From the NCBI RefSeq assembly GCF_023370775.1, contig NZ_JAMCCQ010000002.1:310001-374000 (forward strand): DNA of 64,000 nucleotides, written 5' to 3'. Position numbers and translations under genes: made by a program. This document shows, piece after piece, positions 1 through 64,000 of this stretch (position 1 is its first letter; each line of letters starts with the position of its first letter). The notes below the pieces were generated by a model. That model was not told the origin of the DNA, ran no database searches, and saw only the letters and a list, made by a program, of their open reading frames with translations. Source of the DNA: Marivita sp. GX14005. Lineage in GTDB: Bacteria > Pseudomonadota > Alphaproteobacteria > Rhodobacterales > Rhodobacteraceae.

Positions 1-1050
1 GAAGCCTTCGTCGATGCACTGACCCGCGAAGGTTGGCTGGCCGCGCTGATCCCTGAGGAATATGGCGGCTCGGGGCTTGGCCTCGTCGAAGCCAGCGTGA
101 TCATGGAAGAGATCAACCGCAACGGGGGCAATTCCGGCGCCTGTCACGGCCAGATGTATAACATGAACACCCTCGTGCGCCACGGCAGCGAGGAACAACG
201 CCAGCGCATCCTGCCCAAGCTGGCCAGCGGCGAGTTGCGACTGCAGTCGATGGGCGTGACCGAACCCACCACCGGCACCGATACGACCAAGATCAAGACG
301 ACCGCCGTGAAGAAGGGCGACAGATACGTCATCAACGGCCAGAAGGTCTGGATCAGCCGAGTGCAACATTCCGATCTGATGATCCTTCTGGCGCGCACGA
401 CGCCGCTTGCGGAAGTGAAGAAGAAATCGGAAGGGCTTTCGATCTTTCTCGTCGATATCAAGGAGGCGACGAAAAACGGGATGCAGGTCAAGCCGATCCC
501 GAACATGGTCAATCACGAGACCAACGAGCTTTTCTTCGACAATCTCGAGATCCCGGAGGAAAACCTGATCGGCGAGGAAGGCAAGGGGTTCAAGTATATC
601 CTGACCGGGCTGAACGCGGAACGCGCGCTGATCGCGGCTGAGTGCATTGGCGATGGTTATTGGTTCACCGACAAGGTCACCGCCTATGTCAACGAACGCA
701 ACGTTTTCGGTCGCCCCATCGGGCAAAACCAGGGCGTGCAGTTCCCCATCGCCGAGGCGTTCATTGAAATCGAAGCCGCGAACCTGATGCGCTACAAGGC
801 CTGCGCGCTATACGATGCAGGGCAGCCCTGCGGGGCCGAGGCGAACATGGCCAAGTATCTGGCCGCCAAGGCAAGTTGGGAAGCGGCAAATGCGTGCATC
901 CAGTTCCACGGCGGCTTCGGTTTCGCCAATGAATACGATGTCGAGCGCAAGTTCCGCGAAACGCGGCTCTATCAGGTCGCGCCGATCTCGACCAACCTGA
1001 TCCTGTCCTATGTGGCCGAGCATATCCTCGGGATGCCGAGGTCGTTCTGA
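1..1050 (+). CDS. acyl-CoA dehydrogenase family protein, 5' end outside window
   Basis: The reading frame is open from base 1 to the stop at 1048-1050, so the N-terminus lies upstream of the window. The visible part has the flavin/substrate signature MGVTEPTTGTD and the C-terminal helical domain (FHGGFGFANEYDVERKFRE). Enzymes of this family oxidise acyl-CoA to enoyl-CoA using FAD. The usual C-terminal catalytic YEGT is replaced by YQVAP, so Glu is absent there; a Glu in GLNAER (619-621) sits where isovaleryl-CoA dehydrogenase carries its base. The stop overlaps the start of the CoA-transferase by one base (TGATG), so the two are translationally coupled. The substrate is unknown; a branched or dicarboxylic acyl-CoA is plausible. 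Confidence 0.9.
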   Translation, partial: EAFVDALTREGWLAALIPEEYGGSGLGLVEASVIMEEINRNGGNSGACHGQMYNMNTLVRHGSEEQRQRILPKLASGELRLQSMGVTEPTTGTDTTKIKTTAVKKGDRYVINGQKVWISRVQHSDLMILLARTTPLAEVKKKSEGLSIFLVDIKEATKNGMQVKPIPNMVNHETNELFFDNLEIPEENLIGEEGKGFKYILTGLNAERALIAAECIGDGYWFTDKVTAYVNERNVFGRPIGQNQGVQFPIAEAFIEIEAANLMRYKACALYDAGQPCGAEANMAKYLAAKASWEAANACIQFHGGFGFANEYDVERKFRETRLYQVAPISTNLILSYVAEHILGMPRSF

Positions 1051-2144
1051 TGCTGCCGCTGCAAGGACTGGAAGTCGTCGCCATCGAACAGGCGGTCGCG
1101 GCTCCCTTCGCGTCCTCGCGCCTTGCTGATGCGGGCGCGCATGTGGTCAAGATCGAACGTCCCGAAGGCGATTTTGCGCGCGGCTATGACGATGTCGCGG
1201 CCGGGCAGTCGAGCTATTTCGTTTGGCTCAACCGCGGCAAGGAAAGCGTGACGCTCGATCTGGCCTCAGAGGCGGGCAAGGCGGCGCTGGGTGACTTGCT
1301 GGGCAAGGCCGATGTGCTGATCCAGAACCTCAAGCCGGGCGCGCTCGCGCGGCTGGGGTTCGGGCTGGATAGGTTGCGAAAGGATCATCCAAGGCTCATC
1401 ACCTGTTCGATCTCCGGCTATGGCGAAGATGGTCCGATGGCGGACCGCAAGGCCTATGATCTGCTGATCCAGGCTGAAAGCGGGCTTTGCTCGATCACTG
1501 GCGGGCCGTCGGAGCCAGCGCGGGTCGGTGTTTCGGTCGTCGATATCGCCACCGGCGCGACGGCCCATGCGGCCATTCTGGAGGCGCTGATCCGGCGCGG
1601 GATCACGGGGCAGGGGGCGCAAATCTCGGTGTCCATGTTCGACGTGATGGCCGATTGGCTGACCGTGCCGCTCTTGAATCATGAAGGCGGCAAGACTCCG
1701 CAGCGAGTCGGGCTCGCCCATCCGTCGATTGCACCTTACGGGGTTTTCCACCCCAAGGGCGGCGCGCCGATCCTTATCTCGATCCAGAGCGACCGCGAAT
1801 GGGTCAAGCTGTGTGCCGATTTCATCGGCGACGCGGCGCTGGGCCATGATCCGCGGTTTGCCACCAATGTGGCGCGTGTGGCGAACAGGGCCGAAACGGA
1901 TGCCATCGTGGCGGCCGCCTTTGCGAAATACGACGCGGCAGAGGCCATAGACCTGTTGGAAAACGCCAAGATCGCGCTCGCATCGGTCAATGACATGGCG
2001 GGCCTGTCGGAGCACGCGCATCTTCGGCGGATCACGGTGGACAGCCCGAACGGGCCGGTGTCGTTCCCGGCGCCCGGTGCCCGGTTCGTCGGAGAGGCGC
2101 GCGAATACGGCGCGGTCCCGGCCCTTAACGCGGCGGAGGAATGA
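1050..2144 (+). CDS. CaiB/BaiF family (class III) CoA-transferase
   Basis: A 364-residue protein with the family N-terminus LQGLEVVAIEQAVAAPFASSRLADAGAHVVKIE and the motif LKPGALARLGFG. The catalytic Asp of formyl-CoA transferases aligns with the Asp in KAYDLLIQAESG. Members move CoA between carboxylic acids, often succinyl-CoA to a dicarboxylate. It lies between an acyl-CoA dehydrogenase and a hot-dog hydratase with overlapping ends, so it probably activates the acid that those two enzymes then oxidise and hydrate. The identity of the acid cannot be read from sequence. Confidence 0.92.
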   Translation: MLPLQGLEVVAIEQAVAAPFASSRLADAGAHVVKIERPEGDFARGYDDVAAGQSSYFVWLNRGKESVTLDLASEAGKAALGDLLGKADVLIQNLKPGALARLGFGLDRLRKDHPRLITCSISGYGEDGPMADRKAYDLLIQAESGLCSITGGPSEPARVGVSVVDIATGATAHAAILEALIRRGITGQGAQISVSMFDVMADWLTVPLLNHEGGKTPQRVGLAHPSIAPYGVFHPKGGAPILISIQSDREWVKLCADFIGDAALGHDPRFATNVARVANRAETDAIVAAAFAKYDAAEAIDLLENAKIALASVNDMAGLSEHAHLRRITVDSPNGPVSFPAPGARFVGEAREYGAVPALNAAEE

Positions 2145-2146
2145 GC

Positions 2147-2977
2147 ATGGATATCGACCATCTGCGCAGCTGGATCGGGCGCGAGCAGAGCGACGCCGAG
2201 GTTCTGACGCCGATGCTCGTGCGTCAGTTCAACGCCACCTTTGACCGGAAGGGAAGCACCGAGGAAGGCGATATCGCTCCGCTGCTTATTCATTTCTGCC
2301 TGACCCAGCCGGTCAGCCCCGAATCCGAACTCGGCCCCGACGGCCATCCGGCACGGGGCGGGTTCCTTCCGCCGGTGCCACTTCCACGTCGCATGTGGGC
2401 GGGCGGTGCGTTCGCGTTTCACGGCGATATCCGCATCGGCGAAAGGGTCGAGCGGCGCTCGACCATCAGGGACGTGGTGCTGAAACAGGGGCGCAGCGGG
2501 CCGCTTTGTTTCGTCACCGTCGAACACGAAATCACCAGCGGCGGCAAACCCGCCCTGACCGAGCGGCAGGATATCGTCTACCGCGATGCGCCGGCCGGCG
2601 AGCAGACGATGCCCGAAGGCGAGGCTGCGCCGCAGGGGCGCCATACGCGCCGGATCACGCCGACCGCAACGCTGCTCTTCCGCTACTCGGCGATGACGTT
2701 CAACGGCCATCGCATCCACTATGACATCCCCTATGCCACCGAAATCGAGGGTTATCCCGGCCTCATCGTTCACGGCCCGATGCAGGCAACGCTGCTTTGT
2801 CAGACCGCCGCGGATCTGCGCGGCACGCGACCCGAGCGTTTTAGCTTCCGCAGCCTGTCGCCGATCTTCGACACTGCCGATTTCACCGTGAACGCCGACG
2901 ACAAGGCCGGAGCGATGCGTCTGTGGATCGCGCGTGTTGGAGGCCCGCTCGCAATGGAGGCCTTGGCCGAATGGTGA
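2147..2977 (+). CDS. FAS1-like / MaoC-type hot-dog dehydratase (acyl-CoA hydratase)
   Basis: A protein of about 276 residues resembling the mesaconyl-C4-CoA hydratase/HTD2 group: N-terminal FAS1-like dehydratase half (HPARGGFLPPVPLPRRMWAGG), then a second hot-dog half with FRYSAMTFNGHRIHYD and IVHGPMQATLL. It likely adds water to an enoyl-CoA made by the upstream dehydrogenase. The start was set at ATG 2147 because GGAGGA at 2135-2140 is about seven bases upstream; ATG 2141 (two codons longer) overlaps the previous stop and is the alternative. It converges on the next gene with a 21-base gap. Confidence 0.85.
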   Translation: MDIDHLRSWIGREQSDAEVLTPMLVRQFNATFDRKGSTEEGDIAPLLIHFCLTQPVSPESELGPDGHPARGGFLPPVPLPRRMWAGGAFAFHGDIRIGERVERRSTIRDVVLKQGRSGPLCFVTVEHEITSGGKPALTERQDIVYRDAPAGEQTMPEGEAAPQGRHTRRITPTATLLFRYSAMTFNGHRIHYDIPYATEIEGYPGLIVHGPMQATLLCQTAADLRGTRPERFSFRSLSPIFDTADFTVNADDKAGAMRLWIARVGGPLAMEALAEW

Positions 2978-2998
2978 CGCGCCCTGCGCATCCGATCT

Positions 2999-4147
2999 TC
3001 AACCGTTTCGTTCAGGCCAGCCCGAGAGCCTGATTCTCTCCGTATGTTCGCCCAATTTGGGAGCCGTGCGATCAAGCGCCAACTCCGCGTCGCTGAACAT
3101 CACCGGGGTGCGCACACCAGCCACGCCTTCAGGCGCGATCTCCATCTGACGGTGCCGAATTTGCGGATCGGCGAACACCTCGGCAACCGTGTTGATCGGC
3201 GAGGCGGGCACGTGAACGCGCTCCAACGCGGCCAGCAAGTCCAACTTGCTGTGGCGCACGGTCGCTTGCCTCAAAATGGGGATAAGTTCATCGCGGTGAC
3301 GAACCCGTCCGGCATTGCTGCGAAAGCGCGGATCTTCCGCGATTTCCAGAACTTCGCACAGCCTTTGAAACTGCCGGTCATTGCCGGCGGCGATGATGAT
3401 GTCTCCATCGGCCACGGGAAACACCTCGTAGGGCACGATATTGGGATGCTGATTGCCCATGCGTTTTGGCGCGGTGCCGGTGGCCAGAAAATTCATCGCC
3501 TGATTGACGAGCGTGGCCGTACCGGCATCGAAGAGGCTCATGTCGATATGCTGCCCGCGCCCGGTCTTTTCGCGCTGGCCGAGCGCCGCCTGGATCGCGA
3601 TCACGGAATATAGCCCGGTATAGACATCCATGACGGCAACGCCGACCTTCTGCGGCTCCCCGTCGGGCGGCCCGGTGATCGACATGAGGCCGGACATGCC
3701 CTGGATCAGGTAGTCATAGCCCGCGCGTTCCGAGTAGGGTCCGCTCTGCCCAAAACCGGTGATGGAGCAATAGACAAGCGCCGGGTTCCGCGCTGCAAGG
3801 GAAGTGTAGTCGAGGCCGAACTTCGCCAGACCGCCTTTCTTGAAATTCTCGACAACGACATCCGCATCCTTCGCCAGATGCCGAATGAAAGCCTGGTCGT
3901 CGGGCTCTGCCAGATCGGCGATTACCGAATATTTACCGCGATTGCACGAATAGAAATAAGCCGCCGACGGGCTTTCTTCTTCCTCGCGCGCGATGAAGGG
4001 CGGGCCCCATGTGCGCGTATCGTCGCCCGACGGGCTTTCGACCTTTATCACCGTCGCCCCGAGATCGGCCAACGTCTGACCGACCAAAGGGCCGGCCAGG
4101 ATACGCGCCAGTTCGAGGACCCTGAGCCCTTCGAGCGGTGCCGGCAT
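2999..4147 (-). CDS. CaiB/BaiF family CoA-transferase, possibly succinyl-CoA:glutarate type
   Basis: A 382-residue class III CoA-transferase: N-terminus PLEGLRVLELARILAGPLVGQTLADLGATVIKVE, the segment VVENFKKGGLAKFGLDY, and the catalytic Asp region RAGYDYLIQGMSG. Its ATG overlaps the stop of the upstream glutaryl-CoA dehydrogenase-like gene by one base, so the two form a two-gene operon. That pairing suggests it makes glutaryl-CoA from glutarate and succinyl-CoA, as mammalian SUGCT does. The family fold is certain, the substrate is inferred from context. Confidence 0.9.
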   Translation of the reverse strand: MPAPLEGLRVLELARILAGPLVGQTLADLGATVIKVESPSGDDTRTWGPPFIAREEEESPSAAYFYSCNRGKYSVIADLAEPDDQAFIRHLAKDADVVVENFKKGGLAKFGLDYTSLAARNPALVYCSITGFGQSGPYSERAGYDYLIQGMSGLMSITGPPDGEPQKVGVAVMDVYTGLYSVIAIQAALGQREKTGRGQHIDMSLFDAGTATLVNQAMNFLATGTAPKRMGNQHPNIVPYEVFPVADGDIIIAAGNDRQFQRLCEVLEIAEDPRFRSNAGRVRHRDELIPILRQATVRHSKLDLLAALERVHVPASPINTVAEVFADPQIRHRQMEIAPEGVAGVRTPVMFSDAELALDRTAPKLGEHTERIRLSGWPERNG

Positions 4148-5361
4148 CAGAAGAACGCCTGCAGCCCTGTTTGCGCACGACCCAGGATGAGCGCATGCAC
4201 ATCATGCGTGCCCTCATAGGTGTTCACCGTTTCAAGGTTCTGCGCGTGACGCATAACGTGATATTCGGCCATTATGCCGTTGCCGCCATGCATGTCGCGG
4301 GCCTGCCGCGCGATATCGAGCGCCTTGCCGCAATTGTTGCGCTTGATGAGGCTGATCGCTTCGGGCGCCGCGGTGCCGGCGTCCAGCATCCGACCGACTT
4401 GCAACGCCGCGTGCAGGCCAAGCGTGATCTCGGTCTGCATATCGGCCAATTTCTTCTGGAAAAGTTGCGTTTGGGCGAGCGGACGGCCGAATTGCGTACG
4501 GTCGAGCCCGTATTGCCGCGCGCGGTGCCATGCATCCTCCGCCGCGCCCATCACGCCCCAGGCAATGCCGTATCGCGCCCGATTGAGGCAGCCGAAAGGC
4601 CCCTTCAGCCCCTCCACCTCGGGCAACATCGCATCCTCGCCGACTTCGACATTATCCATCACGATCTCTCCGGTGATCGACGCGCGAAGCGATAGCTTGC
4701 CTTCGATCTTGGGAGCCGACAGCCCCTTCATCCCTTTTTCGAGGATGAAGCCGCGAATTTTCCCGTCATGCGCATCGGACTTGGCCCAAACGATGAAAAC
4801 ATCGGCGATCGGGCTGTTCGAGATCCACATCTTCGCCCCGTTGAGTACATAGCCCGCATCAGTCCTTCGGGCGGTTGTCTTCATCCCGGCAGGATCGGAG
4901 CCTGCATCGGGTTCGGTCAGTCCGAAACATCCGATCAAGGTGCCGGCAGCGAGGCCCGGAAGGTATTTCTGTTTTTGCGCATCGCTGCCATAGGCATGAA
5001 TGGGATACATGACGAGAGAGCTTTGAACGCTCATCATCGAGCGATACCCGCTATCCACCCGCTCGACCTCGCGCGCGACCAGCCCGTAGCTGACATATCC
5101 GGCACCAAGCCCGCCGAATTCTTCGGGAATGGTGACGCCGAGAAGGCCCATTTCGCCCATCTCTGCAAAGATTTCGGGCGCAACGCCTTCACTCAGATAC
5201 ATTTCCGACACGCGCGGCATGAGCTTGTCGGCGGCATAGGCGGCGGCACTCTCCGCGATCATGCGCTCGTCTTCCTCCAGCCGGCTGCGAAGACCGAGGG
5301 GATCTTCCCAATCGAACTTGGCGAGCGAGGGCCCGCGTCCGGCTTGCGATGCGTCGAGCAT
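4147..5361 (-). CDS. gcdH: glutaryl-CoA dehydrogenase-like acyl-CoA dehydrogenase
   Basis: A full-length 404-residue acyl-CoA dehydrogenase whose N-terminal FDWEDPLGL, the segment [20 protein letters not shown] and [13 protein letters not shown] are typical of glutaryl-CoA dehydrogenase, which converts glutaryl-CoA to crotonyl-CoA and CO2. The catalytic Glu is present in NTYEGTHD (about residue 383), and the FAD motif HGGNGI is intact. A purine-rich ribosome site (aaaaaggaggag on the minus strand) precedes the ATG. It would act in glutarate, lysine or tryptophan breakdown together with the downstream CoA-transferase. Confidence 0.88.
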
Positions 5362-5530
5362 GAGAAATCTCCTCCTTTTTCATCCGCTCTGGGCAGCGGA
5401 CACGCTGCGCTCTATTTAGCGTGTTGCGCGCGAAACCGGAACACCCCGTTTTCGGGCGTTGGAAGAGGCAGAAGGCAAAACGGGGGCCATATGATCGCTC
5501 CCGTTTACATGTCGTGTCTTCTTTGGCTTC

Positions 5531-5701
5531 TCAGGCGCCTTTCGGTCCGGCGATGAACCAGATGATGAAACCGACCACCGGGAGGATGAGGATCAGCAAC
5601 GTCCAGAGCACCTTTGCCCCGGTCGATGCCGCGCTCGACCAGATTTTGACCAGCGCATAGATGTCGAGCACGAGGACGATCAGTCCGAGAATAAATTCCA
5701 T
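5531..5701 (-). CDS. small PLDc_N-type membrane protein
   Basis: A protein of about 56 residues beginning MEFILGLIVLVLDIYALVKI, with two hydrophobic helices and the typical ending VGFIIWFIAGPKGA of phospholipase D N-terminal-domain (PLDc_N) proteins. The domain has no catalytic residues and its role is unknown. An upstream in-frame ATG would add 11 residues, but AAGGAA lies about six bases before the ATG at 5701 and the shorter form starts directly in the first membrane helix. Confidence 0.82.
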   Translation of the reverse strand: MEFILGLIVLVLDIYALVKIWSSAASTGAKVLWTLLILILPVVGFIIWFIAGPKGA

Positions 5702-5935
5702 TGTCGCGTTCCTTTTTCCAATCTGGAAAGCCAACGCGAGCCGATAAGGCCGGGTTCCGAATGGTCAAATCGTGCTTTGAACAGGGTTTTTTAACACATC
5801 GCGCCTATAGCCTTCTGAATATTGTGTGTAACGGAACGAATTCGAATGATGACCTTGCTTCTGTTTTGCGGTGTCCTGTTCATGTGCGGCGCGGGATGTG
5901 TGTGCGGGGCTGCCATGGCCCCGCTGCCGGTCGGG

Positions 5936-8900
5936 CTACAAGATGAACGCATCCTCCGATATTCCGACGATTTGCATCAGGAAGCCGTCCGCCACGCCGT
6001 CCACGATCTCGGTGAATGCGGTGTCCGTCTGCGATACCGCGTCCTCCAAGCCGGCTTGGGATCCGTCGAAGGTCTGCATCACCGCGCGTGCCATATCCAG
6101 GTCCGACATGCCGCGCGTGACGGCAAAATGCCCCCCTAGCACGACCTTGTCGGCGAGATAGGCGGCATCGGCCGCGCTTCCCGTCGCGGCCTTCGCGCCT
6201 GCCAGGATGGCCTGAATGAAATTCGGTGCCGCTATCGTGCCCTCTTCGAGCTGACCCAGCCAGTAGGACATTCCCTGCGCGTCGGGCTCCCGCCCCAGGA
6301 CATTGCGATAAACGGAGGTGACAAAACTATCGATGTCGTCAAGAGAGCCGTAAAGAGACCGTGTTTCCGGCTGATCGAAAAACGCTTCGGCAATACGTTC
6401 GAGGCTCATTCCATCTGCCAGCCGATCACCCCAGTAGTTGAGGCCGATCGCGTCCGGCGCGCGGTTGAAATAGGCGATGTAAAGCTCGGTCAACGCCATC
6501 ATGTCCGCCGTGCCGAGCGCGGCCATGCCGTCGAACAGGCCAATGGGCATTCCCTCCGGGCCGAAGGGCGCGCTTTCGGTTTCGAAATCGAGGAATTCGA
6601 CGTTCCGCATCGTTGCCGTCTCAGCCGCACCGCGTTGAGTGACGGTGAGTGTGTCACCGGACAACAGCAGCGTGTAATCCGATTGCGCCCCTCGCAGAAC
6701 GACCGCGTCCGCGCCCGCCCCGCCGTCGATCTCATCGCGACCGCCCCCGGAAAAGATCTTGTCATCACCCCCACCGGCTTCGATTCTGTCATCGCCATTC
6801 GTGCCGCGCAGCGTTTCGCTCGCGTCGCTGCCGGTGACGGCGTTGAGCGATGCCGGAGCGTGCGCGCTGTCGACGAAGGGGCCAACGATCGGATCGGGAG
6901 GCGCGGCGGTCTGATGCTCTGCCAACCAATCGACGATCCGATCGAAATTCTCCGCGACGCTCGGATGGATTGTGTCCGCCAAATCCATGCCGGCAGGCGG
7001 CGCCTTCCCGTAAAGCGTCGCGTAGTGGATGAGCGATGCAAGGAAATAAAGGGTCGGCGTGCCTTGCCCGCTGTCATCGGCGAAAAGATCCGCCGGATCG
7101 AGACCCGAAAGTTCGAGTGCGGGATCATCCAGCATGGCAGCGATTTCGGGACCGGCGGCGATCAGCCGTATATTCAGATCGGGCCGCGCCGCCTGCAGCG
7201 CGTCGGTCAGGGATACCCACCAATCGTTCCACTCGCCAAGCATGTAGTCACGCCATGCGGCGTATTCCGCATCGGTCGGCGGAAAGGAGGAGGTGGACCC
7301 ATCGAGCTCCGGCCAGGTCTGGTAAATGTTGATGGCCGCGCCGGGCGCGCGCGCCTCGGCCCAGTCGATGGTCTTGAGGGCGGAGGCGATGGGCGTTGTG
7401 CTCGGGTCGATCCAGTAGGGACGATCCGGCGTTTGGTCCTGCACAAAATTGACCGCCGAAATCGTGATCTGGTTGAACCCTGCTTCATCGAAGCGCTGCC
7501 CTGCATCACGATCCCAGGCTTCCTGCACCGTATCGACAAGAACATGAGGATTCGCGGGAAGATCGTCATGCTTGGTCAGCATTCCGGTCTGAATGGCGGC
7601 GGCATAGCTGCTCCCGGCGCTCTCGGCCATGACATTCGTCCAATGTGCGACCGAAAGTTCGGGATCGCCGATGGCCCAGGCGAAAAGGCTGTTTCCGAAC
7701 ACGTATTCTCTGACATCATCCATCGGCGCGGTCGGGTTCGGCTCCGGTTGCGGGTTTGGCGCGGGATCAGGAACTGGCTCGGGGATCGGATCGGGCGACG
7801 GCTCCGGCGGGGTGTCGGGTTCGGGATCGGGGTCGATGTCCGGCGGAGGGCTATTGTCCGAACCGCTTCCCCAGGTGCCGTCCTTCATATGGTCCGGCGC
7901 GGGATGCGATTGCATCAAATCCTCGATCGCGTCATGCCGTGCGGTATCGTCGAGCAGGTGGCGCAGCGAGCCCCAGCTGCCCCATTTGTTGGGATCGGAG
8001 ACATCGACAAATGCGTTGAAAAGCGTGCCACCAGCCGCTTCCCATCCGGCGAGCAACTCGCTGTAGAGCTGCCCCATGCCGCCCGAATAGTTCAGATAGG
8101 TGAAGAATTCGGTCAGAAGATCGTTATTGGCCCAATTGCCGATGCCCACCACATGCGTGCCGCCCTCGTACATCACGAGGTCGAGCCCGTGCGCATCGGC
8201 GACGGATTTGTGATAGGCGAAAAGATCGAACAGCCCGGCCAGCGAATCCTCGCCATCGCCGGTGACGGATCCATCGCGCAATTCGCGCACGGCCAGTTCC
8301 TCGGCAAGATCGAAGCGGTGTTCGGCAACGTACCGATCCGCATCGGGTCCGCGGAGCCCGCGCGACGATGCCTCCTGCCGCGCCTGCGCCTCGCTTTGGG
8401 CAATCCAGTCGAGAACGGTGGGCGCCTTGGCATCGGTGCCGAGGCTATTGCCGAAATATCCCGTGATCGCATAGGTGTCGAAGGACAGGAAGGGCGCAGC
8501 GTTCGCCGCGCTTTGCGCTTGCCAAGCCGGCGCTTCGAGGATCGCTTCTTCCAGACCCGGCCAGTATGTGTGGGTCGAGATGACCTTGACCAGCCGATCG
8601 GGATCGTTGGCGTAAACCTGATCGAGAACGCGTGCCATTTCCGCCGAGCGCGCGCCGTATTCCTGAACCCAACCATCGCCAAGCGCCTGACCGAAGCGCG
8701 CCTCAGCCGATTGCGCGGCATCCTGCGCCTGATCGAACATCCAGTTCCAGACCTCGTTCGACAGCTCGATATGCGCGCGCAGATCGGGGTCGAGGTGATC
8801 GCGCACATAGGCCGCGAATTCCCGGATATAGGTCGCATCGGCATCCCAGGGGATGTTGAACCAAGGCTCCGTTCCGGTGAGATTGGCAAGCTCGACCATC

Positions 8901-9565
8901 ACTTCGACCGGCACGCCGGTATGGTAACTGTAATCGCCGGGCGCGGGGCGGTCTTCCCAATGCCGCAGGGTGGAATCGTTGGTTTCCTGCCAATCCATGA
9001 ATCGCAGGGAATGTGCGTCCTTGATGACGTCGAGCCAGAGGGGATTGAAAAGCTGCCCGGACTCGTAGGCTCCGATATGTTCCTCTTTCACGACCTCGAT
9101 ATTGCGCAGATAGTCACCGCGCCCCGCCGGATCGGTCGACCGTATCGACACGGTCACCATGTTCTCGCCATTGGGCTCGTAGTCGAACCAGATTTCCCCG
9201 TCACGCTCCGAGATGACATCGGCACCGGAAACGGATATATCCCCCGCGCCGTCATAGCTCAGCCGATAGACACCTGCCGTGTAGCTTGCTTCGGTCGGCA
9301 TCTCGGTGAGAAGGAAACTGTCGATCCGTTCAACGCCGGGCGGCAGTTCGGTGATCCAGCCGTTTTCATCCAGAACGCCCATCGCCTCGAGATCGTCGGC
9401 CCGGTAGGCGCCCCATTGCCCTTCGGTATGGGCGTGCCACGGGCGCGCCGATTTGAAGACGTTGAGAAAGGGTTGTTGAACGCTCCAGTCCACAACGCCG
9501 CGCAGTCCGAACGCCATCGCGGCTGCAGAGGTTTGCGTGCCGAACACATCGGTCAAGGGTTCCAT
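5936..9565 (-). CDS. secreted multidomain protein: glycosidase-like, SGNH-like, RTX, DUF4214
   Basis: About 1209 residues. The N-terminal 560 residues look like a retaining glycoside hydrolase of the clan A type, with a candidate acid/base in LSNEVWNW (about residue 271) and nucleophile in MYEGGTHV (about 467). A Pro/Asp/Glu-rich linker (about 575-615) follows, then an SGNH-hydrolase-like domain (FGNSLFAW ... DTIHPS), a short RTX block (GGGDDKIFSGGG) and a C-terminal DUF4214 domain (RAPDAIGLNYW, GREPDAQGMSYW). There is no signal peptide and the calcium-binding C-terminus implies type I secretion. The start was set at 9565 because GGAG lies six bases upstream; an ATG at 9592 lacks a ribosome site. 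The substrate is unknown; a polysaccharide is likely. Confidence 0.82.
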   Translation of the reverse strand: MEPLTDVFGTQTSAAAMAFGLRGVVDWSVQQPFLNVFKSARPWHAHTEGQWGAYRADDLEAMGVLDENGWITELPPGVERIDSFLLTEMPTEASYTAGVYRLSYDGAGDISVSGADVISERDGEIWFDYEPNGENMVTVSIRSTDPAGRGDYLRNIEVVKEEHIGAYESGQLFNPLWLDVIKDAHSLRFMDWQETNDSTLRHWEDRPAPGDYSYHTGVPVEVMVELANLTGTEPWFNIPWDADATYIREFAAYVRDHLDPDLRAHIELSNEVWNWMFDQAQDAAQSAEARFGQALGDGWVQEYGARSAEMARVLDQVYANDPDRLVKVISTHTYWPGLEEAILEAPAWQAQSAANAAPFLSFDTYAITGYFGNSLGTDAKAPTVLDWIAQSEAQARQEASSRGLRGPDADRYVAEHRFDLAEELAVRELRDGSVTGDGEDSLAGLFDLFAYHKSVADAHGLDLVMYEGGTHVVGIGNWANNDLLTEFFTYLNYSGGMGQLYSELLAGWEAAGGTLFNAFVDVSDPNKWGSWGSLRHLLDDTARHDAIEDLMQSHPAPDHMKDGTWGSGSDNSPPPDIDPDPEPDTPPEPSPDPIPEPVPDPAPNPQPEPNPTAPMDDVREYVFGNSLFAWAIGDPELSVAHWTNVMAESAGSSYAAAIQTGMLTKHDDLPANPHVLVDTVQEAWDRDAGQRFDEAGFNQITISAVNFVQDQTPDRPYWIDPSTTPIASALKTIDWAEARAPGAAINIYQTWPELDGSTSSFPPTDAEYAAWRDYMLGEWNDWWVSLTDALQAARPDLNIRLIAAGPEIAAMLDDPALELSGLDPADLFADDSGQGTPTLYFLASLIHYATLYGKAPPAGMDLADTIHPSVAENFDRIVDWLAEHQTAAPPDPIVGPFVDSAHAPASLNAVTGSDASETLRGTNGDDRIEAGGGDDKIFSGGGRDEIDGGAGADAVVLRGAQSDYTLLLSGDTLTVTQRGAAETATMRNVEFLDFETESAPFGPEGMPIGLFDGMAALGTADMMALTELYIAYFNRAPDAIGLNYWGDRLADGMSLERIAEAFFDQPETRSLYGSLDDIDSFVTSVYRNVLGREPDAQGMSYWLGQLEEGTIAAPNFIQAILAGAKAATGSAADAAYLADKVVLGGHFAVTRGMSDLDMARAVMQTFDGSQAGLEDAVSQTDTAFTEIVDGVADGFLMQIVGISEDAFIL

Positions 9566-9921
9566 GTCCCACTCCAATTTCGTTAGCCTCATCGGTCTTG
9601 TTCGAGGCTGAAATCGGATCGTGTTTTCAAAGCGGCATGTTTGCGGAGAATTTGGCTTCAGGACGGACGTTCCGCAGGGCGATCACGGCCACAAGACCGC
9701 CGTAAAAATAATTAAAACCAGTTACTTATGAGGATTTCTCCAATAAGGCTGTTTTGTGGCGAACCGCCTGACCTCGCGGCATGCAATATCGAAAATTTGG
9801 CTAAAATAGCGTAGCGTCGCCGCATCAGTTCGATGCGTCCGAAACATAAGATATTTAGATATTTTGAACTAAACTAATGCTACCATGGCGACGCGGCCTA
9901 ATCGCCGCAATCGCCCGGCGA
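9566..9921. other. AT-rich intergenic region, gene-free
   Basis: About 355 bases without a credible gene, clearly richer in A and T than the surroundings (for example 9700-9730 and 9845-9880). It lies upstream of the secreted glycosidase-like gene and downstream of irr, so it probably carries the promoter of the former on the minus strand. No clear hairpin, operator or RNA gene could be recognised. Confidence 0.5.
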
Positions 9922-10338
9922 TCAGGTCTTGCGCAGTTTGATCACGACATTGACGCTCGCGATTTCCGCACCCTTTGGCGGGTTGGGAATCCGCGCGATC
10001 TCGAGCTGTTCGGCCGGTGCGTCGGTCAGTCTGCCGTCGTCTTCCCAAAAGAAGTGCGGATGGTCATGTGTGTTGGTGTCGAAATAGCTGCGCGCGCCAT
10101 CAACGGTGACCTCCTGCATGAGTCCGGCATCGCAAAAGGCCCGCAGCGTGTTGTAGACGGTCGCGAGCGAAACCTGTTCCCCGGTATCCTTGACGGCGGC
10201 AAAGAGGCTTTCCGCAGTCACATGGCGGTTCTTGCCGTCCCCGACCAGAAGCGAGGCGAGCGCCACGCGCTGACGGGTGGGGCGAATCCCGCCCTCGGCC
10301 AACCATTGCGTTCCGCGTTCCGTTTCTGTCGAGGCCAT
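9922..10338 (-). CDS. irrA: Fur-family iron response regulator Irr
   Basis: A 138-residue Fur-superfamily repressor. The N-terminal winged helix reads GIRPTRQRVALASLL ... VSLATVYNTLRAF. The metal/heme region THDHPHFFWEDDGRL is the Irr variant of the Fur histidine cluster. In alphaproteobacteria Irr responds to heme/iron status and controls iron-sparing genes. It is transcribed away from fabA-fabB-fabI, an arrangement typical of Rhodobacterales. A CCTT-N5-AAGG element (10363-10375) in the shared promoter region could be a promoter or operator part, but this is not established. Confidence 0.93.
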   Translation of the reverse strand: MASTETERGTQWLAEGGIRPTRQRVALASLLVGDGKNRHVTAESLFAAVKDTGEQVSLATVYNTLRAFCDAGLMQEVTVDGARSYFDTNTHDHPHFFWEDDGRLTDAPAEQLEIARIPNPPKGAEIASVNVVIKLRKT

Positions 10339-10512
10339 GCCATTCTCGTTTGCCGTGTCTTGCCTTTATATAAGGTGCGGCGCAGGGGGTTTTCAAACGA
10401 AAATCCCGTATTTCCATGTGTCGCTGGCGTTTCCGGCGCGGGCTTGCATGGGCGACGGGGGCGGTGGTAGACGAAGCGAACCGCATATATTCCAGTCAGG
10501 AGCCGCTTGCCC

Positions 10513-11022
10513 ATGTCCGATTATCCGCGCAGTTTCGATCGCGACGACCTGTTGAAATGCGCGCGTGGAGAGCTGTTCGGCCCCGGCAATGCCCAGTTGC
10601 CCGAACCGCCGATGCTGATGATGGACCGGATCACCGACATTTCGGAAGATGGCGGCGCGCATGGCAAGGGCCATGTGGTTGCCGAGTTCGACATCAAACC
10701 GGATCTGTGGTTCTTCGAATGTCACTTTCCGGGCAATCCGATCATGCCGGGGTGCCTTGGCCTTGACGGGCTGTGGCAGCTTACCGGTTTCAATCTCGGC
10801 TGGCGCGGTTGGCAGGGGCGCGGATACGCTCTGGGTGCGGGTGAGGTGAAGCTGACGGGTATGGTGCGCCCCAATCGCAAGATGCTGACCTATCACGTCG
10901 ATTTCACCAAGGCCGTGCAGACGCGTCGCCTCACGATGGGCGTGGCCGATGGCCGTGTCGAGGCGGATGGCGAAACGATTTATCTCGTCAAGGACATGAA
11001 AGTCGCGCTGTCCGAAAGCTGA
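10513..11022 (+). CDS. fabA: 3-hydroxydecanoyl-[ACP] dehydratase/isomerase FabA
   Basis: A 169-residue hot-dog enzyme that dehydrates 3-hydroxydecanoyl-ACP and isomerises the trans-2 to the cis-3 enoyl form, the branch point to unsaturated fatty acids. The active-site His and Asp lie in [21 protein letters not shown], and the N-terminus [12 protein letters not shown] is typical. ATG 10513 was preferred over TTG 10507 because family members begin near M(S/A)DYP and CAGGAG is upstream. It is first in a fabA-fabB-fabI run divergent from irr. Confidence 0.96.
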
Positions 11023-11101
11023 GGCCGGCATATCGCGCGGCCTCTTGCCCCTCCCCCCGCTCCTGCCCTACACACGGCTGAAACATTTGTAAGGAGCCGT
11101 G

Positions 11102-12331
11102 ATGCGCCGAGTTGTCGTTACCGGAATGGGGATCGTGTCCTCCATCGGAAATTCGGTGGAGGAGGTCGCGGAGAGCCTTAAGGCCGGCCGGTCCGGGATC
11201 ACCGCCAATGCCGAGATGGCCGAGCACGGGTTCCGGTCGCAGGTTGCCGGGGCCATTGATCTCGATCCGGCGGAACATGTCGACAAGCGCACGCTGCGCT
11301 TCATGGGGCCGGGCGCGGCCTATGCCTATATCGCGATGCGTCAGGCCATCACCGATGCCGGTCTGACCGAGGCGGAAGTGGTGGATCCCATGACGGGGCT
11401 GATCGCCGGTTCCGGCGGGCCATCGACCAGCGCCATGCTGACGGCGCATCAGACGGTTCTGAAAACCGGCGGCACGAAACGTATCGGGCCTTTCGCGGTG
11501 CCCAAGACCATGTCTTCGACGGTCAGCGCCAATCTCGCGACGGCCTACCAGATCAAGGGGCTGAATTTCTCGATCACCTCCGCCTGTTCCACGTCGCTGC
11601 ATTGCATCGGAATGGCCGCGCAGCAGATCGCGCTCGGCACACAGGACGTGATGTTCGCCGGCGGCGGCGAGGAGCTGGACTGGACGCTGTCCTGCCTGTT
11701 CGACGCGATGGGCGCGATGTCGTCCAAGTTCAACGACACGCCGGCGAAGGCCAGCCGTGCCTTCGACAAGGATCGCGATGGTTTCGTCATTTCGGGCGGC
11801 GGCGCGATGGTGGTGCTCGAGCCGCTCGACCGTGCGCTCGCACGCGGCGCGACGATCTATGCGGAGGTGACGGGCTTTGCCGCGACTTCGGACGGTGCCG
11901 ATATGGTCGCACCATCGGGCGAAGGCGGCGAGCGCGCCATGCGCGGCGCGCTGAAAACTTTGCCCGAGGATCGGAAGGTCAGTTATATCAACGCGCATGG
12001 CACATCGACCCCGGTGGGCGATGTGGGCGAGATCGAGGCGGTGCGCCGCGTCTTCGGAGACGGTAGCACGCCGCCTGTCAGCTCGACCAAGTCAATGACC
12101 GGGCACAGCCAGGGCGCGACCGGCGCGCAGGAAGCGATCTATTGCCTTCTGGCGCTGCGCGACGATTTCCTCATCCCCTCGATAAATGTCGAAACGCTCG
12201 ACCCCGCGCTCAAGCCCGAAGAGATCGTGACCGAGCGTGTCGATAACGCGGCTCTCGATACGGTGATGACCAACTCCTTCGGGTTCGGCGGCACGAACGG
12301 ATCGATGCTGCTGTCGAAGTATCGGGGGTGA
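11102..12331 (+). CDS. fabB: 3-oxoacyl-[ACP] synthase I FabB
   Basis: A 409-residue condensing enzyme with the Cys-His-His triad visible in TSACSTSLHC, NAHGTSTPVGD and MTGHSQGA, and the C-terminal FGFGGTNGSM. It elongates the cis-3-decenoyl-ACP made by FabA. AAGGAG at 11091-11096 places the start at ATG 11102, one codon after a possible GTG. Its stop overlaps the region of the fabI start, consistent with co-transcription. Confidence 0.96.
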   Translation: MRRVVVTGMGIVSSIGNSVEEVAESLKAGRSGITANAEMAEHGFRSQVAGAIDLDPAEHVDKRTLRFMGPGAAYAYIAMRQAITDAGLTEAEVVDPMTGLIAGSGGPSTSAMLTAHQTVLKTGGTKRIGPFAVPKTMSSTVSANLATAYQIKGLNFSITSACSTSLHCIGMAAQQIALGTQDVMFAGGGEELDWTLSCLFDAMGAMSSKFNDTPAKASRAFDKDRDGFVISGGGAMVVLEPLDRALARGATIYAEVTGFAATSDGADMVAPSGEGGERAMRGALKTLPEDRKVSYINAHGTSTPVGDVGEIEAVRRVFGDGSTPPVSSTKSMTGHSQGATGAQEAIYCLLALRDDFLIPSINVETLDPALKPEEIVTERVDNAALDTVMTNSFGFGGTNGSMLLSKYRG

Positions 12332-12333
12332 GC

Positions 12334-13125
12334 ATGGGCAACCAGTTGCAGGGCAAGCGCGGCCTGATCATGGGCGTGGCGAATGAACGCTCCATCGCAT
12401 GGGGTATTGCCAAGGCAATGCACGAGGCCGGGGCGGAACTCGCCTTCACATATCAGGGCGAAGCCTTCGGCAAGCGGCTCGAACCGCTCGCGCAATCCGT
12501 GGGTTCGGATTTCATGGTCGATGTCGATGTCACCGATGATGCCTCGCTGGATGCCGCGTTCGAAAAGCTGGCGGCGCGTTGGCCGAGCATCGATTTCGTC
12601 GTTCACGCGATCGCCTATTCCGACAAGTCGGAACTGCAGGGGCGCATCCTCAACACCAGCCGCGAGAACTTCAAGACGTCGCTCGATATTTCTGCCTACA
12701 GTTTCATCGACGTGGCGCGCCGCGCGCATCCGATGATGGTGGAGCATGGCGGCACGCTTCTGACGCTGACCTACATGGGCTCCACCCGCGTGACGCCGAA
12801 TTACAATGTGATGGGCGTGGCCAAGGCGGCGCTCGAATCCTCGGTCCGGTATCTTGCCAACGATCTCGGCCCCGAGGGGATCCGCGTCAACGCGATCAGC
12901 CCCGGCCCGATGAAAACACTCGCCGGCGCCGCGATCGGGGGGGCGCGCAAGACCTACAAGCACACGGACCAGAACGCGCCCCTTCGTTCCAACGCGACGC
13001 TGGACGCGGTAGGTGGAACGGCCGTCTATCTCGCTTCGGATGCAGGGGCCTGCACCACAGGGGAGATCGTGCGTGTGGATGGCGGCTTCCACGTTCTGGG
13101 AATGCCGCAATACGATCACCTCTGA
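12334..13125 (+). CDS. fabI: enoyl-[ACP] reductase (NADH) FabI
   Basis: A 263-residue short-chain dehydrogenase of the FabI type: NADH-binding GLIMGVANERSIAWGIA, AIAYSDKSEL, and the catalytic tyrosine and lysine in NYNVMGVAKAALE. It carries out the last reduction of each fatty acid elongation cycle and is the triclosan-sensitive isoform. A GTG at 12328 overlaps the fabB stop and would add two residues; ATG 12334 was chosen. Confidence 0.95.
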   Translation: MGNQLQGKRGLIMGVANERSIAWGIAKAMHEAGAELAFTYQGEAFGKRLEPLAQSVGSDFMVDVDVTDDASLDAAFEKLAARWPSIDFVVHAIAYSDKSELQGRILNTSRENFKTSLDISAYSFIDVARRAHPMMVEHGGTLLTLTYMGSTRVTPNYNVMGVAKAALESSVRYLANDLGPEGIRVNAISPGPMKTLAGAAIGGARKTYKHTDQNAPLRSNATLDAVGGTAVYLASDAGACTTGEIVRVDGGFHVLGMPQYDHL

Positions 13126-13203
13126 GCCTTCGCCGCGCGCTCCGGCGTGCCGTCCCGGAACCGCAAGGTGTTTGCCGGGTTGGCTTGGCAAAGGAGAGTT
13201 TTC

Positions 13204-13878
13204 GTGACCCACAAGCTGACACTGCAAAGCATCGAGCCGGTAACGCACGACACCCATCACCTCGTGTTCAACAAGCCCGAAGGTTTTGAATACACACCCG
13301 GTCAGGCGACCGATCTGTCGCTCGACCGCGATGGGTGGCGCGACAAGAAACGGCCCTTCACCTTCGTGAACCTGCCATCCGATTCCACGCTGGAATTCGT
13401 CATCAAGTCCTATCCGGACCATGACGGCGTGACCGAACAGATCGGCCAGATGAAGATGACCGATCAGGTGTTGATCGAAGAGCCGTGGGGCGCGATCGAG
13501 GACAAGGGGCCGGGCGTGTTCATCGCCGGTGGCGCAGGGATCACGCCGTTCATCGCGATCCTCAAGCGCCGTCTGCAAACCCACGGAACGCTTGAGGATT
13601 GTCATCTGGTATTTTCAAACAAGACAGAACAGGACATCATTCTGCGCGATGCGTTCACCTCCATGCCGGGGCTCAACTGCCACTTCGTTGTCACCGACGA
13701 GCCGGACAGCGAGCTTTATCGGGAGCGGATCGATGCGGAATACCTGAAGGACATTCTCGCGCAAAGCGATGGTCCGGTTTACATCTGCGGTCCCAAGCCG
13801 ATGATCTCCGACATGAGCGACGCCGCACAGCAACTCGGCGTGTCCGAGGACAGGATCGTGGTCGAGGATCTCGACTGA
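13204..13878 (+). CDS. ferredoxin-NADP reductase-like flavoprotein
   Basis: A protein of about 224 residues with a FAD-binding barrel (KKRPFTFVN) and an NAD(P)-binding half (GGAGITPFIAIL, YICGPKPMI). It is shorter than full ferredoxin reductases and lacks a recognisable iron-sulfur domain, so the electron partner is unknown. GTG 13204 is preceded by AAAGGAGA; an upstream in-frame start adds an unlikely Arg-rich tail. It follows fabI by about 80 bases and may be co-transcribed. Confidence 0.85.
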   Translation: MTHKLTLQSIEPVTHDTHHLVFNKPEGFEYTPGQATDLSLDRDGWRDKKRPFTFVNLPSDSTLEFVIKSYPDHDGVTEQIGQMKMTDQVLIEEPWGAIEDKGPGVFIAGGAGITPFIAILKRRLQTHGTLEDCHLVFSNKTEQDIILRDAFTSMPGLNCHFVVTDEPDSELYRERIDAEYLKDILAQSDGPVYICGPKPMISDMSDAAQQLGVSEDRIVVEDLD

Positions 13879-13973
13879 CCGGCCGCATCGCTATCGGATT
13901 TATTCTATAGCCAAGCCGCTGTTCTTGGCATAATCAACAGGTTATCCATTAGAGCGGCAGGAGTATCGGGCGC

Positions 13974-15002
13974 ATGGCGATGGACAGGAATGTTTCGCTG
14001 AGACCAGGAGAGTTGAACGAGCAGGACGCCGCGGCGATCTTCTCATCTTCGACGGTTGCCATGGTCCTGACCAATCCGCGCCTACCGGACAATCCCATTG
14101 TCTATGTCAACCGCGCGTTCGAGCGGCTGACCGGCTACGCCTCCGGCGAGGTCATGGGGCGAAACTGCCGCTTTCTTCAGTCCGAGCGCACTTCCGAAAG
14201 CAAGATCGCGGAGCTTCGCGAGGCCATAAAAGCAGGCAAGGAAGTTGCAACCGTTCTGAGCAATCGGCGCGCCGACGGAGAGCATTTTCTCAATGCGCTG
14301 TTGATCTCACCGGTTCTGGATAGCGAGGGGGAGCTGAATTATTTCGTCGGTCTGCAAAGCGAGGTCGAAAGCGACAAACAGGCCGACCGCCTCAAGCAGT
14401 TCGAGACGGTGATGTCCGAAATCCAGCACCGGGTGAAGAACCACCTGTCCATGATCCTCGGACTGATCCGCATGAAAGCTCGCGAAAGCAGTGCGCCGGA
14501 CGATTATCGCGACCTGTCGCGCCGTATCGAGAGCCTGCAGCTTCTTTATGAAGAACTGTCAGCTGCGTCGCTCGAAAGAAATGACGGGAAAATCCAACTC
14601 GGCTCTTATCTTGGACGGGTCGCCAATGCCATTGCCTATCTCGATGGTCGCGCCGGCGTTCGGATGAATGTCAATGTCGAACCGCTACTTGTCGATTCAG
14701 AAATCGCCGTTCGTGTCGGGCTTGTCGTGTCCGAAATACTGACCAATGCGATGCAGCACGCATTCGCCGATCAGGCTTCCGGCCTTGTCGAACTTCGTGT
14801 CACCCGGACGGATCGCGGTGGGATGCGCGCGATCGTGACTGACGACGGCGTCGGTTTTCCCGAAGGCGTGGATTGGCCCAATCCGGGCAGTCTGGGCGGT
14901 CGGATCGTCCAGAGCCTGAGCGATGGACTGAACGCAACGCTGTCAGTTGTCCCGGGCGCCGTCGGCACATCGATCATCCTCGATGTGCCCGAAGCGACCT
15001 AG
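13974..15002 (+). CDS. LOV-domain blue-light sensor histidine kinase (HWE/HisKA_2 type)
   Basis: A 342-residue soluble protein. Residues 20-130 are a LOV-type PAS domain with the flavin-adduct motif GRNCRFLQ (Cys65) and YVNRAFERLTGY. A short helix (VESDKQADRLKQFETVM) leads to a dimerisation/phosphoacceptor domain with EIQHRVKNHLSMI (His152), and then an HATPase domain (EILTNAMQHAF; TDDGVGFPEG). The kinase class is HWE/HisKA_2, as in alphaproteobacterial LOV kinases. AGGAG lies ten bases before ATG 13974. No response regulator is adjacent, so it may feed a general stress or single-domain regulator elsewhere. Confidence 0.93.
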   Translation: MAMDRNVSLRPGELNEQDAAAIFSSSTVAMVLTNPRLPDNPIVYVNRAFERLTGYASGEVMGRNCRFLQSERTSESKIAELREAIKAGKEVATVLSNRRADGEHFLNALLISPVLDSEGELNYFVGLQSEVESDKQADRLKQFETVMSEIQHRVKNHLSMILGLIRMKARESSAPDDYRDLSRRIESLQLLYEELSAASLERNDGKIQLGSYLGRVANAIAYLDGRAGVRMNVNVEPLLVDSEIAVRVGLVVSEILTNAMQHAFADQASGLVELRVTRTDRGGMRAIVTDDGVGFPEGVDWPNPGSLGGRIVQSLSDGLNATLSVVPGAVGTSIILDVPEAT

Positions 15003-15004
15003 CT

Positions 15005-15871
15005 TCAGAACCATTGGCCCGGTTCCATCAGGCCAAGATCGAGAAGTTGACGCGAGTGCCATTCGAAAGGCACGGAATTGTGCCAGTGAAACGTCTCGAT
15101 CTGGTAAGTCGAGCCGGGATTGCGCTTGAGCGCCTTTGCGGTGCGGAAGGAGATCACGGCAGCGGTCAGGTTGTTGTGCCAAGGACAGGCGTAAGTGTTG
15201 TATTCCTCGTCGTTGAACGTGTGATCGTCACGCATCTGCAGCCCCGGCTTGGCCCGGAACAGCGCGATCCGGTCGATCTTGCGCCGCTCGGGCGGCACAT
15301 GTTCTTCATAGCGCCATCGCAACCCGCCGAAGAAATCGAGTTGCCTATCCTTGGGATGGTTGGTTGCCGGATCGATACGGCCGAGCGCATAGTAGCCCGA
15401 TCGGTCGAGATAGGCATCCTCGATGCAGACCGCGCCGGGATGGGCGTTCAGATCGCCCGCATAGACATCGACCGCAAAGCATAGCATCGCGTCGCGCCGT
15501 TCTTCGGTATGAAAGGCGAGGAGTTCACCCACCGTGCGCGTTTCGCAGAACGGAAAGAACAGGAACTCCGCGTTGTAACAGACATAGAGCCAAACACCCG
15601 GTGCGCGCTCGATGATGCGATTGACGATGGTTTCACGCGGTATATCGCGGGCGATATTCGCGTCGACCCGGATCACGCGATCGGCGACGTCCTGCGCGAG
15701 ATCGAATTCTGGCAGCATGAACACGATCGTCTGCGCGAACCCAAGTTGCATGTTGTGCCGGAGCGTCGCGTCTATCTCCACATCGTCTTCGGCGAAGACC
15801 AGCGCCAAAGGCCCTTTCGCAAGCAACTCGGAGCCGCGTTTGAGAAGATCGTCGATGCCGGAATAGCGCAT
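15005..15871 (-). CDS. conserved protein, glycosyltransferase family 2-like
   Basis: A 288-residue protein resembling Rhodobacterales proteins usually called glycosyltransferase family 2. Visible features are a hydrophobic strand followed by acidic residues (ALVFAEDDVEID), a central Cys/aromatic-rich part (CYNAEFLFFPFCETRT) and a His-rich C-terminus (YQIETFHWHNSVPFEWHSR). ATG 15871 has AGAGG six bases upstream; an in-frame ATG at 15922 adds 17 residues without a ribosome site. It diverges from miaB. The catalytic assignment is weak because no clear DxD motif was identified. Confidence 0.6.
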   Translation of the reverse strand: MRYSGIDDLLKRGSELLAKGPLALVFAEDDVEIDATLRHNMQLGFAQTIVFMLPEFDLAQDVADRVIRVDANIARDIPRETIVNRIIERAPGVWLYVCYNAEFLFFPFCETRTVGELLAFHTEERRDAMLCFAVDVYAGDLNAHPGAVCIEDAYLDRSGYYALGRIDPATNHPKDRQLDFFGGLRWRYEEHVPPERRKIDRIALFRAKPGLQMRDDHTFNDEEYNTYACPWHNNLTAAVISFRTAKALKRNPGSTYQIETFHWHNSVPFEWHSRQLLDLGLMEPGQWF

Positions 15872-15982
15872 GTATGGCCTCTGCCCGTTTTTTTCCGCAG
15901 GTTCGATGAAAAATCCGTGCATTGCAAGATGGGGGCGAGTCGCGCTATCCGCACGGCCTGAACCCGTTCGGAGGATCGGCGC

Positions 15983-17305
15983 ATGACCGACGCGAAGAAG
16001 CTCTATATCAAAACCTATGGCTGTCAGATGAACGTCTATGACAGCGAACGCATGGCCGAAGCGCTGGGCGGACAAGGTTACGTGGAGACCGACACCCCCG
16101 ACGATGCGGATATGATCCTGCTCAACACCTGCCATATCCGCGAGAAAGCAGCCGAAAAGGTGTATTCCGAGCTCGGCCGCTACAAGGGGCTGAAGGCCGA
16201 AAAGCCCGATCTCAAGATCGGCGTCGCGGGCTGCGTCGCGCAGGCCGAGGGCCAGGAGATCATGCGCCGGCAGCCGATGGTCGATCTCGTCGTCGGCCCG
16301 CAAAGTTACCACCGCCTGCCCGAGCTCGAAGCGCGCGCGCGGACCGGGCAGAAGGCGCTTGATACGGACTTCCCGCTGGATGACAAGTTCGAAGCGCTGA
16401 AATCCCGGCCCAAGGCCAGGCGCGGCCCGACGGCGTTCCTGACGGTGCAAGAAGGCTGCGACAAGTTCTGCGCCTTTTGCGTCGTGCCCTATACGCGCGG
16501 TGTCGAGGTGTCGCGCCCCGCCGCCCGCATCCTCGACGAGGCGCGCGATCTGGTGGACCGCGGCGTGCGCGAGATCACGCTTCTGGGCCAGAACGTGAAC
16601 GCCTATCACGGCGCGGGGGAGGGCGGCGACTGGTCTCTGGCCCGCCTGATCTGGGCGTTGAACGAGATCGAAGGGCTGGAGCGCATCCGCTTCACCACAA
16701 GCCATCCCAATGACATGACCGACGATCTGATCGAGGCGCATGGCACCTGTCCCAAGCTCATGCCCTATCTGCACTTGCCGGTGCAATCCGGCTCCGACCG
16801 GATCCTCAAGCGGATGAACCGCCAGCATACGGCCGAAAGCTATCTCGCGATCATCGATAAACTGCGCGCCGCGCGTCCCGATCTGCTGCTCTCGGGCGAT
16901 TTCATCGTCGGCTTCCCCGAAGAGACCGAAGAGGATTTCCAGGCGACATTGGAGATCATCCGGGCGTCGAATTACGGCTACGCCTACAGTTTCAAATACT
17001 CCACCCGCCCCGGCACGCCGGCCGCCGAACGCGACCAGCTTCCCGAGGATGTGAAGGATGATCGCCTGCAGCGCCTTCAGACCCTGATCGCGGAGCAGCA
17101 AAAGGCCGCGCAGGACGCGATGGTCGGGCAGGAGGTCGGTGTGCTCTTCGAGAAACCGGGCCGCTTGCCGGGGCAGATGGTCGGCAAATCCGATCACCTG
17201 CACGCCGTTCACGTTCAAGCCGATGGGCTCACCGCCGGAGATCTTCGTCGCGTTCGCATCGTCGAAAGCGCGCGCAACTCCCTGAAGGGGGAATTGGCTG
17301 CGTAG
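15983..17305 (+). CDS. miaB: tRNA-2-methylthio-N6-dimethylallyladenosine synthase MiaB
   Basis: A 440-residue radical-SAM methylthiotransferase that modifies A37 of tRNAs reading UNN codons. The N-terminal UPF0004 domain ([32 protein letters not shown]) supplies one iron-sulfur cluster's cysteines, CDKFCAFC gives the radical-SAM cluster, and a TRAM domain closes the protein. GGAGG precedes the ATG. It is full length. Confidence 0.96.
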
Positions 17306-17435
17306 CCACAATCCATAGCGCCTGACACGACATCTTGCGGATGGCCCTTCCCAGCGCCGATGTGAGTGCTATGCTCGATCCATCCCGCCGCCGGCATCCC
17401 GGCGCCCGGGACCCGCGGCGCATCAGGAGACGTGA

Positions 17436-17960
17436 ATGAAACACCGATTGTCAACGGCGATCTGCACCGCACTGGCGCTGCTTCCGAGCCAGCTCTTGTC
17501 AGCCGAACGCTACATTCCCGGCGTCTGGATCGATCCCGATGGCTGCGAGCATTGGGTGATGGATGACGGTATCGAAGGGTATATGAGCCCGCATCTGCGC
17601 CGCGATGGCACTCCGGTCTGTCACAAGGTCAGCCGCTGCGCGGTCGTTTCCGCAGACACGCTCTTCGCCAGCGCGAGCGCGCGCGTTCGGCCCGGCGGCG
17701 TGACGGCATTGCGAAATTTCTTCGCCGCGAACCGCGCCAACGGCTTCGTGATCGAAGGCCATACCGACAGCCGCGCATCGGATGCATCGAACATGGCGCT
17801 CAGCGAACGCCGCGCCGCCGCCGTCGCCGCGATTGCGCAGGACGCCGGGGCCCGCGTCTATTCCGTGCGCGGTTTCGGGGAACGCCGCCCGGTTGCCGAC
17901 AACGCGACGGCCAGCGGCATGCAACAGAACAGACGGGTCGAAATCCTGTGCCTGCGATAG
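17436..17960 (+). CDS. OmpA-family protein with N-terminal WIDPxGC domain
   Basis: A 174-residue protein: signal peptide (to about LLSA), a short Cys-containing domain (WIDPDGCEHWVMDDGIEGY), and an OmpA/MotB-type peptidoglycan-binding domain (IEGHTDSRASDASNMALSERRA; NRRVEILC). It probably anchors the outer membrane to peptidoglycan. AGGAGAC precedes the ATG. The next gene repeats the N-terminal domain without the OmpA part, suggesting local duplication. Confidence 0.87.
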   Translation: MKHRLSTAICTALALLPSQLLSAERYIPGVWIDPDGCEHWVMDDGIEGYMSPHLRRDGTPVCHKVSRCAVVSADTLFASASARVRPGGVTALRNFFAANRANGFVIEGHTDSRASDASNMALSERRAAAVAAIAQDAGARVYSVRGFGERRPVADNATASGMQQNRRVEILCLR

Positions 17961-17971
17961 GAAAGATGACG

Positions 17972-18268
17972 ATGAAGAAACCCCTCCTGCTGTTGTCCGT
18001 GACGCTCTCCCTTGCCGCCTGCGAGCGTAGCAGCGCGGACAAGGGCGTCGATCGCGGCTGGGACGACAAGCCGCTGAGCCGCCTGCAGGCCGGGATCTGG
18101 ATCGATCCGAACGGCTGCGATCACTGGATCATTGACGATGGCGTCGAAGGCTATCTCTCGCCGCGGCTCGACCCCGCTGGCCGACCGGTCTGTTCGGGCG
18201 CGGAGCCAAACATGGCGGTCGGGGACTTCAAGGGCGGTGCCACTTCGATCATCGGCGATGCCTTGTGA
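17972..18268 (+). CDS. small lipoprotein, paralogue of the OmpA-family N-terminal domain
   Basis: About 98 residues with a lipoprotein signal (LSLAAC) followed by WIDPNGCDHWIIDDGVEGYL, nearly the same as the N-terminal domain of the preceding gene, including a later conserved Pro-Val-Cys. It lacks the OmpA domain. AGGA at 17959-17962 fits ATG 17972 (nine bases); ATG 17966 is two codons longer. The role is unknown; a shared periplasmic partner is a guess. Confidence 0.8.
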   Translation: MKKPLLLLSVTLSLAACERSSADKGVDRGWDDKPLSRLQAGIWIDPNGCDHWIIDDGVEGYLSPRLDPAGRPVCSGAEPNMAVGDFKGGATSIIGDAL

Positions 18269-18344
18269 CCTGTGGTTGCGCATGCTTGCACATCGGGCCG
18301 ATCCTTGACACGCTGCTTTTGCGACCCCTGCACCGGAGACCCGT

Positions 18345-19322
18345 GTGACCACCGACACCCTGTCCGAAACGCTCGTCGAATTTCCCGATAACCGTTTGCT
18401 GATAGACCTTTGCGGCGAATACGACCGCAACCTGACGGAAATCGAATCCCGGCTCGGCGTGCAGATCCTGAGGCGCGGGAATCAGCTTGCGATCCACGGT
18501 GAGCCCGAGGCCCAGGCAGAGGCGCGCGAGGTTTTGATGGCGCTCTACCAGCGCCTCGAACAGGGGCGCAGCGTCGCGCCGGGCGATATAGACCGCGAAT
18601 TCCGCATGGCCCCCGATACGCCCGAGGGCCAGGACCAGATCGAGATGTTCGAAGGCGGCCCGGTCGAGATCAAGACCCGCAAGAAGCTGATCGAGCCGCG
18701 CACCGACGCGCAGCGCGCCTATGTCAAGGCGCTGTTCGAGAACGAACTGGCCTTCGGCATCGGCCCGGCGGGCACCGGCAAGACCTATCTCGCCGTCGCC
18801 GTCGGCGTGAACATGTTCATCACCGGCCAGGTCGACCGCATCATCCTCAGCCGCCCCGCCGTGGAGGCGGGCGAAAAGCTCGGCTATCTGCCCGGCGACA
18901 TGAAGGACAAGGTCGATCCCTACATGCAGCCGCTCTACGACGCGCTGAACGATTTTCTCCCGGGCAAGCAACTGGCCCGCATGATCGAGGAAAAGACCGT
19001 CGAAATCGCGCCGCTCGCCTTCATGCGCGGGCGCACGCTTTCCAACGCCTTCGTGGTGCTCGACGAGGCGCAGAACGCCACCTCCATGCAGATGAAGATG
19101 TTCCTGACCCGCCTCGGCGAGGGATCGCGCATGGTTGTCACCGGCGACCGCACCCAGATCGACCTTCCGCGCGGGGTCTCCTCGGGCCTGCGCGATGCCG
19201 AGCGTCTGCTCGCCGATATCCCGCAGATCAGCTTCAACTATTTCACCAGCAAGGATGTGGTGCGCCATCCGCTCGTGGCCGCTATCATCGAGGCCTACGA
19301 GAAGGATGCAGAGGTGCCCTGA
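18345..19322 (+). CDS. phoH: PhoH family ATPase
   Basis: A 325-residue PhoH/YbeZ-type protein with an N-terminal KH-like segment and a Walker A motif GPAGTGKTYLAVA, Walker B VVLDEAQNA and a downstream VTGDRTQIDLP. YbeZ proteins work with YbeY in rRNA processing and quality control. It starts GTG, and is followed by ybeY and a CorC-like gene, the standard order in proteobacteria. Confidence 0.95.
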   Translation: MTTDTLSETLVEFPDNRLLIDLCGEYDRNLTEIESRLGVQILRRGNQLAIHGEPEAQAEAREVLMALYQRLEQGRSVAPGDIDREFRMAPDTPEGQDQIEMFEGGPVEIKTRKKLIEPRTDAQRAYVKALFENELAFGIGPAGTGKTYLAVAVGVNMFITGQVDRIILSRPAVEAGEKLGYLPGDMKDKVDPYMQPLYDALNDFLPGKQLARMIEEKTVEIAPLAFMRGRTLSNAFVVLDEAQNATSMQMKMFLTRLGEGSRMVVTGDRTQIDLPRGVSSGLRDAERLLADIPQISFNYFTSKDVVRHPLVAAIIEAYEKDAEVP

Positions 19323-19351
19323 TCTTCTTCTCGTTGAAAATACTCCGGGGG

Positions 19352-19371
19352 TCTGGGGGCTGGCCCCCAGA
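19352..19371. repeat. perfect palindromic element between phoH and ybeY
   Basis: Nine-base arms TCTGGGGGC / GCCCCCAGA around TG form a perfect hairpin, preceded by a G-rich run. It sits a few bases after the phoH stop and directly upstream of the ybeY start region. It resembles intergenic palindromic repeats seen in Rhodobacterales rather than a terminator, because no T-run follows. Confidence 0.65.
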
Positions 19372-19389
19372 AACGCGACTTTGACAGAT

Positions 19390-19890
19390 TTGACAGACAC
19401 CATAATCGAGGATGCGCGGTGGAATGCTCTTCCAATCGCCGACCTGTCAGAGCGCGCGGCGCTCAGCACGTTGAATTTTCTCGGTCATCCGGTGTCAGGA
19501 TACGAAATATCCGTGCTCGCCTGCGATGACGATCATATCGCGGAATTGAACGCGCAATTCCGGGGCAAACCCACCCCGACCAATGTGCTGAGCTGGCCGG
19601 CGCATGACCTCGCGGCCGCCCGCGATGGCGCGGACCCGTTGCCGCCGCCGCCCCCCGATCCTCGCATGGGCGAGGCGCTCGGCGATATCGCCATCGCCTA
19701 TGAAACATGCGTAAGCGAGGCGCGCGCCGCGTCGAAGCCGCTGGAAAACCATGTAACGCATTTGCTTGTTCACGGTTTGTTACATCTTCTGGGCTATGAC
19801 CACCTTCGTGACGGCGACGCCACGCTGATGGAAGGGCTGGAAAAGGAAATACTTGGCAAGATGGGCCTGCCGGACCCATATAGGGATTGA
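19390..19890 (+). CDS. ybeY: endoribonuclease / rRNA maturation factor YbeY
   Basis: A protein of about 166 residues. The zinc-binding motif HGLLHLLGYDH and the segment GKPTPTNVLSWPA identify YbeY, needed for 16S rRNA 3'-end maturation and ribosome quality control. No ATG or GTG fits the N-terminus; homologues begin just before the I-I-E-D segment, which here follows TTG 19390 (or TTG 19381, three residues longer). Neither has a clear ribosome site, so translation may depend on phoH. It carries an inserted Pro-rich loop (residues about 80-85). Confidence 0.9.
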   Translation: MTDTIIEDARWNALPIADLSERAALSTLNFLGHPVSGYEISVLACDDDHIAELNAQFRGKPTPTNVLSWPAHDLAAARDGADPLPPPPPDPRMGEALGDIAIAYETCVSEARAASKPLENHVTHLLVHGLLHLLGYDHLRDGDATLMEGLEKEILGKMGLPDPYRD

Positions 19891-19923
19891 TCCGGGCCCG
19901 GTGCCCTCAAGGAAAAGGAAAAA

Positions 19924-20847
19924 ATGGACGACAACGACGAATCGTCTAACGCGGCGCATTGCGCGCAGCAGATGGCGGATAACAGCGCGGACCGCGGAAT
20001 TTTCACGCGCCTTCGCGATTGGATGGGCGGGATGCCCGAAGAAAATGACGAGAGCCCCGATCACGGTGGGCCGAACGGCGCGATGCCGCTTCCCGGCATG
20101 CTGAACCTGCGCCGGATGCGGGTCGAGGATGTCGCCGTTCCGCGCGCCGATATCGTTTCGGTGCCGGACAGCATCTCCAAGGACGATCTTGTAAAGGTGT
20201 TCCGCGAAAGCGGTCTCACGCGGTTGCCGGTCTATTCCGGCACGCTCGATACGCCTGTCGGCATGGCCCATATGAAGGATCTCGCACTCAAGCATGGCTT
20301 CAATGGAAGCCACGATGAATTCGACTTGACGGAGCTTCTACGCCCGCTGCTTTTCGTGCCGCCCTCGATGCCGATCGGGGTGCTGCTTGCCAAGATGCAG
20401 ACCGAACGCCGTCATATGGCGCTCGTCATCGATGAATATGGCGGCGTCGACGGGCTGGTGACGATCGAGGATCTCATCGAACAGGTGATCGGCGAGATCG
20501 AGGACGAGCACGATCTGGAGGAAGGGCGCAATTTCACCCGCGAAGCTCCGGGCGTTTTCATGACCTTCGCGCGCACACCTCTTGAGGAGTTCGAGGCCGA
20601 GATTGGCATGAACCTCACCGAACACGAGGATATCGACGGCGAGGAAATCGATACGCTGGGCGGTCTGGTCTTCATGCTCGCCGGTCATGTTCCGGCGCGC
20701 GGCGAGGTGGTGCCGCATCCGAACGGGCCGGAATTCGAAGTGATCGACGCCGATCCGAGACGCATCAAGCGAATGCGCGTGCGGGTGAACGCCACCAGCA
20801 AGGGTCAGCTCGAACCCGAACGATCCGAGGCCAGCGCTGCGTCGTGA
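19924..20847 (+). CDS. CorC/HlyC-type CBS-domain protein
   Basis: A 307-residue soluble protein with a CBS pair ([17 protein letters not shown] ... [23 protein letters not shown]) and a C-terminal CorC_HlyC (transporter-associated) domain. It lacks the DUF21 membrane domain. The ybeY-corC-lnt order is classical and points to a role in cation homeostasis or envelope maintenance, possibly as accessory to a CNNM-type transporter. AAGGAAAAGGAAAAA precedes the ATG. Confidence 0.92.
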
Positions 20848-20866
20848 GAAGGCGGCAGGCGGCGTG

Positions 20867-22315
20867 ATGCGCGGCGCGGCCGCTTTGGCGCTCGGTGCGG
20901 TTTTCGCGCTGGGCCAGCCGCCTTTTGATCTGTGGTGGGCGGCCATCCTCGCTCTCGTGGCGCTCTTCGCCGTGCTTCGGGATACCGGCGCAAAGGCAGC
21001 GGGCTGGTCCGGATGGCTTTTCGGCACAGGCTATTTTGCCATATCGCTTCACTGGATCCTGCAGCCGTTTCAGGTCGATGCAGCGGCGACGGGCTGGATG
21101 GCCCCCTTTGCGCTGGTCGGGTTGTCTGCGGGGCTGGCGCTATTCTGGGCCGCGGGCATCTGGGCCGGGCGCAGACTTGCGCCGGGGCCGTTCGGTATTG
21201 GGATTTGCTGGGCTGCGGCGGAACTCGCGCGTGCTTATCTCTTCACCGGCTTTCCCTGGGGGCTTGTCGGATATCTCTGGGCGCCCACACCGGTGGCGCA
21301 ATGGCATGCGGTGACCGGCCCGCATGGGCTGAGCCTCGCAACTTTGCTCCTGGCGGGTTTCGCGGCCATGGCGGCGCGGTTCGGCTGGCGCGCGTGGGCC
21401 GCGTTCGGAGGCATCGCCGCCATGTGGCTCGGCGGCCTGTGGCTCACGCCCGCGGGGCAAACGCCCCAGGACGGGCCGATCGTTCGCCTGGTGCAACCCA
21501 ATGCACCACAGCACCAGAAATGGGACCCCGACTACATTCCGCTGTTTTTTAACCGGCAGATCGATTTCACCGCCGCGATGCCCCGGCCCGATCTGATCGT
21601 CTGGCCCGAAACCTCCGTTCCGAACCTTCTAAAGAACGCCGATTATGCGCTGGATATCATTTCCGAGATGGCGGGCGGAGTGCCGGTCGTGCTTGGCATA
21701 CAGCGCGAAAACGATGGGAATTACTACAATTCCCTGATCGTTCTGAACGCGGCGGGAGAGGTGGGCGAGACCTATGACAAGCACCATCTCGTGCCGTTCG
21801 GCGAATACATGCCCTTCCCCGAACTCTTCGCGCGTTTTGACATTCTGGGCCTCGCCGCACGTGCGGCCAGCGGCTATTCCGCCGGTCCGGGCCCCGACCT
21901 GATCGATCTCGGCCCGCTCGGTCGCGCGCTCCCGCTGATCTGTTACGAGGCGGTCTTTCCGCAGGATGTCGGCGCCGCGCCCGAGCGGCCCGATGTGCTC
22001 GTGCAGATCACCAACGACGCCTGGTTCGGAACATATGCTGGCCCGCAGCAACATCTGGCCCAGGCCCGGCTGCGCGCCATCGAGCAAGGCCTGCCGTTCA
22101 TACGCGTGGCGAATACCGGCATCTCGGCGGTGATTGATCCGGCAGGGCGGATCGTGGGCTCGCTTGGCCTCGGACGGGCCGGGTATCTCGATGTAACGGT
22201 GCCCCAACCGGCGGCGCCGACTGTCTATAGCCGGACCGGCGACTGGCCCGTCATCATCGCGCTTTTCGGGGCACTGGCGGCGCTGATCGCCGTCAAACGC
22301 CGCGCGCCCCATTGA
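20867..22315 (+). CDS. lnt: apolipoprotein N-acyltransferase Lnt
   Basis: A protein of about 482 residues with several N-terminal membrane helices and a periplasmic nitrilase-type domain. The catalytic Glu-Lys-Cys can be seen in LIVWPETSVPN, TYDKHHLVPFGEYMPF and LPLICYEAVFP. It adds the third acyl chain to outer-membrane lipoproteins. The start is GTG 20864 or ATG 20867, with no strong ribosome site. It is the last gene before the metK riboswitch. Confidence 0.95.
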   Translation: MRGAAALALGAVFALGQPPFDLWWAAILALVALFAVLRDTGAKAAGWSGWLFGTGYFAISLHWILQPFQVDAAATGWMAPFALVGLSAGLALFWAAGIWAGRRLAPGPFGIGICWAAAELARAYLFTGFPWGLVGYLWAPTPVAQWHAVTGPHGLSLATLLLAGFAAMAARFGWRAWAAFGGIAAMWLGGLWLTPAGQTPQDGPIVRLVQPNAPQHQKWDPDYIPLFFNRQIDFTAAMPRPDLIVWPETSVPNLLKNADYALDIISEMAGGVPVVLGIQRENDGNYYNSLIVLNAAGEVGETYDKHHLVPFGEYMPFPELFARFDILGLAARAASGYSAGPGPDLIDLGPLGRALPLICYEAVFPQDVGAAPERPDVLVQITNDAWFGTYAGPQQHLAQARLRAIEQGLPFIRVANTGISAVIDPAGRIVGSLGLGRAGYLDVTVPQPAAPTVYSRTGDWPVIIALFGALAALIAVKRRAPH

Positions 22316-22351
22316 CCACGCCCGGGCAGCGGCGTAACGGAACGAAACATC

Positions 22352-22397
22352 CCGTCACAACGGCTTCCTGACGTGACGGCAGACCTTATTGGAGCAA
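22352..22397 (+). promoter_or_regulatory. SAM/SAH riboswitch of metK
   Basis: A stem CCGTCAC (22352-22358) / GTGACGG (22373-22379) encloses a loop containing AACGGCTTCCTGAC. GGCTTCC (22362-22368) can form a pseudoknot with the metK ribosome site in TTGGAGCA (22389-22396), three bases before the ATG. This matches the SAM/SAH riboswitch class of Rhodobacterales metK leaders, in which ligand binding hides the Shine-Dalgarno sequence and lowers translation. Confidence 0.93.
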
Positions 22398-22399
22398 CC

Positions 22400-23581
22400 A
22401 TGTCCCGGAAAAACTACATCTTTACCTCGGAATCCGTTTCCGAGGGGCACCCCGACAAGCTGTGCGACCGCATCTCCGACGCCGTTCTCGATGCATTCCT
22501 CAGGGAAGAGCCCGAGGCGCGTGTGGCGTGCGAGGCGTTTGCCACCACCAATCGCGTCGTGATCGGGGGCGAAGTCAAGCTTTCCGACAGGGACAGGCTC
22601 GCCGAACATCTCGACCGCGTTCCCTCCATCGCACGCGCCTGCATCAAGGATATCGGATACGAGCAGGACGCGTTTCACCACGCCACATGCGAAATCAACA
22701 ATCTGCTGCACGCGCAATCGGCACATATTGCCCAAGGCGTCGACGCGGCCGAAGGCAAGGACGAGGGCGCGGGCGATCAGGGGATCATGTTCGGCTACGC
22801 CACCAATGAGACCGATGCTCTGATGCCGGCGCCGATCCAGTTCGCCCATGCGATCCTGCGCCGCCTCGCCGAAGCGCGCAAGTCCGGTGCCGAACCGCTC
22901 CTCCGCCCCGACGCAAAGTCGCAAATCTCCGTGCGCTACGAGGACGGCAAGCCTGTTGGCGTGACTTCCATCGTGCTCTCGACGCAGCATGCCGATGAAA
23001 GCCAGAGCTCGGCCGATATCCGCGCCATCGTCGAGCCCTATGTGCGCGAGGTTCTGCCCGATGGCTGGATTACGCCGCAGACCGAATGGTGGGTCAATCC
23101 GACCGGCACTTTCGTGATCGGCGGTCCCGATGGCGACGCAGGGCTGACGGGGCGCAAGATCATCGTCGACACCTATGGCGGCGCGGCGCCGCACGGGGGC
23201 GGGGCGTTCTCCGGCAAGGATCCGACCAAGGTGGATCGTTCCGCCGCATATGCCGCGCGCTATCTGGCCAAGAACGTCGTGGCGGCGGGGCTGGCCGACA
23301 AATGCACGATCCAGCTCAGCTATGCGATCGGGGTCTCCAAGCCGCTCTCCATCTATGCCGATACGCATGGCACGGGGGATGTGCGCCCGGCCGAGATCGA
23401 GGCCGCGATCCCGAAAGTGATGGATCTCAGCCCGCGCGGCATCCGGACGCATCTGGCGCTGAACCGTCCGATCTACGAACGCACCGCCGCCTACGGGCAT
23501 TTCGGCCGCGCGCCCGATGCCGATGGCGGGTTCAGTTGGGAACGGACCGACCTTGTCGAGGCGCTGAAAGCCGCGATCTGA
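22400..23581 (+). CDS. metK: S-adenosylmethionine synthetase
   Basis: A 393-residue enzyme making S-adenosylmethionine from methionine and [48 protein letters not shown]. An upstream in-frame GTG lies inside the riboswitch stem and is not a start; ATG 22400 follows the regulated GGAGC site. The riboswitch gives product feedback. Confidence 0.97.
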
Positions 23582-23603
23582 TCCGGGCGATCTGCGGCTG
23601 GAG

Positions 23604-23646
23604 CGTTTCGGTCGACCGAAACGGGCGGATGCGTCAACGCATCCGC
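23604..23646. repeat. two tandem perfect inverted repeats after metK
   Basis: 23604-23623 is a perfect palindrome with arms CGTTTCGGTC/GACCGAAACG. 23625-23646 is a hairpin with ten-base arms GCGGATGCGT/ACGCATCCGC and a CA loop. They fill the metK-trmB gap without a T-run. They could stabilise the metK mRNA 3' end, attenuate transcription, or be a dispersed palindromic repeat. Confidence 0.7.
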
Positions 23647-23705
23647 GCCCGGCCCCGGCGCAAGGCCTGTTGCGAGCGCGCATCGCGCAGGCTAAACCGC
23701 GCAGC

Positions 23706-24422
23706 ATGACCGAACGCAAGCATCCCTCAGGCGCGCCGTGGCGCAATTTCTATGGCCGCTTCAAGGGCAAGACGCTGCGCAAGTCGCAGGAAGCCTATCT
23801 CGAGGAAGATTTGGCCAGCCTCAGCCCCGGCGCGGTCTCGTGGGAGGATAATCCCGAACGGAAGCCGCTCGATCCGGGCGCGCTGTTCGACGGGCGCCCG
23901 GTCTGGCTCGAAGTCGGCTTCGGCGGCGGCGAGCATCTGGTGCACCAGGCGCATCGCAATCCCGGCGTCGGGATCATCGGCTGCGAGCCCTTCATCAACG
24001 GTGTCGCGATGCTGCTTGGCAAGGTGCGCGACGCGGGTGTGACGAACCTGCGCGTCTTCCCCGGCGATGCGCGCGATCTTTTCGATGTGCTTCCAGAGCG
24101 ATCCATCGACAAGGCGTTTTTGCTCTATCCCGATCCCTGGCCGAAAAAGCGGCATCACCGCCGTCGGTTCGTCACGCCCGAACATCTGGAGCCGCTGGCC
24201 CGCGCAATGGCGCCGGGCGCGGAATTCCGTGTCGCGACGGACATTCCAGATTACGTGCGCCAGACGCTGATCGAAGTGCCGAAGGCCGGTTTCGCATGGG
24301 AGGCGGAGCGTCCGCAGGATTGGCGCTTGCCCTGGGACGACTGGATTTCCACTCGATACGAGCAAAAGGCGCTTCGCGAAGGCCGTGTGCCGCATTACCT
24401 CACCTTTCGGAGGGCGGGATGA
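23706..24422 (+). CDS. trmB: tRNA (guanine-N7-)-methyltransferase TrmB
   Basis: A 238-residue SAM-dependent methylase that forms m7G46 in tRNA. It shows the SAM-binding [16 protein letters not shown], the family motif [16 protein letters not shown] and the C-terminal [15 protein letters not shown] 23706 was chosen over an upstream TTG because homologues begin close to it. It overlaps cmk by four bases (ATGA). Confidence 0.95.
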
Positions 24423-25045
24423 CCGGGCCGTTCACCATCGCCATCGACGGGCCGGCCGCCGCCGGCAAGGGCACGATCAGCAAGGCCGTTGCCGCGCATT
24501 TCGGGGTGGGCCATCTCGATACGGGTTTGCTTTACCGCGCCGTCGGGGCACAGATGTTGACCGGGGCCCCGCCCGAAGAGGCGGCGCGTCGGCTCGTGAT
24601 CTCGGATCTGGACGATGCGGCTCTGCGGGGGGCCGAAGTTGCTCAGGCGGCATCGAGGGTGGCGGCCATTCCGCAGGTGCGAGCGGCGCTGCTCGATTTT
24701 CAGCGCGCCTTTGCACGGCGCGCCGGGGGTGCGGTTCTCGATGGGCGCGATATCGGCACGGTGATCTGCCCGCAGGCCGAGGCCAAGCTCTTCATCACCG
24801 CACGCCCCGAAGTGCGCGCGCAGCGGCGCTTTGCCGAACTGCGGGAGCGCGGGGCGCAGACTGATTTCCAGAGCGTGCTTGACGATGTGAAGGCGCGCGA
24901 TCATCGCGACATGACCCGTGCGGATGCCCCTCTGACCGCAGCGCCGGATGCGATTGTTATCGATACGTCGGATCTGACGATCGAGGCGGCCATCGCAGCG
25001 GCCATCGACGCAGTCGATGCCAAACGCAAGGAGGCATCGGGCTGA
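24419..25045 (+). CDS. cmk: (d)CMP kinase
   Basis: A 208-residue cytidylate kinase that phosphorylates CMP and dCMP. The P-loop reads [11 protein letters not shown], followed by [10 protein letters not shown] and [26 protein letters not shown] lies directly before the ATG, inside the end of trmB. It precedes rpsA, the conserved cmk-rpsA order. Confidence 0.95.
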
Positions 25046-25263
25046 AGGCTTGATCCCGGCGACGCGCTGCGCTATAGCCCGCGCGTCGCATAAGGGCAGT
25101 CAATGCCGCAAGACGAGGATCGGGCAGGGGTCGGCATACACCGGCCCTCTTTCGTTTTGCGTTTGCCCTGACCAATCCCGTTCACCCAAGGTGGACATCC
25201 CTCAGACCGGCGGAGACAACCGCGCGGCCAGAAAAAACGATACGTAAAGGACACACACGCCAC

Positions 25264-26949
25264 ATGGCTCAGAACGCATCTATGGAAGACTTCGAGGCAA
25301 TGCTCAACGAGAGCCTCGAAATGGACACACCGGACGAAGGTTCGGTCGTCAAAGGCAAGGTCATCGCAATCGAAGCGGGCCAGGCCATTATCGACGTCGG
25401 CTACAAGATGGAAGGCCGCGTCGATCTCAAGGAATTCGCAAACCCCGGAGAGACGCCCGACATTTCCGTCGGCGACGAGGTCGAAGTTTACCTGCGCGCG
25501 GCTGAAAACGCGCGCGGCGAAGCGGTCATCAGCCGCGAAATGGCCCGCCGCGAGGAAGCGTGGGACCGTCTTGAAAAAGCCTATGCCGACGATGCGCGCG
25601 TCGAAGGCGCGATCTTCGGCCGCGTCAAGGGCGGCTTTACCGTCGATCTCGGCGGCGCCGTGGCCTTCCTGCCCGGCTCCCAGGTCGATGTGCGCCCGGT
25701 GCGCGATGCCGGTCCGCTCATGGGTCTCAAGCAACCGTTCCAGATCCTCAAGATGGACCGCCGCCGCGGCAACATCGTCGTGTCGCGCCGCGCGATCCTC
25801 GAAGAGAGCCGCGCCGAACAGCGTGCCGAGGTCATCGGCAACCTGCATGAAGGCCAGGCGGTTGATGGTGTCGTCAAGAACATCACCGAATACGGGGCCT
25901 TCGTGGACCTTGGCGGCGTGGACGGCCTGCTGCACGTCACCGACATGGCATGGCGCCGTGTGAACCACCCGTCCGAGATCCTGTCGATTGGCGAGACGGT
26001 CAAGGTTCAGGTCATCAAGATCAACAAGGAAACGCATCGCATCAGCCTCGGCATGAAGCAGCTGCAGGAAGATCCGTGGGATCTGGTCGCTGCCAAGTAT
26101 CCGCTGGAATCGGTGCATGCGGGCCGCGTGACCAACATCACCGATTACGGCGCCTTCGTGGAGCTGGAGCCGGGTGTCGAAGGTCTGGTTCACGTTTCCG
26201 AAATGAGCTGGACCAAGAAGAACGTGCATCCGGGCAAGATCGTGTCCACCTCGCAAGAGGTCGAGGTCATGGTGCTGGAAATTGATCAGGCCAAGCGCCG
26301 CGTGTCGCTGGGTCTCAAGCAGACCATGCGCAACCCGTGGGAAGTCTTTGCGGAAACGCATCCCGAGGGCACAGAAGTCGAGGGCGAGGTCAAGAACATC
26401 ACCGAATTCGGTCTCTTCGTCGGCCTCGACGGCGATATCGACGGCATGGTTCACCTCTCGGATCTCAGCTGGGACGAGCGCGGCGAGGACGCGATCCAGA
26501 GCTATCGCAAGGGCGATGTGGTTCAGGCGGTCGTCACGGAAACCGATGTCGAGAAAGAGCGCATCTCGCTTTCGATCAAGGCGCTGGGCGGCGACAAGTT
26601 CGCCGAAGCCGTTGGCGGCGTGAAGCGCGGCTCGATCATCACCGTTGAAGTCACCGCGATCGAAGATGGCGGGATCGAAGTGGAATACGAAGGCATGAAG
26701 TCCTTCATCCGCCGCTCCGACCTGAGCCGCGACCGTGCCGAGCAGCGCCCCGAGCGCTTCAATGTCGGCGACAAGGTCGATGTGCGTGTGACCAACGTGG
26801 ACAGCAAAACCCGCCGCCTGGGCCTGTCGATCAAGGCACGCGAGATCGCCGAAGAGAAGGAAGCCGTGCAGCAGTATGGTTCCTCCGATTCGGGTGCGTC
26901 GCTGGGCGATATCCTCGGCGCGGCGCTGAAATCGGGCGACGACAAGTAA
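25264..26949 (+). CDS. rpsA: 30S ribosomal protein S1
   Basis: A 561-residue protein with six S1 RNA-binding repeats; repeats 3-6 are the most alike (GVVKNITEYGAFVDLGGVDGLLH; RVTNITDYGAFVELEPGVEG; VKNITEFGLFVGLDGDIDG). It binds mRNA leaders at the small ribosomal subunit. The 218 bases between cmk and this gene carry no gene and no clear regulatory structure that could be recognised. A strong terminator follows. Confidence 0.97.
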   Translation: MAQNASMEDFEAMLNESLEMDTPDEGSVVKGKVIAIEAGQAIIDVGYKMEGRVDLKEFANPGETPDISVGDEVEVYLRAAENARGEAVISREMARREEAWDRLEKAYADDARVEGAIFGRVKGGFTVDLGGAVAFLPGSQVDVRPVRDAGPLMGLKQPFQILKMDRRRGNIVVSRRAILEESRAEQRAEVIGNLHEGQAVDGVVKNITEYGAFVDLGGVDGLLHVTDMAWRRVNHPSEILSIGETVKVQVIKINKETHRISLGMKQLQEDPWDLVAAKYPLESVHAGRVTNITDYGAFVELEPGVEGLVHVSEMSWTKKNVHPGKIVSTSQEVEVMVLEIDQAKRRVSLGLKQTMRNPWEVFAETHPEGTEVEGEVKNITEFGLFVGLDGDIDGMVHLSDLSWDERGEDAIQSYRKGDVVQAVVTETDVEKERISLSIKALGGDKFAEAVGGVKRGSIITVEVTAIEDGGIEVEYEGMKSFIRRSDLSRDRAEQRPERFNVGDKVDVRVTNVDSKTRRLGLSIKAREIAEEKEAVQQYGSSDSGASLGDILGAALKSGDDK

Positions 26950-26975
26950 TCGCCGGGCACCCCGACCGAAACGAA

Positions 26976-27006
26976 AAACCCCCGCATCCATCCGGTGCGG
27001 GGGTTT
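26976..27006 (+). terminator. Rho-independent terminator of rpsA
   Basis: The inverted repeat AAACCCCCGCA (26976-26986) / TGCGGGGGTTT (26996-27006) with a nine-base loop lies 27 bases after the rpsA stop. The A-rich left flank and TTT right flank also allow some function on the opposite strand. Confidence 0.85.
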
Positions 27007-27135
27007 GTTCTTGCAAGGACAAGAATTTACAGTTTGCCGTCTTTCGCGCGCCGGGGTCGGCGCGTCAGGAAGGCGTTGAGAATTGTCCGGTCTGTCCGCA
27101 GAATGACGAAAAACGACGACAGGCGGAGCAGCGAC

Positions 27136-28278
27136 ATGCAGACAAATCGACGGACGGTCATGGCTGGCCTTGCAGGCTTCGGGCTCATCGGATGTGCGCC
27201 CGGCGGGGTTTCAGGTATCTCCTCGCGGGGCGCGGGCGGTTTGCCGCCCGACCTCCTGCCCGCGCTGAACCCGGACTATGATGCCTGGGTTCTGGCGTTT
27301 CAGGATCGCGCGCAGGCTCAGGGTATTTCCGGCAATGTATTGGCAGCCGCCTTCCGCGGCACGGGCTATCTTCCGGGCGTGGTATCGCGTGATCGCAACC
27401 AGACCGAGTTCAAGCGGACGCTGGAGGATTACCTGTCGATTGCGGCATCGGACGAGCGCGTGCGCAAGGGACGTGCCGCTTTTTCGCGCCACGAGGGCAC
27501 GTTGCGCGCGCTCGAAGGGCGCTACGGTGTCGATGCGCATATCATCGCGGCGATCTGGGGGTTGGAGAGCTTTTACGGCGAACGGCGGGGTCAGGTGCCG
27601 GTCGTGTCGGCAACCTCGACACTGGCCTATGACGGGCGGCGGGGGCGGTTCTTCGAACAGCAACTGCTGGCAGCGCTGCGCATCCTGCAAAGCGGCGATA
27701 CCACGCCCGCGAGCCTGACCGGCAGCTGGGCCGGTGCGATGGGACATACGCAGTTCATTCCAACGTCCTATCTGGAATTCGCGGTGGATTTCACCGGCGA
27801 CGGTCGGCGCGATATCTGGTCGGACGATCCGACCGACGCGCTGGCGTCGGCGGCAGCTTACCTTGCGCGCAATGGCTGGCGACGCGGCTTGCGCTGGGGG
27901 GCGGAGGCTACGGGCACCGGTTCGGGCGACCTTGTCCAGCCGCAGCCGGGCGGGCCGCGATTTGCGGTCACGCGGAATTTCGGCGTCATCAAACGCTACA
28001 ACAATTCCGACGCCTACGCGATCGGCGTGGGCCATCTGGCCGATCGCATCGCCGGGGGCGGCCCGCTTCGCGGCAGTTTTCCGCCAGATGCGAACGGAAT
28101 GACCAAATCCGACCGGATCGCGTTACAGCAGGGTCTGACGGCACGCGGGTTCGACACCGGCGGGGCGGATGGCGTGATCGGACCGGATACCAAGGCCGCG
28201 ATCCGCGCCTACCAGACGCGGCGCGGCCTTCCGGTCTCTGGCGAGCCGTCGCAGGCGCTGCTCGAATCGTTGCGCTGA
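27136..28278 (+). CDS. lytic murein transglycosylase (MltB family) with peptidoglycan-binding domain
   Basis: A 380-residue cell-wall enzyme. A lipoprotein-like signal (GFGLIGCAPGG) is followed by an SLT-type MltB catalytic domain with the catalytic Glu in AIWGLESFYGERRG and GSWAGAMGHTQFIPTSY, and a C-terminal PG_binding_1 domain (LTARGFDTGGADGVIGPDTKAAIRAYQ). It cleaves glycan strands to 1,6-anhydro-muropeptides. GGCGGAG seven bases upstream decides for ATG 27136; longer frames run into the rpsA terminator. Confidence 0.92.
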   Translation: MQTNRRTVMAGLAGFGLIGCAPGGVSGISSRGAGGLPPDLLPALNPDYDAWVLAFQDRAQAQGISGNVLAAAFRGTGYLPGVVSRDRNQTEFKRTLEDYLSIAASDERVRKGRAAFSRHEGTLRALEGRYGVDAHIIAAIWGLESFYGERRGQVPVVSATSTLAYDGRRGRFFEQQLLAALRILQSGDTTPASLTGSWAGAMGHTQFIPTSYLEFAVDFTGDGRRDIWSDDPTDALASAAAYLARNGWRRGLRWGAEATGTGSGDLVQPQPGGPRFAVTRNFGVIKRYNNSDAYAIGVGHLADRIAGGGPLRGSFPPDANGMTKSDRIALQQGLTARGFDTGGADGVIGPDTKAAIRAYQTRRGLPVSGEPSQALLESLR

Positions 28279-28282
28279 GCCA

Positions 28283-28744
28283 ATGCGGCGCCTCTTCCGG
28301 TTTCTGCGTTCGACGGCGCTGCTTGTATGGCTATGCGGCGCGCTTGCGATTGGCACCGTCACGCTGGCATTCCAGACCTTCGCGCTCTCGGCTCAGGTGG
28401 CCGGCCTGACCGCCAACGCGGCAAGCACGGCCCTGCGCCACCGCAAGGAAGTGACGAAAGCCGTCGCCAGAGCCAAGGCGCGCGAAAAGGCAAAAGCGCG
28501 CCTGCGCCGCGCGCTCGTTGCGGTGCCGTTCGTCGGCGGCGGTGTCGCCGTCGCGCTGGAGGCCCAGGATTACCGCGAATGGCAAGAGGCGAACCCGGCG
28601 CTTGGCTTCGACGATTACGCCTGCGATGTCGCCGCGCTCAGCGCAGAGGTGATCGACGAGGTGCTGCAAGACCTTCCCGAGAGCCTCCGCCCGGCACCTG
28701 ATGCCGTTCTAGGCCGATTGCCCAAGTGCGACAGGCCGATCTAG
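28283..28744 (+). CDS. hypothetical membrane-anchored protein
   Basis: A 153-residue protein with one N-terminal membrane helix (ALLVWLCGALAIGTVTLAF), a basic, alanine-rich helical stretch (about 50-75) that could be a coiled coil, a second short hydrophobic segment (VAVPFVGGGVAVAL) and an acidic tail with two cysteines (YACDVAAL, PKCDR). It starts four bases after the transglycosylase stop, so it is likely in the same operon. No family was recognised. Confidence 0.7.
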   Translation: MRRLFRFLRSTALLVWLCGALAIGTVTLAFQTFALSAQVAGLTANAASTALRHRKEVTKAVARAKAREKAKARLRRALVAVPFVGGGVAVALEAQDYREWQEANPALGFDDYACDVAALSAEVIDEVLQDLPESLRPAPDAVLGRLPKCDRPI

Positions 28745-28834
28745 CGGTCTTCCCCGGCGCTATTTGCAGAATGTGAATTTCTAACCTATCTTCATTCCAC
28801 AGCAGAATAATAACAAAAGATTGCGCAAGCGACG

Positions 28835-29293
28835 ATGGCAAAGACAGGCAAACAGATTGCAGCGCTTCCCATGCGCTGGACGAAAGACGGCAAATTTCAG
28901 GTGCTCATGGTGACCTCGCGCGATACCGGGCGCTGGATCATGCCCAAGGGTTGGACGATGGATGGCAAGAAGCCCTGGACGGCAGCCGAAATCGAGGCGC
29001 TCGAAGAGGCGGGTGCCGTGGGCCATATCGGTCGCGAGACGATTGGCAAATATACCTACGACAAGAAGCTTGGGGATGGCTCTGCCATAAAGTGCAAGGT
29101 CGATGTCTATCCGATGGTGGTCGAGCGTTTGAAACGCGACTGGAAGGAGCGGGACGAGCGCACCCGCAAATGGTTCAGCGCGAAAGCGGCCGCAAGGAAA
29201 GTGAGCGAGCCGGAACTTGCAGAATTGCTCAAGACCCTGAAGGACAAGCCGAAAAAACAGCCCGTGATCCGCGAGGTTCTGAAGGACCTCTAG
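28835..29293 (+). CDS. NUDIX hydrolase, DIPP-like
   Basis: A 152-residue NUDIX protein related to diphosphoinositol/diadenosine polyphosphate hydrolases (RWIMPKGWTMDG at the N-terminal end of the box). The box reads AAEIEALEEAGAVG, so the usual Arg of REXXEEXG is Ile, while the metal-binding EE pair remains. It would hydrolyse nucleoside-diphosphate-linked substrates. The basic C-terminus is unusual. The AT-rich upstream stretch (28770-28820) likely has its promoter. Confidence 0.87.
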   Translation: MAKTGKQIAALPMRWTKDGKFQVLMVTSRDTGRWIMPKGWTMDGKKPWTAAEIEALEEAGAVGHIGRETIGKYTYDKKLGDGSAIKCKVDVYPMVVERLKRDWKERDERTRKWFSAKAAARKVSEPELAELLKTLKDKPKKQPVIREVLKDL

Positions 29294-29309
29294 CGCGCGC
29301 CATCACGCA

Positions 29310-30602
29310 TCAATCGACCGGCAGGCCGCTTGGCACATCGAGCGGGCGGCCCAGCGGGCGGTTTTGCGCGGAAGCGCCGGTGAGGCTGTGGAGGAAGGCG
29401 ACCAGATCGTCGATCTCCCCGTCATTCAAGCCAACCGGTTGCGTGTCCAGCGCGTGGGCCTGGCGCTGCATCTCCAGCCGGTCGGATTGGATGATGAAAT
29501 CCGCCGGGGCAAGCCAAGGCGCTTGGGGCAAGAGCGCTTTGCTCGGTGTCCATGCGGCTCGCGCCCTTGCCGGATCGGCCATATGCCTGACCATGTCGCG
29601 CAGTTCGGCATAAGCGCCGTTGTGGCCGTAGGGGGCCGTCAACGCGACGTTTCTCAGGCTCGGTGTTCGGAAACGGTATGCATCGTGCAGATCGTCGGTC
29701 GCGCCCATGCGCCCCACATCGCGGGGCAGCGGATCCCAGCGCCGCGTCCGGCCGGGGCCGAAAGCCGGTAGCCCCATGGCGTAGAACTCCTGATCCGTAA
29801 ACAGCGGCCCGTTGTGGCATTGCGCGCAGCCCGCCTTGCCGAAAAACAGCAGCCGACCACGTTCGGCGGCTTCGGGAAGGGGCGTGCCGTGCGCAACGAA
29901 GGCGTCATATGGGCTGTCGTAATTTGCCCATTCGGTGCCGATGAAGGCTGCGAGCGCATTGCCGATCTCGACGATGCTCACATCCTCTGGCCGCTCGATA
30001 TGATCGAACGCCTCGACAAAGAGCGTGCCATAGGCCGGAATGGTCCGCACACGCGCGGCGATGATCGGCCAGGCCTTGTCGATCCGGTCATGAACGGCAC
30101 CCGCGATATCGTTCTCGCCGGGATTGCCCGCCATCTCGAATTGCGAGGTCATCGGAAAAAGCGACTGCGCCGCCAGAAGCGATGTCAGCCCCCGAGGGAG
30201 CCATTCCTCTGCCGGGCTGTCATAGCCATTGCCGTAGATCTCCGACGGCTCCAGCCGGCCGTCATGGAACATCACGCGAATATCGCGATGGCCGAGGTTC
30301 CAGAGCGCCGGAGCGTTGCGCGGGATGCGCTTGCGGATCCGCTCTTTCCCGTGGCCTGCCATTCGCGCCGGCCCAAGCCCTGAGCCGCCCTCGCCGATCC
30401 CGAGCGACAGGCCGTCACTGCTGCCCAGATCGTGATGGTGACAGGTGCCGCAGGATATATTCTTGTTGCCGCTCAGGATCTTGTCATAAAAAAGGAGTTG
30501 GCCGAGCCTTGCTTGCGTTTCGTCGAAGGGCAGGAAATCATCCTGCGTGATCGGCTGAGCGGACACGGCCGGCGCAAGGATGCAGAAGATGAGCAGAGCG
30601 AA
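29310..30602 (-). CDS. di-heme cytochrome c peroxidase / MauG-like protein, start unclear
   Basis: A periplasmic protein of about 430 residues with two heme motifs, CGTCH and CAQCH, and the family segments RNAPALWNLGHR and RFRTPSLRNVALTAPYGHNGAY. It likely reduces peroxide with electrons from small c-type cytochromes. A clean signal peptide core (FALLIFCILAPAVSA) is encoded just below 30602, but no ATG, GTG or TTG precedes it in frame; the nearest candidate is CTG at 30594-30596. The listed 5' boundary is where the signal-like sequence begins and abuts the start of the divergent Sel1 gene. Confidence 0.82.
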   Translation of the reverse strand, partial: FALLIFCILAPAVSAQPITQDDFLPFDETQARLGQLLFYDKILSGNKNISCGTCHHHDLGSSDGLSLGIGEGGSGLGPARMAGHGKERIRKRIPRNAPALWNLGHRDIRVMFHDGRLEPSEIYGNGYDSPAEEWLPRGLTSLLAAQSLFPMTSQFEMAGNPGENDIAGAVHDRIDKAWPIIAARVRTIPAYGTLFVEAFDHIERPEDVSIVEIGNALAAFIGTEWANYDSPYDAFVAHGTPLPEAAERGRLLFFGKAGCAQCHNGPLFTDQEFYAMGLPAFGPGRTRRWDPLPRDVGRMGATDDLHDAYRFRTPSLRNVALTAPYGHNGAYAELRDMVRHMADPARARAAWTPSKALLPQAPWLAPADFIIQSDRLEMQRQAHALDTQPVGLNDGEIDDLVAFLHSLTGASAQNRPLGRPLDVPSGLPVD

Positions 30603-31079
30603 ATGACCCCGATCCGACTTGCCATCGTGGTTTTGCTGATCGCCGGTGCGGCCCGCGCCGATATCGAGGATGCGCGCGATCTGATGGAAGAGGGGCGCTT
30701 CGAGGAGGCGCGCGGGGCGCTTTGGCCAGCGGCGCGGTCGGGCAATGCGGAGGCCGAGGAACTGATCGGCGTCATGTATGCGATGGGTCTGGGTGTCGAC
30801 CCCGATCCGGTCCGCGCGTTCGAATGGTATCTGCGCGCCGCGATGAAGGGCCATGCCGGGGCGCAATCGGGTGTTGGATGGTATTTTGAAACCGGGCAGG
30901 GCATCGCCGCGCCCGACCTGGTGCGCGCGTTCCTGTGGTATCAGCTTTCCACGATCGGCGGCGACCCCGATGCAGCGATCTCCGTCGAGGAGGTGGCCAG
31001 GAAGATGACGCCGGATGAAATCGAACATGCGCAGCGGCTCGTGGATGACTACAGGGTGTGGCTCTATCCGTTTCGGTAG
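30603..31079 (+). CDS. secreted Sel1-repeat protein
   Basis: A 158-residue protein with a signal peptide (IRLAIVVLLIAGAARA) and two to three Sel1/TPR-like repeats (EAEELIGVMYAMGLGVDPDPVRAFEWYLRAA-type and GWYFETGQGIAAPDLVRAFLWY). Such proteins mediate protein contacts in the periplasm. Its start abuts that of the divergent di-heme peroxidase, leaving no intergenic promoter space, so each gene's promoter must lie inside the other. Confidence 0.83.
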   Translation: MTPIRLAIVVLLIAGAARADIEDARDLMEEGRFEEARGALWPAARSGNAEAEELIGVMYAMGLGVDPDPVRAFEWYLRAAMKGHAGAQSGVGWYFETGQGIAAPDLVRAFLWYQLSTIGGDPDAAISVEEVARKMTPDEIEHAQRLVDDYRVWLYPFR

Positions 31080-31140
31080 CTGCGCCTTATCACTGCGATT
31101 GGGCAGCAATAAGGCGGTAGAGCGGTTTGGAACCCGTTTG

Positions 31141-31166
31141 GCCAAGCCATCCGAAAATGGCTTGGC
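31141..31166. terminator. hairpin between convergent genes
   Basis: A perfect ten-base stem GCCAAGCCAT / ATGGCTTGGC with a six-base loop lies between the Sel1 gene and the 3' end of the TRAP operon. No strong T-run is present on either strand, so termination is inferred from position and stem strength only. Confidence 0.5.
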
Positions 31167-31186
31167 GCTGCGTTCGGACGTGCGGC

Positions 31187-32245
31187 CTAGTTCAGATCGG
31201 CGTCATAGGCTGCGTCCAGCTCGGCTTCGGCTTCATTCACAGCATCGGTAAGCGCCGTGAAGATTTCCTCCCCGCCGCCTACGTTCTGCTTGAACCATTC
31301 ATAGACCGGCTCGGCGGCCGCCCGGAAGGCTTCCTTTTCCTCGGGCGAAGGCACATAGAGATCGCCCCCGCCTTCCACGAATTCCTCGTAAGCGGCAATG
31401 GACTTGCGCTTTGGGCTGGCGAAAGTTGCTTGCTGCAGCGCGGCAAAGCCATCAACGACAACCCGGCGCAGATCCTCGGGCAGGCCGAGGAACGCCTGAT
31501 TGTTCATCACCCAGATCGCGCCCATATAGGCGTGCCCGTCCAGCGTGACGTATTGCAGCCCGGCATCGGGGAACTTCATGTTCATGATGTCGGTGATACC
31601 GTTCTTGGATCCTTCGACAACGCCCGTCTGCAGCGATGTGAAAAGCTCCGGCCAGCTGATCGGTGTGGGCGAGGCGCCGAGCGTCTTGACCAGCTCCTGT
31701 GGCAGATCGGCGACGACGGTGCGGATCTTCATGCCCGCCAGATCCTCGGGTTTCGTCACGCGTTTCTGTGTATTGGCGAAGTTGCGCCAGCCGCCGGTAT
31801 TGCCGATGGTCATGATGCGGATCGTATCGCCGCTATCGGCCAGCGCCATGTCGCGCATCTTGCGGGTGAAATCGCCCGAAAGCACATGCTCGGCCACGCG
31901 GTCATTCGCCATGAGATAGGGCAGATCGAGCACCTGCACATAGGGGAAGATCCCGGCGGCCCCACCGGATGTGGTGACAAAGATGTCGATCGTGCCATCG
32001 GCCACGCCCTGCAGACATTCTGCGCCGCCCGAACAGAGTTGCGTGCCGATGAAAAGCTCGACGGCGATCTGCCCGTTCGAGGCGTTCTCGACGTAGTTCT
32101 TGAAGACGACGAGCCCGTCGTAATCTTCGTCATTCTCGTTGGAATTGGCGGTCGCGCGCAGCGTATACTCCTGCGCCGAGGCTGCGATGGCGCTCCCGGC
32201 CAACATGGCCGCGGTCAGCGCCGCCTTGGTCAGTCGTTCAAGCAT
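31187..32245 (-). CDS. dctP: TRAP transporter substrate-binding protein (DctP family)
   Basis: A 352-residue periplasmic binding protein with a signal peptide (LTAAMLAGSAIAASA-QEYTL). The family segments VADLPQELVKTLGASPTPISWPELFTSL-type and GVVEGSKNGITDIMN are present, including the Arg (MKIRTVV) that usually grips a carboxylate, or here possibly a sulfonate. GGGAG seven bases upstream fixes ATG 32245. It is the last gene of the minus-strand catabolic operon. The ligand cannot be read directly; context suggests a sulfonated sugar. Confidence 0.9.
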   Translation of the reverse strand: MLERLTKAALTAAMLAGSAIAASAQEYTLRATANSNENDEDYDGLVVFKNYVENASNGQIAVELFIGTQLCSGGAECLQGVADGTIDIFVTTSGGAAGIFPYVQVLDLPYLMANDRVAEHVLSGDFTRKMRDMALADSGDTIRIMTIGNTGGWRNFANTQKRVTKPEDLAGMKIRTVVADLPQELVKTLGASPTPISWPELFTSLQTGVVEGSKNGITDIMNMKFPDAGLQYVTLDGHAYMGAIWVMNNQAFLGLPEDLRRVVVDGFAALQQATFASPKRKSIAAYEEFVEGGGDLYVPSPEEKEAFRAAAEPVYEWFKQNVGGGEEIFTALTDAVNEAEAELDAAYDADLN

Positions 32246-32278
32246 TCTTAATCTCCCTGTTTTATGCATCGTGGTGGG

Positions 32279-33571
32279 TCAGTCGGCAAATCCCGTCATG
32301 CGCGGAATTGCCATGGATAGTTCGGGAACGAAGGTGATGAGGAAAATGACAAGAATTTCGATGGCAAGGAAGGGGAGGATCGCGCGTGCGATGGTCTGCA
32401 CCTTTTCGCCCGAAACGGAGCTTGCCACGAAAAGCACGAGCCCCATCGGCGGCGTGGCGAGCCCGACGGTCAGGTTGACCGACATGATGATCGCGAAGTG
32501 AATGGGATCGATGCCGAGATCGGTGAAGATCGGGCCGAGGATCGGACCAAGAATGATGATCGCCGGACCTGCATCGAGGAACATCCCGACGATGAACAAA
32601 AGCAGGTTTATCAGGAACAGCAGGATCAGCGGATTTTCGGACAGGCCAAGGATGATCGCCGCCAGTTGTTCGGGTGCGTGACTGAGGCTGACCACCGTCT
32701 TGAAGGCCATTGCAGCACCCACGAGCAACAGCACGACAGCGCTCGTCATTGCGGCGTTTTGCAAAACGCCGGGAATTTCATGCAGGTGAAGGCTGCGCAT
32801 GATGAAGATGCCGATGATCAACGCATAGGCGACCGCCACGGCTGCGGCTTCGGTCGGGGTGAACACGCCCCCGAGAATGCCGCCAAGGATGATCACCGGC
32901 GTCATCAGCGGAAAGAACGCCTTGAGGCTCGCCTCACCCTTTTCACCCCAGCTCGATCGGGCGCGGCTGGCCGGAAAATCGTAGCGATCGGCCATAAGCT
33001 TGACCGTCAGCATCAATCCAAGCCCGACGAGGATGCCGGGAAGGATCCCGGCCAGAAAGAGCGCGGCCACGGATTCGCCCATGACATAGGCGTAGATAAT
33101 CATGATCCCCGACGGCGGAATGATCGGCCCGATCACGGAACTGGCCGCCGTGATCGCGGCGGCAAAACGACGTGTATAGCCTTCCTTCTCCATCGCGGGG
33201 ATGAGCATGGAGCCGAGCGCCGATGTGTCCGCCACGGCGGAGCCCGAGAGCCCGGCAAAGAGCATCGAGGACAGGATGTTAACATGCGCCAGCCCGCCGC
33301 GGAAATGACCCATCATCGCCTGGCTGAATTCGACCAGCCGCAGCGTGATTCCGCCGCGGTTCATCAATTCGCCGGCCAGCATGAAGAACGGGATCGCCAT
33401 GAGCGGAAAGCTGTCCATCCCGTTATAGACATTGCGGTAAAGCAGCGCGAGATCGCGCTCTTGCCCGTTGAGGAAGAGCAGGATGCCGGGCGCCGCGAGC
33501 AGTGCGAAAAACACTGGCAAGCCGATCATCAGGAACACGAGAAAGAGCGGGAGAAACCAGACCAGCATCAT
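32279..33571 (-). CDS. dctM: TRAP transporter large permease (DctM family)
   Basis: A protein of about 430 residues with a dozen or so membrane helices and typical DctM segments (GGLAHVNILSSMLFAGLSGSAVAD; IIPPSGIMIIYAYV). It uses an ion gradient to import the ligand delivered by the binding protein. The ATGATG start overlaps the stop of the small permease. Longer upstream frames only read through the small permease gene and were rejected. Confidence 0.93.
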   Translation of the reverse strand: MMLVWFLPLFLVFLMIGLPVFFALLAAPGILLFLNGQERDLALLYRNVYNGMDSFPLMAIPFFMLAGELMNRGGITLRLVEFSQAMMGHFRGGLAHVNILSSMLFAGLSGSAVADTSALGSMLIPAMEKEGYTRRFAAAITAASSVIGPIIPPSGIMIIYAYVMGESVAALFLAGILPGILVGLGLMLTVKLMADRYDFPASRARSSWGEKGEASLKAFFPLMTPVIILGGILGGVFTPTEAAAVAVAYALIIGIFIMRSLHLHEIPGVLQNAAMTSAVVLLLVGAAMAFKTVVSLSHAPEQLAAIILGLSENPLILLFLINLLLFIVGMFLDAGPAIIILGPILGPIFTDLGIDPIHFAIIMSVNLTVGLATPPMGLVLFVASSVSGEKVQTIARAILPFLAIEILVIFLITFVPELSMAIPRMTGFAD

Positions 33572-34152
33572 TCCACCGCCAGATCCGTTTCGCGCATGGG
33601 TCGCAGTCGATCTTCGCCGCCGAGGAGCGAGACCACGGCGCGCAGGATCAGTTCGACATTGACGATGGCAAGGAGGATCAGCCCGACATAGAGCGACAGG
33701 TACATCCAGGCGAGCTTGAGCTTGAAGCCCGTCATTCCGATCAATTCGAGCGGAACGTAGAGAGAGGACGAGGCAAAGAGCCATCCACTTTTGACATGGC
33801 TATGGCCCATGTCGATCCCCGTGATCAGAACCAGCATCGCCAAGCCGAGCAAAAAGAGCGACAGAAGCGCAGCTACGCGTCTGGGCAGGGCTTCGACCGC
33901 CATGTCGATGGACACGAACCCGCCGCGCCGGTAGGCCGAGGGCGCCATCAACCCGGTCATCCAGAGCATCAGGAACCGCGCGGCCTCTTCCGGCCACGGC
34001 TGCGCGTTGCCGAGCGCGTAGCGGAAGAAGACCTGCAAGAGGATCGCCAGGACCATCAGGCCGATGGCGACCACGCCGATGGCACGGCCAATACGCAGCA
34101 CGATGTCGTTGAACATCTGCAACGGGGCCAGAAGCCCGAGCAATATGGCCAT
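33568..34152 (-). CDS. dctQ: TRAP transporter small permease (DctQ family)
   Basis: A 194-residue protein with four membrane helices (VLRIGRAIGVVAIGLMVLAILLQV start region; EEAARFLMLWMTGLMAPSAY, the conserved DctQ segment). AGGAGG nine bases before ATG 34152 supports the start. It lies 76 bases after the flavin reductase gene and overlaps dctM, so transporter and enzyme genes probably share one transcript. Confidence 0.9.
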   Translation of the reverse strand: MAILLGLLAPLQMFNDIVLRIGRAIGVVAIGLMVLAILLQVFFRYALGNAQPWPEEAARFLMLWMTGLMAPSAYRRGGFVSIDMAVEALPRRVAALLSLFLLGLAMLVLITGIDMGHSHVKSGWLFASSSLYVPLELIGMTGFKLKLAWMYLSLYVGLILLAIVNVELILRAVVSLLGGEDRLRPMRETDLAVE

Positions 34153-34228
34153 CCTTGGCCGCCTCCTCCTGTTGTCGCATCCCGCGATGCGCTGCCCCGG
34201 ATCGTTTGCTGTTGTTACTTTGGGGCGT

Positions 34229-34735
34229 TTAGTGTGGTTCCGTAAAGCCTCCGAACTGGCCACCGAAGAAGATGAGCGGCGTGCCCTTGTTGGTGGTGAC
34301 GCGGCGCACGCGGGCCACGATGATGGAATGGTCGCCGCCGTCATGCGCGGCGGTTCTGGTGCATTCGAAGCGGCTCAGGCACCCCCCGAGAAGCGGCACG
34401 TCCCTGTCGCCATAGCTCCAGTCGCAATCGTGGAACGCGTCGCCTTCGCGGGCGAAAGCCTTTCCCAGATGCGCCTGCTCGGCGCCGATCACATGGATCG
34501 CGAAATGCTCGGCCTCCATGAAGAACGGGTAGCGTGCCGACGCCTTCGCCGGCGCCCAAAGCACCAGCGGCGGGTCGAGCGAGACGCTGGCAAAGCTGTT
34601 CGCCGTGATGCCGATCGGCCCGGTCTGCGTCTGGCAGGTCACGACGGTCACGCCCGTGCCGAACTGGCCGAGCGCCGCGCGAAAGGCCGCGTCGTTCTCG
34701 ATCGAAGGGTCGAAGCTATGCGTCAAGGCGTTCAT
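34229..34735 (-). CDS. flavin reductase, SmoA/SsuE-partner type
   Basis: A 168-residue flavin reductase-like protein (FGTGVTVVTCQTQTGPIGITANSFASVSLDPP-type fold; HVIGAEQAHLGKAF). It would reduce FMN with NAD(P)H and pass FMNH2 to the monooxygenase two genes upstream. Its place beside an aldo/keto reductase and an SsuD-like enzyme matches smoA of the Agrobacterium sulfo-SMO cluster. The name is left blank because the substrate pathway is inferred. Confidence 0.9.
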   Translation of the reverse strand: MNALTHSFDPSIENDAAFRAALGQFGTGVTVVTCQTQTGPIGITANSFASVSLDPPLVLWAPAKASARYPFFMEAEHFAIHVIGAEQAHLGKAFAREGDAFHDCDWSYGDRDVPLLGGCLSRFECTRTAAHDGGDHSIIVARVRRVTTNKGTPLIFFGGQFGGFTEPH

Positions 34736-34743
34736 CGGTCAGG

Positions 34744-35631
34744 TCAGGCCACGTCATGGCCAAGCGCGTGCGTGTAAAGGTCAAACCATGTCTCCCGGTC
34801 GATCTGGACGCGCCCAACATCGCCGATACGCGCAATGCGGTCCAGATTGTTGGTGCCGAGCACAGGTAGGATATTTGCCGGGTGTGCCAAGAGCCAGGCC
34901 ACGGCAACAGCCGCGATATCAACGCCTTGCGCCTCTGCGACTTGCCGCAATGCGCGTTGAAGCGCGGCGTGCGCATCGCTGAAAAGCGCCCCGCCGCCCA
35001 GCGGCGACCATGCCATGGGCGGGGTTGCGTTTTGTTGATGGAAAGCCAGATCGCCGTTGGTGAAGGGCGTATGGTGCAACAGGCTCATCTCGATCTGATT
35101 GGTTGCCAGAGGCGTTCTCATGCCCGATTGCAGCAAGTCCCAGTCCCAGGGGCGGAAATTCGACGTGCCGACCGCCCGGACCTTGCCCGAAGCGACCAGA
35201 TCGTCAAGCGCCGCGCCGGTCTCAAGATGGTTCATCAGCGGATCGGGGCGGTGGATGAGCAACAGATCGATATGGTCGATCTTCATCAGCCGGAGCGAAT
35301 GATCAACCGATGCCATGAGATGTGCGCGGCTGGTGTCGTAATGCTTGACGCGCGCCTGGGAATACCGCCCAGCCGGGGCGACGATGCCGCATTTGGTGAC
35401 GATCTCGATCCGGTTGCGCAGATCGGGCGTCAGTGCCGCGCCGAGCAATTCTTCGGCTGCGTAACCGCCGTAGATATCGGCCTGATCCATCGTGGTGATA
35501 CCCTGGTCCAGACAGGCGGCGATCTTCTTGCGGATATGTGCCGGGCTGGTATCGGCATCGTCGCCCAGCCGCCACATGCCATAGACGAGGCGGCTGAGAT
35601 CGAGCGTGTCGGTGAGGGCAATGCGATCCAT
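34744..35631 (-). CDS. aldo/keto reductase, candidate 6-oxo-glucose reductase (SmoB-like)
   Basis: A 295-residue barrel enzyme of the YdhF-like group. The catalytic tetrad is visible as Asp49 and Tyr54 (MDQADIYGGY), Lys80 (IVTKCGI) and His127 (LLLIHRPDP). It reduces an aldehyde or ketone with NADPH. Between the flavin reductase and the monooxygenase, the simplest role is reduction of a 6-oxo sugar left after desulfonation. Start and upstream stop overlap by one base (TGATG). Confidence 0.9.
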   Translation of the reverse strand: MDRIALTDTLDLSRLVYGMWRLGDDADTSPAHIRKKIAACLDQGITTMDQADIYGGYAAEELLGAALTPDLRNRIEIVTKCGIVAPAGRYSQARVKHYDTSRAHLMASVDHSLRLMKIDHIDLLLIHRPDPLMNHLETGAALDDLVASGKVRAVGTSNFRPWDWDLLQSGMRTPLATNQIEMSLLHHTPFTNGDLAFHQQNATPPMAWSPLGGGALFSDAHAALQRALRQVAEAQGVDIAAVAVAWLLAHPANILPVLGTNNLDRIARIGDVGRVQIDRETWFDLYTHALGHDVA

Positions 35632-36785
35632 CAGCGGCGTTCTCCGTTGCCAAGGGGGGTTGCGGGTGTGGTTGCGGGAACGCGGCCGTAGACCTGCGGC
35701 AGCGAACAGGTTTCGAGCTGTGGCAAGACGCGGGTGCCAAACTCGCGGCATTCGTCGAGATGCGGGTATCCCGACAGGATGAACGCCCTTATGCCCATTT
35801 TACGGTAGCTTTCCAGTTCCGAGAGCACCTGGTCGGTCGAGCCAACCAGCGCCGCACCGCAACCCGACCGCGCCCGGCCGATCCCCGTCCATAGATGCGG
35901 CTCGACGAAGCCCTCCATATCCGCGAGGTCTCTGTTCCTCGACTGGTGCGATACGCCCAGCGATCCGGCATCGAGAGCGCGCTCTCGGATACTGCGGCCT
36001 TGCTCGTCGTCCAGTTTCGACACGAGATGCCGGGCATAGTCCCGCGCCTCCGCCTCGGTGTCGCGCACGATGACATGCACGCGCAGGCCGTAATCGAGTG
36101 TGCGGCCATGGCGTTCGGCCACAGCGTTCACATCCTTCATGCGCTGCGCCAGCGCGTCCTTGGGTTCGGGCCACATCAGGTAGACATCGCAATGCTCTCC
36201 GCAAAGTTCGAGCGCGGCCGGGGAATAGCCGCCGAAATAGAGCAGCGGCCCGCCGGTCTGGTAGGGTTTGGCGGGATCGGTCGTCAGCCCTTCGAACTGG
36301 TAGACCTCGCCTTTGTGGTTGATTTCGTCCTGCGTCCAGGCCTGCTTGAGGATTTCCACCACTTCGCGCGAGCGCTGGTAGCGGAAGGCGCTTTCCGCCG
36401 TCTCGCCGGGAAAATCGCTGCTGATGATGTTCACCGTCAGCCGCCCCTCGAGCATGTGATCGAGCGTCGCGATGGTGCGGGCGAGCATGATCGGTTGCAT
36501 CTCGCCGCAGCGCACGGCGGCGAGCATGTTGATGCGCGTCGTGATCGGCGCGCAGCCGGCGACGAAGCTGAGCGTGTCCTGCCCGACCTGGTAGGAGGAG
36601 GGGCAGAGGATGTTGCGAAAGCCCTGCCGTTCGGCCTCCTGCACGATGGCTGAGCAATGCGCCCAGCTTGACCGCAAGCGCCCGTCCGGCACACCGAGAT
36701 ATTCGTAATCGTCCGAACACAAGGCGGCGAACCATGACACTTCGGCGGCGTCGAGATCGGGAGAGGTGATTGGCACGATCGTCAT
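35631..36785 (-). CDS. SsuD-like FMNH2-dependent sulfonate monooxygenase (SmoC candidate)
   Basis: A 384-residue luciferase-like barrel enzyme closely patterned on alkanesulfonate monooxygenase SsuD: PLLYFGGYSPAALELC, GLRVHVIVRDTEAEA, GGAALVGS-like GCGAALVGSTDQV and LSGYPHLDECREFG. The HVIVR and SGYPHL motifs carry residues that bind sulfonate and flavin in SsuD. It would cleave a C-S bond, releasing sulfite and an aldehyde. It is the first gene of the minus-strand operon, facing the GntR gene. Taurine-like or alkane sulfonates are alternatives to sulfoquinovose. Confidence 0.9.
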   Translation of the reverse strand: MTIVPITSPDLDAAEVSWFAALCSDDYEYLGVPDGRLRSSWAHCSAIVQEAERQGFRNILCPSSYQVGQDTLSFVAGCAPITTRINMLAAVRCGEMQPIMLARTIATLDHMLEGRLTVNIISSDFPGETAESAFRYQRSREVVEILKQAWTQDEINHKGEVYQFEGLTTDPAKPYQTGGPLLYFGGYSPAALELCGEHCDVYLMWPEPKDALAQRMKDVNAVAERHGRTLDYGLRVHVIVRDTEAEARDYARHLVSKLDDEQGRSIRERALDAGSLGVSHQSRNRDLADMEGFVEPHLWTGIGRARSGCGAALVGSTDQVLSELESYRKMGIRAFILSGYPHLDECREFGTRVLPQLETCSLPQVYGRVPATTPATPLGNGERR

Positions 36786-36834
36786 AAGGTGTCTTTGGCT
36801 TGCATCATTTTATCTTGCGTAGCACCGGAGTTTG

Positions 36835-36856
36835 TGTAGATCAATAGTGTATCAAT
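36835..36856. promoter_or_regulatory. tandem direct repeat in the divergent promoter, candidate GntR operator
   Basis: TGTAGATCAAT (36835-36845) and TGTATCAAT (36848-36856) are near-identical direct repeats in the 86-base region between the monooxygenase operon and the GntR gene. Position and repetition suggest regulator binding or overlapping promoters. HutC-type regulators often use inverted sites, so the call is tentative. Confidence 0.4.
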
Positions 36857-36871
36857 CGTGGATCTTTCGAA

Positions 36872-37573
36872 ATGCCGCAGCCACATTCCCTGCCGAAATA
36901 TGTCCAGATCAGTGAATTGCTGATCCGCGACATCCAGGCCGGGCGGCTGACGGATGGTGAGCGTCTTCCGCCCGAGCGCGATATGGCCGCGCGGCTTGGT
37001 ATTTCCGTCGGCACCTTGCGGCGGGCGCTGGATGAGCTGACCGGGCGCGGGTTTCTCGAACGGGTGCAGGGATCGGGGAACTATGTGCGCGCACGGGCGG
37101 ACGCGTCTTCCATCTACGCGTTCTTCCGCGTCGAACTGATCGAGGGCGGTGGGTTGCCGACCGCCGATCTTCTTTCGGTGCAGCGGCTTGTCAAACCTGC
37201 CGGTTTGCCGCGCTTCGGCCAGAGCGCCGAAGGCCACCGGATCCGTCGGATGCGGCGGCTCAACGATGTGCCTGCCGTGCTGGAGGAGATCTGGCTCGAT
37301 GGCAGCTACACCGACCGTGTCGACGCAGATGCGCTCAGCGAGTCGCTTTACCTTTACTACCGCGAGGCGCTTGGCCTCTGGATCACCCGAGCGGAGGACC
37401 GGATCGGCCTGAGCGCCTTGCCGGATTGGGCGCCCGGCAGCTTCGGCAAGCGTCCCGGCACGGCGTGCGTCTGCGCGACGCGGCGCAGCCACGCGCAGGA
37501 CGGTGCGATCGCGGAAATGTCCCTGAACTGGATCAATACCGATGTTGCAGCGTATGTCGCCCGGATCACCTGA
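36872..37573 (+). CDS. GntR family regulator, HutC/UTRA type
   Basis: A 233-residue regulator. The N-terminal winged helix (PKYVQISELLIRDIQAGRLTDGERLPPERDMAARLGISVGTLRRALDELTGRGF region) is followed by a UTRA ligand domain (GHRIRRMRRLNDVPAVLEEIWLD). UTRA domains bind small sugars or acids. It is divergent from the TRAP/monooxygenase operon and upstream of the Gfo/Idh gene, so it probably controls both. Confidence 0.92.
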   Translation: MPQPHSLPKYVQISELLIRDIQAGRLTDGERLPPERDMAARLGISVGTLRRALDELTGRGFLERVQGSGNYVRARADASSIYAFFRVELIEGGGLPTADLLSVQRLVKPAGLPRFGQSAEGHRIRRMRRLNDVPAVLEEIWLDGSYTDRVDADALSESLYLYYREALGLWITRAEDRIGLSALPDWAPGSFGKRPGTACVCATRRSHAQDGAIAEMSLNWINTDVAAYVARIT

Positions 37574-37583
37574 TGGGCTCGCG

Positions 37584-38675
37584 GTGAAGACAATCAATTA
37601 CGGCATCATCGGCTGCGGCATGATGGGGCAGGAGCATTTGCGCAATATCGCGCTTCTCGATGGTGCGCGGGCGGCGGCGATTTTCGAACCGAACGAGGCG
37701 ATGGCGGCGGCTGCGCTGGCGATCGCCCCGTCGGCGGAACTGTGCGGCTCGCTCGATGCGCTTCTGGGGCGCGAGGATCTCGATTGCCTGTTGGTCGCCA
37801 GCCCGAACCATTGTCATGTCGACGCGTTGGAGCGGATCGCGGCAACACGGCCGCTGCCGCTTTTGATGGAAAAACCGCTTTATACCGATTCCGCCGATCT
37901 CGCGCGGGTCGAGGCCGTCGCGGCGCGTTATCCAGCCCCGATCTGGGTCGCGATGGAATATCGCTACATGCCGCCGATCCAGACCTTTTTGCACGAGGTG
38001 CAGCGCGTCACCGGTGGGGTGACGATGCTGAGCATCCGCGAGCATCGCTTTCCGTTCCTGAACAAGGTCGGTGACTGGAACCGCTTCAACCGCACCACCG
38101 GGGGAACCCTGGTCGAGAAATGTTGCCATTTTTTCGATCTCATGCGTCTGATCCTCGGCTCGGATCCGGTGCGCATCTCCGCCAGCGCCGGCCAGATGGT
38201 GAATCATCTGGACGAGCGATATGGCGGCCGTGTGCCGGATGTGTGGGACAGCGGCTATGTCACCGTCGATTTCGCCAGCGGCGCGCGCGCGATGCTGGAG
38301 CTGTGCATGTATGCCGAAGGCGCACGCTTCCAGGAGGAGATCAGCGCCGTGGGGCCGAACGGCAAGCTCGAAGTGTTCGTGCCGGGGCCGGGCCGGTTCT
38401 GGCCGGCGGAGCTTGGTGATGCGCCGGTCGCGCAGGTGGTGGCGAGCCCGCGCGCGCCGAAAGGACCGCGAGCGGTGAATATCCCGGTGGAAGAGACCAT
38501 TCTGGACGCCGGAGACCACAACGGATCGACCTATTTTCAACATGCCCGCTTCATCGATCTGCTGCGCCGGGGCGGGGTGCCGGAGGTCGGTTGGGCGGAT
38601 GGCGCATGGGCGGTTCGGATGGGGCTCGCCGCGCAGGAGGCGGCGCGGAGCCATCGGGTGATGGCCACATTTTGA
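37584..38675 (+). CDS. Gfo/Idh/MocA-fold enzyme, candidate NAD-dependent sulfoquinovosidase
   Basis: A protein of about 363 residues: Rossmann motif YGIIGCGMMGQEH, LLMEKPLYT, then GGTLVEKCCHFFDLM, where the Lys and His take the place of the usual catalytic residues of the fold. Members oxidise sugars, and some (GH109, GH188) use NAD to cleave glycosides. Next to an SsuD/AKR/flavin reductase set, a GH188-like role releasing sulfoquinovose from its glycosides is attractive, but a plain sugar dehydrogenase remains possible. GTG 37584 starts at the Rossmann strand; ATG 37554 is an alternative. Confidence 0.85.
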   Translation: MKTINYGIIGCGMMGQEHLRNIALLDGARAAAIFEPNEAMAAAALAIAPSAELCGSLDALLGREDLDCLLVASPNHCHVDALERIAATRPLPLLMEKPLYTDSADLARVEAVAARYPAPIWVAMEYRYMPPIQTFLHEVQRVTGGVTMLSIREHRFPFLNKVGDWNRFNRTTGGTLVEKCCHFFDLMRLILGSDPVRISASAGQMVNHLDERYGGRVPDVWDSGYVTVDFASGARAMLELCMYAEGARFQEEISAVGPNGKLEVFVPGPGRFWPAELGDAPVAQVVASPRAPKGPRAVNIPVEETILDAGDHNGSTYFQHARFIDLLRRGGVPEVGWADGAWAVRMGLAAQEAARSHRVMATF

Positions 38676-38843
38676 ACACATTTCGACCGTAATTTTCTCG
38701 CAACACTTTGCCGTTGCATAAGAAAAACCCCGGCTGACATTATATTCGTTCTTTGAGCCACAGGTTTTTTGCGCTACGTCAAAATCAGAACAAAAATAAG
38801 CCGAACCCGAAAACGGGCGGCCTTGAGGTAAAGCGGTGTTGTT

Positions 38844-41800
38844 ATGAATGCGATTGATTTCGTTGCCCGTACCCCTGCGGGTGCGACCGAGCGCGGTGTT
38901 GTCGGGGAAAGCGGACAGGCTCTTCTGATCGACGCCGGGGGTGGGCGTCAGGTGTCCCTCAACCTTCATCGAAACGATCTGCGCGGCTACGACCGCGCGG
39001 GAAACGATCTGCAGATCACGCTGGCCGATGGGCGCGTGATCGTGCTGGAGGATTATTTCGGCGCCGAAGGGTCGGGCCGCCTGTTCCTCAGCACGGACGG
39101 TGTTCTGCACGAGGTCAGTTTCGCGCAGGGCGATGGCGGTGCGCTGTTCGCGCAATATGGCGAGGTAGCGAGTTGGGGCAAGTGGAGCCCCGACGATGCG
39201 CTGATCTTCTTTGACCGGCCCGAGGTGGTTGCGGCCGATATGGTCGCGGCCGAGGAGGAGGGTGGCGTGTCCATGCTGGCAGCCGGTTTGCTGGCCGGCG
39301 GCGGGTTGCTCCCGGTGCTCGGCGCGGGCGCCGCTGTGGCGACCGGCGCGGCGGTGATGGGCGGCAATGGCGACGGCGACGACGATGGCGGCAAGCTGGT
39401 CGACTCGGGCGGCGAAGCGGGCGGTCCGATCACTCCGACGGTGAATGACGGCGAGGTGAAGATCGGCGGCGACGATCTGACCGACGAGGACCGCACCGTT
39501 CTGGTGAGCGGCACCGCCAATCCCGGCGATACGATCACCGTGGTAATCGGCGACAAGACGCAGACAACCACGACCGGCGATGACGGAACATGGGAGGTGA
39601 TCTTCACCGGCCCCGATTTCCCGGCCGATGGCAGCTACACCGCCGATGTGACGGTGACCGGAGAGGTGGACACGACATTGACGGGTCCCACGGTCATCAT
39701 CGACACCACGCCGCCGCCCGTCGCCATCACCAGCGGCACGATGGCGAGCGGAGAGATCATCACCGACAGCGAATTCGACGGCGGCGCGACCGTGACCGGC
39801 ACCACCGAACCGGGCGCCTCTGTCGCGCTGGTCGCTGGCGGTGTGAGCCACGGCGCCGATGTCGATGCGCAGGGCAACTGGAGCGTCACGCTGACAAGCT
39901 CGACTTTCGAGCGGGGCGAATACGTCGCCGATATCAAGGTCGTGGCGACCGACAGTTTCAACAATTCCACGACGATTACCGATGGCATCCAGATCGACAC
40001 CGTGTCCGGCGTGACCATCGATGCCGCCATGATCGAGACCGATGGCGTCATCAATGACGAGGAACGCGCCGATGGTGTGCAGATCACCGGCACCACCGAT
40101 CCCGGCTCGGATGTTTCGGTCGAGATGAACGGCTATACGCGCGCGGCCAATGTCGATGCGCAGGGCAACTGGAGCGTCACGTTCGCGGCAACGGAAATTC
40201 CCGTGGGCGAGCAGATGCTGACGATCAACGCGACCGCGACCGATGCGGTCGGCAATGTCAGCGAAGCGGCGGGCGATGTGCGACTCGATACATGGGTGCG
40301 CAATTTCGACATCACCAGCGAAGCGGGCGGCGCGGATGGCGTCGTCAATGGCGAGGAAGCGGAGCAGGGCCTGAGCGTCACCGGCACGACAGAGCCGGGC
40401 GCAAATGTCACGATCAGCCTCGGCGGCGTTTCCCGCCCCGGAACCGTCGATGCGCAAGGCAACTGGAGCGTGACCTTCCTGCCGGGCGAATTGCCGGGCG
40501 GCGAGCAGAGCGCGATCCTCACGGCAAGCTCGACCGATCCGGCGGGCAATACCGTGACCGAGACCCGCAACGTGGTGTTCGACACCGACGCGGGCCTTCT
40601 GACGATCAGCCCCGAACCGGTCGAGGGCGATGATATCGTCAACCAAGTCGAAGCCTCCGATGGCGTGACACTGACCGGCACATCGACGCCGCATCAGATG
40701 GTTGATGTGGCGCTCGATGGCGTGACCAAGACGGTCCAGACCGATGCGTTCGGGCTCTGGTCCGCGTCCTATGGGGCGGGCGAAGTGCGCCCCGGTGAAC
40801 ATGAGGCGCAGATCACCGCCTATACCGTCGATGCCGCCGGCAACGAACTAACGCGCACCGACAGCGTGATGGTCGATACCATCGTGCGCAATTTCGCGGT
40901 CAGCAGCGCGCCTGTCACCACCGATAACGTCGTGAACGGGGCCGAACATGCCGCCGGCGTGACGCTCAGCGGCACGACCGAGCCGGGCGGCTCGGTCACC
41001 GTGGCTGTCGAGGGGATCACGCGGATCGCCACTGTCGATGCGCAGGGCAACTGGAGCGTCAGTTTCTCGCCTGTCGATCTGCCGACCGGCACCTACAGCA
41101 CCACGGCGCAGATCAGCACCGAGGATGCCGCCGGAAATACCGCGACGACAACCAAGATGTTCCGTGTTGATACCGAGGTTGCGCCGCTCACCTCGACAAC
41201 CACTCCCGGCGGCGCCGATGGTGTTGTAAACGCGGCCGAAGCCAAGCAGGGCTTTACCCTGACCGGCGATGTGGAGCCGGGCTCGAGCGTCACGGTCACG
41301 ATCGACGGTCAGACGATGACAGCGCAGGTCGCGGTCAGCGGCGCTTGGTCCGTGGCCGTTCCTGCGAGCATGATCCCGGCGGCCGATGGGGATACGGTCT
41401 CCATCGGGATTTCCGCCACGGATCGGGCGGGCAATACTGAATCCATCACGCAGGAGATGGTCGTCGATACCATCGCCCCGGATGCGCCGGACATGACCTC
41501 GATCACCCGTGACGATAGCGAGCAGGTGCGCGGTCTGACTCTGGAAACGACGGAGCATGACGTCGCGATCAGCCGCGTGACGGGGAGCGGCGGGCATCAG
41601 CCGGTGGAAGTGACCGAATACGTTCAGGGCGATGAGACGCAGTATAGTTTCAATCAGAACGTCCCGGACGGCTCGCATCTTGTCGTCACGCAGACCGATG
41701 CGGCGGGCAACACGTCCGGCACCTATATCTTCGTCGATGATCCGGCCTCGACGCAGAACGGCGTGACCGTGATCGGCAATCAGGGCGCGAACGAGATCAA

Positions 41801-42038
41801 GTCCATCGATCTCGAATTCGCCGACAACGCATCGCTTACCCTGACCGAAGCACAGGTTCTGGCCCTGTCGGGAGACACGAACGAAGTGCAGGTGCATGGC
41901 AACGCGAACGATTCCGTAACCCTTGCGGGCGCCACAAAAAGCGGCGCGCGCACCGAGAACGGAACGACATTCAACGTCTACGATCTGGGCGATGCCACCG
42001 TGCTGATCGACGAAGATATCGGAAACGTCACGATCTGA
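38844..42038 (+). CDS. BapA-like repetitive adhesin, type I secretion substrate
   Basis: A 1064-residue protein. Residues 1-130 form a BapA/LapF prefix-like domain, followed by a hydrophobic Ala/Gly segment (about 140-172) and an acidic Gly/Asp stretch. Then come about seven Ig-like repeats (about 200-890) with motifs such as TGTTEPG and VDAQGNWSV, and a distinct C-terminus (about 900-1064). No Sec signal peptide is visible. GAGG lies upstream of the ATG. The next three genes encode a type I secretion system, so it is probably exported to the surface for attachment or biofilm formation. Confidence 0.87.
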   Translation: MNAIDFVARTPAGATERGVVGESGQALLIDAGGGRQVSLNLHRNDLRGYDRAGNDLQITLADGRVIVLEDYFGAEGSGRLFLSTDGVLHEVSFAQGDGGALFAQYGEVASWGKWSPDDALIFFDRPEVVAADMVAAEEEGGVSMLAAGLLAGGGLLPVLGAGAAVATGAAVMGGNGDGDDDGGKLVDSGGEAGGPITPTVNDGEVKIGGDDLTDEDRTVLVSGTANPGDTITVVIGDKTQTTTTGDDGTWEVIFTGPDFPADGSYTADVTVTGEVDTTLTGPTVIIDTTPPPVAITSGTMASGEIITDSEFDGGATVTGTTEPGASVALVAGGVSHGADVDAQGNWSVTLTSSTFERGEYVADIKVVATDSFNNSTTITDGIQIDTVSGVTIDAAMIETDGVINDEERADGVQITGTTDPGSDVSVEMNGYTRAANVDAQGNWSVTFAATEIPVGEQMLTINATATDAVGNVSEAAGDVRLDTWVRNFDITSEAGGADGVVNGEEAEQGLSVTGTTEPGANVTISLGGVSRPGTVDAQGNWSVTFLPGELPGGEQSAILTASSTDPAGNTVTETRNVVFDTDAGLLTISPEPVEGDDIVNQVEASDGVTLTGTSTPHQMVDVALDGVTKTVQTDAFGLWSASYGAGEVRPGEHEAQITAYTVDAAGNELTRTDSVMVDTIVRNFAVSSAPVTTDNVVNGAEHAAGVTLSGTTEPGGSVTVAVEGITRIATVDAQGNWSVSFSPVDLPTGTYSTTAQISTEDAAGNTATTTKMFRVDTEVAPLTSTTTPGGADGVVNAAEAKQGFTLTGDVEPGSSVTVTIDGQTMTAQVAVSGAWSVAVPASMIPAADGDTVSIGISATDRAGNTESITQEMVVDTIAPDAPDMTSITRDDSEQVRGLTLETTEHDVAISRVTGSGGHQPVEVTEYVQGDETQYSFNQNVPDGSHLVVTQTDAAGNTSGTYIFVDDPASTQNGVTVIGNQGANEIKSIDLEFADNASLTLTEAQVLALSGDTNEVQVHGNANDSVTLAGATKSGARTENGTTFNVYDLGDATVLIDEDIGNVTI
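39861..41345 (+). repeat. tandem ~294-base coding repeats (Ig-like domains)
   Basis: A nearly identical stretch encoding VDAQGNWSV recurs at 39861, 40152, 40446 and 41034. Degenerate copies near 40740 (TDAFGLWSA) and 41327 (VAVSGAWSV) fill the gaps. The period is about 294 bases (98 residues). The DNA similarity makes copy-number change by recombination likely. Confidence 0.8.
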
Positions 42039-42123
42039 CGCGAAGGACCGATCGTTCGGACCGGCAAGACGCGCGGTCCGGGCCCCGACACAAGACAAGG
42101 TTTTACGCGGGGGCTCAGGGAAG

Positions 42124-43440
42124 ATGAGGCAGAGCAGAAGAGCCATCGCTGGCGCATTGCTTGCGGCGACCGCCTTGTCGGGATGCCTGAAGGACGTTCG
42201 AGACGGAGATGCCGTCTCGCGTTTCCTGAACGTCCTGCCGGGCGCGGAAGGCCCGCGCGTGCCGCCCGCCACCGACAGGCAGGCCGCGGTCTCGCCAGTC
42301 ATCCTCGATCTCTCGGCGCGGCAAAGCGTTCTTGAACCGGGCACCCCCTATGCCGAGGTTGCCGCCGGTGTGCTGGCCGCCGATGCGCGGGTGGCCGAGG
42401 CGGAGCTGCAGGTCGCCCAGCTTCGCGCCGAGGCCGCGTCGCGTAACTGGCTGCCGACCCTTTCGCCGCGCGTGTCGCTGACCTCGCTGGGCGATCTCGT
42501 CGCCGACCTGGTGCTCAATCAGGTGCTGTTCGACAATGGACGCAAGAAGGCCGAGCGGGACCTTGCGAAAGCCGATGTCGAACTGGCCGCTGTCGCTTTG
42601 TCGGAAAGCAGCAATTCGCGGGTGCATGAGGGGCTGAGCCTCTACCTGCAGGCCGAAGAAGGCCGCGCGGCAAGCCGGCTTTACGCGCAGGCGCTCGACG
42701 AGATGGCGCGGTTCGAATGGGTCATGCAGGAGCGCGTAAGGGGCGGGGTGTCGGATCTGTCGGATCTCAGCGTGGTGCGGCAGAAGCTTGCCAATCTGCG
42801 CGCGCGGCATGCGGCGGCAGAGGAAAAGACGGTTCGGGCAGTGGCGGAGCTGGAGGCGATGGCGTCCGTGCCGCTCGGGGATCTGCGCGGGCTTGGAGAT
42901 CTGCGCCAGGTAACCCAGGTTGAGCCGCCCGAGGTCCTGCGCGTCATGGTCGAACGCGACCGGCAGCTGGCGAAGGCGCGCATTGCGCGGGCGCAACATC
43001 TGCCCGGTCTGTCCTTGGGCGGGAGCGCACGTGGCGGCGCCGATAGCGTCACGCTGACGGGCAGCAGCGACACGCCGCTCGGTTTCGGCACGGGCGCTGC
43101 GCTCCGTGCCGCCGAGGCGGGCAAGCTGACCGCTGATCGCAAGGTCACCGAAGCGCGCGATCTGGCCCGCCGCGCCATCGAGGCCGACGCACGTGAGCAG
43201 GCCGCGCTGGCCCGGCAAGCGGAGGAAGCCGCGCTGCTGACCCGGCAGGCGAAGGAAAACCTCGATCTCTTCCGCCTGCAATACGAATCCGGCACGCGGC
43301 AGGTCATGGATGTGGTCGGAGTTTACGAAACCTTCCTGCGAGCGTTGGAGAAGGAACTCGATCTGAAATACCGCGCCGCACGGGCAAGGCTCGACGCGGC
43401 GAAGCGGCTGGGCGTTCTGGCCGATGGGGCGCGGATTTGA
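42124..43440 (+). CDS. TolC-family outer membrane lipoprotein of type I secretion
   Basis: A 438-residue outer membrane efflux protein with a lipobox (ATALSGCLKD) and long helical heptads (AEAELQVAQLRAEAASR; ATDRK-like ADRKVTEARDLARRAIEADAREQ) typical of the TolC tunnel. It is the outer duct for the adhesin encoded upstream. AGGGAAG precedes the ATG. It overlaps the ABC transporter gene by four bases. Confidence 0.9.
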   Translation: MRQSRRAIAGALLAATALSGCLKDVRDGDAVSRFLNVLPGAEGPRVPPATDRQAAVSPVILDLSARQSVLEPGTPYAEVAAGVLAADARVAEAELQVAQLRAEAASRNWLPTLSPRVSLTSLGDLVADLVLNQVLFDNGRKKAERDLAKADVELAAVALSESSNSRVHEGLSLYLQAEEGRAASRLYAQALDEMARFEWVMQERVRGGVSDLSDLSVVRQKLANLRARHAAAEEKTVRAVAELEAMASVPLGDLRGLGDLRQVTQVEPPEVLRVMVERDRQLAKARIARAQHLPGLSLGGSARGGADSVTLTGSSDTPLGFGTGAALRAAEAGKLTADRKVTEARDLARRAIEADAREQAALARQAEEAALLTRQAKENLDLFRLQYESGTRQVMDVVGVYETFLRALEKELDLKYRAARARLDAAKRLGVLADGARI

Positions 43441-45656
43441 GCGGGCTGTCGAATATCAGGCTCGTCGGCGGGCCAGCGGGCAATGCCGTGCTGCGCATGG
43501 CCCCGGAGAGCCGCGCGGCCGCGAACGAGCCGGGCCGCGCGCCGCGCCATTCGGACCGCATCCGCGCGCGCACCGAATTGATCCGCGCTTATGCGGGCCG
43601 GCTCGGCCTTCCCACCGCCGCCGCCGATATTCAGGACGCGATGAGCCGGCATCCCGGCACAGACGGCGCTGTCGGCGAAGCGGCGCTTCTGGCAGGTGTG
43701 AAAGCGGCCGGGATGCTCGCGCAGAGCCGCCATGGCGCGCATCTGACGCCGGACCAATGGCCGGCCATCGCACTGATGACGAATGGCCAGGCGGTGCTGG
43801 TCCTGTCACAGGACCGCATGACGCTCACCATCTGGGACGAAACGGCCCCGGACCGAACCGAACGGGTAGAGGCATCGGAGTTCGCGCCGTTTTTCAGCGG
43901 TGTGCTGATCCGGGGCGAGGCACCTGTCGAAACGCTGGTTGGACTGCACGCCGAAAAGGGTGATGATCCGCACTGGTTCTGGGGCAGTTTCGCGCAATAT
44001 GGGCGCCAGTTCGGCGAGGTCGCTCTGGGATCGTTGGTCGCCAACCTGCTCGCGGTGGCCGTCGCGCTTTTCTCGCTGCAGGTCTATGACCGCGTGATCC
44101 CGCATCAATCGACGGCCACGCTCTGGGTGCTGGCGATCGGGGCGGGAATGGCGATCGTTCTGGAAGGGTTCCTGAAAGTCGCGCGGTCCAGCTTGCTCGA
44201 TGGCGCGGGGCGGCAGATCGAAACCGGCGTGCAGAAGACGCTTTTAAACCGGATCCTCGGGATGCGCTCCGACACTCCGGGCCGCGCGCCCTCGCAGCTT
44301 TTCGCCGCCATGCGCGAATTCGCCTCTGTGCGCGAGTTCTTCACCGCATCGACCATCGGCGCTTTGGCCGATATCCCGTTCATTCTGCTGTTCCTCTTGC
44401 TCGTGTGGTCCATCGCGGGCAGCGTTGTCTGGGTTCTGATCGCGGGCGCGCTGCTGATGGTCGTGCCGGGCTTCCTGCTTCAAAAGCGAATGATTCGCAT
44501 CACGCAAGCGATGCAGGGCGCCTCGACCCGGCAATCGCGCCTGCTCAACGAAGCCGTGAGCGAGCTCGACACGATCAAGACGCAGCGCGCCGAGGACCGT
44601 TTCGCCCGGCAATGGGAAGAGTTGACGAGCGTTCAGTCGCTCAAATCCTCCGAACAGCGCCGCCTTGCAGCTGCGCTGACATTCTGGAGCCAGGGCGTGC
44701 AGCAGGCCACTTATGTCGCCGCCGTCATTGCGGGCACCTATCTGGTGTTCGCCGGCGAATTCACCGTCGGCTCGATCATCGCCGTGGGCATCCTGACCTC
44801 GCGCACGCTTGCGCCTCTGACCCAGCTTTCGGGCATCATGGCGCGTTGGGGCAACGTCCGGGCCGCGCTCGATGCGCTGGGCGGGGTGGCGGAACTTCCG
44901 CAGGATCGCAGCGACGGCCGCAAATACCTGCGCCGCGACCGGCTGAACGGGCGGTTCGAGCTGCGCGAAGTGGCGTTTCGCTATGACAAGGAAAGCGTAG
45001 CGGTTCTCGATATCCCCGGCCTTGCGATCCAGCCCGGCCAGACGCTCGCCATCCTCGGTGCGAACGGGTCGGGCAAATCCACCCTGCTCAAGCTTCTCGC
45101 CGGGCTTTATGGGCCGACTTCCGGAACGATCCTGATCGACGGCACGGACATGAGCCAGATCGACATGCGCGATCTGCGCCGCTCCATCGGCTATCTCGGT
45201 CAGGACGTCCGGCTGTTCCATGGCAGCCTGCGCGACAATCTGAACCTCAACATGCTGGAGCGCGATGACGACCGGCTTCTGGCCGCGCTGGATTTTGCCG
45301 GGCTCGGCCCGTTCCTGCGCGGCCATCCGCAAGGGCTTGACCTGGAGATCCGCGATGGCGGGGAGGGGCTTTCTGTCGGGCAGCGCCAATCCATCGGCTG
45401 GGCGCGCCTCTGGCTTCAGGATCCGGCGATTTGCCTGCTCGATGAGCCGACCGCGGCGCTGGACCAGACCTTGGAGAAAACGCTGATATCGCGGCTCGAA
45501 ACCTGGCTTGAGGGCCGGACTGCGGTAATCGCGACGCACCGGGTGCCGATCCTTTCGCTGGCAAGTCGGACCAGCGTGCTGGCCAATGGCCGCCTCGTCG
45601 TGGACGGGCCGCGCGACCGGGTGCTCGACCATCTGCGCACGGCGCAGGGAACTTGA
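43437..45656 (+). CDS. type I secretion ABC transporter (LapB-like, degenerate peptidase domain)
   Basis: About 739 residues. An N-terminal C39-like domain (about 30-180) lacks the catalytic Cys, as in LapB-type exporters; then membrane helices (about 190-460) and the ATPase domain with Walker A GANGSGKSTLL and Walker B ICLLDEPTAALD. The signature is LSVGQRQ instead of LSGGQRQ. The listed start is TTG overlapping the tolC stop; an ATG at 43497 is possible. It powers export of the adhesin with the TolC and HlyD partners. Confidence 0.92.
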   Translation: MSGLSNIRLVGGPAGNAVLRMAPESRAAANEPGRAPRHSDRIRARTELIRAYAGRLGLPTAAADIQDAMSRHPGTDGAVGEAALLAGVKAAGMLAQSRHGAHLTPDQWPAIALMTNGQAVLVLSQDRMTLTIWDETAPDRTERVEASEFAPFFSGVLIRGEAPVETLVGLHAEKGDDPHWFWGSFAQYGRQFGEVALGSLVANLLAVAVALFSLQVYDRVIPHQSTATLWVLAIGAGMAIVLEGFLKVARSSLLDGAGRQIETGVQKTLLNRILGMRSDTPGRAPSQLFAAMREFASVREFFTASTIGALADIPFILLFLLLVWSIAGSVVWVLIAGALLMVVPGFLLQKRMIRITQAMQGASTRQSRLLNEAVSELDTIKTQRAEDRFARQWEELTSVQSLKSSEQRRLAAALTFWSQGVQQATYVAAVIAGTYLVFAGEFTVGSIIAVGILTSRTLAPLTQLSGIMARWGNVRAALDALGGVAELPQDRSDGRKYLRRDRLNGRFELREVAFRYDKESVAVLDIPGLAIQPGQTLAILGANGSGKSTLLKLLAGLYGPTSGTILIDGTDMSQIDMRDLRRSIGYLGQDVRLFHGSLRDNLNLNMLERDDDRLLAALDFAGLGPFLRGHPQGLDLEIRDGGEGLSVGQRQSIGWARLWLQDPAICLLDEPTAALDQTLEKTLISRLETWLEGRTAVIATHRVPILSLASRTSVLANGRLVVDGPRDRVLDHLRTAQGT

Positions 45657-45660
45657 GCCG

Positions 45661-46842
45661 ATGACGCTGAGCACGACCGACCTTTCCGCCCAACTCGGTC
45701 GCCGACTGCGCGGCCCGTCGCTGGTGATCTGGCTGTCGGCCGCGGCGCTGTGGCTCTTCGTCATCTGGGCGGCCTATGCCTGGATCGACGAGATCGTGCG
45801 CGCCGAAGGCGAGTTCATCTCGACGTCGCGGCCTCAAAGCATCCAGAACCTCGAAGGGGGTATCCTGGCCGAATTGCTTGTCCGGGAGGGCGACGAGGTC
45901 AAGAAGGGCGACATCCTCGCCCGGCTCTACGGCACGCAATTCGAATCCTCCGTAGGCGATCTCGAGGACCAGATCACCGCGCTGGAGATCCGCCGGCTGC
46001 GGATCGAGGCCGAAATGGCCGGACTGGTCGAGTTCGTCATCCCGCCGCATCTGGCGCAGCGCAGCCCGGAAATGGCGGCGTCCGAAAAGGCGCTTCTGGC
46101 AGCGCGACAGCTCGATTTCGAGGCGCGGCGCGACGGCGCGCGCCGCGTTCTGGAGCAGGCGACCGAGGAAAAGCGGCTTTTGGAGGACCTTCTGACCAAA
46201 AAGGTCGTCGCGCTGATCGAGGTGACCCGCGCGCGAAAGGCCCATGCCGATGCCCGCATCAAGCTGGACGAGATCGTGACCCAGGCCGAGCTACAGCGCG
46301 CGCAAGCCTATTCCGAGACATTGAAGGAACTCGCCACGCTGAAGCAAAACCTGCGCGCCTCCCGCGACCAGTTGAACCGGACGGTGTTGACCAGCCCGAT
46401 GCACGGGATCGTCAACAAGCTGGGCGTGACGACGATCGGCGGCGTCGTGCGGCCGGGCGAGGAGATCCTGCAGATCATCCCGCAGGACGAGGAGCTTTTC
46501 GTCGAGGCCCAGGCGGCCCCGCGAGATATCGGCGGGCTGCGCCCGGCGCAGGCGGCGACGATCAAACTGTCGGCCTATGATTACACGATCTACGGATCGT
46601 TGAGGGGCCATGTCGACGTGATCTCCGCCGACAGCTTCAAGGATCCCCGCCGCCCCGAGGCGCCGGCGCATTACAAGGTCACCGTCCAGATTGATCCGAC
46701 TTCGATCACCGAGCGGCAGCGCAGCCTCGACCTTCGCCCCGGCATGCAGGCGACGGTCGAGTTTCACACTGGAGAAAAGACGGTGCTGCAATACCTGCTC
46801 AAGCCGCTCTACAAGTCCCGCGAAGCCCTGCGCGAGCCATAG
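45661..46842 (+). CDS. HlyD-family periplasmic adaptor of type I secretion
   Basis: A 393-residue membrane fusion protein with one N-terminal helix (LVIWLSAAALWLFVIWAAYAW), a lipoyl-type segment (SIQNLEGGILAELLVREGDEVKKGD), long coiled coils (about 90-230) and the family motif LTSPMHGIVNKL. It bridges the ABC exporter and the TolC duct. ATG 45661 is four bases after the exporter stop; longer frames lie inside the previous gene. Confidence 0.93.
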   Translation: MTLSTTDLSAQLGRRLRGPSLVIWLSAAALWLFVIWAAYAWIDEIVRAEGEFISTSRPQSIQNLEGGILAELLVREGDEVKKGDILARLYGTQFESSVGDLEDQITALEIRRLRIEAEMAGLVEFVIPPHLAQRSPEMAASEKALLAARQLDFEARRDGARRVLEQATEEKRLLEDLLTKKVVALIEVTRARKAHADARIKLDEIVTQAELQRAQAYSETLKELATLKQNLRASRDQLNRTVLTSPMHGIVNKLGVTTIGGVVRPGEEILQIIPQDEELFVEAQAAPRDIGGLRPAQAATIKLSAYDYTIYGSLRGHVDVISADSFKDPRRPEAPAHYKVTVQIDPTSITERQRSLDLRPGMQATVEFHTGEKTVLQYLLKPLYKSREALREP

Positions 46843-46966
46843 ACGTGGAAACGTGCGCGATCCCCGTCGCGAGCCTCTTCACCGGGTTGCCGAGCATTCG
46901 GAAATAGAAGAGGCGGGGGCGGCGTTTGCGGATGAACAGGTTTTGCCATCGTCCAAGGGCGGCAGG

Positions 46967-47866
46967 CTACCGCATGGATGCAGAAGACGGATGTTGGTAA
47001 AACGCGCTGTGCGGTGCCGGGAGGAACACCTGCGGAAAGATGCTGTGCAGCCAATCGACCACGGTATGTACCTTTTTCATCTCGCAGGTGTCCGGGTGCA
47101 GATGCAGTTTCAGGGTCCGGTGCAATTCCGGCGGACCGGGCGCGACACGCCGGAGGCGGCGGTCCTGTTCGGCGAGACACATCGGCAAAAGACCCTTGCC
47201 GATCCCGCCCGCGATGGCCGCAAGGAGAATGCCGGCGTCGGTTGCCGAAAGGCGGACCTTTTCATGGGGTCGGCGCATCTGCAAAGCGGCATTGGTAATC
47301 GTTTTCGGGGCGGCGTCTTCATCGAGGAAGATCACCCAATCGTCGGTGTTCGGCGGTGCCTTGCGTGACCGGTAGAGCGCATAGGGCACCTGACCGAGCG
47401 CTACGGCGAATTCACCATCACGCGGGTCAACCTCGAACCAGAGGGACACCGAGGCCTCGCCGCGCGCGATAACGCGCGGGGTCAGGCTCAGAAGTCGCAA
47501 CTCCAGTCGCGGGTGTCGGGCCAGAAAGGCGGGCATCGCGATATCGGCGAGCCTGTTGAGCATCCACGCGTTGCCGAGCAGGCGCACAAGGCCGGCCGAG
47601 CCCTCCATGGCGGTTTCGGACATGTCCTCGGCGAGGGCATGCGCGGCCGTTTCGATCAGGATCGCATGGCGCAGGGCGATTTTTCCGGCGTCGGTCAGGA
47701 CGAGGCCGGACTTGGTCCGGACGAACAGGATCACCCCAAGCTCGGCTTCGAGGCAGGACAGCCTGCGCGCGACGGTGGACTGATCCATTCCGAGGAACAG
47801 CGCGGCCTTCGATTGAGATCCCTCGCGATGCACCGCCAGCAGGATCTTGAGGTTTTCCCATGTCAT
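46967..47866 (-). CDS. LysR-family regulator divergent from the lanthipeptide genes
   Basis: A protein of about 299 residues with an N-terminal helix-turn-helix (WENLKILLAVHREGSQSKAALFLGMD region; STVARRLSCLEAELGVILF) and a LysR substrate domain. Start ATG 47866 (MTWENL) matches the family; an ATG at 47905 would add 13 basic residues. It is divergent from the lanA-like gene and converges on the secretion operon with about 120 featureless bases between them. It may control the lanthipeptide genes. Confidence 0.88.
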   Translation of the reverse strand: MTWENLKILLAVHREGSQSKAALFLGMDQSTVARRLSCLEAELGVILFVRTKSGLVLTDAGKIALRHAILIETAAHALAEDMSETAMEGSAGLVRLLGNAWMLNRLADIAMPAFLARHPRLELRLLSLTPRVIARGEASVSLWFEVDPRDGEFAVALGQVPYALYRSRKAPPNTDDWVIFLDEDAAPKTITNAALQMRRPHEKVRLSATDAGILLAAIAGGIGKGLLPMCLAEQDRRLRRVAPGPPELHRTLKLHLHPDTCEMKKVHTVVDWLHSIFPQVFLPAPHSAFYQHPSSASMR

Positions 47867-47949
47867 GTTCCGTGGCCTTCGAGCGAGAAACGGGTATTGC
47901 CGCATAAAGCCTATGTATTGGTGCCTATTCCGCCGCCTGTCACCTTACG

Positions 47950-47967
47950 GCTAGCATCGATCCTAGC
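47950..47967. promoter_or_regulatory. near-perfect palindrome, candidate LysR operator
   Basis: GCTAGCATCGATCCTAGC is an 18-base inverted repeat with one mismatched pair, lying between the LysR start and the precursor gene, about 80 bases before each start. The place and symmetry suit a regulator site. Confidence 0.5.
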
Positions 47968-48047
47968 ACAGGCAGCGCCCGACGCCGAGATCGGCTGTGA
48001 AAGGCCTGCCGCATTGCCCGAAAATCGCAGCCGTGGAGGAATATGAC

Positions 48048-48377
48048 ATGCCGATCACGTCGACAGAGCTCGAACGGGTCCTGCTGGATGCCAGCCTGCT
48101 CAGGGATTTCCGCAGGAAACTGCTCACCGATCCCGTCGAAACCCTGCGCGGGCGGGGCGTCGATATTCCCGATGGTGTCGAGATCAGGATCGTGGAAGAC
48201 GATTTAAGATCGGTCACGATCCCCATTCCGCCTTTCGTCGGGCGCAACATAGCCGCCAATTCGCTCAACGAGGAATTCGCCGATAACGACTGGACGGCTT
48301 GCACGTTATGCGTGCTCACCTCGATCATCTGCACCGCCGGCACGACCACGTCGATCATCGTGGCGACGCAGGACTAG
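48048..48377 (+). CDS. class II lanthipeptide precursor with nitrile-hydratase-type leader
   Basis: A 109-residue peptide. The leader resembles NHLP (nitrile hydratase leader) precursors: FRRKLLTDPVETL, GVDIPDGVEIRIVED, SVTIPIPP. The C-terminal region after about residue 78 is Thr/Ser/Cys-rich: Cys85, Cys88 and Cys95 with Thr83, Thr86, Thr91, Ser92, Thr96, Thr99-101, Ser102, Thr107 available for dehydration and ring formation. No Gly-Gly cleavage site is visible. GGAGGA seven bases upstream fixes ATG 48048. The LanM gene begins 11 bases after the stop. Confidence 0.9.
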   Translation: MPITSTELERVLLDASLLRDFRRKLLTDPVETLRGRGVDIPDGVEIRIVEDDLRSVTIPIPPFVGRNIAANSLNEEFADNDWTACTLCVLTSIICTAGTTTSIIVATQD

Positions 48378-48388
48378 GGTTTTCGCGA

Positions 48389-51256
48389 ATGGACATGAGG
48401 CCTGCTGTCCTGTCGTTGAGGGAGGCGGAACGGTTGGCCTGCACGCCCGTCCTCGGCCCGGTCTTTGCAGAGCATCTCGCCGAGGAGGAGCGCACGCTCG
48501 AGGCCGCGCTTGGCCGATTTGCGCCGGAGCGCATCGATCATGCCCAGATCAAACGCGATGCGCTGGATTGGCTGCAGGTCATTCTCGGGCGGCTCACGAA
48601 CGAATTTGTCTTTGAACGCTTTGCTGCATTTCGTGCGGTTCATGACCGCTTCTGGAGACCGGGCGTCTCCACAGGTCCGGCGCGACGAACGCTGGTGAAC
48701 TCTTTTTCGTCATCCTCGTTCTGGCGTGACTGCCTTGATGACAGTGGCACCCCGACGCCCCTCGGGCGTCTTTTGGCGAGCCTGACGGAGAACTGGCGTT
48801 CGGCTGTCATGGAAACGGTCGAACGGCTCGACATGCATCGAAAAGAGGCGGCGGCGATCATCAGCCCGGGCGCGACCGATCCGGGACGACTAGAAACGCT
48901 GGAATTCGGTCTTTCCGATCTGCATTGCCACGGACGTTCCGTGGCGATCGCGCGTTTTGCCTTGGGGAGCGTGGTCTACAAACCGCGCGACATCACCACC
49001 GAGCAGGTCTGGAACGACACCTTCGCCTACGTCTTGCAGCGCACGTTCGGGGGAACGACCGATATGCCGCGTGTGGCGAGGATGGCCGGTTTTGGACTGG
49101 TCGAACACATCCGTCCGGCGCCCTGCGAAACCGAAAGCGATGTGGAGGACTGCTACAGGCGCTTCGGTGCTATCGCCGCGCTTGCGCATGGGCTCGGCGC
49201 GACCGATCTGCATCACGAGAACATCATCGTTCGCGAGGCTGTCCCCTACGTAATCGATGCCGAAACAATGTTGCCTGCGAGCCTGCGGCCGCGGGACGAG
49301 GCTGTTTGTCATGCCGCGCATTCCCTGAACGCGCCCCTTCGGACTTTCCCGTCAATCTATGCGTCGGGCCTGCTTCCCGTCCGTGTCGCACAGCGGCGTG
49401 CGGCAAGCGGGTCGCAGAAGAGCGCCGAGAGCGAACATACGATGGGCGGTCTGGCTCCGTTCGGGTTGGAGGCGATCAATGTGCTGGTGCCGGTCAACCC
49501 CGATACGGACGAGCTTTCCTATGCCGCCTGTCCGGCATGTGAGCGAAGAGTGAGCAACCTGCCATTTCGGGTGGGCCGAACCGTGCTTCCCGTGGACAAG
49601 GTAGGTTTTGTCGTCGAAGGATTTGCCCGGGCCTATGACACGGTTCTCAAGGAAAAAGATGCAATCCGCGATCGCGTGGCCGCCGGTCTGGACACGGCGC
49701 CGATCCGCCTCGTTCCTCGACCGACCCGAATGTATGCAGCGGTCATTGCCAGATCGCTTTGTGCCGAGACGCTGGCGTCACCATCCCGCCGGCGCGCCGC
49801 AATTCGGAGCGATCTTTCCAGCGCGTCCCGTGCCGAGATCGATGTGGACAATACGCTGCTCGAAACCGAGGTTGCACAGGTTTTGCACGCGGATGTGCCC
49901 TATTTCGCGCTCGGTATCCGCGAAAGCATGATCGACGGCGCCGAACTGGGTGCGACGCCCCTGAGGCAGATGAGCGATCGCCTTGGCGAATTGGGCGACG
50001 ACGACAAGGTGTTGCAGACGGCAACGCTCGGGCTTTCTGTCGGGGCGGAGGCAAACATCGTGGACTCGCCGCAGCCGGAAGCGGACCCTCGATTGCGCAG
50101 GTTGAACACGCTGTTGCGGGTCATATCCGAGGCGGCGCAATATGACGCATCGGGATTATGGTGGCCGCAGGTGACGAATGATGAAGGCCGGCCCGGAACC
50201 CGAGCGCATCGCGACCGCGAGGCGCTTTACGATGGCTCTGCCGGTACGGCCATCGTGCTTGCAGAGGTGGGGCGTATTCTCGGTCGATCCGAGCTTTGCG
50301 AGATGGCAAGGGCTGCGTTGCTCTATCCCGGATGCGGCGAACTCGCGGCTGAACGGGGTCCCGGCCTCGCACGGGGTCTGGGCGGATTTTGCTTTGCATT
50401 GCTTCGCGCTGGAACGGCTTTGCAGGATGATGCGATGATCGCACGCGCATTTGATTTGCTGCATCGCCATGCGCCGCGAATGGTCGGATCGGACAGCCCG
50501 AGCGACTTGATGTTCGGGCGTGCGGGATTGTTGATGGCGCTGCTTGCCGCCGAAGCGGCGGAACCCGGTCCGGGCCTTCGGGCAATCGCAGACGGAGTGG
50601 CGCGCAATCTGATCGCGGACAAGGTGGATGGACCTGAAGGATGTTTCTGGCCCGGTGGCACGGGCCGCCCGGCACTTCATGCCGCGCATGGAGCGACCGG
50701 AATCGCGGTGGCATTGGCGCGTTGGACGGCCTTGCGCGGCGATGGGTCGAGCCTGGATACGGTGCGCGCAGCGCTGTCTGCGGATGATCGTTTCTGGCGC
50801 GATCATCTGAACGGCTGGCAGCACGTTCCGAACATAGAACCGCCTGCGGCCGGCTGGAGTTGGTGCGGCGGGCGGGCCGGGGCAGTTTCCGCCCGGAGTC
50901 TGGTATGGAATTTGGTCGGGCATCCGTTCGATATCGAACGCGCGTATCGCGCCGCTTCGGCAGAGGCCGGGGGAAGTCTGGTCCGACCGGCGCTGGGGCT
51001 GTGCTGCGGAACGTCCGGCATATTGGATGCGCTGTTGACAGGGGCGCGGGCTTTGTCAGGCGGCGCTACCCGTGAACTGCAGGCCAGAATGGTGCAACGT
51101 GCGGGTGAGGCAGAAGAAATCTTGATCGGCTCGACTGCGCTCGGAAAAGTGAATCCTCTATTCACAACGCTTTTTTCGGGCGGCGGCGGCGCTGCCGGAG
51201 CGCTCGCCCGGAGCCTTTGGCCGGATCGGATCGGCTCACTGGTCTGGTTCGAATGA
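48389..51256 (+). CDS. lanM: class II lanthipeptide synthetase LanM, ProcM-like
   Basis: A 955-residue bifunctional enzyme. The N-terminal dehydratase domain (DUF4135) shows Lys198 (VYKPRD), Asp273-His275-Asn278 (DLHHEN) and Asp290 (IDAET), the set used to phosphorylate and eliminate Ser/Thr. The C-terminal LanC-like cyclase has zinc ligands Cys826 (WCGG) and Cys872-Cys873 (CCGTSG) and His in AAHGATG. The CCG in place of CHG is the three-cysteine zinc site of the prochlorosin synthetase ProcM group. It would install lanthionine rings in the adjacent precursor. No dedicated protease or exporter follows. Confidence 0.94.
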   Translation: MDMRPAVLSLREAERLACTPVLGPVFAEHLAEEERTLEAALGRFAPERIDHAQIKRDALDWLQVILGRLTNEFVFERFAAFRAVHDRFWRPGVSTGPARRTLVNSFSSSSFWRDCLDDSGTPTPLGRLLASLTENWRSAVMETVERLDMHRKEAAAIISPGATDPGRLETLEFGLSDLHCHGRSVAIARFALGSVVYKPRDITTEQVWNDTFAYVLQRTFGGTTDMPRVARMAGFGLVEHIRPAPCETESDVEDCYRRFGAIAALAHGLGATDLHHENIIVREAVPYVIDAETMLPASLRPRDEAVCHAAHSLNAPLRTFPSIYASGLLPVRVAQRRAASGSQKSAESEHTMGGLAPFGLEAINVLVPVNPDTDELSYAACPACERRVSNLPFRVGRTVLPVDKVGFVVEGFARAYDTVLKEKDAIRDRVAAGLDTAPIRLVPRPTRMYAAVIARSLCAETLASPSRRRAAIRSDLSSASRAEIDVDNTLLETEVAQVLHADVPYFALGIRESMIDGAELGATPLRQMSDRLGELGDDDKVLQTATLGLSVGAEANIVDSPQPEADPRLRRLNTLLRVISEAAQYDASGLWWPQVTNDEGRPGTRAHRDREALYDGSAGTAIVLAEVGRILGRSELCEMARAALLYPGCGELAAERGPGLARGLGGFCFALLRAGTALQDDAMIARAFDLLHRHAPRMVGSDSPSDLMFGRAGLLMALLAAEAAEPGPGLRAIADGVARNLIADKVDGPEGCFWPGGTGRPALHAAHGATGIAVALARWTALRGDGSSLDTVRAALSADDRFWRDHLNGWQHVPNIEPPAAGWSWCGGRAGAVSARSLVWNLVGHPFDIERAYRAASAEAGGSLVRPALGLCCGTSGILDALLTGARALSGGATRELQARMVQRAGEAEEILIGSTALGKVNPLFTTLFSGGGGAAGALARSLWPDRIGSLVWFE

Positions 51257-51315
51257 AGCGCGGGCGATCCCGGCGGATCGCTTGCCGACGTCGCGACCGG
51301 TTGCGCCGCGAACGG

Positions 51316-51759
51316 CTACGCGTTGCTGTCCATCCAGATCGTAACGGGGCCATCATTTGTCAGGGCGACCTTCATATCGGCGCCGAAACGGCCCTTGGCC
51401 ATCGGGATCCCAAGTTGGCTGATCCGATCAGCAAAACACTCGTAGAGCCGTTCCCCCTCTTGCGGGGCAGCCGCCGTGGAAAAGCCGGGGCGATTGCCGC
51501 GCGAAGTGTCGGCGGCGAGAGTGAACTGGCTGACGATCAGTGCGCTGCCGCCGCTGTCGATGATGGAGCGGTTCATGCGACCCTCCTCATCTTTGAAGAT
51601 ACGCAGCTTGGCGATCTTTGCAGCGAGTTTTTCGGCGTCGGCTTCATCATCACCCTGCATCGCGCAGACGAGGATCAGCAGCCCGGGGCCGATCTTGCCG
51701 ATCATCTCGTGATCGACGGTTACGGAGGCGTCGCTTACGCGTTGGAGGAGCGCGCGCAT
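51316..51759 (-). CDS. dtd: D-aminoacyl-tRNA deacylase
   Basis: A 147-residue DTD protein that removes D-amino acids (and Gly) from tRNA. The motifs [11 protein letters not shown] and [10 protein letters not shown] (the Gly-Pro cross-subunit motif) are present. It overlaps nothing; accA ends-in-start spacing is three bases (accA lies upstream in the same operon direction). It converges on the lanM gene. Confidence 0.95.
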
Positions 51760-51762
51760 CTG

Positions 51763-52725
51763 TCAGGCCGCCAGCCCGTGCGCACCCATATCGAGGAACT
51801 TGCGCCGGCGAGCCGCGATCAGCTGCTCGGGTGCGGTTTCCTGTAGCTCATCCAGCATTTGCCGCAACGTGTCCCCGACAGCCTGAATGGTCTCGGGAGC
51901 GTCGCGATGTGCCCCGCCGAGCGGTTCGGGGATGATCCGGTCGGCGACGCCAAGCTTGTGCAGATCCTGCGCGGTAAGGCGAAGCGCTTCCGCCGCCTCT
52001 CGCATCTTCTCCGCGTCTTTCCAAAGGATGGATGCGCAACCTTCCGGCGAGATGACGGAGTAGACCGAGTGTTCCAGCATCGCCAGCCTGTCGGCGGTGG
52101 CAAAGGCCACCGCGCCGCCCGATCCGCCTTCGCCGATAATGACCGACAGCAGCGGCACTCCGATCTGCAGGCATTTTTCCGTCGATCTCGCGATGGCCTC
52201 CGACTGGCCGCGCTCTTCCGCGCCCTTGCCGGGGAAAGCGCCGGGCGTGTCCACCAAAGTGATGACGGGAAGGCGAAACCGGTCCGCGAGATCCATGAGC
52301 CGGACGGCCTTGCGGTATCCTTCGGGCCGGGCCATGCCGAAATTGCGCTTCAGGCGGCTTTGCGTGTCGTGCCCCTTTTCGTGGCCGATCACGACGACCG
52401 GGCGATCGTCCAGCCGCGCGAGACCCCCCATCACGGCGTCGTCATCGGCGAAGTTCCGATCGCCGGCCAGCGGTGTATATTCGGAAAAGAGCGCTTCGAT
52501 GTAATCCTTGCAATGCGGGCGTTCGGGGTGGCGGGCGATCTGGCATTTGCGCCAGGGCGTCAACTTCTTGTAGAGATCCCGGAGCAGCGTCGCAGCCTTC
52601 GCATCGAGCGCGCGCGCCTCGTCTTCGATATCCATCTCTTCGTTGGCCCGCGCCATGGCGCGCAGTTCTTCGGCCTTGCCTTCGATTTCAGCCAGCGGTT
52701 TCTCGAAATCGAGATAGTTTGTCAT
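51763..52725 (-). CDS. accA: acetyl-CoA carboxylase carboxyltransferase subunit alpha
   Basis: A 320-residue subunit of the carboxyltransferase that forms malonyl-CoA with AccD. Typical segments are [34 protein letters not shown] and [17 protein letters not shown]. It is followed at three bases by dtd. Confidence 0.96.
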
Positions 52726-52790
52726 GCGCCTTGCGTCCTTTCGCCCTTGGCTGCCGGCTTATATGACTGGCTCGCGCGCGATTTGCAACG

Positions 52791-53387
52791 CTACGGAAGC
52801 ACCACCGGAACCAGGGAGGCAACGAGCAGCAAGGCCATCGCGCCGTTGAAGATCCGCAAGCGGGCCGGGCGGTTCAGCAAGCGCCGCAACTGCTGGCCGA
52901 GGATCGTCCAGCTTGTCGTCGAGATACAGCCCATCGCGACATAGGTGCAGGCAACCCAGAGGATCGCCGCCAGATCGCGTCCCGTGGCGTAAAGCGTGAT
53001 CGCTCCGAGCGCCATCGACCATGCCTTGGGGTTGACCCATTGGAAGGCCGCCGCCTGCAGGAAGCTCAGCGGCGTGCCGGCGCCGTCGGGCGCATCCTTG
53101 GGCGGCGCGGCATTGGCGATCTTCCAGGCGAGCCAGAGCATGTAGAGCACCGAGGCGACCTTCAGGACCGTATAGGATACCGGCCACATATCAAAAACCT
53201 GCATCACGCCCAGACCGACTGGCACGATCATCAGCGGAAACCCGAGCCCGACACCGATCATATGCGGGATAGACCGGCGAAATCCGAAGTTCGCGCCGGA
53301 GGTCATGAGCATCAGATTGTTCGGCCCCGGCGTGATGACCGTGACAAGGGCGAACCCGGCAAGGGCGATGAAGATGTCGAGTGTCAT
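52791..53387 (-). CDS. LysE-family amino acid exporter
   Basis: A 198-residue membrane protein with about six helices and the LysE/RhtB signatures TVITPGPNNLMLMTSGANFGFRRS-like and PKAWSMALGAITLY. It would export an amino acid. It is divergent from an Lrp-type regulator with an 83-base shared promoter region, a common regulatory pair. Confidence 0.92.
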   Translation of the reverse strand: MTLDIFIALAGFALVTVITPGPNNLMLMTSGANFGFRRSIPHMIGVGLGFPLMIVPVGLGVMQVFDMWPVSYTVLKVASVLYMLWLAWKIANAAPPKDAPDGAGTPLSFLQAAAFQWVNPKAWSMALGAITLYATGRDLAAILWVACTYVAMGCISTTSWTILGQQLRRLLNRPARLRIFNGAMALLLVASLVPVVLP

Positions 53388-53470
53388 GGCGTGCAGGATA
53401 TGCGATCCGAATTGCGGTGTGGTTGCGATTTATGGATACCATCGGATGAATTTCGCAATATAAATCGAAC

Positions 53471-53914
53471 ATGGATGAGATTGATCGCAAGATATTGCAC
53501 TGCTTGGAACAAGATGGCCGAATAAGTAACCTCTCGCTGGCCGAGCGGGTGGGGCTGTCGCCGTCTGCATGTCTGCGCCGTGTCGGGGCGCTCGAACGGT
53601 CGGGTGTCATCAAGGGGTATCGCGCGGTTCTCGACCTCGAAAAGACCGGGGCGGGGTTTGTAGCCTATGTCGCGGTCGGCTTGAACCAGCACACCAAGTC
53701 TGCGCAGGAAGCATTCGAGCGGGGAATTCTGCGCTGCGCGGATGTTCGGGAATGTCACAATATCACCGGAACCGTCGAATATCTGTTGCGCGTCGAGGTT
53801 GCCGATCTGGCGGCCTACAAGCACTTCCATACCGAGGTTCTGGGCGTTCTTCCGCAGGTCAATGCGTTGACCTCCTATGTCGTCATGGGATCGCCCAAGG
53901 ATGACCGTGGGTAA
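53471..53914 (+). CDS. Lrp/AsnC family transcriptional regulator
   Basis: A 147-residue regulator with an N-terminal helix-turn-helix (DEIDRKILHCLEQDGRISNLSLAERVGLSPS region) and a C-terminal RAM ligand-binding domain (CHNITGTVEYLLRVEVADL). It probably controls the divergent LysE exporter in response to an amino acid. Confidence 0.94.
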   Translation: MDEIDRKILHCLEQDGRISNLSLAERVGLSPSACLRRVGALERSGVIKGYRAVLDLEKTGAGFVAYVAVGLNQHTKSAQEAFERGILRCADVRECHNITGTVEYLLRVEVADLAAYKHFHTEVLGVLPQVNALTSYVVMGSPKDDRG

Positions 53915-54021
53915 GCTATGTTTGAAGCACAAGGCGGGCTTGCGGGGTTGGCGGTAGCGCTGACAGCCCGCTGGCATACATTAGCCGCACGGAGGAGAAC
54001 ATCTGCCCAAAGGTAAGTTCC

Positions 54022-54177
54022 GTGGACCATAAAATTCGAACCGCACCCGCAACACCGGCCGCCGAAGCCCTGGCCATTCTCGACGAAGCATACGCCTATT
54101 ACCGCCCGGAGCCGAAGCTCGTCAGTGTGACCAACTCCGCACCGGCCCCGGTGATCAGCGAATACTACGCCGCCTGA
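54022..54177 (+). CDS. small conserved-type hypothetical protein
   Basis: A frame of 51 residues beginning at GTG 54022 and rich in Ala, Pro and Tyr (EALAILDEAYAYYRPEP; ISEYYAA). AAGG lies eight bases before the GTG. A much stronger site, GGAGGAG at 53991-53997, is followed by ATC 54001, which is in frame and would add seven residues. The strong ribosome site and clean aromatic composition suggest a real gene. No function can be assigned. Confidence 0.6.
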   Translation: MDHKIRTAPATPAAEALAILDEAYAYYRPEPKLVSVTNSAPAPVISEYYAA

Positions 54178-54265
54178 CGCGGCCATCCGACCTGTTTGTG
54201 CGGAGCGCCGCCGATACGCGCGCCCCGCGCTTGATCGGGGCCGGATTTTGGGTCAGAGCTTCGGC

Positions 54266-54748
54266 ATGAACATGCCCCTGACGCTCCGATTTTCAGCGCT
54301 GATGAGCCTTTGCCTGGTCGCGGCCTGTTCGACGCCCGCGCCGGAGCCAACCGTGTCGCGCGCGCTCTATCCCAACGAAACGCCGGAATTGCGCCGCCTG
54401 ATCGTTGAAGCGGCGAATGAGAACGATGTGCCGGTCAGCCTGGTGCAGCGCGTCGTCATTCGCGAGAGCACCCATCGCCCCGAGGCCCGGAACGGGCCGT
54501 ATTTTGGGCTGATGCAGATCCTCCCAGCAACTGCGCGCACGATGGGGTTTCGCGGCGCGCCATCCGATCTGCTCGATGCCGAAACGAACCTGAGATACGC
54601 AACGCGCTATCTGCGCGGCGCATGGCTCGTTGCCGAAGGCGATGAGGCAGAGGCGGTCGGCTGGTATGCGCGCGGCTATTATTACGAGGCCAAGCGCATG
54701 GGCCTGCTGGACGAAACCGGCGTGCACGGGCGCAAGGATTGGGATTGA
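54266..54748 (+). CDS. lytic transglycosylase-domain lipoprotein
   Basis: A protein of about 160 residues with a lipobox (CLVAACSTP) and a compact SLT domain: VIRESTHRPEARN (catalytic Glu), YFGLMQILPATARTMG and AVGWYARGYYYEAKRM. It cleaves peptidoglycan glycan chains. The start is ATG 54266 or 54272. Confidence 0.88.
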   Translation: MNMPLTLRFSALMSLCLVAACSTPAPEPTVSRALYPNETPELRRLIVEAANENDVPVSLVQRVVIRESTHRPEARNGPYFGLMQILPATARTMGFRGAPSDLLDAETNLRYATRYLRGAWLVAEGDEAEAVGWYARGYYYEAKRMGLLDETGVHGRKDWD

Positions 54749-54799
54749 GCGGGGCCGGATCTTCCTAAAAGTCTGACCCCCTCGCGGTTCTAGCGTCGC

Positions 54800-55759
54800 T
54801 TACTGCTTGGCGATCATCTCGGATTGCCGCACGATCACCTCGGCCTGTTTGATTGAGGCGATATCGACAAGTCGGCCCTTGTAGACGGTCGCGCCTTCCC
54901 CTTTCGCCTTGGCGTCTTCCATCGCGGAGAGAATTTCGCGCGCTTCCGTGACCGCGTCATCCGAGGGGGTGAAGATCTCGTTCGCAAGCGGGATCTGTTT
55001 GGGGTGGATGGCCCATTTTCCCACCATGCCGAGCGTTGCGGATCGGAGCGCCTGCGCACGAAAGCCCTCATCGTCCGAGAAATCGCCGAACGGGCCGTCC
55101 ACGGGCAGCACGCCATGCGTTCGGCAGGCCGCCACGATGGCCGTCTGCGCCCAGTGCCAAGGATCGGACCAATATTTCGCGCCGTCCTTCAGCATGTAGT
55201 AGTTGTCCTGCGTGCCGCCGATCCCAGTCGTCTGCATCCCCATCGACGCCGCGAAATCCGCCGCGCCGAGGCTCATCGCTTCGAGCCGCGGGCTGGAGGC
55301 GGCGATCGCCTCGACATGCGCAAGCCCGGCGGCGGATTCGATGATGACCTCGAAGGCGAGTTTCTTCTCGCGGCCCTTCGCAGCCTCCACCGCTGTCACC
55401 AGCGCATCAACCGCATAGATGTCCTCGGCGCAGCCGACTTTGGGGATCATGATCTGGTCGAGCCGCGGCCCCGCCTGTTCGAGCAGATCGATCACATCGC
55501 GATACCAGTAGGGCGTATCCAGTCCGTTGATCCGCACGCTCAGTGTCTTGTTGCCCCAATCGACATCGTTGATCGCCTCGATCACGTTGCTACGTGCGCT
55601 GTCCTTGTCTGTCGGGGCAACGCTGTCTTCCAGATCGAGATTGATCACATCGGCCGCCGATCCCGCCATCTTTTCGAAAAGCTTGGTGTTGGAGCCGGGA
55701 CCGAACAATTGGCACCGGTTTGGGCGGGCCGGCGCGGTAGGTTGGATTCGGAAGGACAT
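54800..55759 (-). CDS. mcl1: L-malyl-CoA / beta-methylmalyl-CoA lyase
   Basis: A 319-residue CitE-like lyase of the Rhodobacter Mcl1 type: RCQLFGPGSNTKLFEKM, INLDLEDSVAP, FEVIIESAAGLAHVEAI and MSLGAADFAASMG. It cleaves malyl-CoA to acetyl-CoA and glyoxylate and methylmalyl-CoA to propionyl-CoA and glyoxylate, as in the ethylmalonyl-CoA pathway. Length and motifs match the family. It is divergent from dgcN across a 254-base region with TTTGCGA-type sites. Confidence 0.95.
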   Translation of the reverse strand: MSFRIQPTAPARPNRCQLFGPGSNTKLFEKMAGSAADVINLDLEDSVAPTDKDSARSNVIEAINDVDWGNKTLSVRINGLDTPYWYRDVIDLLEQAGPRLDQIMIPKVGCAEDIYAVDALVTAVEAAKGREKKLAFEVIIESAAGLAHVEAIAASSPRLEAMSLGAADFAASMGMQTTGIGGTQDNYYMLKDGAKYWSDPWHWAQTAIVAACRTHGVLPVDGPFGDFSDDEGFRAQALRSATLGMVGKWAIHPKQIPLANEIFTPSDDAVTEAREILSAMEDAKAKGEGATVYKGRLVDIASIKQAEVIVRQSEMIAKQ

Positions 55760-55901
55760 GATGCACCTCTTGGTAAGGATGTTTCGTGTATCGCTTCTCT
55801 CGGGTTAGGAAATTGCACGATGCTTCGCAAGCGCATTTTGCAGATGCAGAAAGATCAAATGATGGCCGAGTTTGTCGAAGATTGTCCCGCGTATTATGAG
55901 A

Positions 55902-55923
55902 TTTGCGATATAATATTCGCAAA
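55902..55923. promoter_or_regulatory. inverted repeat TTTGCGA-N8-TCGCAAA, candidate operator
   Basis: Perfect seven-base arms flank an AT-only eight-base centre in the mcl1-dgcN divergent region. Related half-sites TTCGCAAG (about 55824), TTTTGCAG (about 55837) and TTTGCAG (about 55945) lie nearby. Such motifs recall the TTTGCAAA-type sites of RamB/ScfR-family regulators of short-chain acyl-CoA metabolism. Confidence 0.5.
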
Positions 55924-56013
55924 AATCGGCGTTTGGCATCAGGATTTGCAGAGAATTTGAATTGCCTTCATTCCAAGCTTCCGCAACCGACATACCCGAC
56001 GACGAGGTCTCCC

Positions 56014-57015
56014 ATGATCCGCACGCCCTATCTTCTGTTTCTTGGCGACGCACCCGATGCGCTGGCAGCAAAGGTCGCCTATGGCATACGCGATTGGCGC
56101 CCCGAAAACTGCGTCGGACAATACCGCCTCGAAGGCTGTGGAACGGATCTCGGCCTTGCCGACATGAGCCTCTCCGAAGCCAGGGCCGCCGGCGCCGAAA
56201 CGCTGGTGATCGGCGTTGCCAATCGTGGAGGAGTGATTTCGCAGGCGTGGAAAAAGGTGCTGGTCATGGCGCTGGAAGAGGGATTCGATCTTGCCTCGGG
56301 GCTGCACAACCTTCTGCGCGACGAGCCCGATCTCGTTGCCGTGGCCGAGGCAACGGGCCGCGCGTTGCACGATGTCCGGGTGCCCGAGGTGGCCTATCCG
56401 ATCGCCGATGGCGTGAAGCGCCGCGGCAAGCGCGTGCTGGCGGTGGGCACGGATTGCTCTGTCGGCAAGATGTATACCGGGCTCGCGCTTGATCGCGCGA
56501 TGCGCGACAAGGGGATGAAGGCGACCTTTCGGCCGACCGGCCAGACGGGGATCCTGATCACCGGCGATGGCGTTCCGCTGGATGCGGTGGTGGCCGATTT
56601 CATGGCCGGTTCCGTCGAGTGGCTGACACCGGACAATGAAGACGATCATTGGGATATCATCGAAGGGCAGGGCAGCCTGTTCCATGTCTCCTATTCCGGG
56701 GTCAGTCTTGCGCTCATTCATGGCGGACAGCCCGATGCGCTGATCCTGTGCCACGAGCCGGTGCGCAGTCATATGCGCGGATTGCCGGGATATTCGCTGC
56801 CATCGCTCGAAGCGCTGCGCGACACCGCCCTGCTATTGGCGCGGATGGCCAACCCGGCTTGCGAGGTGGTGGGCATTTCGATCAACACGCAGCACATGAG
56901 CGCCGAAGATGCGGAACGCTATTTGCAGGAAGTGGAAGCGCGCATGGGGTTGCCTTCTGTCGATCCGTTCCGGCAGGGTGCGGATCGGCTGGCGGACGCT
57001 TTGGCGGCGTTGTAG
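56014..57015 (+). CDS. dgcN: D-glutamate N-acetyltransferase DgcN (DUF1611)
   Basis: A 333-residue DUF1611-type protein with a P-loop-like VGTDCSVGKMYTG, TGQTGILITGDGVPLDAVVADF and EGQGSLFHVSY. In marine bacteria DgcN acetylates D-glutamate to N-acetyl-D-glutamate, which DgcA then isomerises. The next gene is the DgcA-type partner, which supports the call. ATG 56014 has GAGG six bases upstream; a TTG at 55903 lies within the operator region and was rejected. Confidence 0.88.
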   Translation: MIRTPYLLFLGDAPDALAAKVAYGIRDWRPENCVGQYRLEGCGTDLGLADMSLSEARAAGAETLVIGVANRGGVISQAWKKVLVMALEEGFDLASGLHNLLRDEPDLVAVAEATGRALHDVRVPEVAYPIADGVKRRGKRVLAVGTDCSVGKMYTGLALDRAMRDKGMKATFRPTGQTGILITGDGVPLDAVVADFMAGSVEWLTPDNEDDHWDIIEGQGSLFHVSYSGVSLALIHGGQPDALILCHEPVRSHMRGLPGYSLPSLEALRDTALLLARMANPACEVVGISINTQHMSAEDAERYLQEVEARMGLPSVDPFRQGADRLADALAAL

Positions 57016-57091
57016 GCCTGCCCCATCGCCGCGCGTTCGTCAGCGGCGGATATGAGTATTTGGAACGAGAAGAAACGGGAAGGGGGCGCTC

Positions 57092-58054
57092 GTGATCGAG
57101 GTGACGCGTGATGTATTCCGCTTGGCTCAGGTGTTCACGATCTCGCGCGGAAGCCGCACGGAGGCACAGGTTCTGACGGTGCGGATCACGCGGAATGGCG
57201 CGCAGGGACGCGGTGAATGCGTGCCCTATGCCCGTTATGGCGAGACATTGGACAGCGTGACGGCGCAGATCGAGAGCCTGCCGCAGGATATCGACCGCGC
57301 GGGTTTGCAGACGGCGTTGCCCGCCGGAGCCGCGCGCAACGCGGTGGATTGCGCGCTGTGGGATCTGGAGGCGAAACGTGCCGGATGCCGTGTCTGGGAA
57401 CTTGCCGGGCTGCCCGAGCCTGGGCCGGAGGTGACGGCCTATACCTTGTCGCTGGATACGCCGGAGGCCATGCGCGCGCAGGCGACGCGCAATGCGCAGC
57501 GCGCGCTGCTCAAGATCAAGCTCGGCACGCCGGACGACATGCCGCGGCTCGAAGCAGTGCGCGCGGGGGCGCCGGAGGCGAGGATCATCGTGGATGCGAA
57601 TGAAGGGTGGAGCGCGGAGGTCTATTCCGATCTCGCGCCGCATCTGCAAAGGCTGGGCGTGGCGCTGGTGGAGCAGCCCTTGCCGGCAAGCGAGGATGAC
57701 GCGCTTCTGGGGCTGGACCGCCCGGTTCCGCTGTGTGCCGACGAGAGCTGCCATGACCGGGCATCGCTGCCGGGGCTGATGGGCAAGTATGACATGGTCA
57801 ACATCAAGCTCGACAAGACGGGCGGGCTGACCGAGGCGCTTGCGCTGCGCGACGCGGCGCGGGCCGAGGGGTATGACATCATGGTCGGGTGCATGGTGGG
57901 CTCGTCGCTGGCGATGGCGCCGGCGGTGCTGGTGGCGCAGGGCGCGGCGATCACCGATCTTGACGGGCCGCTGCTTCTGGCCGAAGACCGGGACGAGCCG
58001 TTGTTGTTTGACGAAGCGGGCGTGCATCCCCCGGCGCCCGGTCTTTGGGGATAA
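57092..58054 (+). CDS. dgcA: enolase-superfamily N-acetyl-D-glutamate racemase DgcA (dipeptide epimerase-like)
   Basis: A 320-residue enolase-superfamily enzyme of the muconate-lactonising/dipeptide epimerase branch: catalytic Lys in LLKIKLG, metal ligands Asp-Glu-Asp around IIVDANEGW, VEQPLPASEDD and CADESCHD, and the second Lys in MVNIKLDKTGGL. It would interconvert N-acetyl-D- and N-acetyl-L-glutamate. The start is GTG with GAAGGGGG upstream. L-Ala-D/L-Glu epimerase activity is the alternative. Confidence 0.87.
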   Translation: MIEVTRDVFRLAQVFTISRGSRTEAQVLTVRITRNGAQGRGECVPYARYGETLDSVTAQIESLPQDIDRAGLQTALPAGAARNAVDCALWDLEAKRAGCRVWELAGLPEPGPEVTAYTLSLDTPEAMRAQATRNAQRALLKIKLGTPDDMPRLEAVRAGAPEARIIVDANEGWSAEVYSDLAPHLQRLGVALVEQPLPASEDDALLGLDRPVPLCADESCHDRASLPGLMGKYDMVNIKLDKTGGLTEALALRDAARAEGYDIMVGCMVGSSLAMAPAVLVAQGAAITDLDGPLLLAEDRDEPLLFDEAGVHPPAPGLWG

Positions 58055-58066
58055 GGAGATCCGCCC

Positions 58067-58930
58067 ATGACGCGCACCGTTTACGTGAACGGAGAATATC
58101 TGCCCGAGCATGAGGCGAAGGTCTCAATCTTCGATCGCGCCTTTCTGATGGCCGATGGCGTTTACGAGGTGACGAGCGTTCTTGGCGGCAAGCTCATTGA
58201 TTTCGCGGGTCATGCCCGGCGGCTGGAGCGTTCCCTGCGTGAGCTCGATATTCGGAAGCCGGCGATGTTCGACGACCTGCTGGAGATTCACCGCGAGCTT
58301 GTGCGGGTGAACGGCATCGAGGACGGGCTGGTCTATCTGCAAATCACGCGCGGCGCGCCCGGCGATCGCGATTTCGTCTTTCCCGATCCCGAAACGACGG
58401 AGCCGACGGTCGTGCTTTTCACGCAGAACAAGCCGGGCTTGGCCGATAACCCGGCTGCCAGGACCGGGATCAGGATCATCTCCATCGACGACGCGCGCTG
58501 GGCGCGCCGCGACATCAAGACCGTGCAGCTTCTGTATCCCTCGATGGGCAAGATGATGGCCAAGAAGGCGGGCGCGGATGACGCATGGATGGTGCAGGAT
58601 GGCTGCGTGACCGAAGGCACGAGCAACAACGCCTATATCGTCAAGGGCAACACGATCGTCACGCGTGCGCTGTCGAACGATATCCTGCACGGGATCACCC
58701 GCGAGGCCGTACTGCGCTTTGCCGATGAGGCGCAAATGCAGGTTGAGGAGCGCGATTTCACCATCGATGAGGCCAAGGCGGCGGATGAGGCCTTCATTAC
58801 CTCGGCATCGGCCTTCGTGATGCCCGTGGTCGAGATCGATGGGGTGCCGCTGGGCGACGGTGCGCCGGGGGCGCGGACCTTGCGACTGCGCGAGATATAC
58901 CTCGACGAAAGCCGCAAGGCGGCGGTCTGA
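58067..58930 (+). CDS. class IV (D-amino acid) aminotransferase
   Basis: A 287-residue PLP enzyme of fold type IV: DRAFLMADGVYEV, the PLP-Lys in DIKTVQLLYPS, WMVQDGCVTEGTSNNAY and FITSASAFVMPV. It moves the amino group of D-amino acids to 2-oxoglutarate, giving D-glutamate. It sits directly after dgcA, so its product could feed the DgcN/DgcA route. AAGGAG precedes the ATG. Confidence 0.92.
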   Translation: MTRTVYVNGEYLPEHEAKVSIFDRAFLMADGVYEVTSVLGGKLIDFAGHARRLERSLRELDIRKPAMFDDLLEIHRELVRVNGIEDGLVYLQITRGAPGDRDFVFPDPETTEPTVVLFTQNKPGLADNPAARTGIRIISIDDARWARRDIKTVQLLYPSMGKMMAKKAGADDAWMVQDGCVTEGTSNNAYIVKGNTIVTRALSNDILHGITREAVLRFADEAQMQVEERDFTIDEAKAADEAFITSASAFVMPVVEIDGVPLGDGAPGARTLRLREIYLDESRKAAV

Positions 58931-58933
58931 GCC

Positions 58934-60133
58934 TTGACGCTCGAGCGGCCCGAGAGACCCGCCTATGATGTCGTGATCGTCGGCGGCGCGATCATGGGCT
59001 CCGCCGCGGCATGGTTCCTGACCGATCTGGGCTTCAACGGAACGATCCTCGTCATCGAGCGCGATACGAGTTTCGCGAACTGCGCCACGGCACATTCGAC
59101 AAGCTGCATCCGCCAGCAATTCAGCACCGCGCTCAATGTGCGGATCAGCCAGTTCGGCGCGGATTTTATCGAGTCCATGCCGGACCGCATGGGCACGCAG
59201 GATGTGCCCCAACTGGCGATCCGCAATTTCGGGTATCTCTATCTCGCCGATAGCGAGGGCTTTGCACAGGAGCTTCGACAGCGGCAGCGCATTCAGACTG
59301 CGGAGGGCGCCGCGACGCGGCTGCTTGCGCCGGCCGAGATTGCGGCAGAGTATCCGTTCTACGCGCTCGGCGATATCGTTCTCGGTTCGATCAATACCGA
59401 CCGGGAGGGATATTTCGATAGCATGGCCGTGTTCGATGCGCTCCGGCGTCAGGCGCAAAAACGCGGTGCCGTCTATATCCAGAACGAGGTTGTCGGAATG
59501 GCCGCGCAAGCCGGGCGCGTGGAAAGCGTGACGCTGGCGAGTGGCGAAGTCATCGGCTGCGGCGCTGTGGTCAATGCCACCGGCCCGAGGGCGGCGCAAA
59601 CGGCGGCGATGGCGGGAATCGCGGTGCCGGTGGAGCCGCGCAAGCGCTGTTCGTGGATCTTCCGCGCCGAAACGCCGCTGCCGCGCGACCTGCCGCTCAC
59701 GATCGACCCGTCCGGCCTGCATGTGCGCGAGAATGGTGGCGGCACTTATCAGGCGGGCGGGCATTTCGGCGATGACCGGGTGGAGGGATACGACGATTTC
59801 GCCATGGATCATGGGCTTTGGGAAAACGAGGTCTGGCCGCGTCTGGCGCGGCGTATCCCGCAATTCGAAGCGATCCGACTGACGCACAGCTGGTGCGGGC
59901 ACTATGAGATGAACGTCGTCGATCACAACGCCATTCTCGGCCCGCATCCGGATATAGGGAATTTTCTGTTCATGAACGGTTTTTCGGGCCACGGGCTTCA
60001 GCAGGCTCCGGCGATGGGGCGCGGGGTGGCGGAATGGCAGTGTTATGGCGGCTACCAGACGCTCGATCTGAGCGCGTTTCATTTCGACAGGCTGGCAGGC
60101 GCTGCTGCTCCGGCGGAAGCGGCGGTGATCTGA
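58934..60133 (+). CDS. FAD-dependent oxidoreductase (DAO/sarcosine oxidase family)
   Basis: A 399-residue flavoprotein: nucleotide-binding VVIVGGAIMGSAAAWFL, HSTSCIRQQFST, and C-terminal HNAILGPHPDIGNFLFMNGFSGHGLQQAP, typical of the D-amino-acid-oxidase/sarcosine-dehydrogenase family. The start is TTG 58934, three bases after the transaminase stop. In this operon a D-amino acid or N-methyl amino acid substrate is likely, but the sequence does not fix it. Confidence 0.88.
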   Translation: MTLERPERPAYDVVIVGGAIMGSAAAWFLTDLGFNGTILVIERDTSFANCATAHSTSCIRQQFSTALNVRISQFGADFIESMPDRMGTQDVPQLAIRNFGYLYLADSEGFAQELRQRQRIQTAEGAATRLLAPAEIAAEYPFYALGDIVLGSINTDREGYFDSMAVFDALRRQAQKRGAVYIQNEVVGMAAQAGRVESVTLASGEVIGCGAVVNATGPRAAQTAAMAGIAVPVEPRKRCSWIFRAETPLPRDLPLTIDPSGLHVRENGGGTYQAGGHFGDDRVEGYDDFAMDHGLWENEVWPRLARRIPQFEAIRLTHSWCGHYEMNVVDHNAILGPHPDIGNFLFMNGFSGHGLQQAPAMGRGVAEWQCYGGYQTLDLSAFHFDRLAGAAAPAEAAVI

Positions 60134-60200
60134 CCCTGCCTTGCGTTGCGCGCCCTGCGCAGCTTCGATAGACAGGATAAAACCGCGAGCCGGGGGCCTG

Positions 60201-60836
60201 ATGCTTCGATTACCTGCCGTCCTTTTGCTTACCCTTGGCTTGACCGCCTGTGGCAGTTCGACCCGCGATCTCGAAGAGCCGACGGAGCCGCTCGGCGATT
60301 TCGGTCTCGGGCATATCGGCGTGGTCGCGCCGAACCTGCAAAAGCTCCTGATCTCGCGCGAGGCGACCGCCGATGAATGGACCGAAACGGTCGAGGCCGC
60401 TTTCGCCACGCGGTTCAAGCGGTTCGAGGGGGAGAAATACTACCATTTCGGCATCAGCGCAGAGGCCTATTCCCTTCCGCCGCCCATCGTGCCGGGGAAA
60501 TCGGCGCTGGCTTTGAATGTGACGGTTTGGGACGATGCCGCTCAGGCCAAGCTGAACGAGACGCCGGAACAGATACAGGTCATCAAGGTGTTCGAATCCC
60601 GGCTCACGAAAAGCCGCGAGGACCAGATGAAAGGTCTGGCCGAGGAAGCCGCGCGGCTGACCGAAGTGTGGCTGCGCGAGATGCAGGAAAGCGACGGTTG
60701 GTTCGGCGGCGCGTCACCGGAGCGGGTGGACGGCCCAGCCGAAGGCCAAGACGCGTCCGCCGCCGAAAAGATCGTGGTGCCTGCCGGGGTTGCGCAAACC
60801 ATGCGCGCCGCGGCGGCACGCCCCGACATGCGCTGA
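60201..60836 (+). CDS. hypothetical lipoprotein
   Basis: A 211-residue protein with a lipobox ([10 protein letters not shown]) and no recognised domain. It has an acidic-basic helical middle (EEWTE-like region to [14 protein letters not shown]) and an Ala-rich end. A frame extending to 60141 lacks a ribosome site; GGGGGC precedes ATG 60201. Similar Rhodobacterales proteins are uncharacterised. Confidence 0.75.
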
Positions 60837-60963
60837 TAGCGGCGGCCACCACGCCTGTTCGGCACGCCGGTTTGGGCTTGATTTCCCGCATTTTCGCGCA
60901 TAAACGGCGCGCGATGAAAACCGGGCCGCGACCGGCCCCCCAACGCACGAGGCGTCTGAAAAG

Positions 60964-62139
<1,176 letters not shown>

Positions 62140-62183
62140 TCGCAATGCCGGGCCGGGCGCATGTGTCCGGCCCAACGAAATCA

Positions 62184-62208
62184 GGGGCGGCCCAGTGCCG
62201 CCCTTTTT
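62184..62208 (+). terminator. Rho-independent terminator of tuf
   Basis: GGGCGGC (62185-62191) / GCCGCCC (62197-62203) with a five-base loop followed by TTTTT, 45 bases after the tuf stop. Confidence 0.92.
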
Positions 62209-62288
62209 CTTTGCTCAAAATCCTGCGGCGCGTTGCGATCCGCCTCTTGATCTTCGTCATGTCTTGGAATACGCGTCTGCACGGCGAT

Positions 62289-62364
62289 AGGGGTATAGCT
62301 CAGTTGGTAGAGCGACGGTCTCCAAAACCGTAGGTCCCGGGTTCGAGCCCTGGTGCCCCTGCCA
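62289..62364 (+). tRNA. trnW: tRNA-Trp (anticodon CCA)
   Basis: A 76-base cloverleaf: acceptor AGGGGTA/TGCCCCT, D-arm CTCAGTTGGTAGAG, anticodon stem ACGGT/ACCGT with CCA at 62322-62324, T-arm GGTTCGAGCC, and an encoded 3' GCCA. Trp is fixed by the CCA anticodon. It lies upstream of secE-nusG as in many bacteria, but here a minus-strand gene intervenes. Confidence 0.97.
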
Positions 62365-62381
62365 TTCCCGAGACGACGAAC

Positions 62382-62411
62382 AAAAAAAGGCCGCCCGAAT
62401 GGACGGCCTTT
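62382..62411 (-). terminator. terminator between tRNA-Trp and the secreted repeat gene
   Basis: AAAGGCCG (62386-62393) / CGGCCTTT (62404-62411) with a ten-base loop. Read on the minus strand it ends in seven T, a good terminator for the minus-strand gene; on the plus strand it may also end the tRNA transcript. Confidence 0.85.
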
Positions 62412-62434
62412 CGATCGGTGGTGCGGAAGCGCGC

Positions 62435-63019
62435 TTAGTTCAGCAATGCCTGGATTCGCTCCACTTTCTCACCGCGGGACATGCCGCTATGGGCATAGGC
62501 GAGCGCGAGTTCAAGTTCGTCTTCCGTCAAGCCGGCGAGGTCGGCATCCGGAACATAGGAGCGCAGAATGTTGATGCGTCCGGTGTTCATTGCAGCCGTC
62601 GTCTCGTCGTCCATCTCCTTACCTTGCAGGATGCTGGCAACGCGGGACGCAGCTTCAGCTTCGGAATTGGCGCCATAGGATACGGCCAGCGCCGCTTCGG
62701 CTTGCGCTTGCGTGACATTGGTCAGATCGGCATCGGGCGCATATTCGCGCAGACGTGCGATTTCTGCTTCGCTCAGGCGGACGGGGCCCATATCGATATT
62801 GTTGTCATGCTCAAGCGCCTTCAGCTTGGCGGTCTTCTCACCATGGGACATGCCCGAATGAATGATGCCGTAGGCGATATTGTAGTCTTGCTCGGTATAG
62901 CCGGACGTGTCGATATCGGTGTTGAAGGTCTGCACCTCGATCATTTCGGCTTCGGTCAGGGCGAACGCGCCGGTGCCGAGGGTGGTTGCGAGGGCCGTTG
63001 CAATCATCAAGCGTTTCAT
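62435..63019 (-). CDS. secreted hypothetical protein with three internal repeats
   Basis: A 194-residue protein with a signal peptide (MKRLMIATALATTLGTGAFA). Three imperfect repeats of about 55 residues share a D-x-D / LT-E / LA-YGxxxSGMSxGEK pattern (around residues 30-75, 95-130 and 155-190). The first and last carry nearly the same HSGMS-GEK end. AAAGGA lies eight bases before the ATG at 63019; the longer frame to 63196 has no ribosome site. Function unknown; a cell-surface or EF-hand-like role is only a guess. Confidence 0.78.
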   Translation of the reverse strand: MKRLMIATALATTLGTGAFALTEAEMIEVQTFNTDIDTSGYTEQDYNIAYGIIHSGMSHGEKTAKLKALEHDNNIDMGPVRLSEAEIARLREYAPDADLTNVTQAQAEAALAVSYGANSEAEAASRVASILQGKEMDDETTAAMNTGRINILRSYVPDADLAGLTEDELELALAYAHSGMSRGEKVERIQALLN

Positions 63020-63152
63020 TTCGATCCTTTCCAGCCCGGCGGGCTGATTACTCAAACTCTCTCCGGTCGGTCGTCTTTGCCTCCGGTTCTGGGGAGACAA
63101 CAGTCTGCCCGAAATATCGTTCCCGGCGTGCCCGAAAAAATTTCGCCGGCCC

Positions 63153-63166
63153 TGTGAGCGCTCACA
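63153..63166. promoter_or_regulatory. 14-base perfect palindrome resembling a LacI-family operator
   Basis: TGTGAGCGCTCACA has the symmetric core of a LacI-family operator and lies between the secreted repeat gene and secE, about 130 bases upstream of each start. There is no T-run, so a terminator is less likely. Confidence 0.5.
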
Positions 63167-63301
63167 TGGAATGCGCGTCGCGCTGCCTTCCAGCATGCGC
63201 TCTCACGTATATATGTGCTGCGCGATATGGTCTCATTGCTTGAAAAGACGCGCGGGCTTGGTTAAGTGCGGGGCAGATCAAGTCAACATGAGGCCAGACG
63301 C

Positions 63302-63499
63302 ATGGCAACGACCAATCCGCTTCAGTTCATCCAGCAAGTTCGCGCTGAAGTGTCCAAGATCGTCTGGCCGACCCGGCGGGAGGTGCTGTTGACCACGGTG
63401 ATGGTGTTCATCATGGCGGCGCTGACGGCGGTGTTCTTCGCGTTGGTCGATATTCTGATCCGCAGCGGTCTGCAGGGGATTCTCGCGCTGTTCGGATAG
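63302..63499 (+). CDS. secE: preprotein translocase subunit SecE
   Basis: A 65-residue single-helix SecE: FIQQVRAEVSKIVWPTRREVLLTTVMV, where the SKIVWPTR amphipathic helix is the hallmark, followed by one membrane helix. It stabilises the SecYEG channel. ATG 63302 fits the family; an upstream in-frame start adds a short polar tail. It precedes nusG. Confidence 0.95.
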   Translation: MATTNPLQFIQQVRAEVSKIVWPTRREVLLTTVMVFIMAALTAVFFALVDILIRSGLQGILALFG

Positions 63500-63688
63500 G
63501 GCGGTCGGCTCTTGATTGTCCCTCGCCGAGGCTGTAGGGAAATTTTCGAACGGAATGTGGCGTGCATCGATTCGAGTTGCACGCCGATTTTTTATCCCGG
63601 TTTGCGATCCGGGGCGGGCCGGCGGTTCCGGCCGCGATCAGAAACGAGACGGCGTTTTCGTCGCTTGAACAAAGAGGTTTGTGACCAG

Positions 63689-64000
63689 ATGGCGAAGCGG
63701 TGGTATTCGGTCAGTGTCCTGTCGAATTTCGAGAAGAAAATCGCCGAGCAGATCCTTCAGGCGGTCGAGGAGCAGGGGCTTCAGGACCAGATCGAGGAAG
63801 TGCTCGTGCCCACCGAGGAGGTGATCGAGATTCGCCGCGGCAAGAAGGTCACGGCGGAGCGGCGTTTCATGCCCGGTTACGTTCTTGTGCGCATGGAGAT
63901 GTCGGACCAGGGCTATCACCTCATCAATTCGATCAACCGCGTCACCGGCTTTCTGGGGCCGCAGGGCCGGCCCATGCCGATGCGAGATGCCGAGGTGCAG
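63689..64000 (+). CDS. nusG: transcription antitermination factor NusG, 3' end outside window
   Basis: The first 104 codons of NusG are present: KRWYSVSVLSNFEKKIAEQI, VLVPTEEVIEIRRGKK, RRFMPGYVLVRMEM and TGFLGPQG, the NGN domain that binds RNA polymerase. The KOW domain lies beyond the window. It follows secE by about 190 bases, the usual secE-nusG pair. Confidence 0.97.
   Translation, partial: MAKRWYSVSVLSNFEKKIAEQILQAVEEQGLQDQIEEVLVPTEEVIEIRRGKKVTAERRFMPGYVLVRMEMSDQGYHLINSINRVTGFLGPQGRPMPMRDAEVQ

Follow-up and report, generated by a model that had tools for sequence, protein, structure and literature searches.

Organization of the locus

The window, a stretch of 64,000 nucleotides from the Rhodobacteraceae member Marivita sp. 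GX14005, carries a compact gene pair, lanA–lanM (48048–51256), which encodes a precursor peptide and a class II lanthipeptide synthetase. A LysR-type regulator gene lies upstream in divergent orientation, as assigned from the sequence and domain matches. The features are as follows.

46967–47905, minus strand: LysR-type regulator (Pfam HTH_1 and LysR_substrate), divergent from lanA and within the inserted stretch
47906–48047, no strand: lysR–lanA intergenic region, presumed from its position alone to be the control region
48035–48039, plus strand: ribosome-binding site GGAGG, 8 nt upstream of the lanA ATG (sequence)
48048–48377, plus strand: lanA, precursor peptide of 109 aa (open reading frame, TIGR03793 match, PDB sequence matches)
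48075–48233, plus strand: NHLP leader domain, residues 10–62 (TIGR03793, profile positions 8–60 of 77)
48291–48374, plus strand: presumed core, about residues 82–109, with Cys85, Cys88, Cys95 and ten Ser/Thr; putative leader–core boundary
48389–51256, plus strand: lanM, class II lanthipeptide synthetase of 955 aa (TIGR03897, Pfam domains, conserved residues, predicted fold)
48761–49909, plus strand: LanM dehydratase domain, residues 125–507 (PF13575)
50222–51067, plus strand: LanM cyclase domain, residues 612–893 (PF05147)
50864–50866, plus strand: zinc ligand Cys826 (sequence and LanM alignment)
51002–51007, plus strand: zinc ligands Cys872–Cys873 of the CCG motif (sequence and LanM alignment)

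The precursor–LanM gene pair is confirmed, together with the ribosome-binding site, the 109-residue peptide and the 11 nt that separate the lanA stop codon from the lanM start, all of which had been described in the original prediction. The start that it gave, 47866, lies outside the pair and falls within the divergent LysR gene. This regulator would control lanA and lanM; a consensus scan of the lysR–lanA intergenic region returned no sigma-70-like promoter. The GC3 values of lanA and lanM are 0.79 and 0.68, those of ten neighbouring genes ranging from 0.64 to 0.85 (eight of these between 0.76 and 0.85).

Precursor peptide and synthetase

The nitrile-hydratase-like (NHLP) leader and the three-cysteine core (Cys85, Cys88 and Cys95) initially proposed for LanA agree with the sequence and with a match to TIGR03793 over residues 10–62, which scores 37.4 bits (E 1.7e-9), under the NCBI curated cut-off of 50.9. 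With a threshold of E ≤ 1, this profile matches LanA and nothing else in the genome, which places the match above chance, although this lax search also returned matches in five of 14 control genomes, none of them above the cut-off. Among PDB sequences, LanA matched alpha chains of nitrile hydratases as well as an NHLP peptide, 8tb1 (E 1.6e-6), and the Nif11 leader family gave no match in LanA. NHLP precursors have been defined with a Gly-Gly motif at the end of the leader (Haft 2010, as far as the accessible text goes). This motif is absent from the entire LanA protein, in which the NHLP match stops at profile position 60 of 77, short of the part of the profile that carries Gly-Gly. Neither NCBIfam nor Pfam returned a family for the C-terminal 38 residues with E values up to 10 allowed. 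An AlphaFold model of LanA alone (pLDDT 42.4) was set aside.

LanM belongs to the class II synthetases, with 342.4 bits against TIGR03897 (cut-off 304) and both PF13575 and PF05147. The residues of CylM involved in phosphorylation and elimination, as named in the consulted part of PMC4550811, are all kept in the alignment (nine of nine: D177, H179, K198, D273, H275, N278, D290, R440 and T446), and the cyclase has the three zinc ligands C826, C872 and C873 in a CCG arrangement. The intact class II synthetase with a CCG zinc site that had been predicted is thus upheld by the domains, the catalytic residues and the zinc ligands. Moreover, LanM keeps 45 of 47 highly conserved columns, departing at two, and its predicted fold (pLDDT 77.9) best matches LicM2 (E 8.4e-29) and CylM (E 2.8e-25). 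Its branch is very long in both trees (3.04 and 2.52), which could be a sign of relaxed constraint. Of 90 LanM rows compared, 12 have this CCG site, and every one of them is alphaproteobacterial. As judged from these residues and domains, LanM would dehydrate and cyclise LanA, and the gene pair very probably yields a ring-bearing (lanthionine) peptide.

Apparent acquisition of the cassette

The lysR–lanA–lanM cassette sits between hlyD and dtd. Among the 16 genus relatives, ten were examined, and all ten keep the bapA–tolC–lapB–hlyD–dtd–accA order without lysR–lanA–lanM; none has a LysR gene at this site. Since the block is conserved without the cassette in these relatives and LanM was found in only one of 17 genus genomes, lysR–lanA–lanM has apparently been horizontally acquired. 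Inspection of the cassette borders for direct repeats or mobile-element ends revealed nothing convincing.

Leader end and C39 peptidase

NHLP precursors are expected to co-occur with an export system that includes a C39 peptidase-transporter. With PF03412, no C39 peptidase was found in the source genome or in any of the 17 genus genomes; the same profile matched eight of 14 known genomes used as a control, and a strongly diverged C39 domain could escape this search, which used a single profile and a quick initial pass. A candidate protease or exporter for LanA was likewise not identified. Across alphaproteobacteria, a Gly-Gly or Gly-Ala leader end was present in 7/7 genomes with a C39 peptidase and in 0/4 without, a small post hoc comparison that covers the 11 genomes with an assignable precursor out of 16 with a LanM match, takes in related genomes and counts among its four members without C39 one (G654) whose LanM-like dehydratase has no cyclase domain.

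Leader type and zinc motif

According to the portions consulted of PMC10027976, NHLP leaders go with CHG LanMs and Nif11 leaders with CCG LanMs, a pairing drawn from homologues of RosM, itself a CHG enzyme, and therefore possibly biased. The lanA–lanM pair runs against this published pairing by mixing an NHLP leader with a CCG LanM, a combination that was not found in the literature search, as far as the retrieved texts extend. A second Rhodobacteraceae genome (G933, locus L176) has an NHLP peptide directly upstream of a diverged CCG LanM; here the NHLP match is full-length and above the cut-off (70.7 bits). Similarly, this peptide has no Gly-Gly (LQNLAAKD stands at that position), and the search of the G933 genome yielded no C39 peptidase. 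The two pairs, from the same family, differ in their LanMs (about 27% identical), their cores and the extent of the NHLP match, and the second has no LysR–hlyD–dtd setting. The original prediction had overlooked the LysR gene of the cassette, the hlyD–dtd insertion, the absent Gly-Gly and C39 exporter and the way in which NHLP with CCG runs against the published pairing.

Relationship to known systems

No close homologue of lanA or lanM was found in the collections searched. The scan of genome contigs returned 80 loci, the best segments being 23–32% identical, and rarity counts from the large genome searches are lower bounds, as at most two candidates were scored per genome. In the plasmid collection, all LanM matches were below 60% identity (21–28% among the matches listed) and LanA had one weak match only, to the leader part of a Thiodictyon NHLP sequence; stretches of viral contigs matched the queries, none being confirmed by tblastn. 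A single-sequence phmmer search for NHLP precursors in 15 loci gave nothing. Many genome-wide NHLP matches outside LanM loci were left out, as their frame length suggests nitrile hydratase subunits. A literature search on lanthipeptides and LanM in Rhodobacteraceae returned no match.

In the sections of the cited articles that were available, one of the closest systems is phaeornamide from Pseudophaeobacter arcticus (PhaA, PhaM), in which a class II LanM also modifies an alphaproteobacterial NHLP precursor (PMC9505594). That cluster includes a peptide arginase, a hydroxylase, an acyltransferase and the PhaT transporters, none of which occurs in the lysR–lanA–lanM cassette, and PhaA has the Gly-Gly motif that LanA lacks (PMC9505594). 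The NHLP class II families II 2, II 13, II 17, II 25 and II 29 and the roseocin-type systems share an NHLP leader, a LanM and the position of lanA upstream of lanM (PMC7268733; PMC10027976). In contrast to the locus described here, with its CCG motif and no C39 peptidase found, the NHLP clusters of PMC10027976 have CHG LanMs, and the proteobacterial ones add HlyD and a double-glycine-peptidase exporter. The ProcM/SyncM group shares the CCG motif, whereas its many substrates carry Nif11-type leaders with Gly-Gly (PMC10027976; PMC10783134); here, one NHLP precursor without Gly-Gly was found. In our trees, the nearest group, weakly supported, comprises alphaproteobacterial CCG LanMs with Nif11-type precursors (L026, L027, L028, L033, L034 and L106), which are 26–31% identical to LanM and whose leaders end in SGGG or AGAG.

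Proposed maturation and alternatives

We favor, with a probability of about 0.6, an acquired class II lanthipeptide pair whose product is matured without a C39 peptidase. In this mechanism, LanM would read the NHLP leader of LanA, phosphorylate Ser and Thr residues of the C-terminal core and then eliminate the phosphate, and thioether rings would be closed on Cys85, Cys88 and Cys95. The simplest ring pairing would be Thr83–Cys85, Thr86–Cys88 and Thr91 or Ser92–Cys95, while the Thr-rich tail may remain dehydrated. As the searches turned up no Gly-Gly end and no C39 peptidase, another cell protease would cut off the leader, or it would never be removed, and release would bypass the usual peptidase-transporter.

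Alternatively, the pair might be a stranded remnant of a larger cluster that left its exporter-peptidase behind, the modified peptide being unmatured and the pair drifting. The occurrence in a single genome of the genus, the lack of an exporter in the cassette, the loss of the Gly-Gly end and the long LanM branch would fit this scenario, which we consider unlikely, although it keeps a real chance: both frames are intact, the ribosome-binding site and tight spacing are preserved, LanM keeps nearly all conserved columns and every catalytic residue, and G933 has another intact pair likewise without Gly-Gly and C39.

Export of the modified peptide by the type I secretion genes tolC, lapB and hlyD (42124–46842), with trimming by a non-C39 protease, appears quite improbable. 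These genes directly adjoin the cassette, and the LapB-type permease scores 681 bits against TIGR03375 (cut-off 693.1), together with a weak match to NHLP exporters. However, the permease has no C39 Pfam match, and the same genes accompany a BapA-like adhesin without the lanthipeptide pair in 10/10 relatives examined, so this adhesin is the likely substrate of the system.

Relaxed substrate use by a ProcM-like enzyme, as originally suggested, would make LanA one of several scattered substrates of a promiscuous synthetase. The CCG site is tied to promiscuous LanMs in the consulted text of PMC10027976, but the genome has one LanM gene and, in a precursor search confined to NHLP leaders, one match, and we regard this reading as very improbable. 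A mersacidin-type lipid II-binding lantibiotic, of which the original prediction noted a distant likeness in the stretch from Cys88 to Cys95 but without the Glu, has a negligible chance, as the core contains LTSIIC, which lacks the Glu of the TxTxEC motif (PMC7268733, in the part seen), and a search up to E ≤ 10 matched it to none of the mersacidin families.

Implications

This compact and intact pair departs from known systems on three counts, namely the Gly-Gly motif, the exporter and the CHG motif, and a second, diverged case exists. It makes testable whether a CCG LanM reads an NHLP leader and how a lanthipeptide is matured in a cell without a detected C39 peptidase. As a two-gene unit it is easy to express, and its core has no family match in the libraries searched. 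More tentatively, it is possible that NHLP precursors and CCG LanMs form a recurrent minimal unit of Rhodobacteraceae, carried as a two- or three-gene mobile cassette whose leader is off the Gly-Gly/C39 route. If so, the kind of leader would vary independently of the CHG or CCG class of the synthetase, and the products would be freed by a housekeeping protease or be active inside the cell with the leader attached.

A lanA-lanM pair inserted between hlyD and dtd

The gene order bapA-like adhesin, tolC, lapB, hlyD, dtd, accA is kept in all ten genus relatives examined, out of 16 others; their hlyD and dtd genes are 125-401 bp apart. In the window, this gap (46843-51315) is occupied by lysR, lanA and lanM, the last two being:

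48048-48377, + strand, lanA: precursor peptide of 109 aa, preceded by GGAGG
48389-51256, + strand, lanM: synthetase of 955 aa, passing the TIGR03897 cut-off

The two genes lie 11 nt apart on the same strand. While dtd is present in 17 of 17 genus genomes, LanM was found in one of them; with our genome counted, overlapping draws gave at least 6 genomes out of 295 for the family, 9 out of 385 for the class and 5 out of 390 for the order. The lower GC3 of lanM (0.68) is compatible with acquisition, of which it is weak evidence because some other window genes are equally low.

Upstream, positions 38844-46842 encode the BapA-like adhesin and a type I secretion system (tolC, lapB-type and hlyD genes), conserved in the examined genus relatives. 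Their adjacency to the cassette is probably due to chance, as the secretion genes predate it at this site and have an adhesin of their own. A SAM/SAH riboswitch scoring over the gathering threshold is located at 22349-22396 (+).

In 13 of the 16 other genus genomes, the dtd locus carries a conserved RNA-like element of ~100 nt (at most two mismatches in a 19-nt core), situated in the hlyD-dtd gap (e.g., L172:6194-6558 and L167:11668-12028). Across the ten larger regions its orientation differs among species, with four each way and two without it, and it is flanked by inverted GCATATTT...AGAAGAAG-like motifs. The consensus fold of 13 copies has 28 pairs, two of them changed on both sides; one copy gave no Rfam match at E<=5, and the element was not found in the window with up to three mismatches.

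Precursor and synthetase

LanA has an NHLP (nitrile-hydratase-like) leader according to TIGR03793 (E 1.7e-9; 37.4 bits, below the curated cut-off of 50.9), the sole match at E<=1 in the 3.45-Mb genome, and its PDB sequence matches include an NHLP peptide and nitrile hydratases. The C-terminus, which contains Cys85, Cys88 and Cys95 and ten Ser/Thr from residue 83, matched no family when searched alone.

LanM has the identical residue at each position aligned with the nine phosphorylation and elimination residues of CylM, as named in the consulted part of PMC4550811. Its zinc ligands are C826, C872 and C873 (a CCG motif), and it departs from consensus at 2 of 47 columns (those at least 95% conserved among the other rows). 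The predicted model (pLDDT 77.9, pTM 0.70) is closest to LicM2 and CylM, with TM-scores of only 0.44-0.53 because its domains are loosely placed.

Zinc motif and leader type

Ninety LanM sequences were compared (our own and 89 others; six of 95 loci gave no row because the ORF was missing or short, or the sequence was duplicated), of which 73 have CHG, 12 CCG, four a gapped motif and one another motif. All 12 CCG enzymes are alphaproteobacterial. Ours is the one among them beside an NHLP precursor; seven have a Nif11-type precursor, called for L022, L034 and L106 from NCBI Nif11 scores of 26.0-27.5, below the cut-off of 32.3, and for L026, L027, L028 and L033 from a custom profile whose training set included some of these very sequences. 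No precursor was allotted for L024, L025, L029 and L030. Upstream of the L024 enzyme (G015, same family), small ORFs at 6516-7477 with repeated Cys-bearing units could be multi-core precursors, and ORFs with repeated DADASVSAAA units lie near two others (L029:11908-12303 and L030:11372-11719); none matched an NCBIfam family at E<=0.01.

Our LanM clusters with other alphaproteobacterial CCG enzymes in the 90-row tree (SH-aLRT 96) and with five Nif11-type LanMs in a 25-row tree (support 83/77), a placement that we regard as unsure because its branch is very long.

In the portion of PMC10027976 consulted, NHLP precursors are paired with CHG LanMs and Nif11 leaders only with CCG LanMs, whereas the present locus joins an NHLP leader to a CCG enzyme. 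This rule may reflect bias, since that set was collected as homologues of a CHG enzyme. A second such pair was found in G933, from the same family, whose CCG LanM (~27% identical to ours) directly follows an NHLP precursor scoring 70.7 bits with TIGR03793, above the cut-off.

Leader cleavage and Peptidase_C39

NHLPs were defined by Haft and colleagues, in the part of PMC2887384 consulted, through a Gly-Gly cleavage site and a co-occurring ABC export system. In contrast to these peptides, LanA lacks Gly-Gly throughout its sequence and its alignment stops at profile position 60 of 77. Peptidase_C39, the protease domain of exporters, had no match in our genome or any of the 17 genus genomes, in a search that matched 8 of 14 known genomes as control. 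In G933, the leader ends with LQNLAAKD at the expected Gly-Gly position, the genome has no C39 match, and a Pfam scan of nine ORFs of the region revealed no ABC exporter.

Among 16 alphaproteobacterial genomes with a LanM match, a precursor was assignable in 11. Gly-Gly or Gly-Ala occurs in 7/7 with C39 (G230, G206, G625, G444, G342, G567, G470) versus 0/4 without it (our own, G933, G250 and G654, whose synthetase lacks a cyclase domain), a split with a chance of 1/330, or 1/70 by genus, in a table compiled post hoc with the data already seen. Left out were G015 and G571 (C39 present), G247 and G744 (C39 absent) and G619 (a fragment); in G342 and G470, a second LanM with repeat peptides was kept out of the assignment.

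In G654, the NHLP precursor without Gly-Gly (L032:6638-6991) lies ~1.4 kb from a convergent gene for a LanM-like protein of 676 aa with a dehydratase domain only (L032:8406-10433). A locus of Terracidiphilus gabretensis combines four NHLP precursors that have Gly-Gly but, in the peptides shown, no Cys (L078:3835-5503) with a LanM lacking the zinc motif in its cyclase; this may be a system that only dehydrates.

Proposed maturation

Most likely (probability about 0.6), the NHLP leader would guide LanM, which would dehydrate and then cyclize the LanA core, the product being matured without a C39 peptidase. The dehydration and ring-forming steps are proposed because the enzymology is conserved, and the C39-independent route because no C39 match was found. 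That lanA-lanM is instead a stranded remnant seems unlikely, an alternative that retains some weight because no homologue is near enough to the pair for a selection test.

NHLP-led class II lanthipeptides are known, as indicated by the sections consulted of PMC7268733 (families II 2, 13, 17, 25 and 29) and PMC9505594 (phaeornamide). CCG LanMs are likewise already known. As far as literature searches go, what is new is the combination of an NHLP leader with a CCG LanM, without Gly-Gly and without C39.
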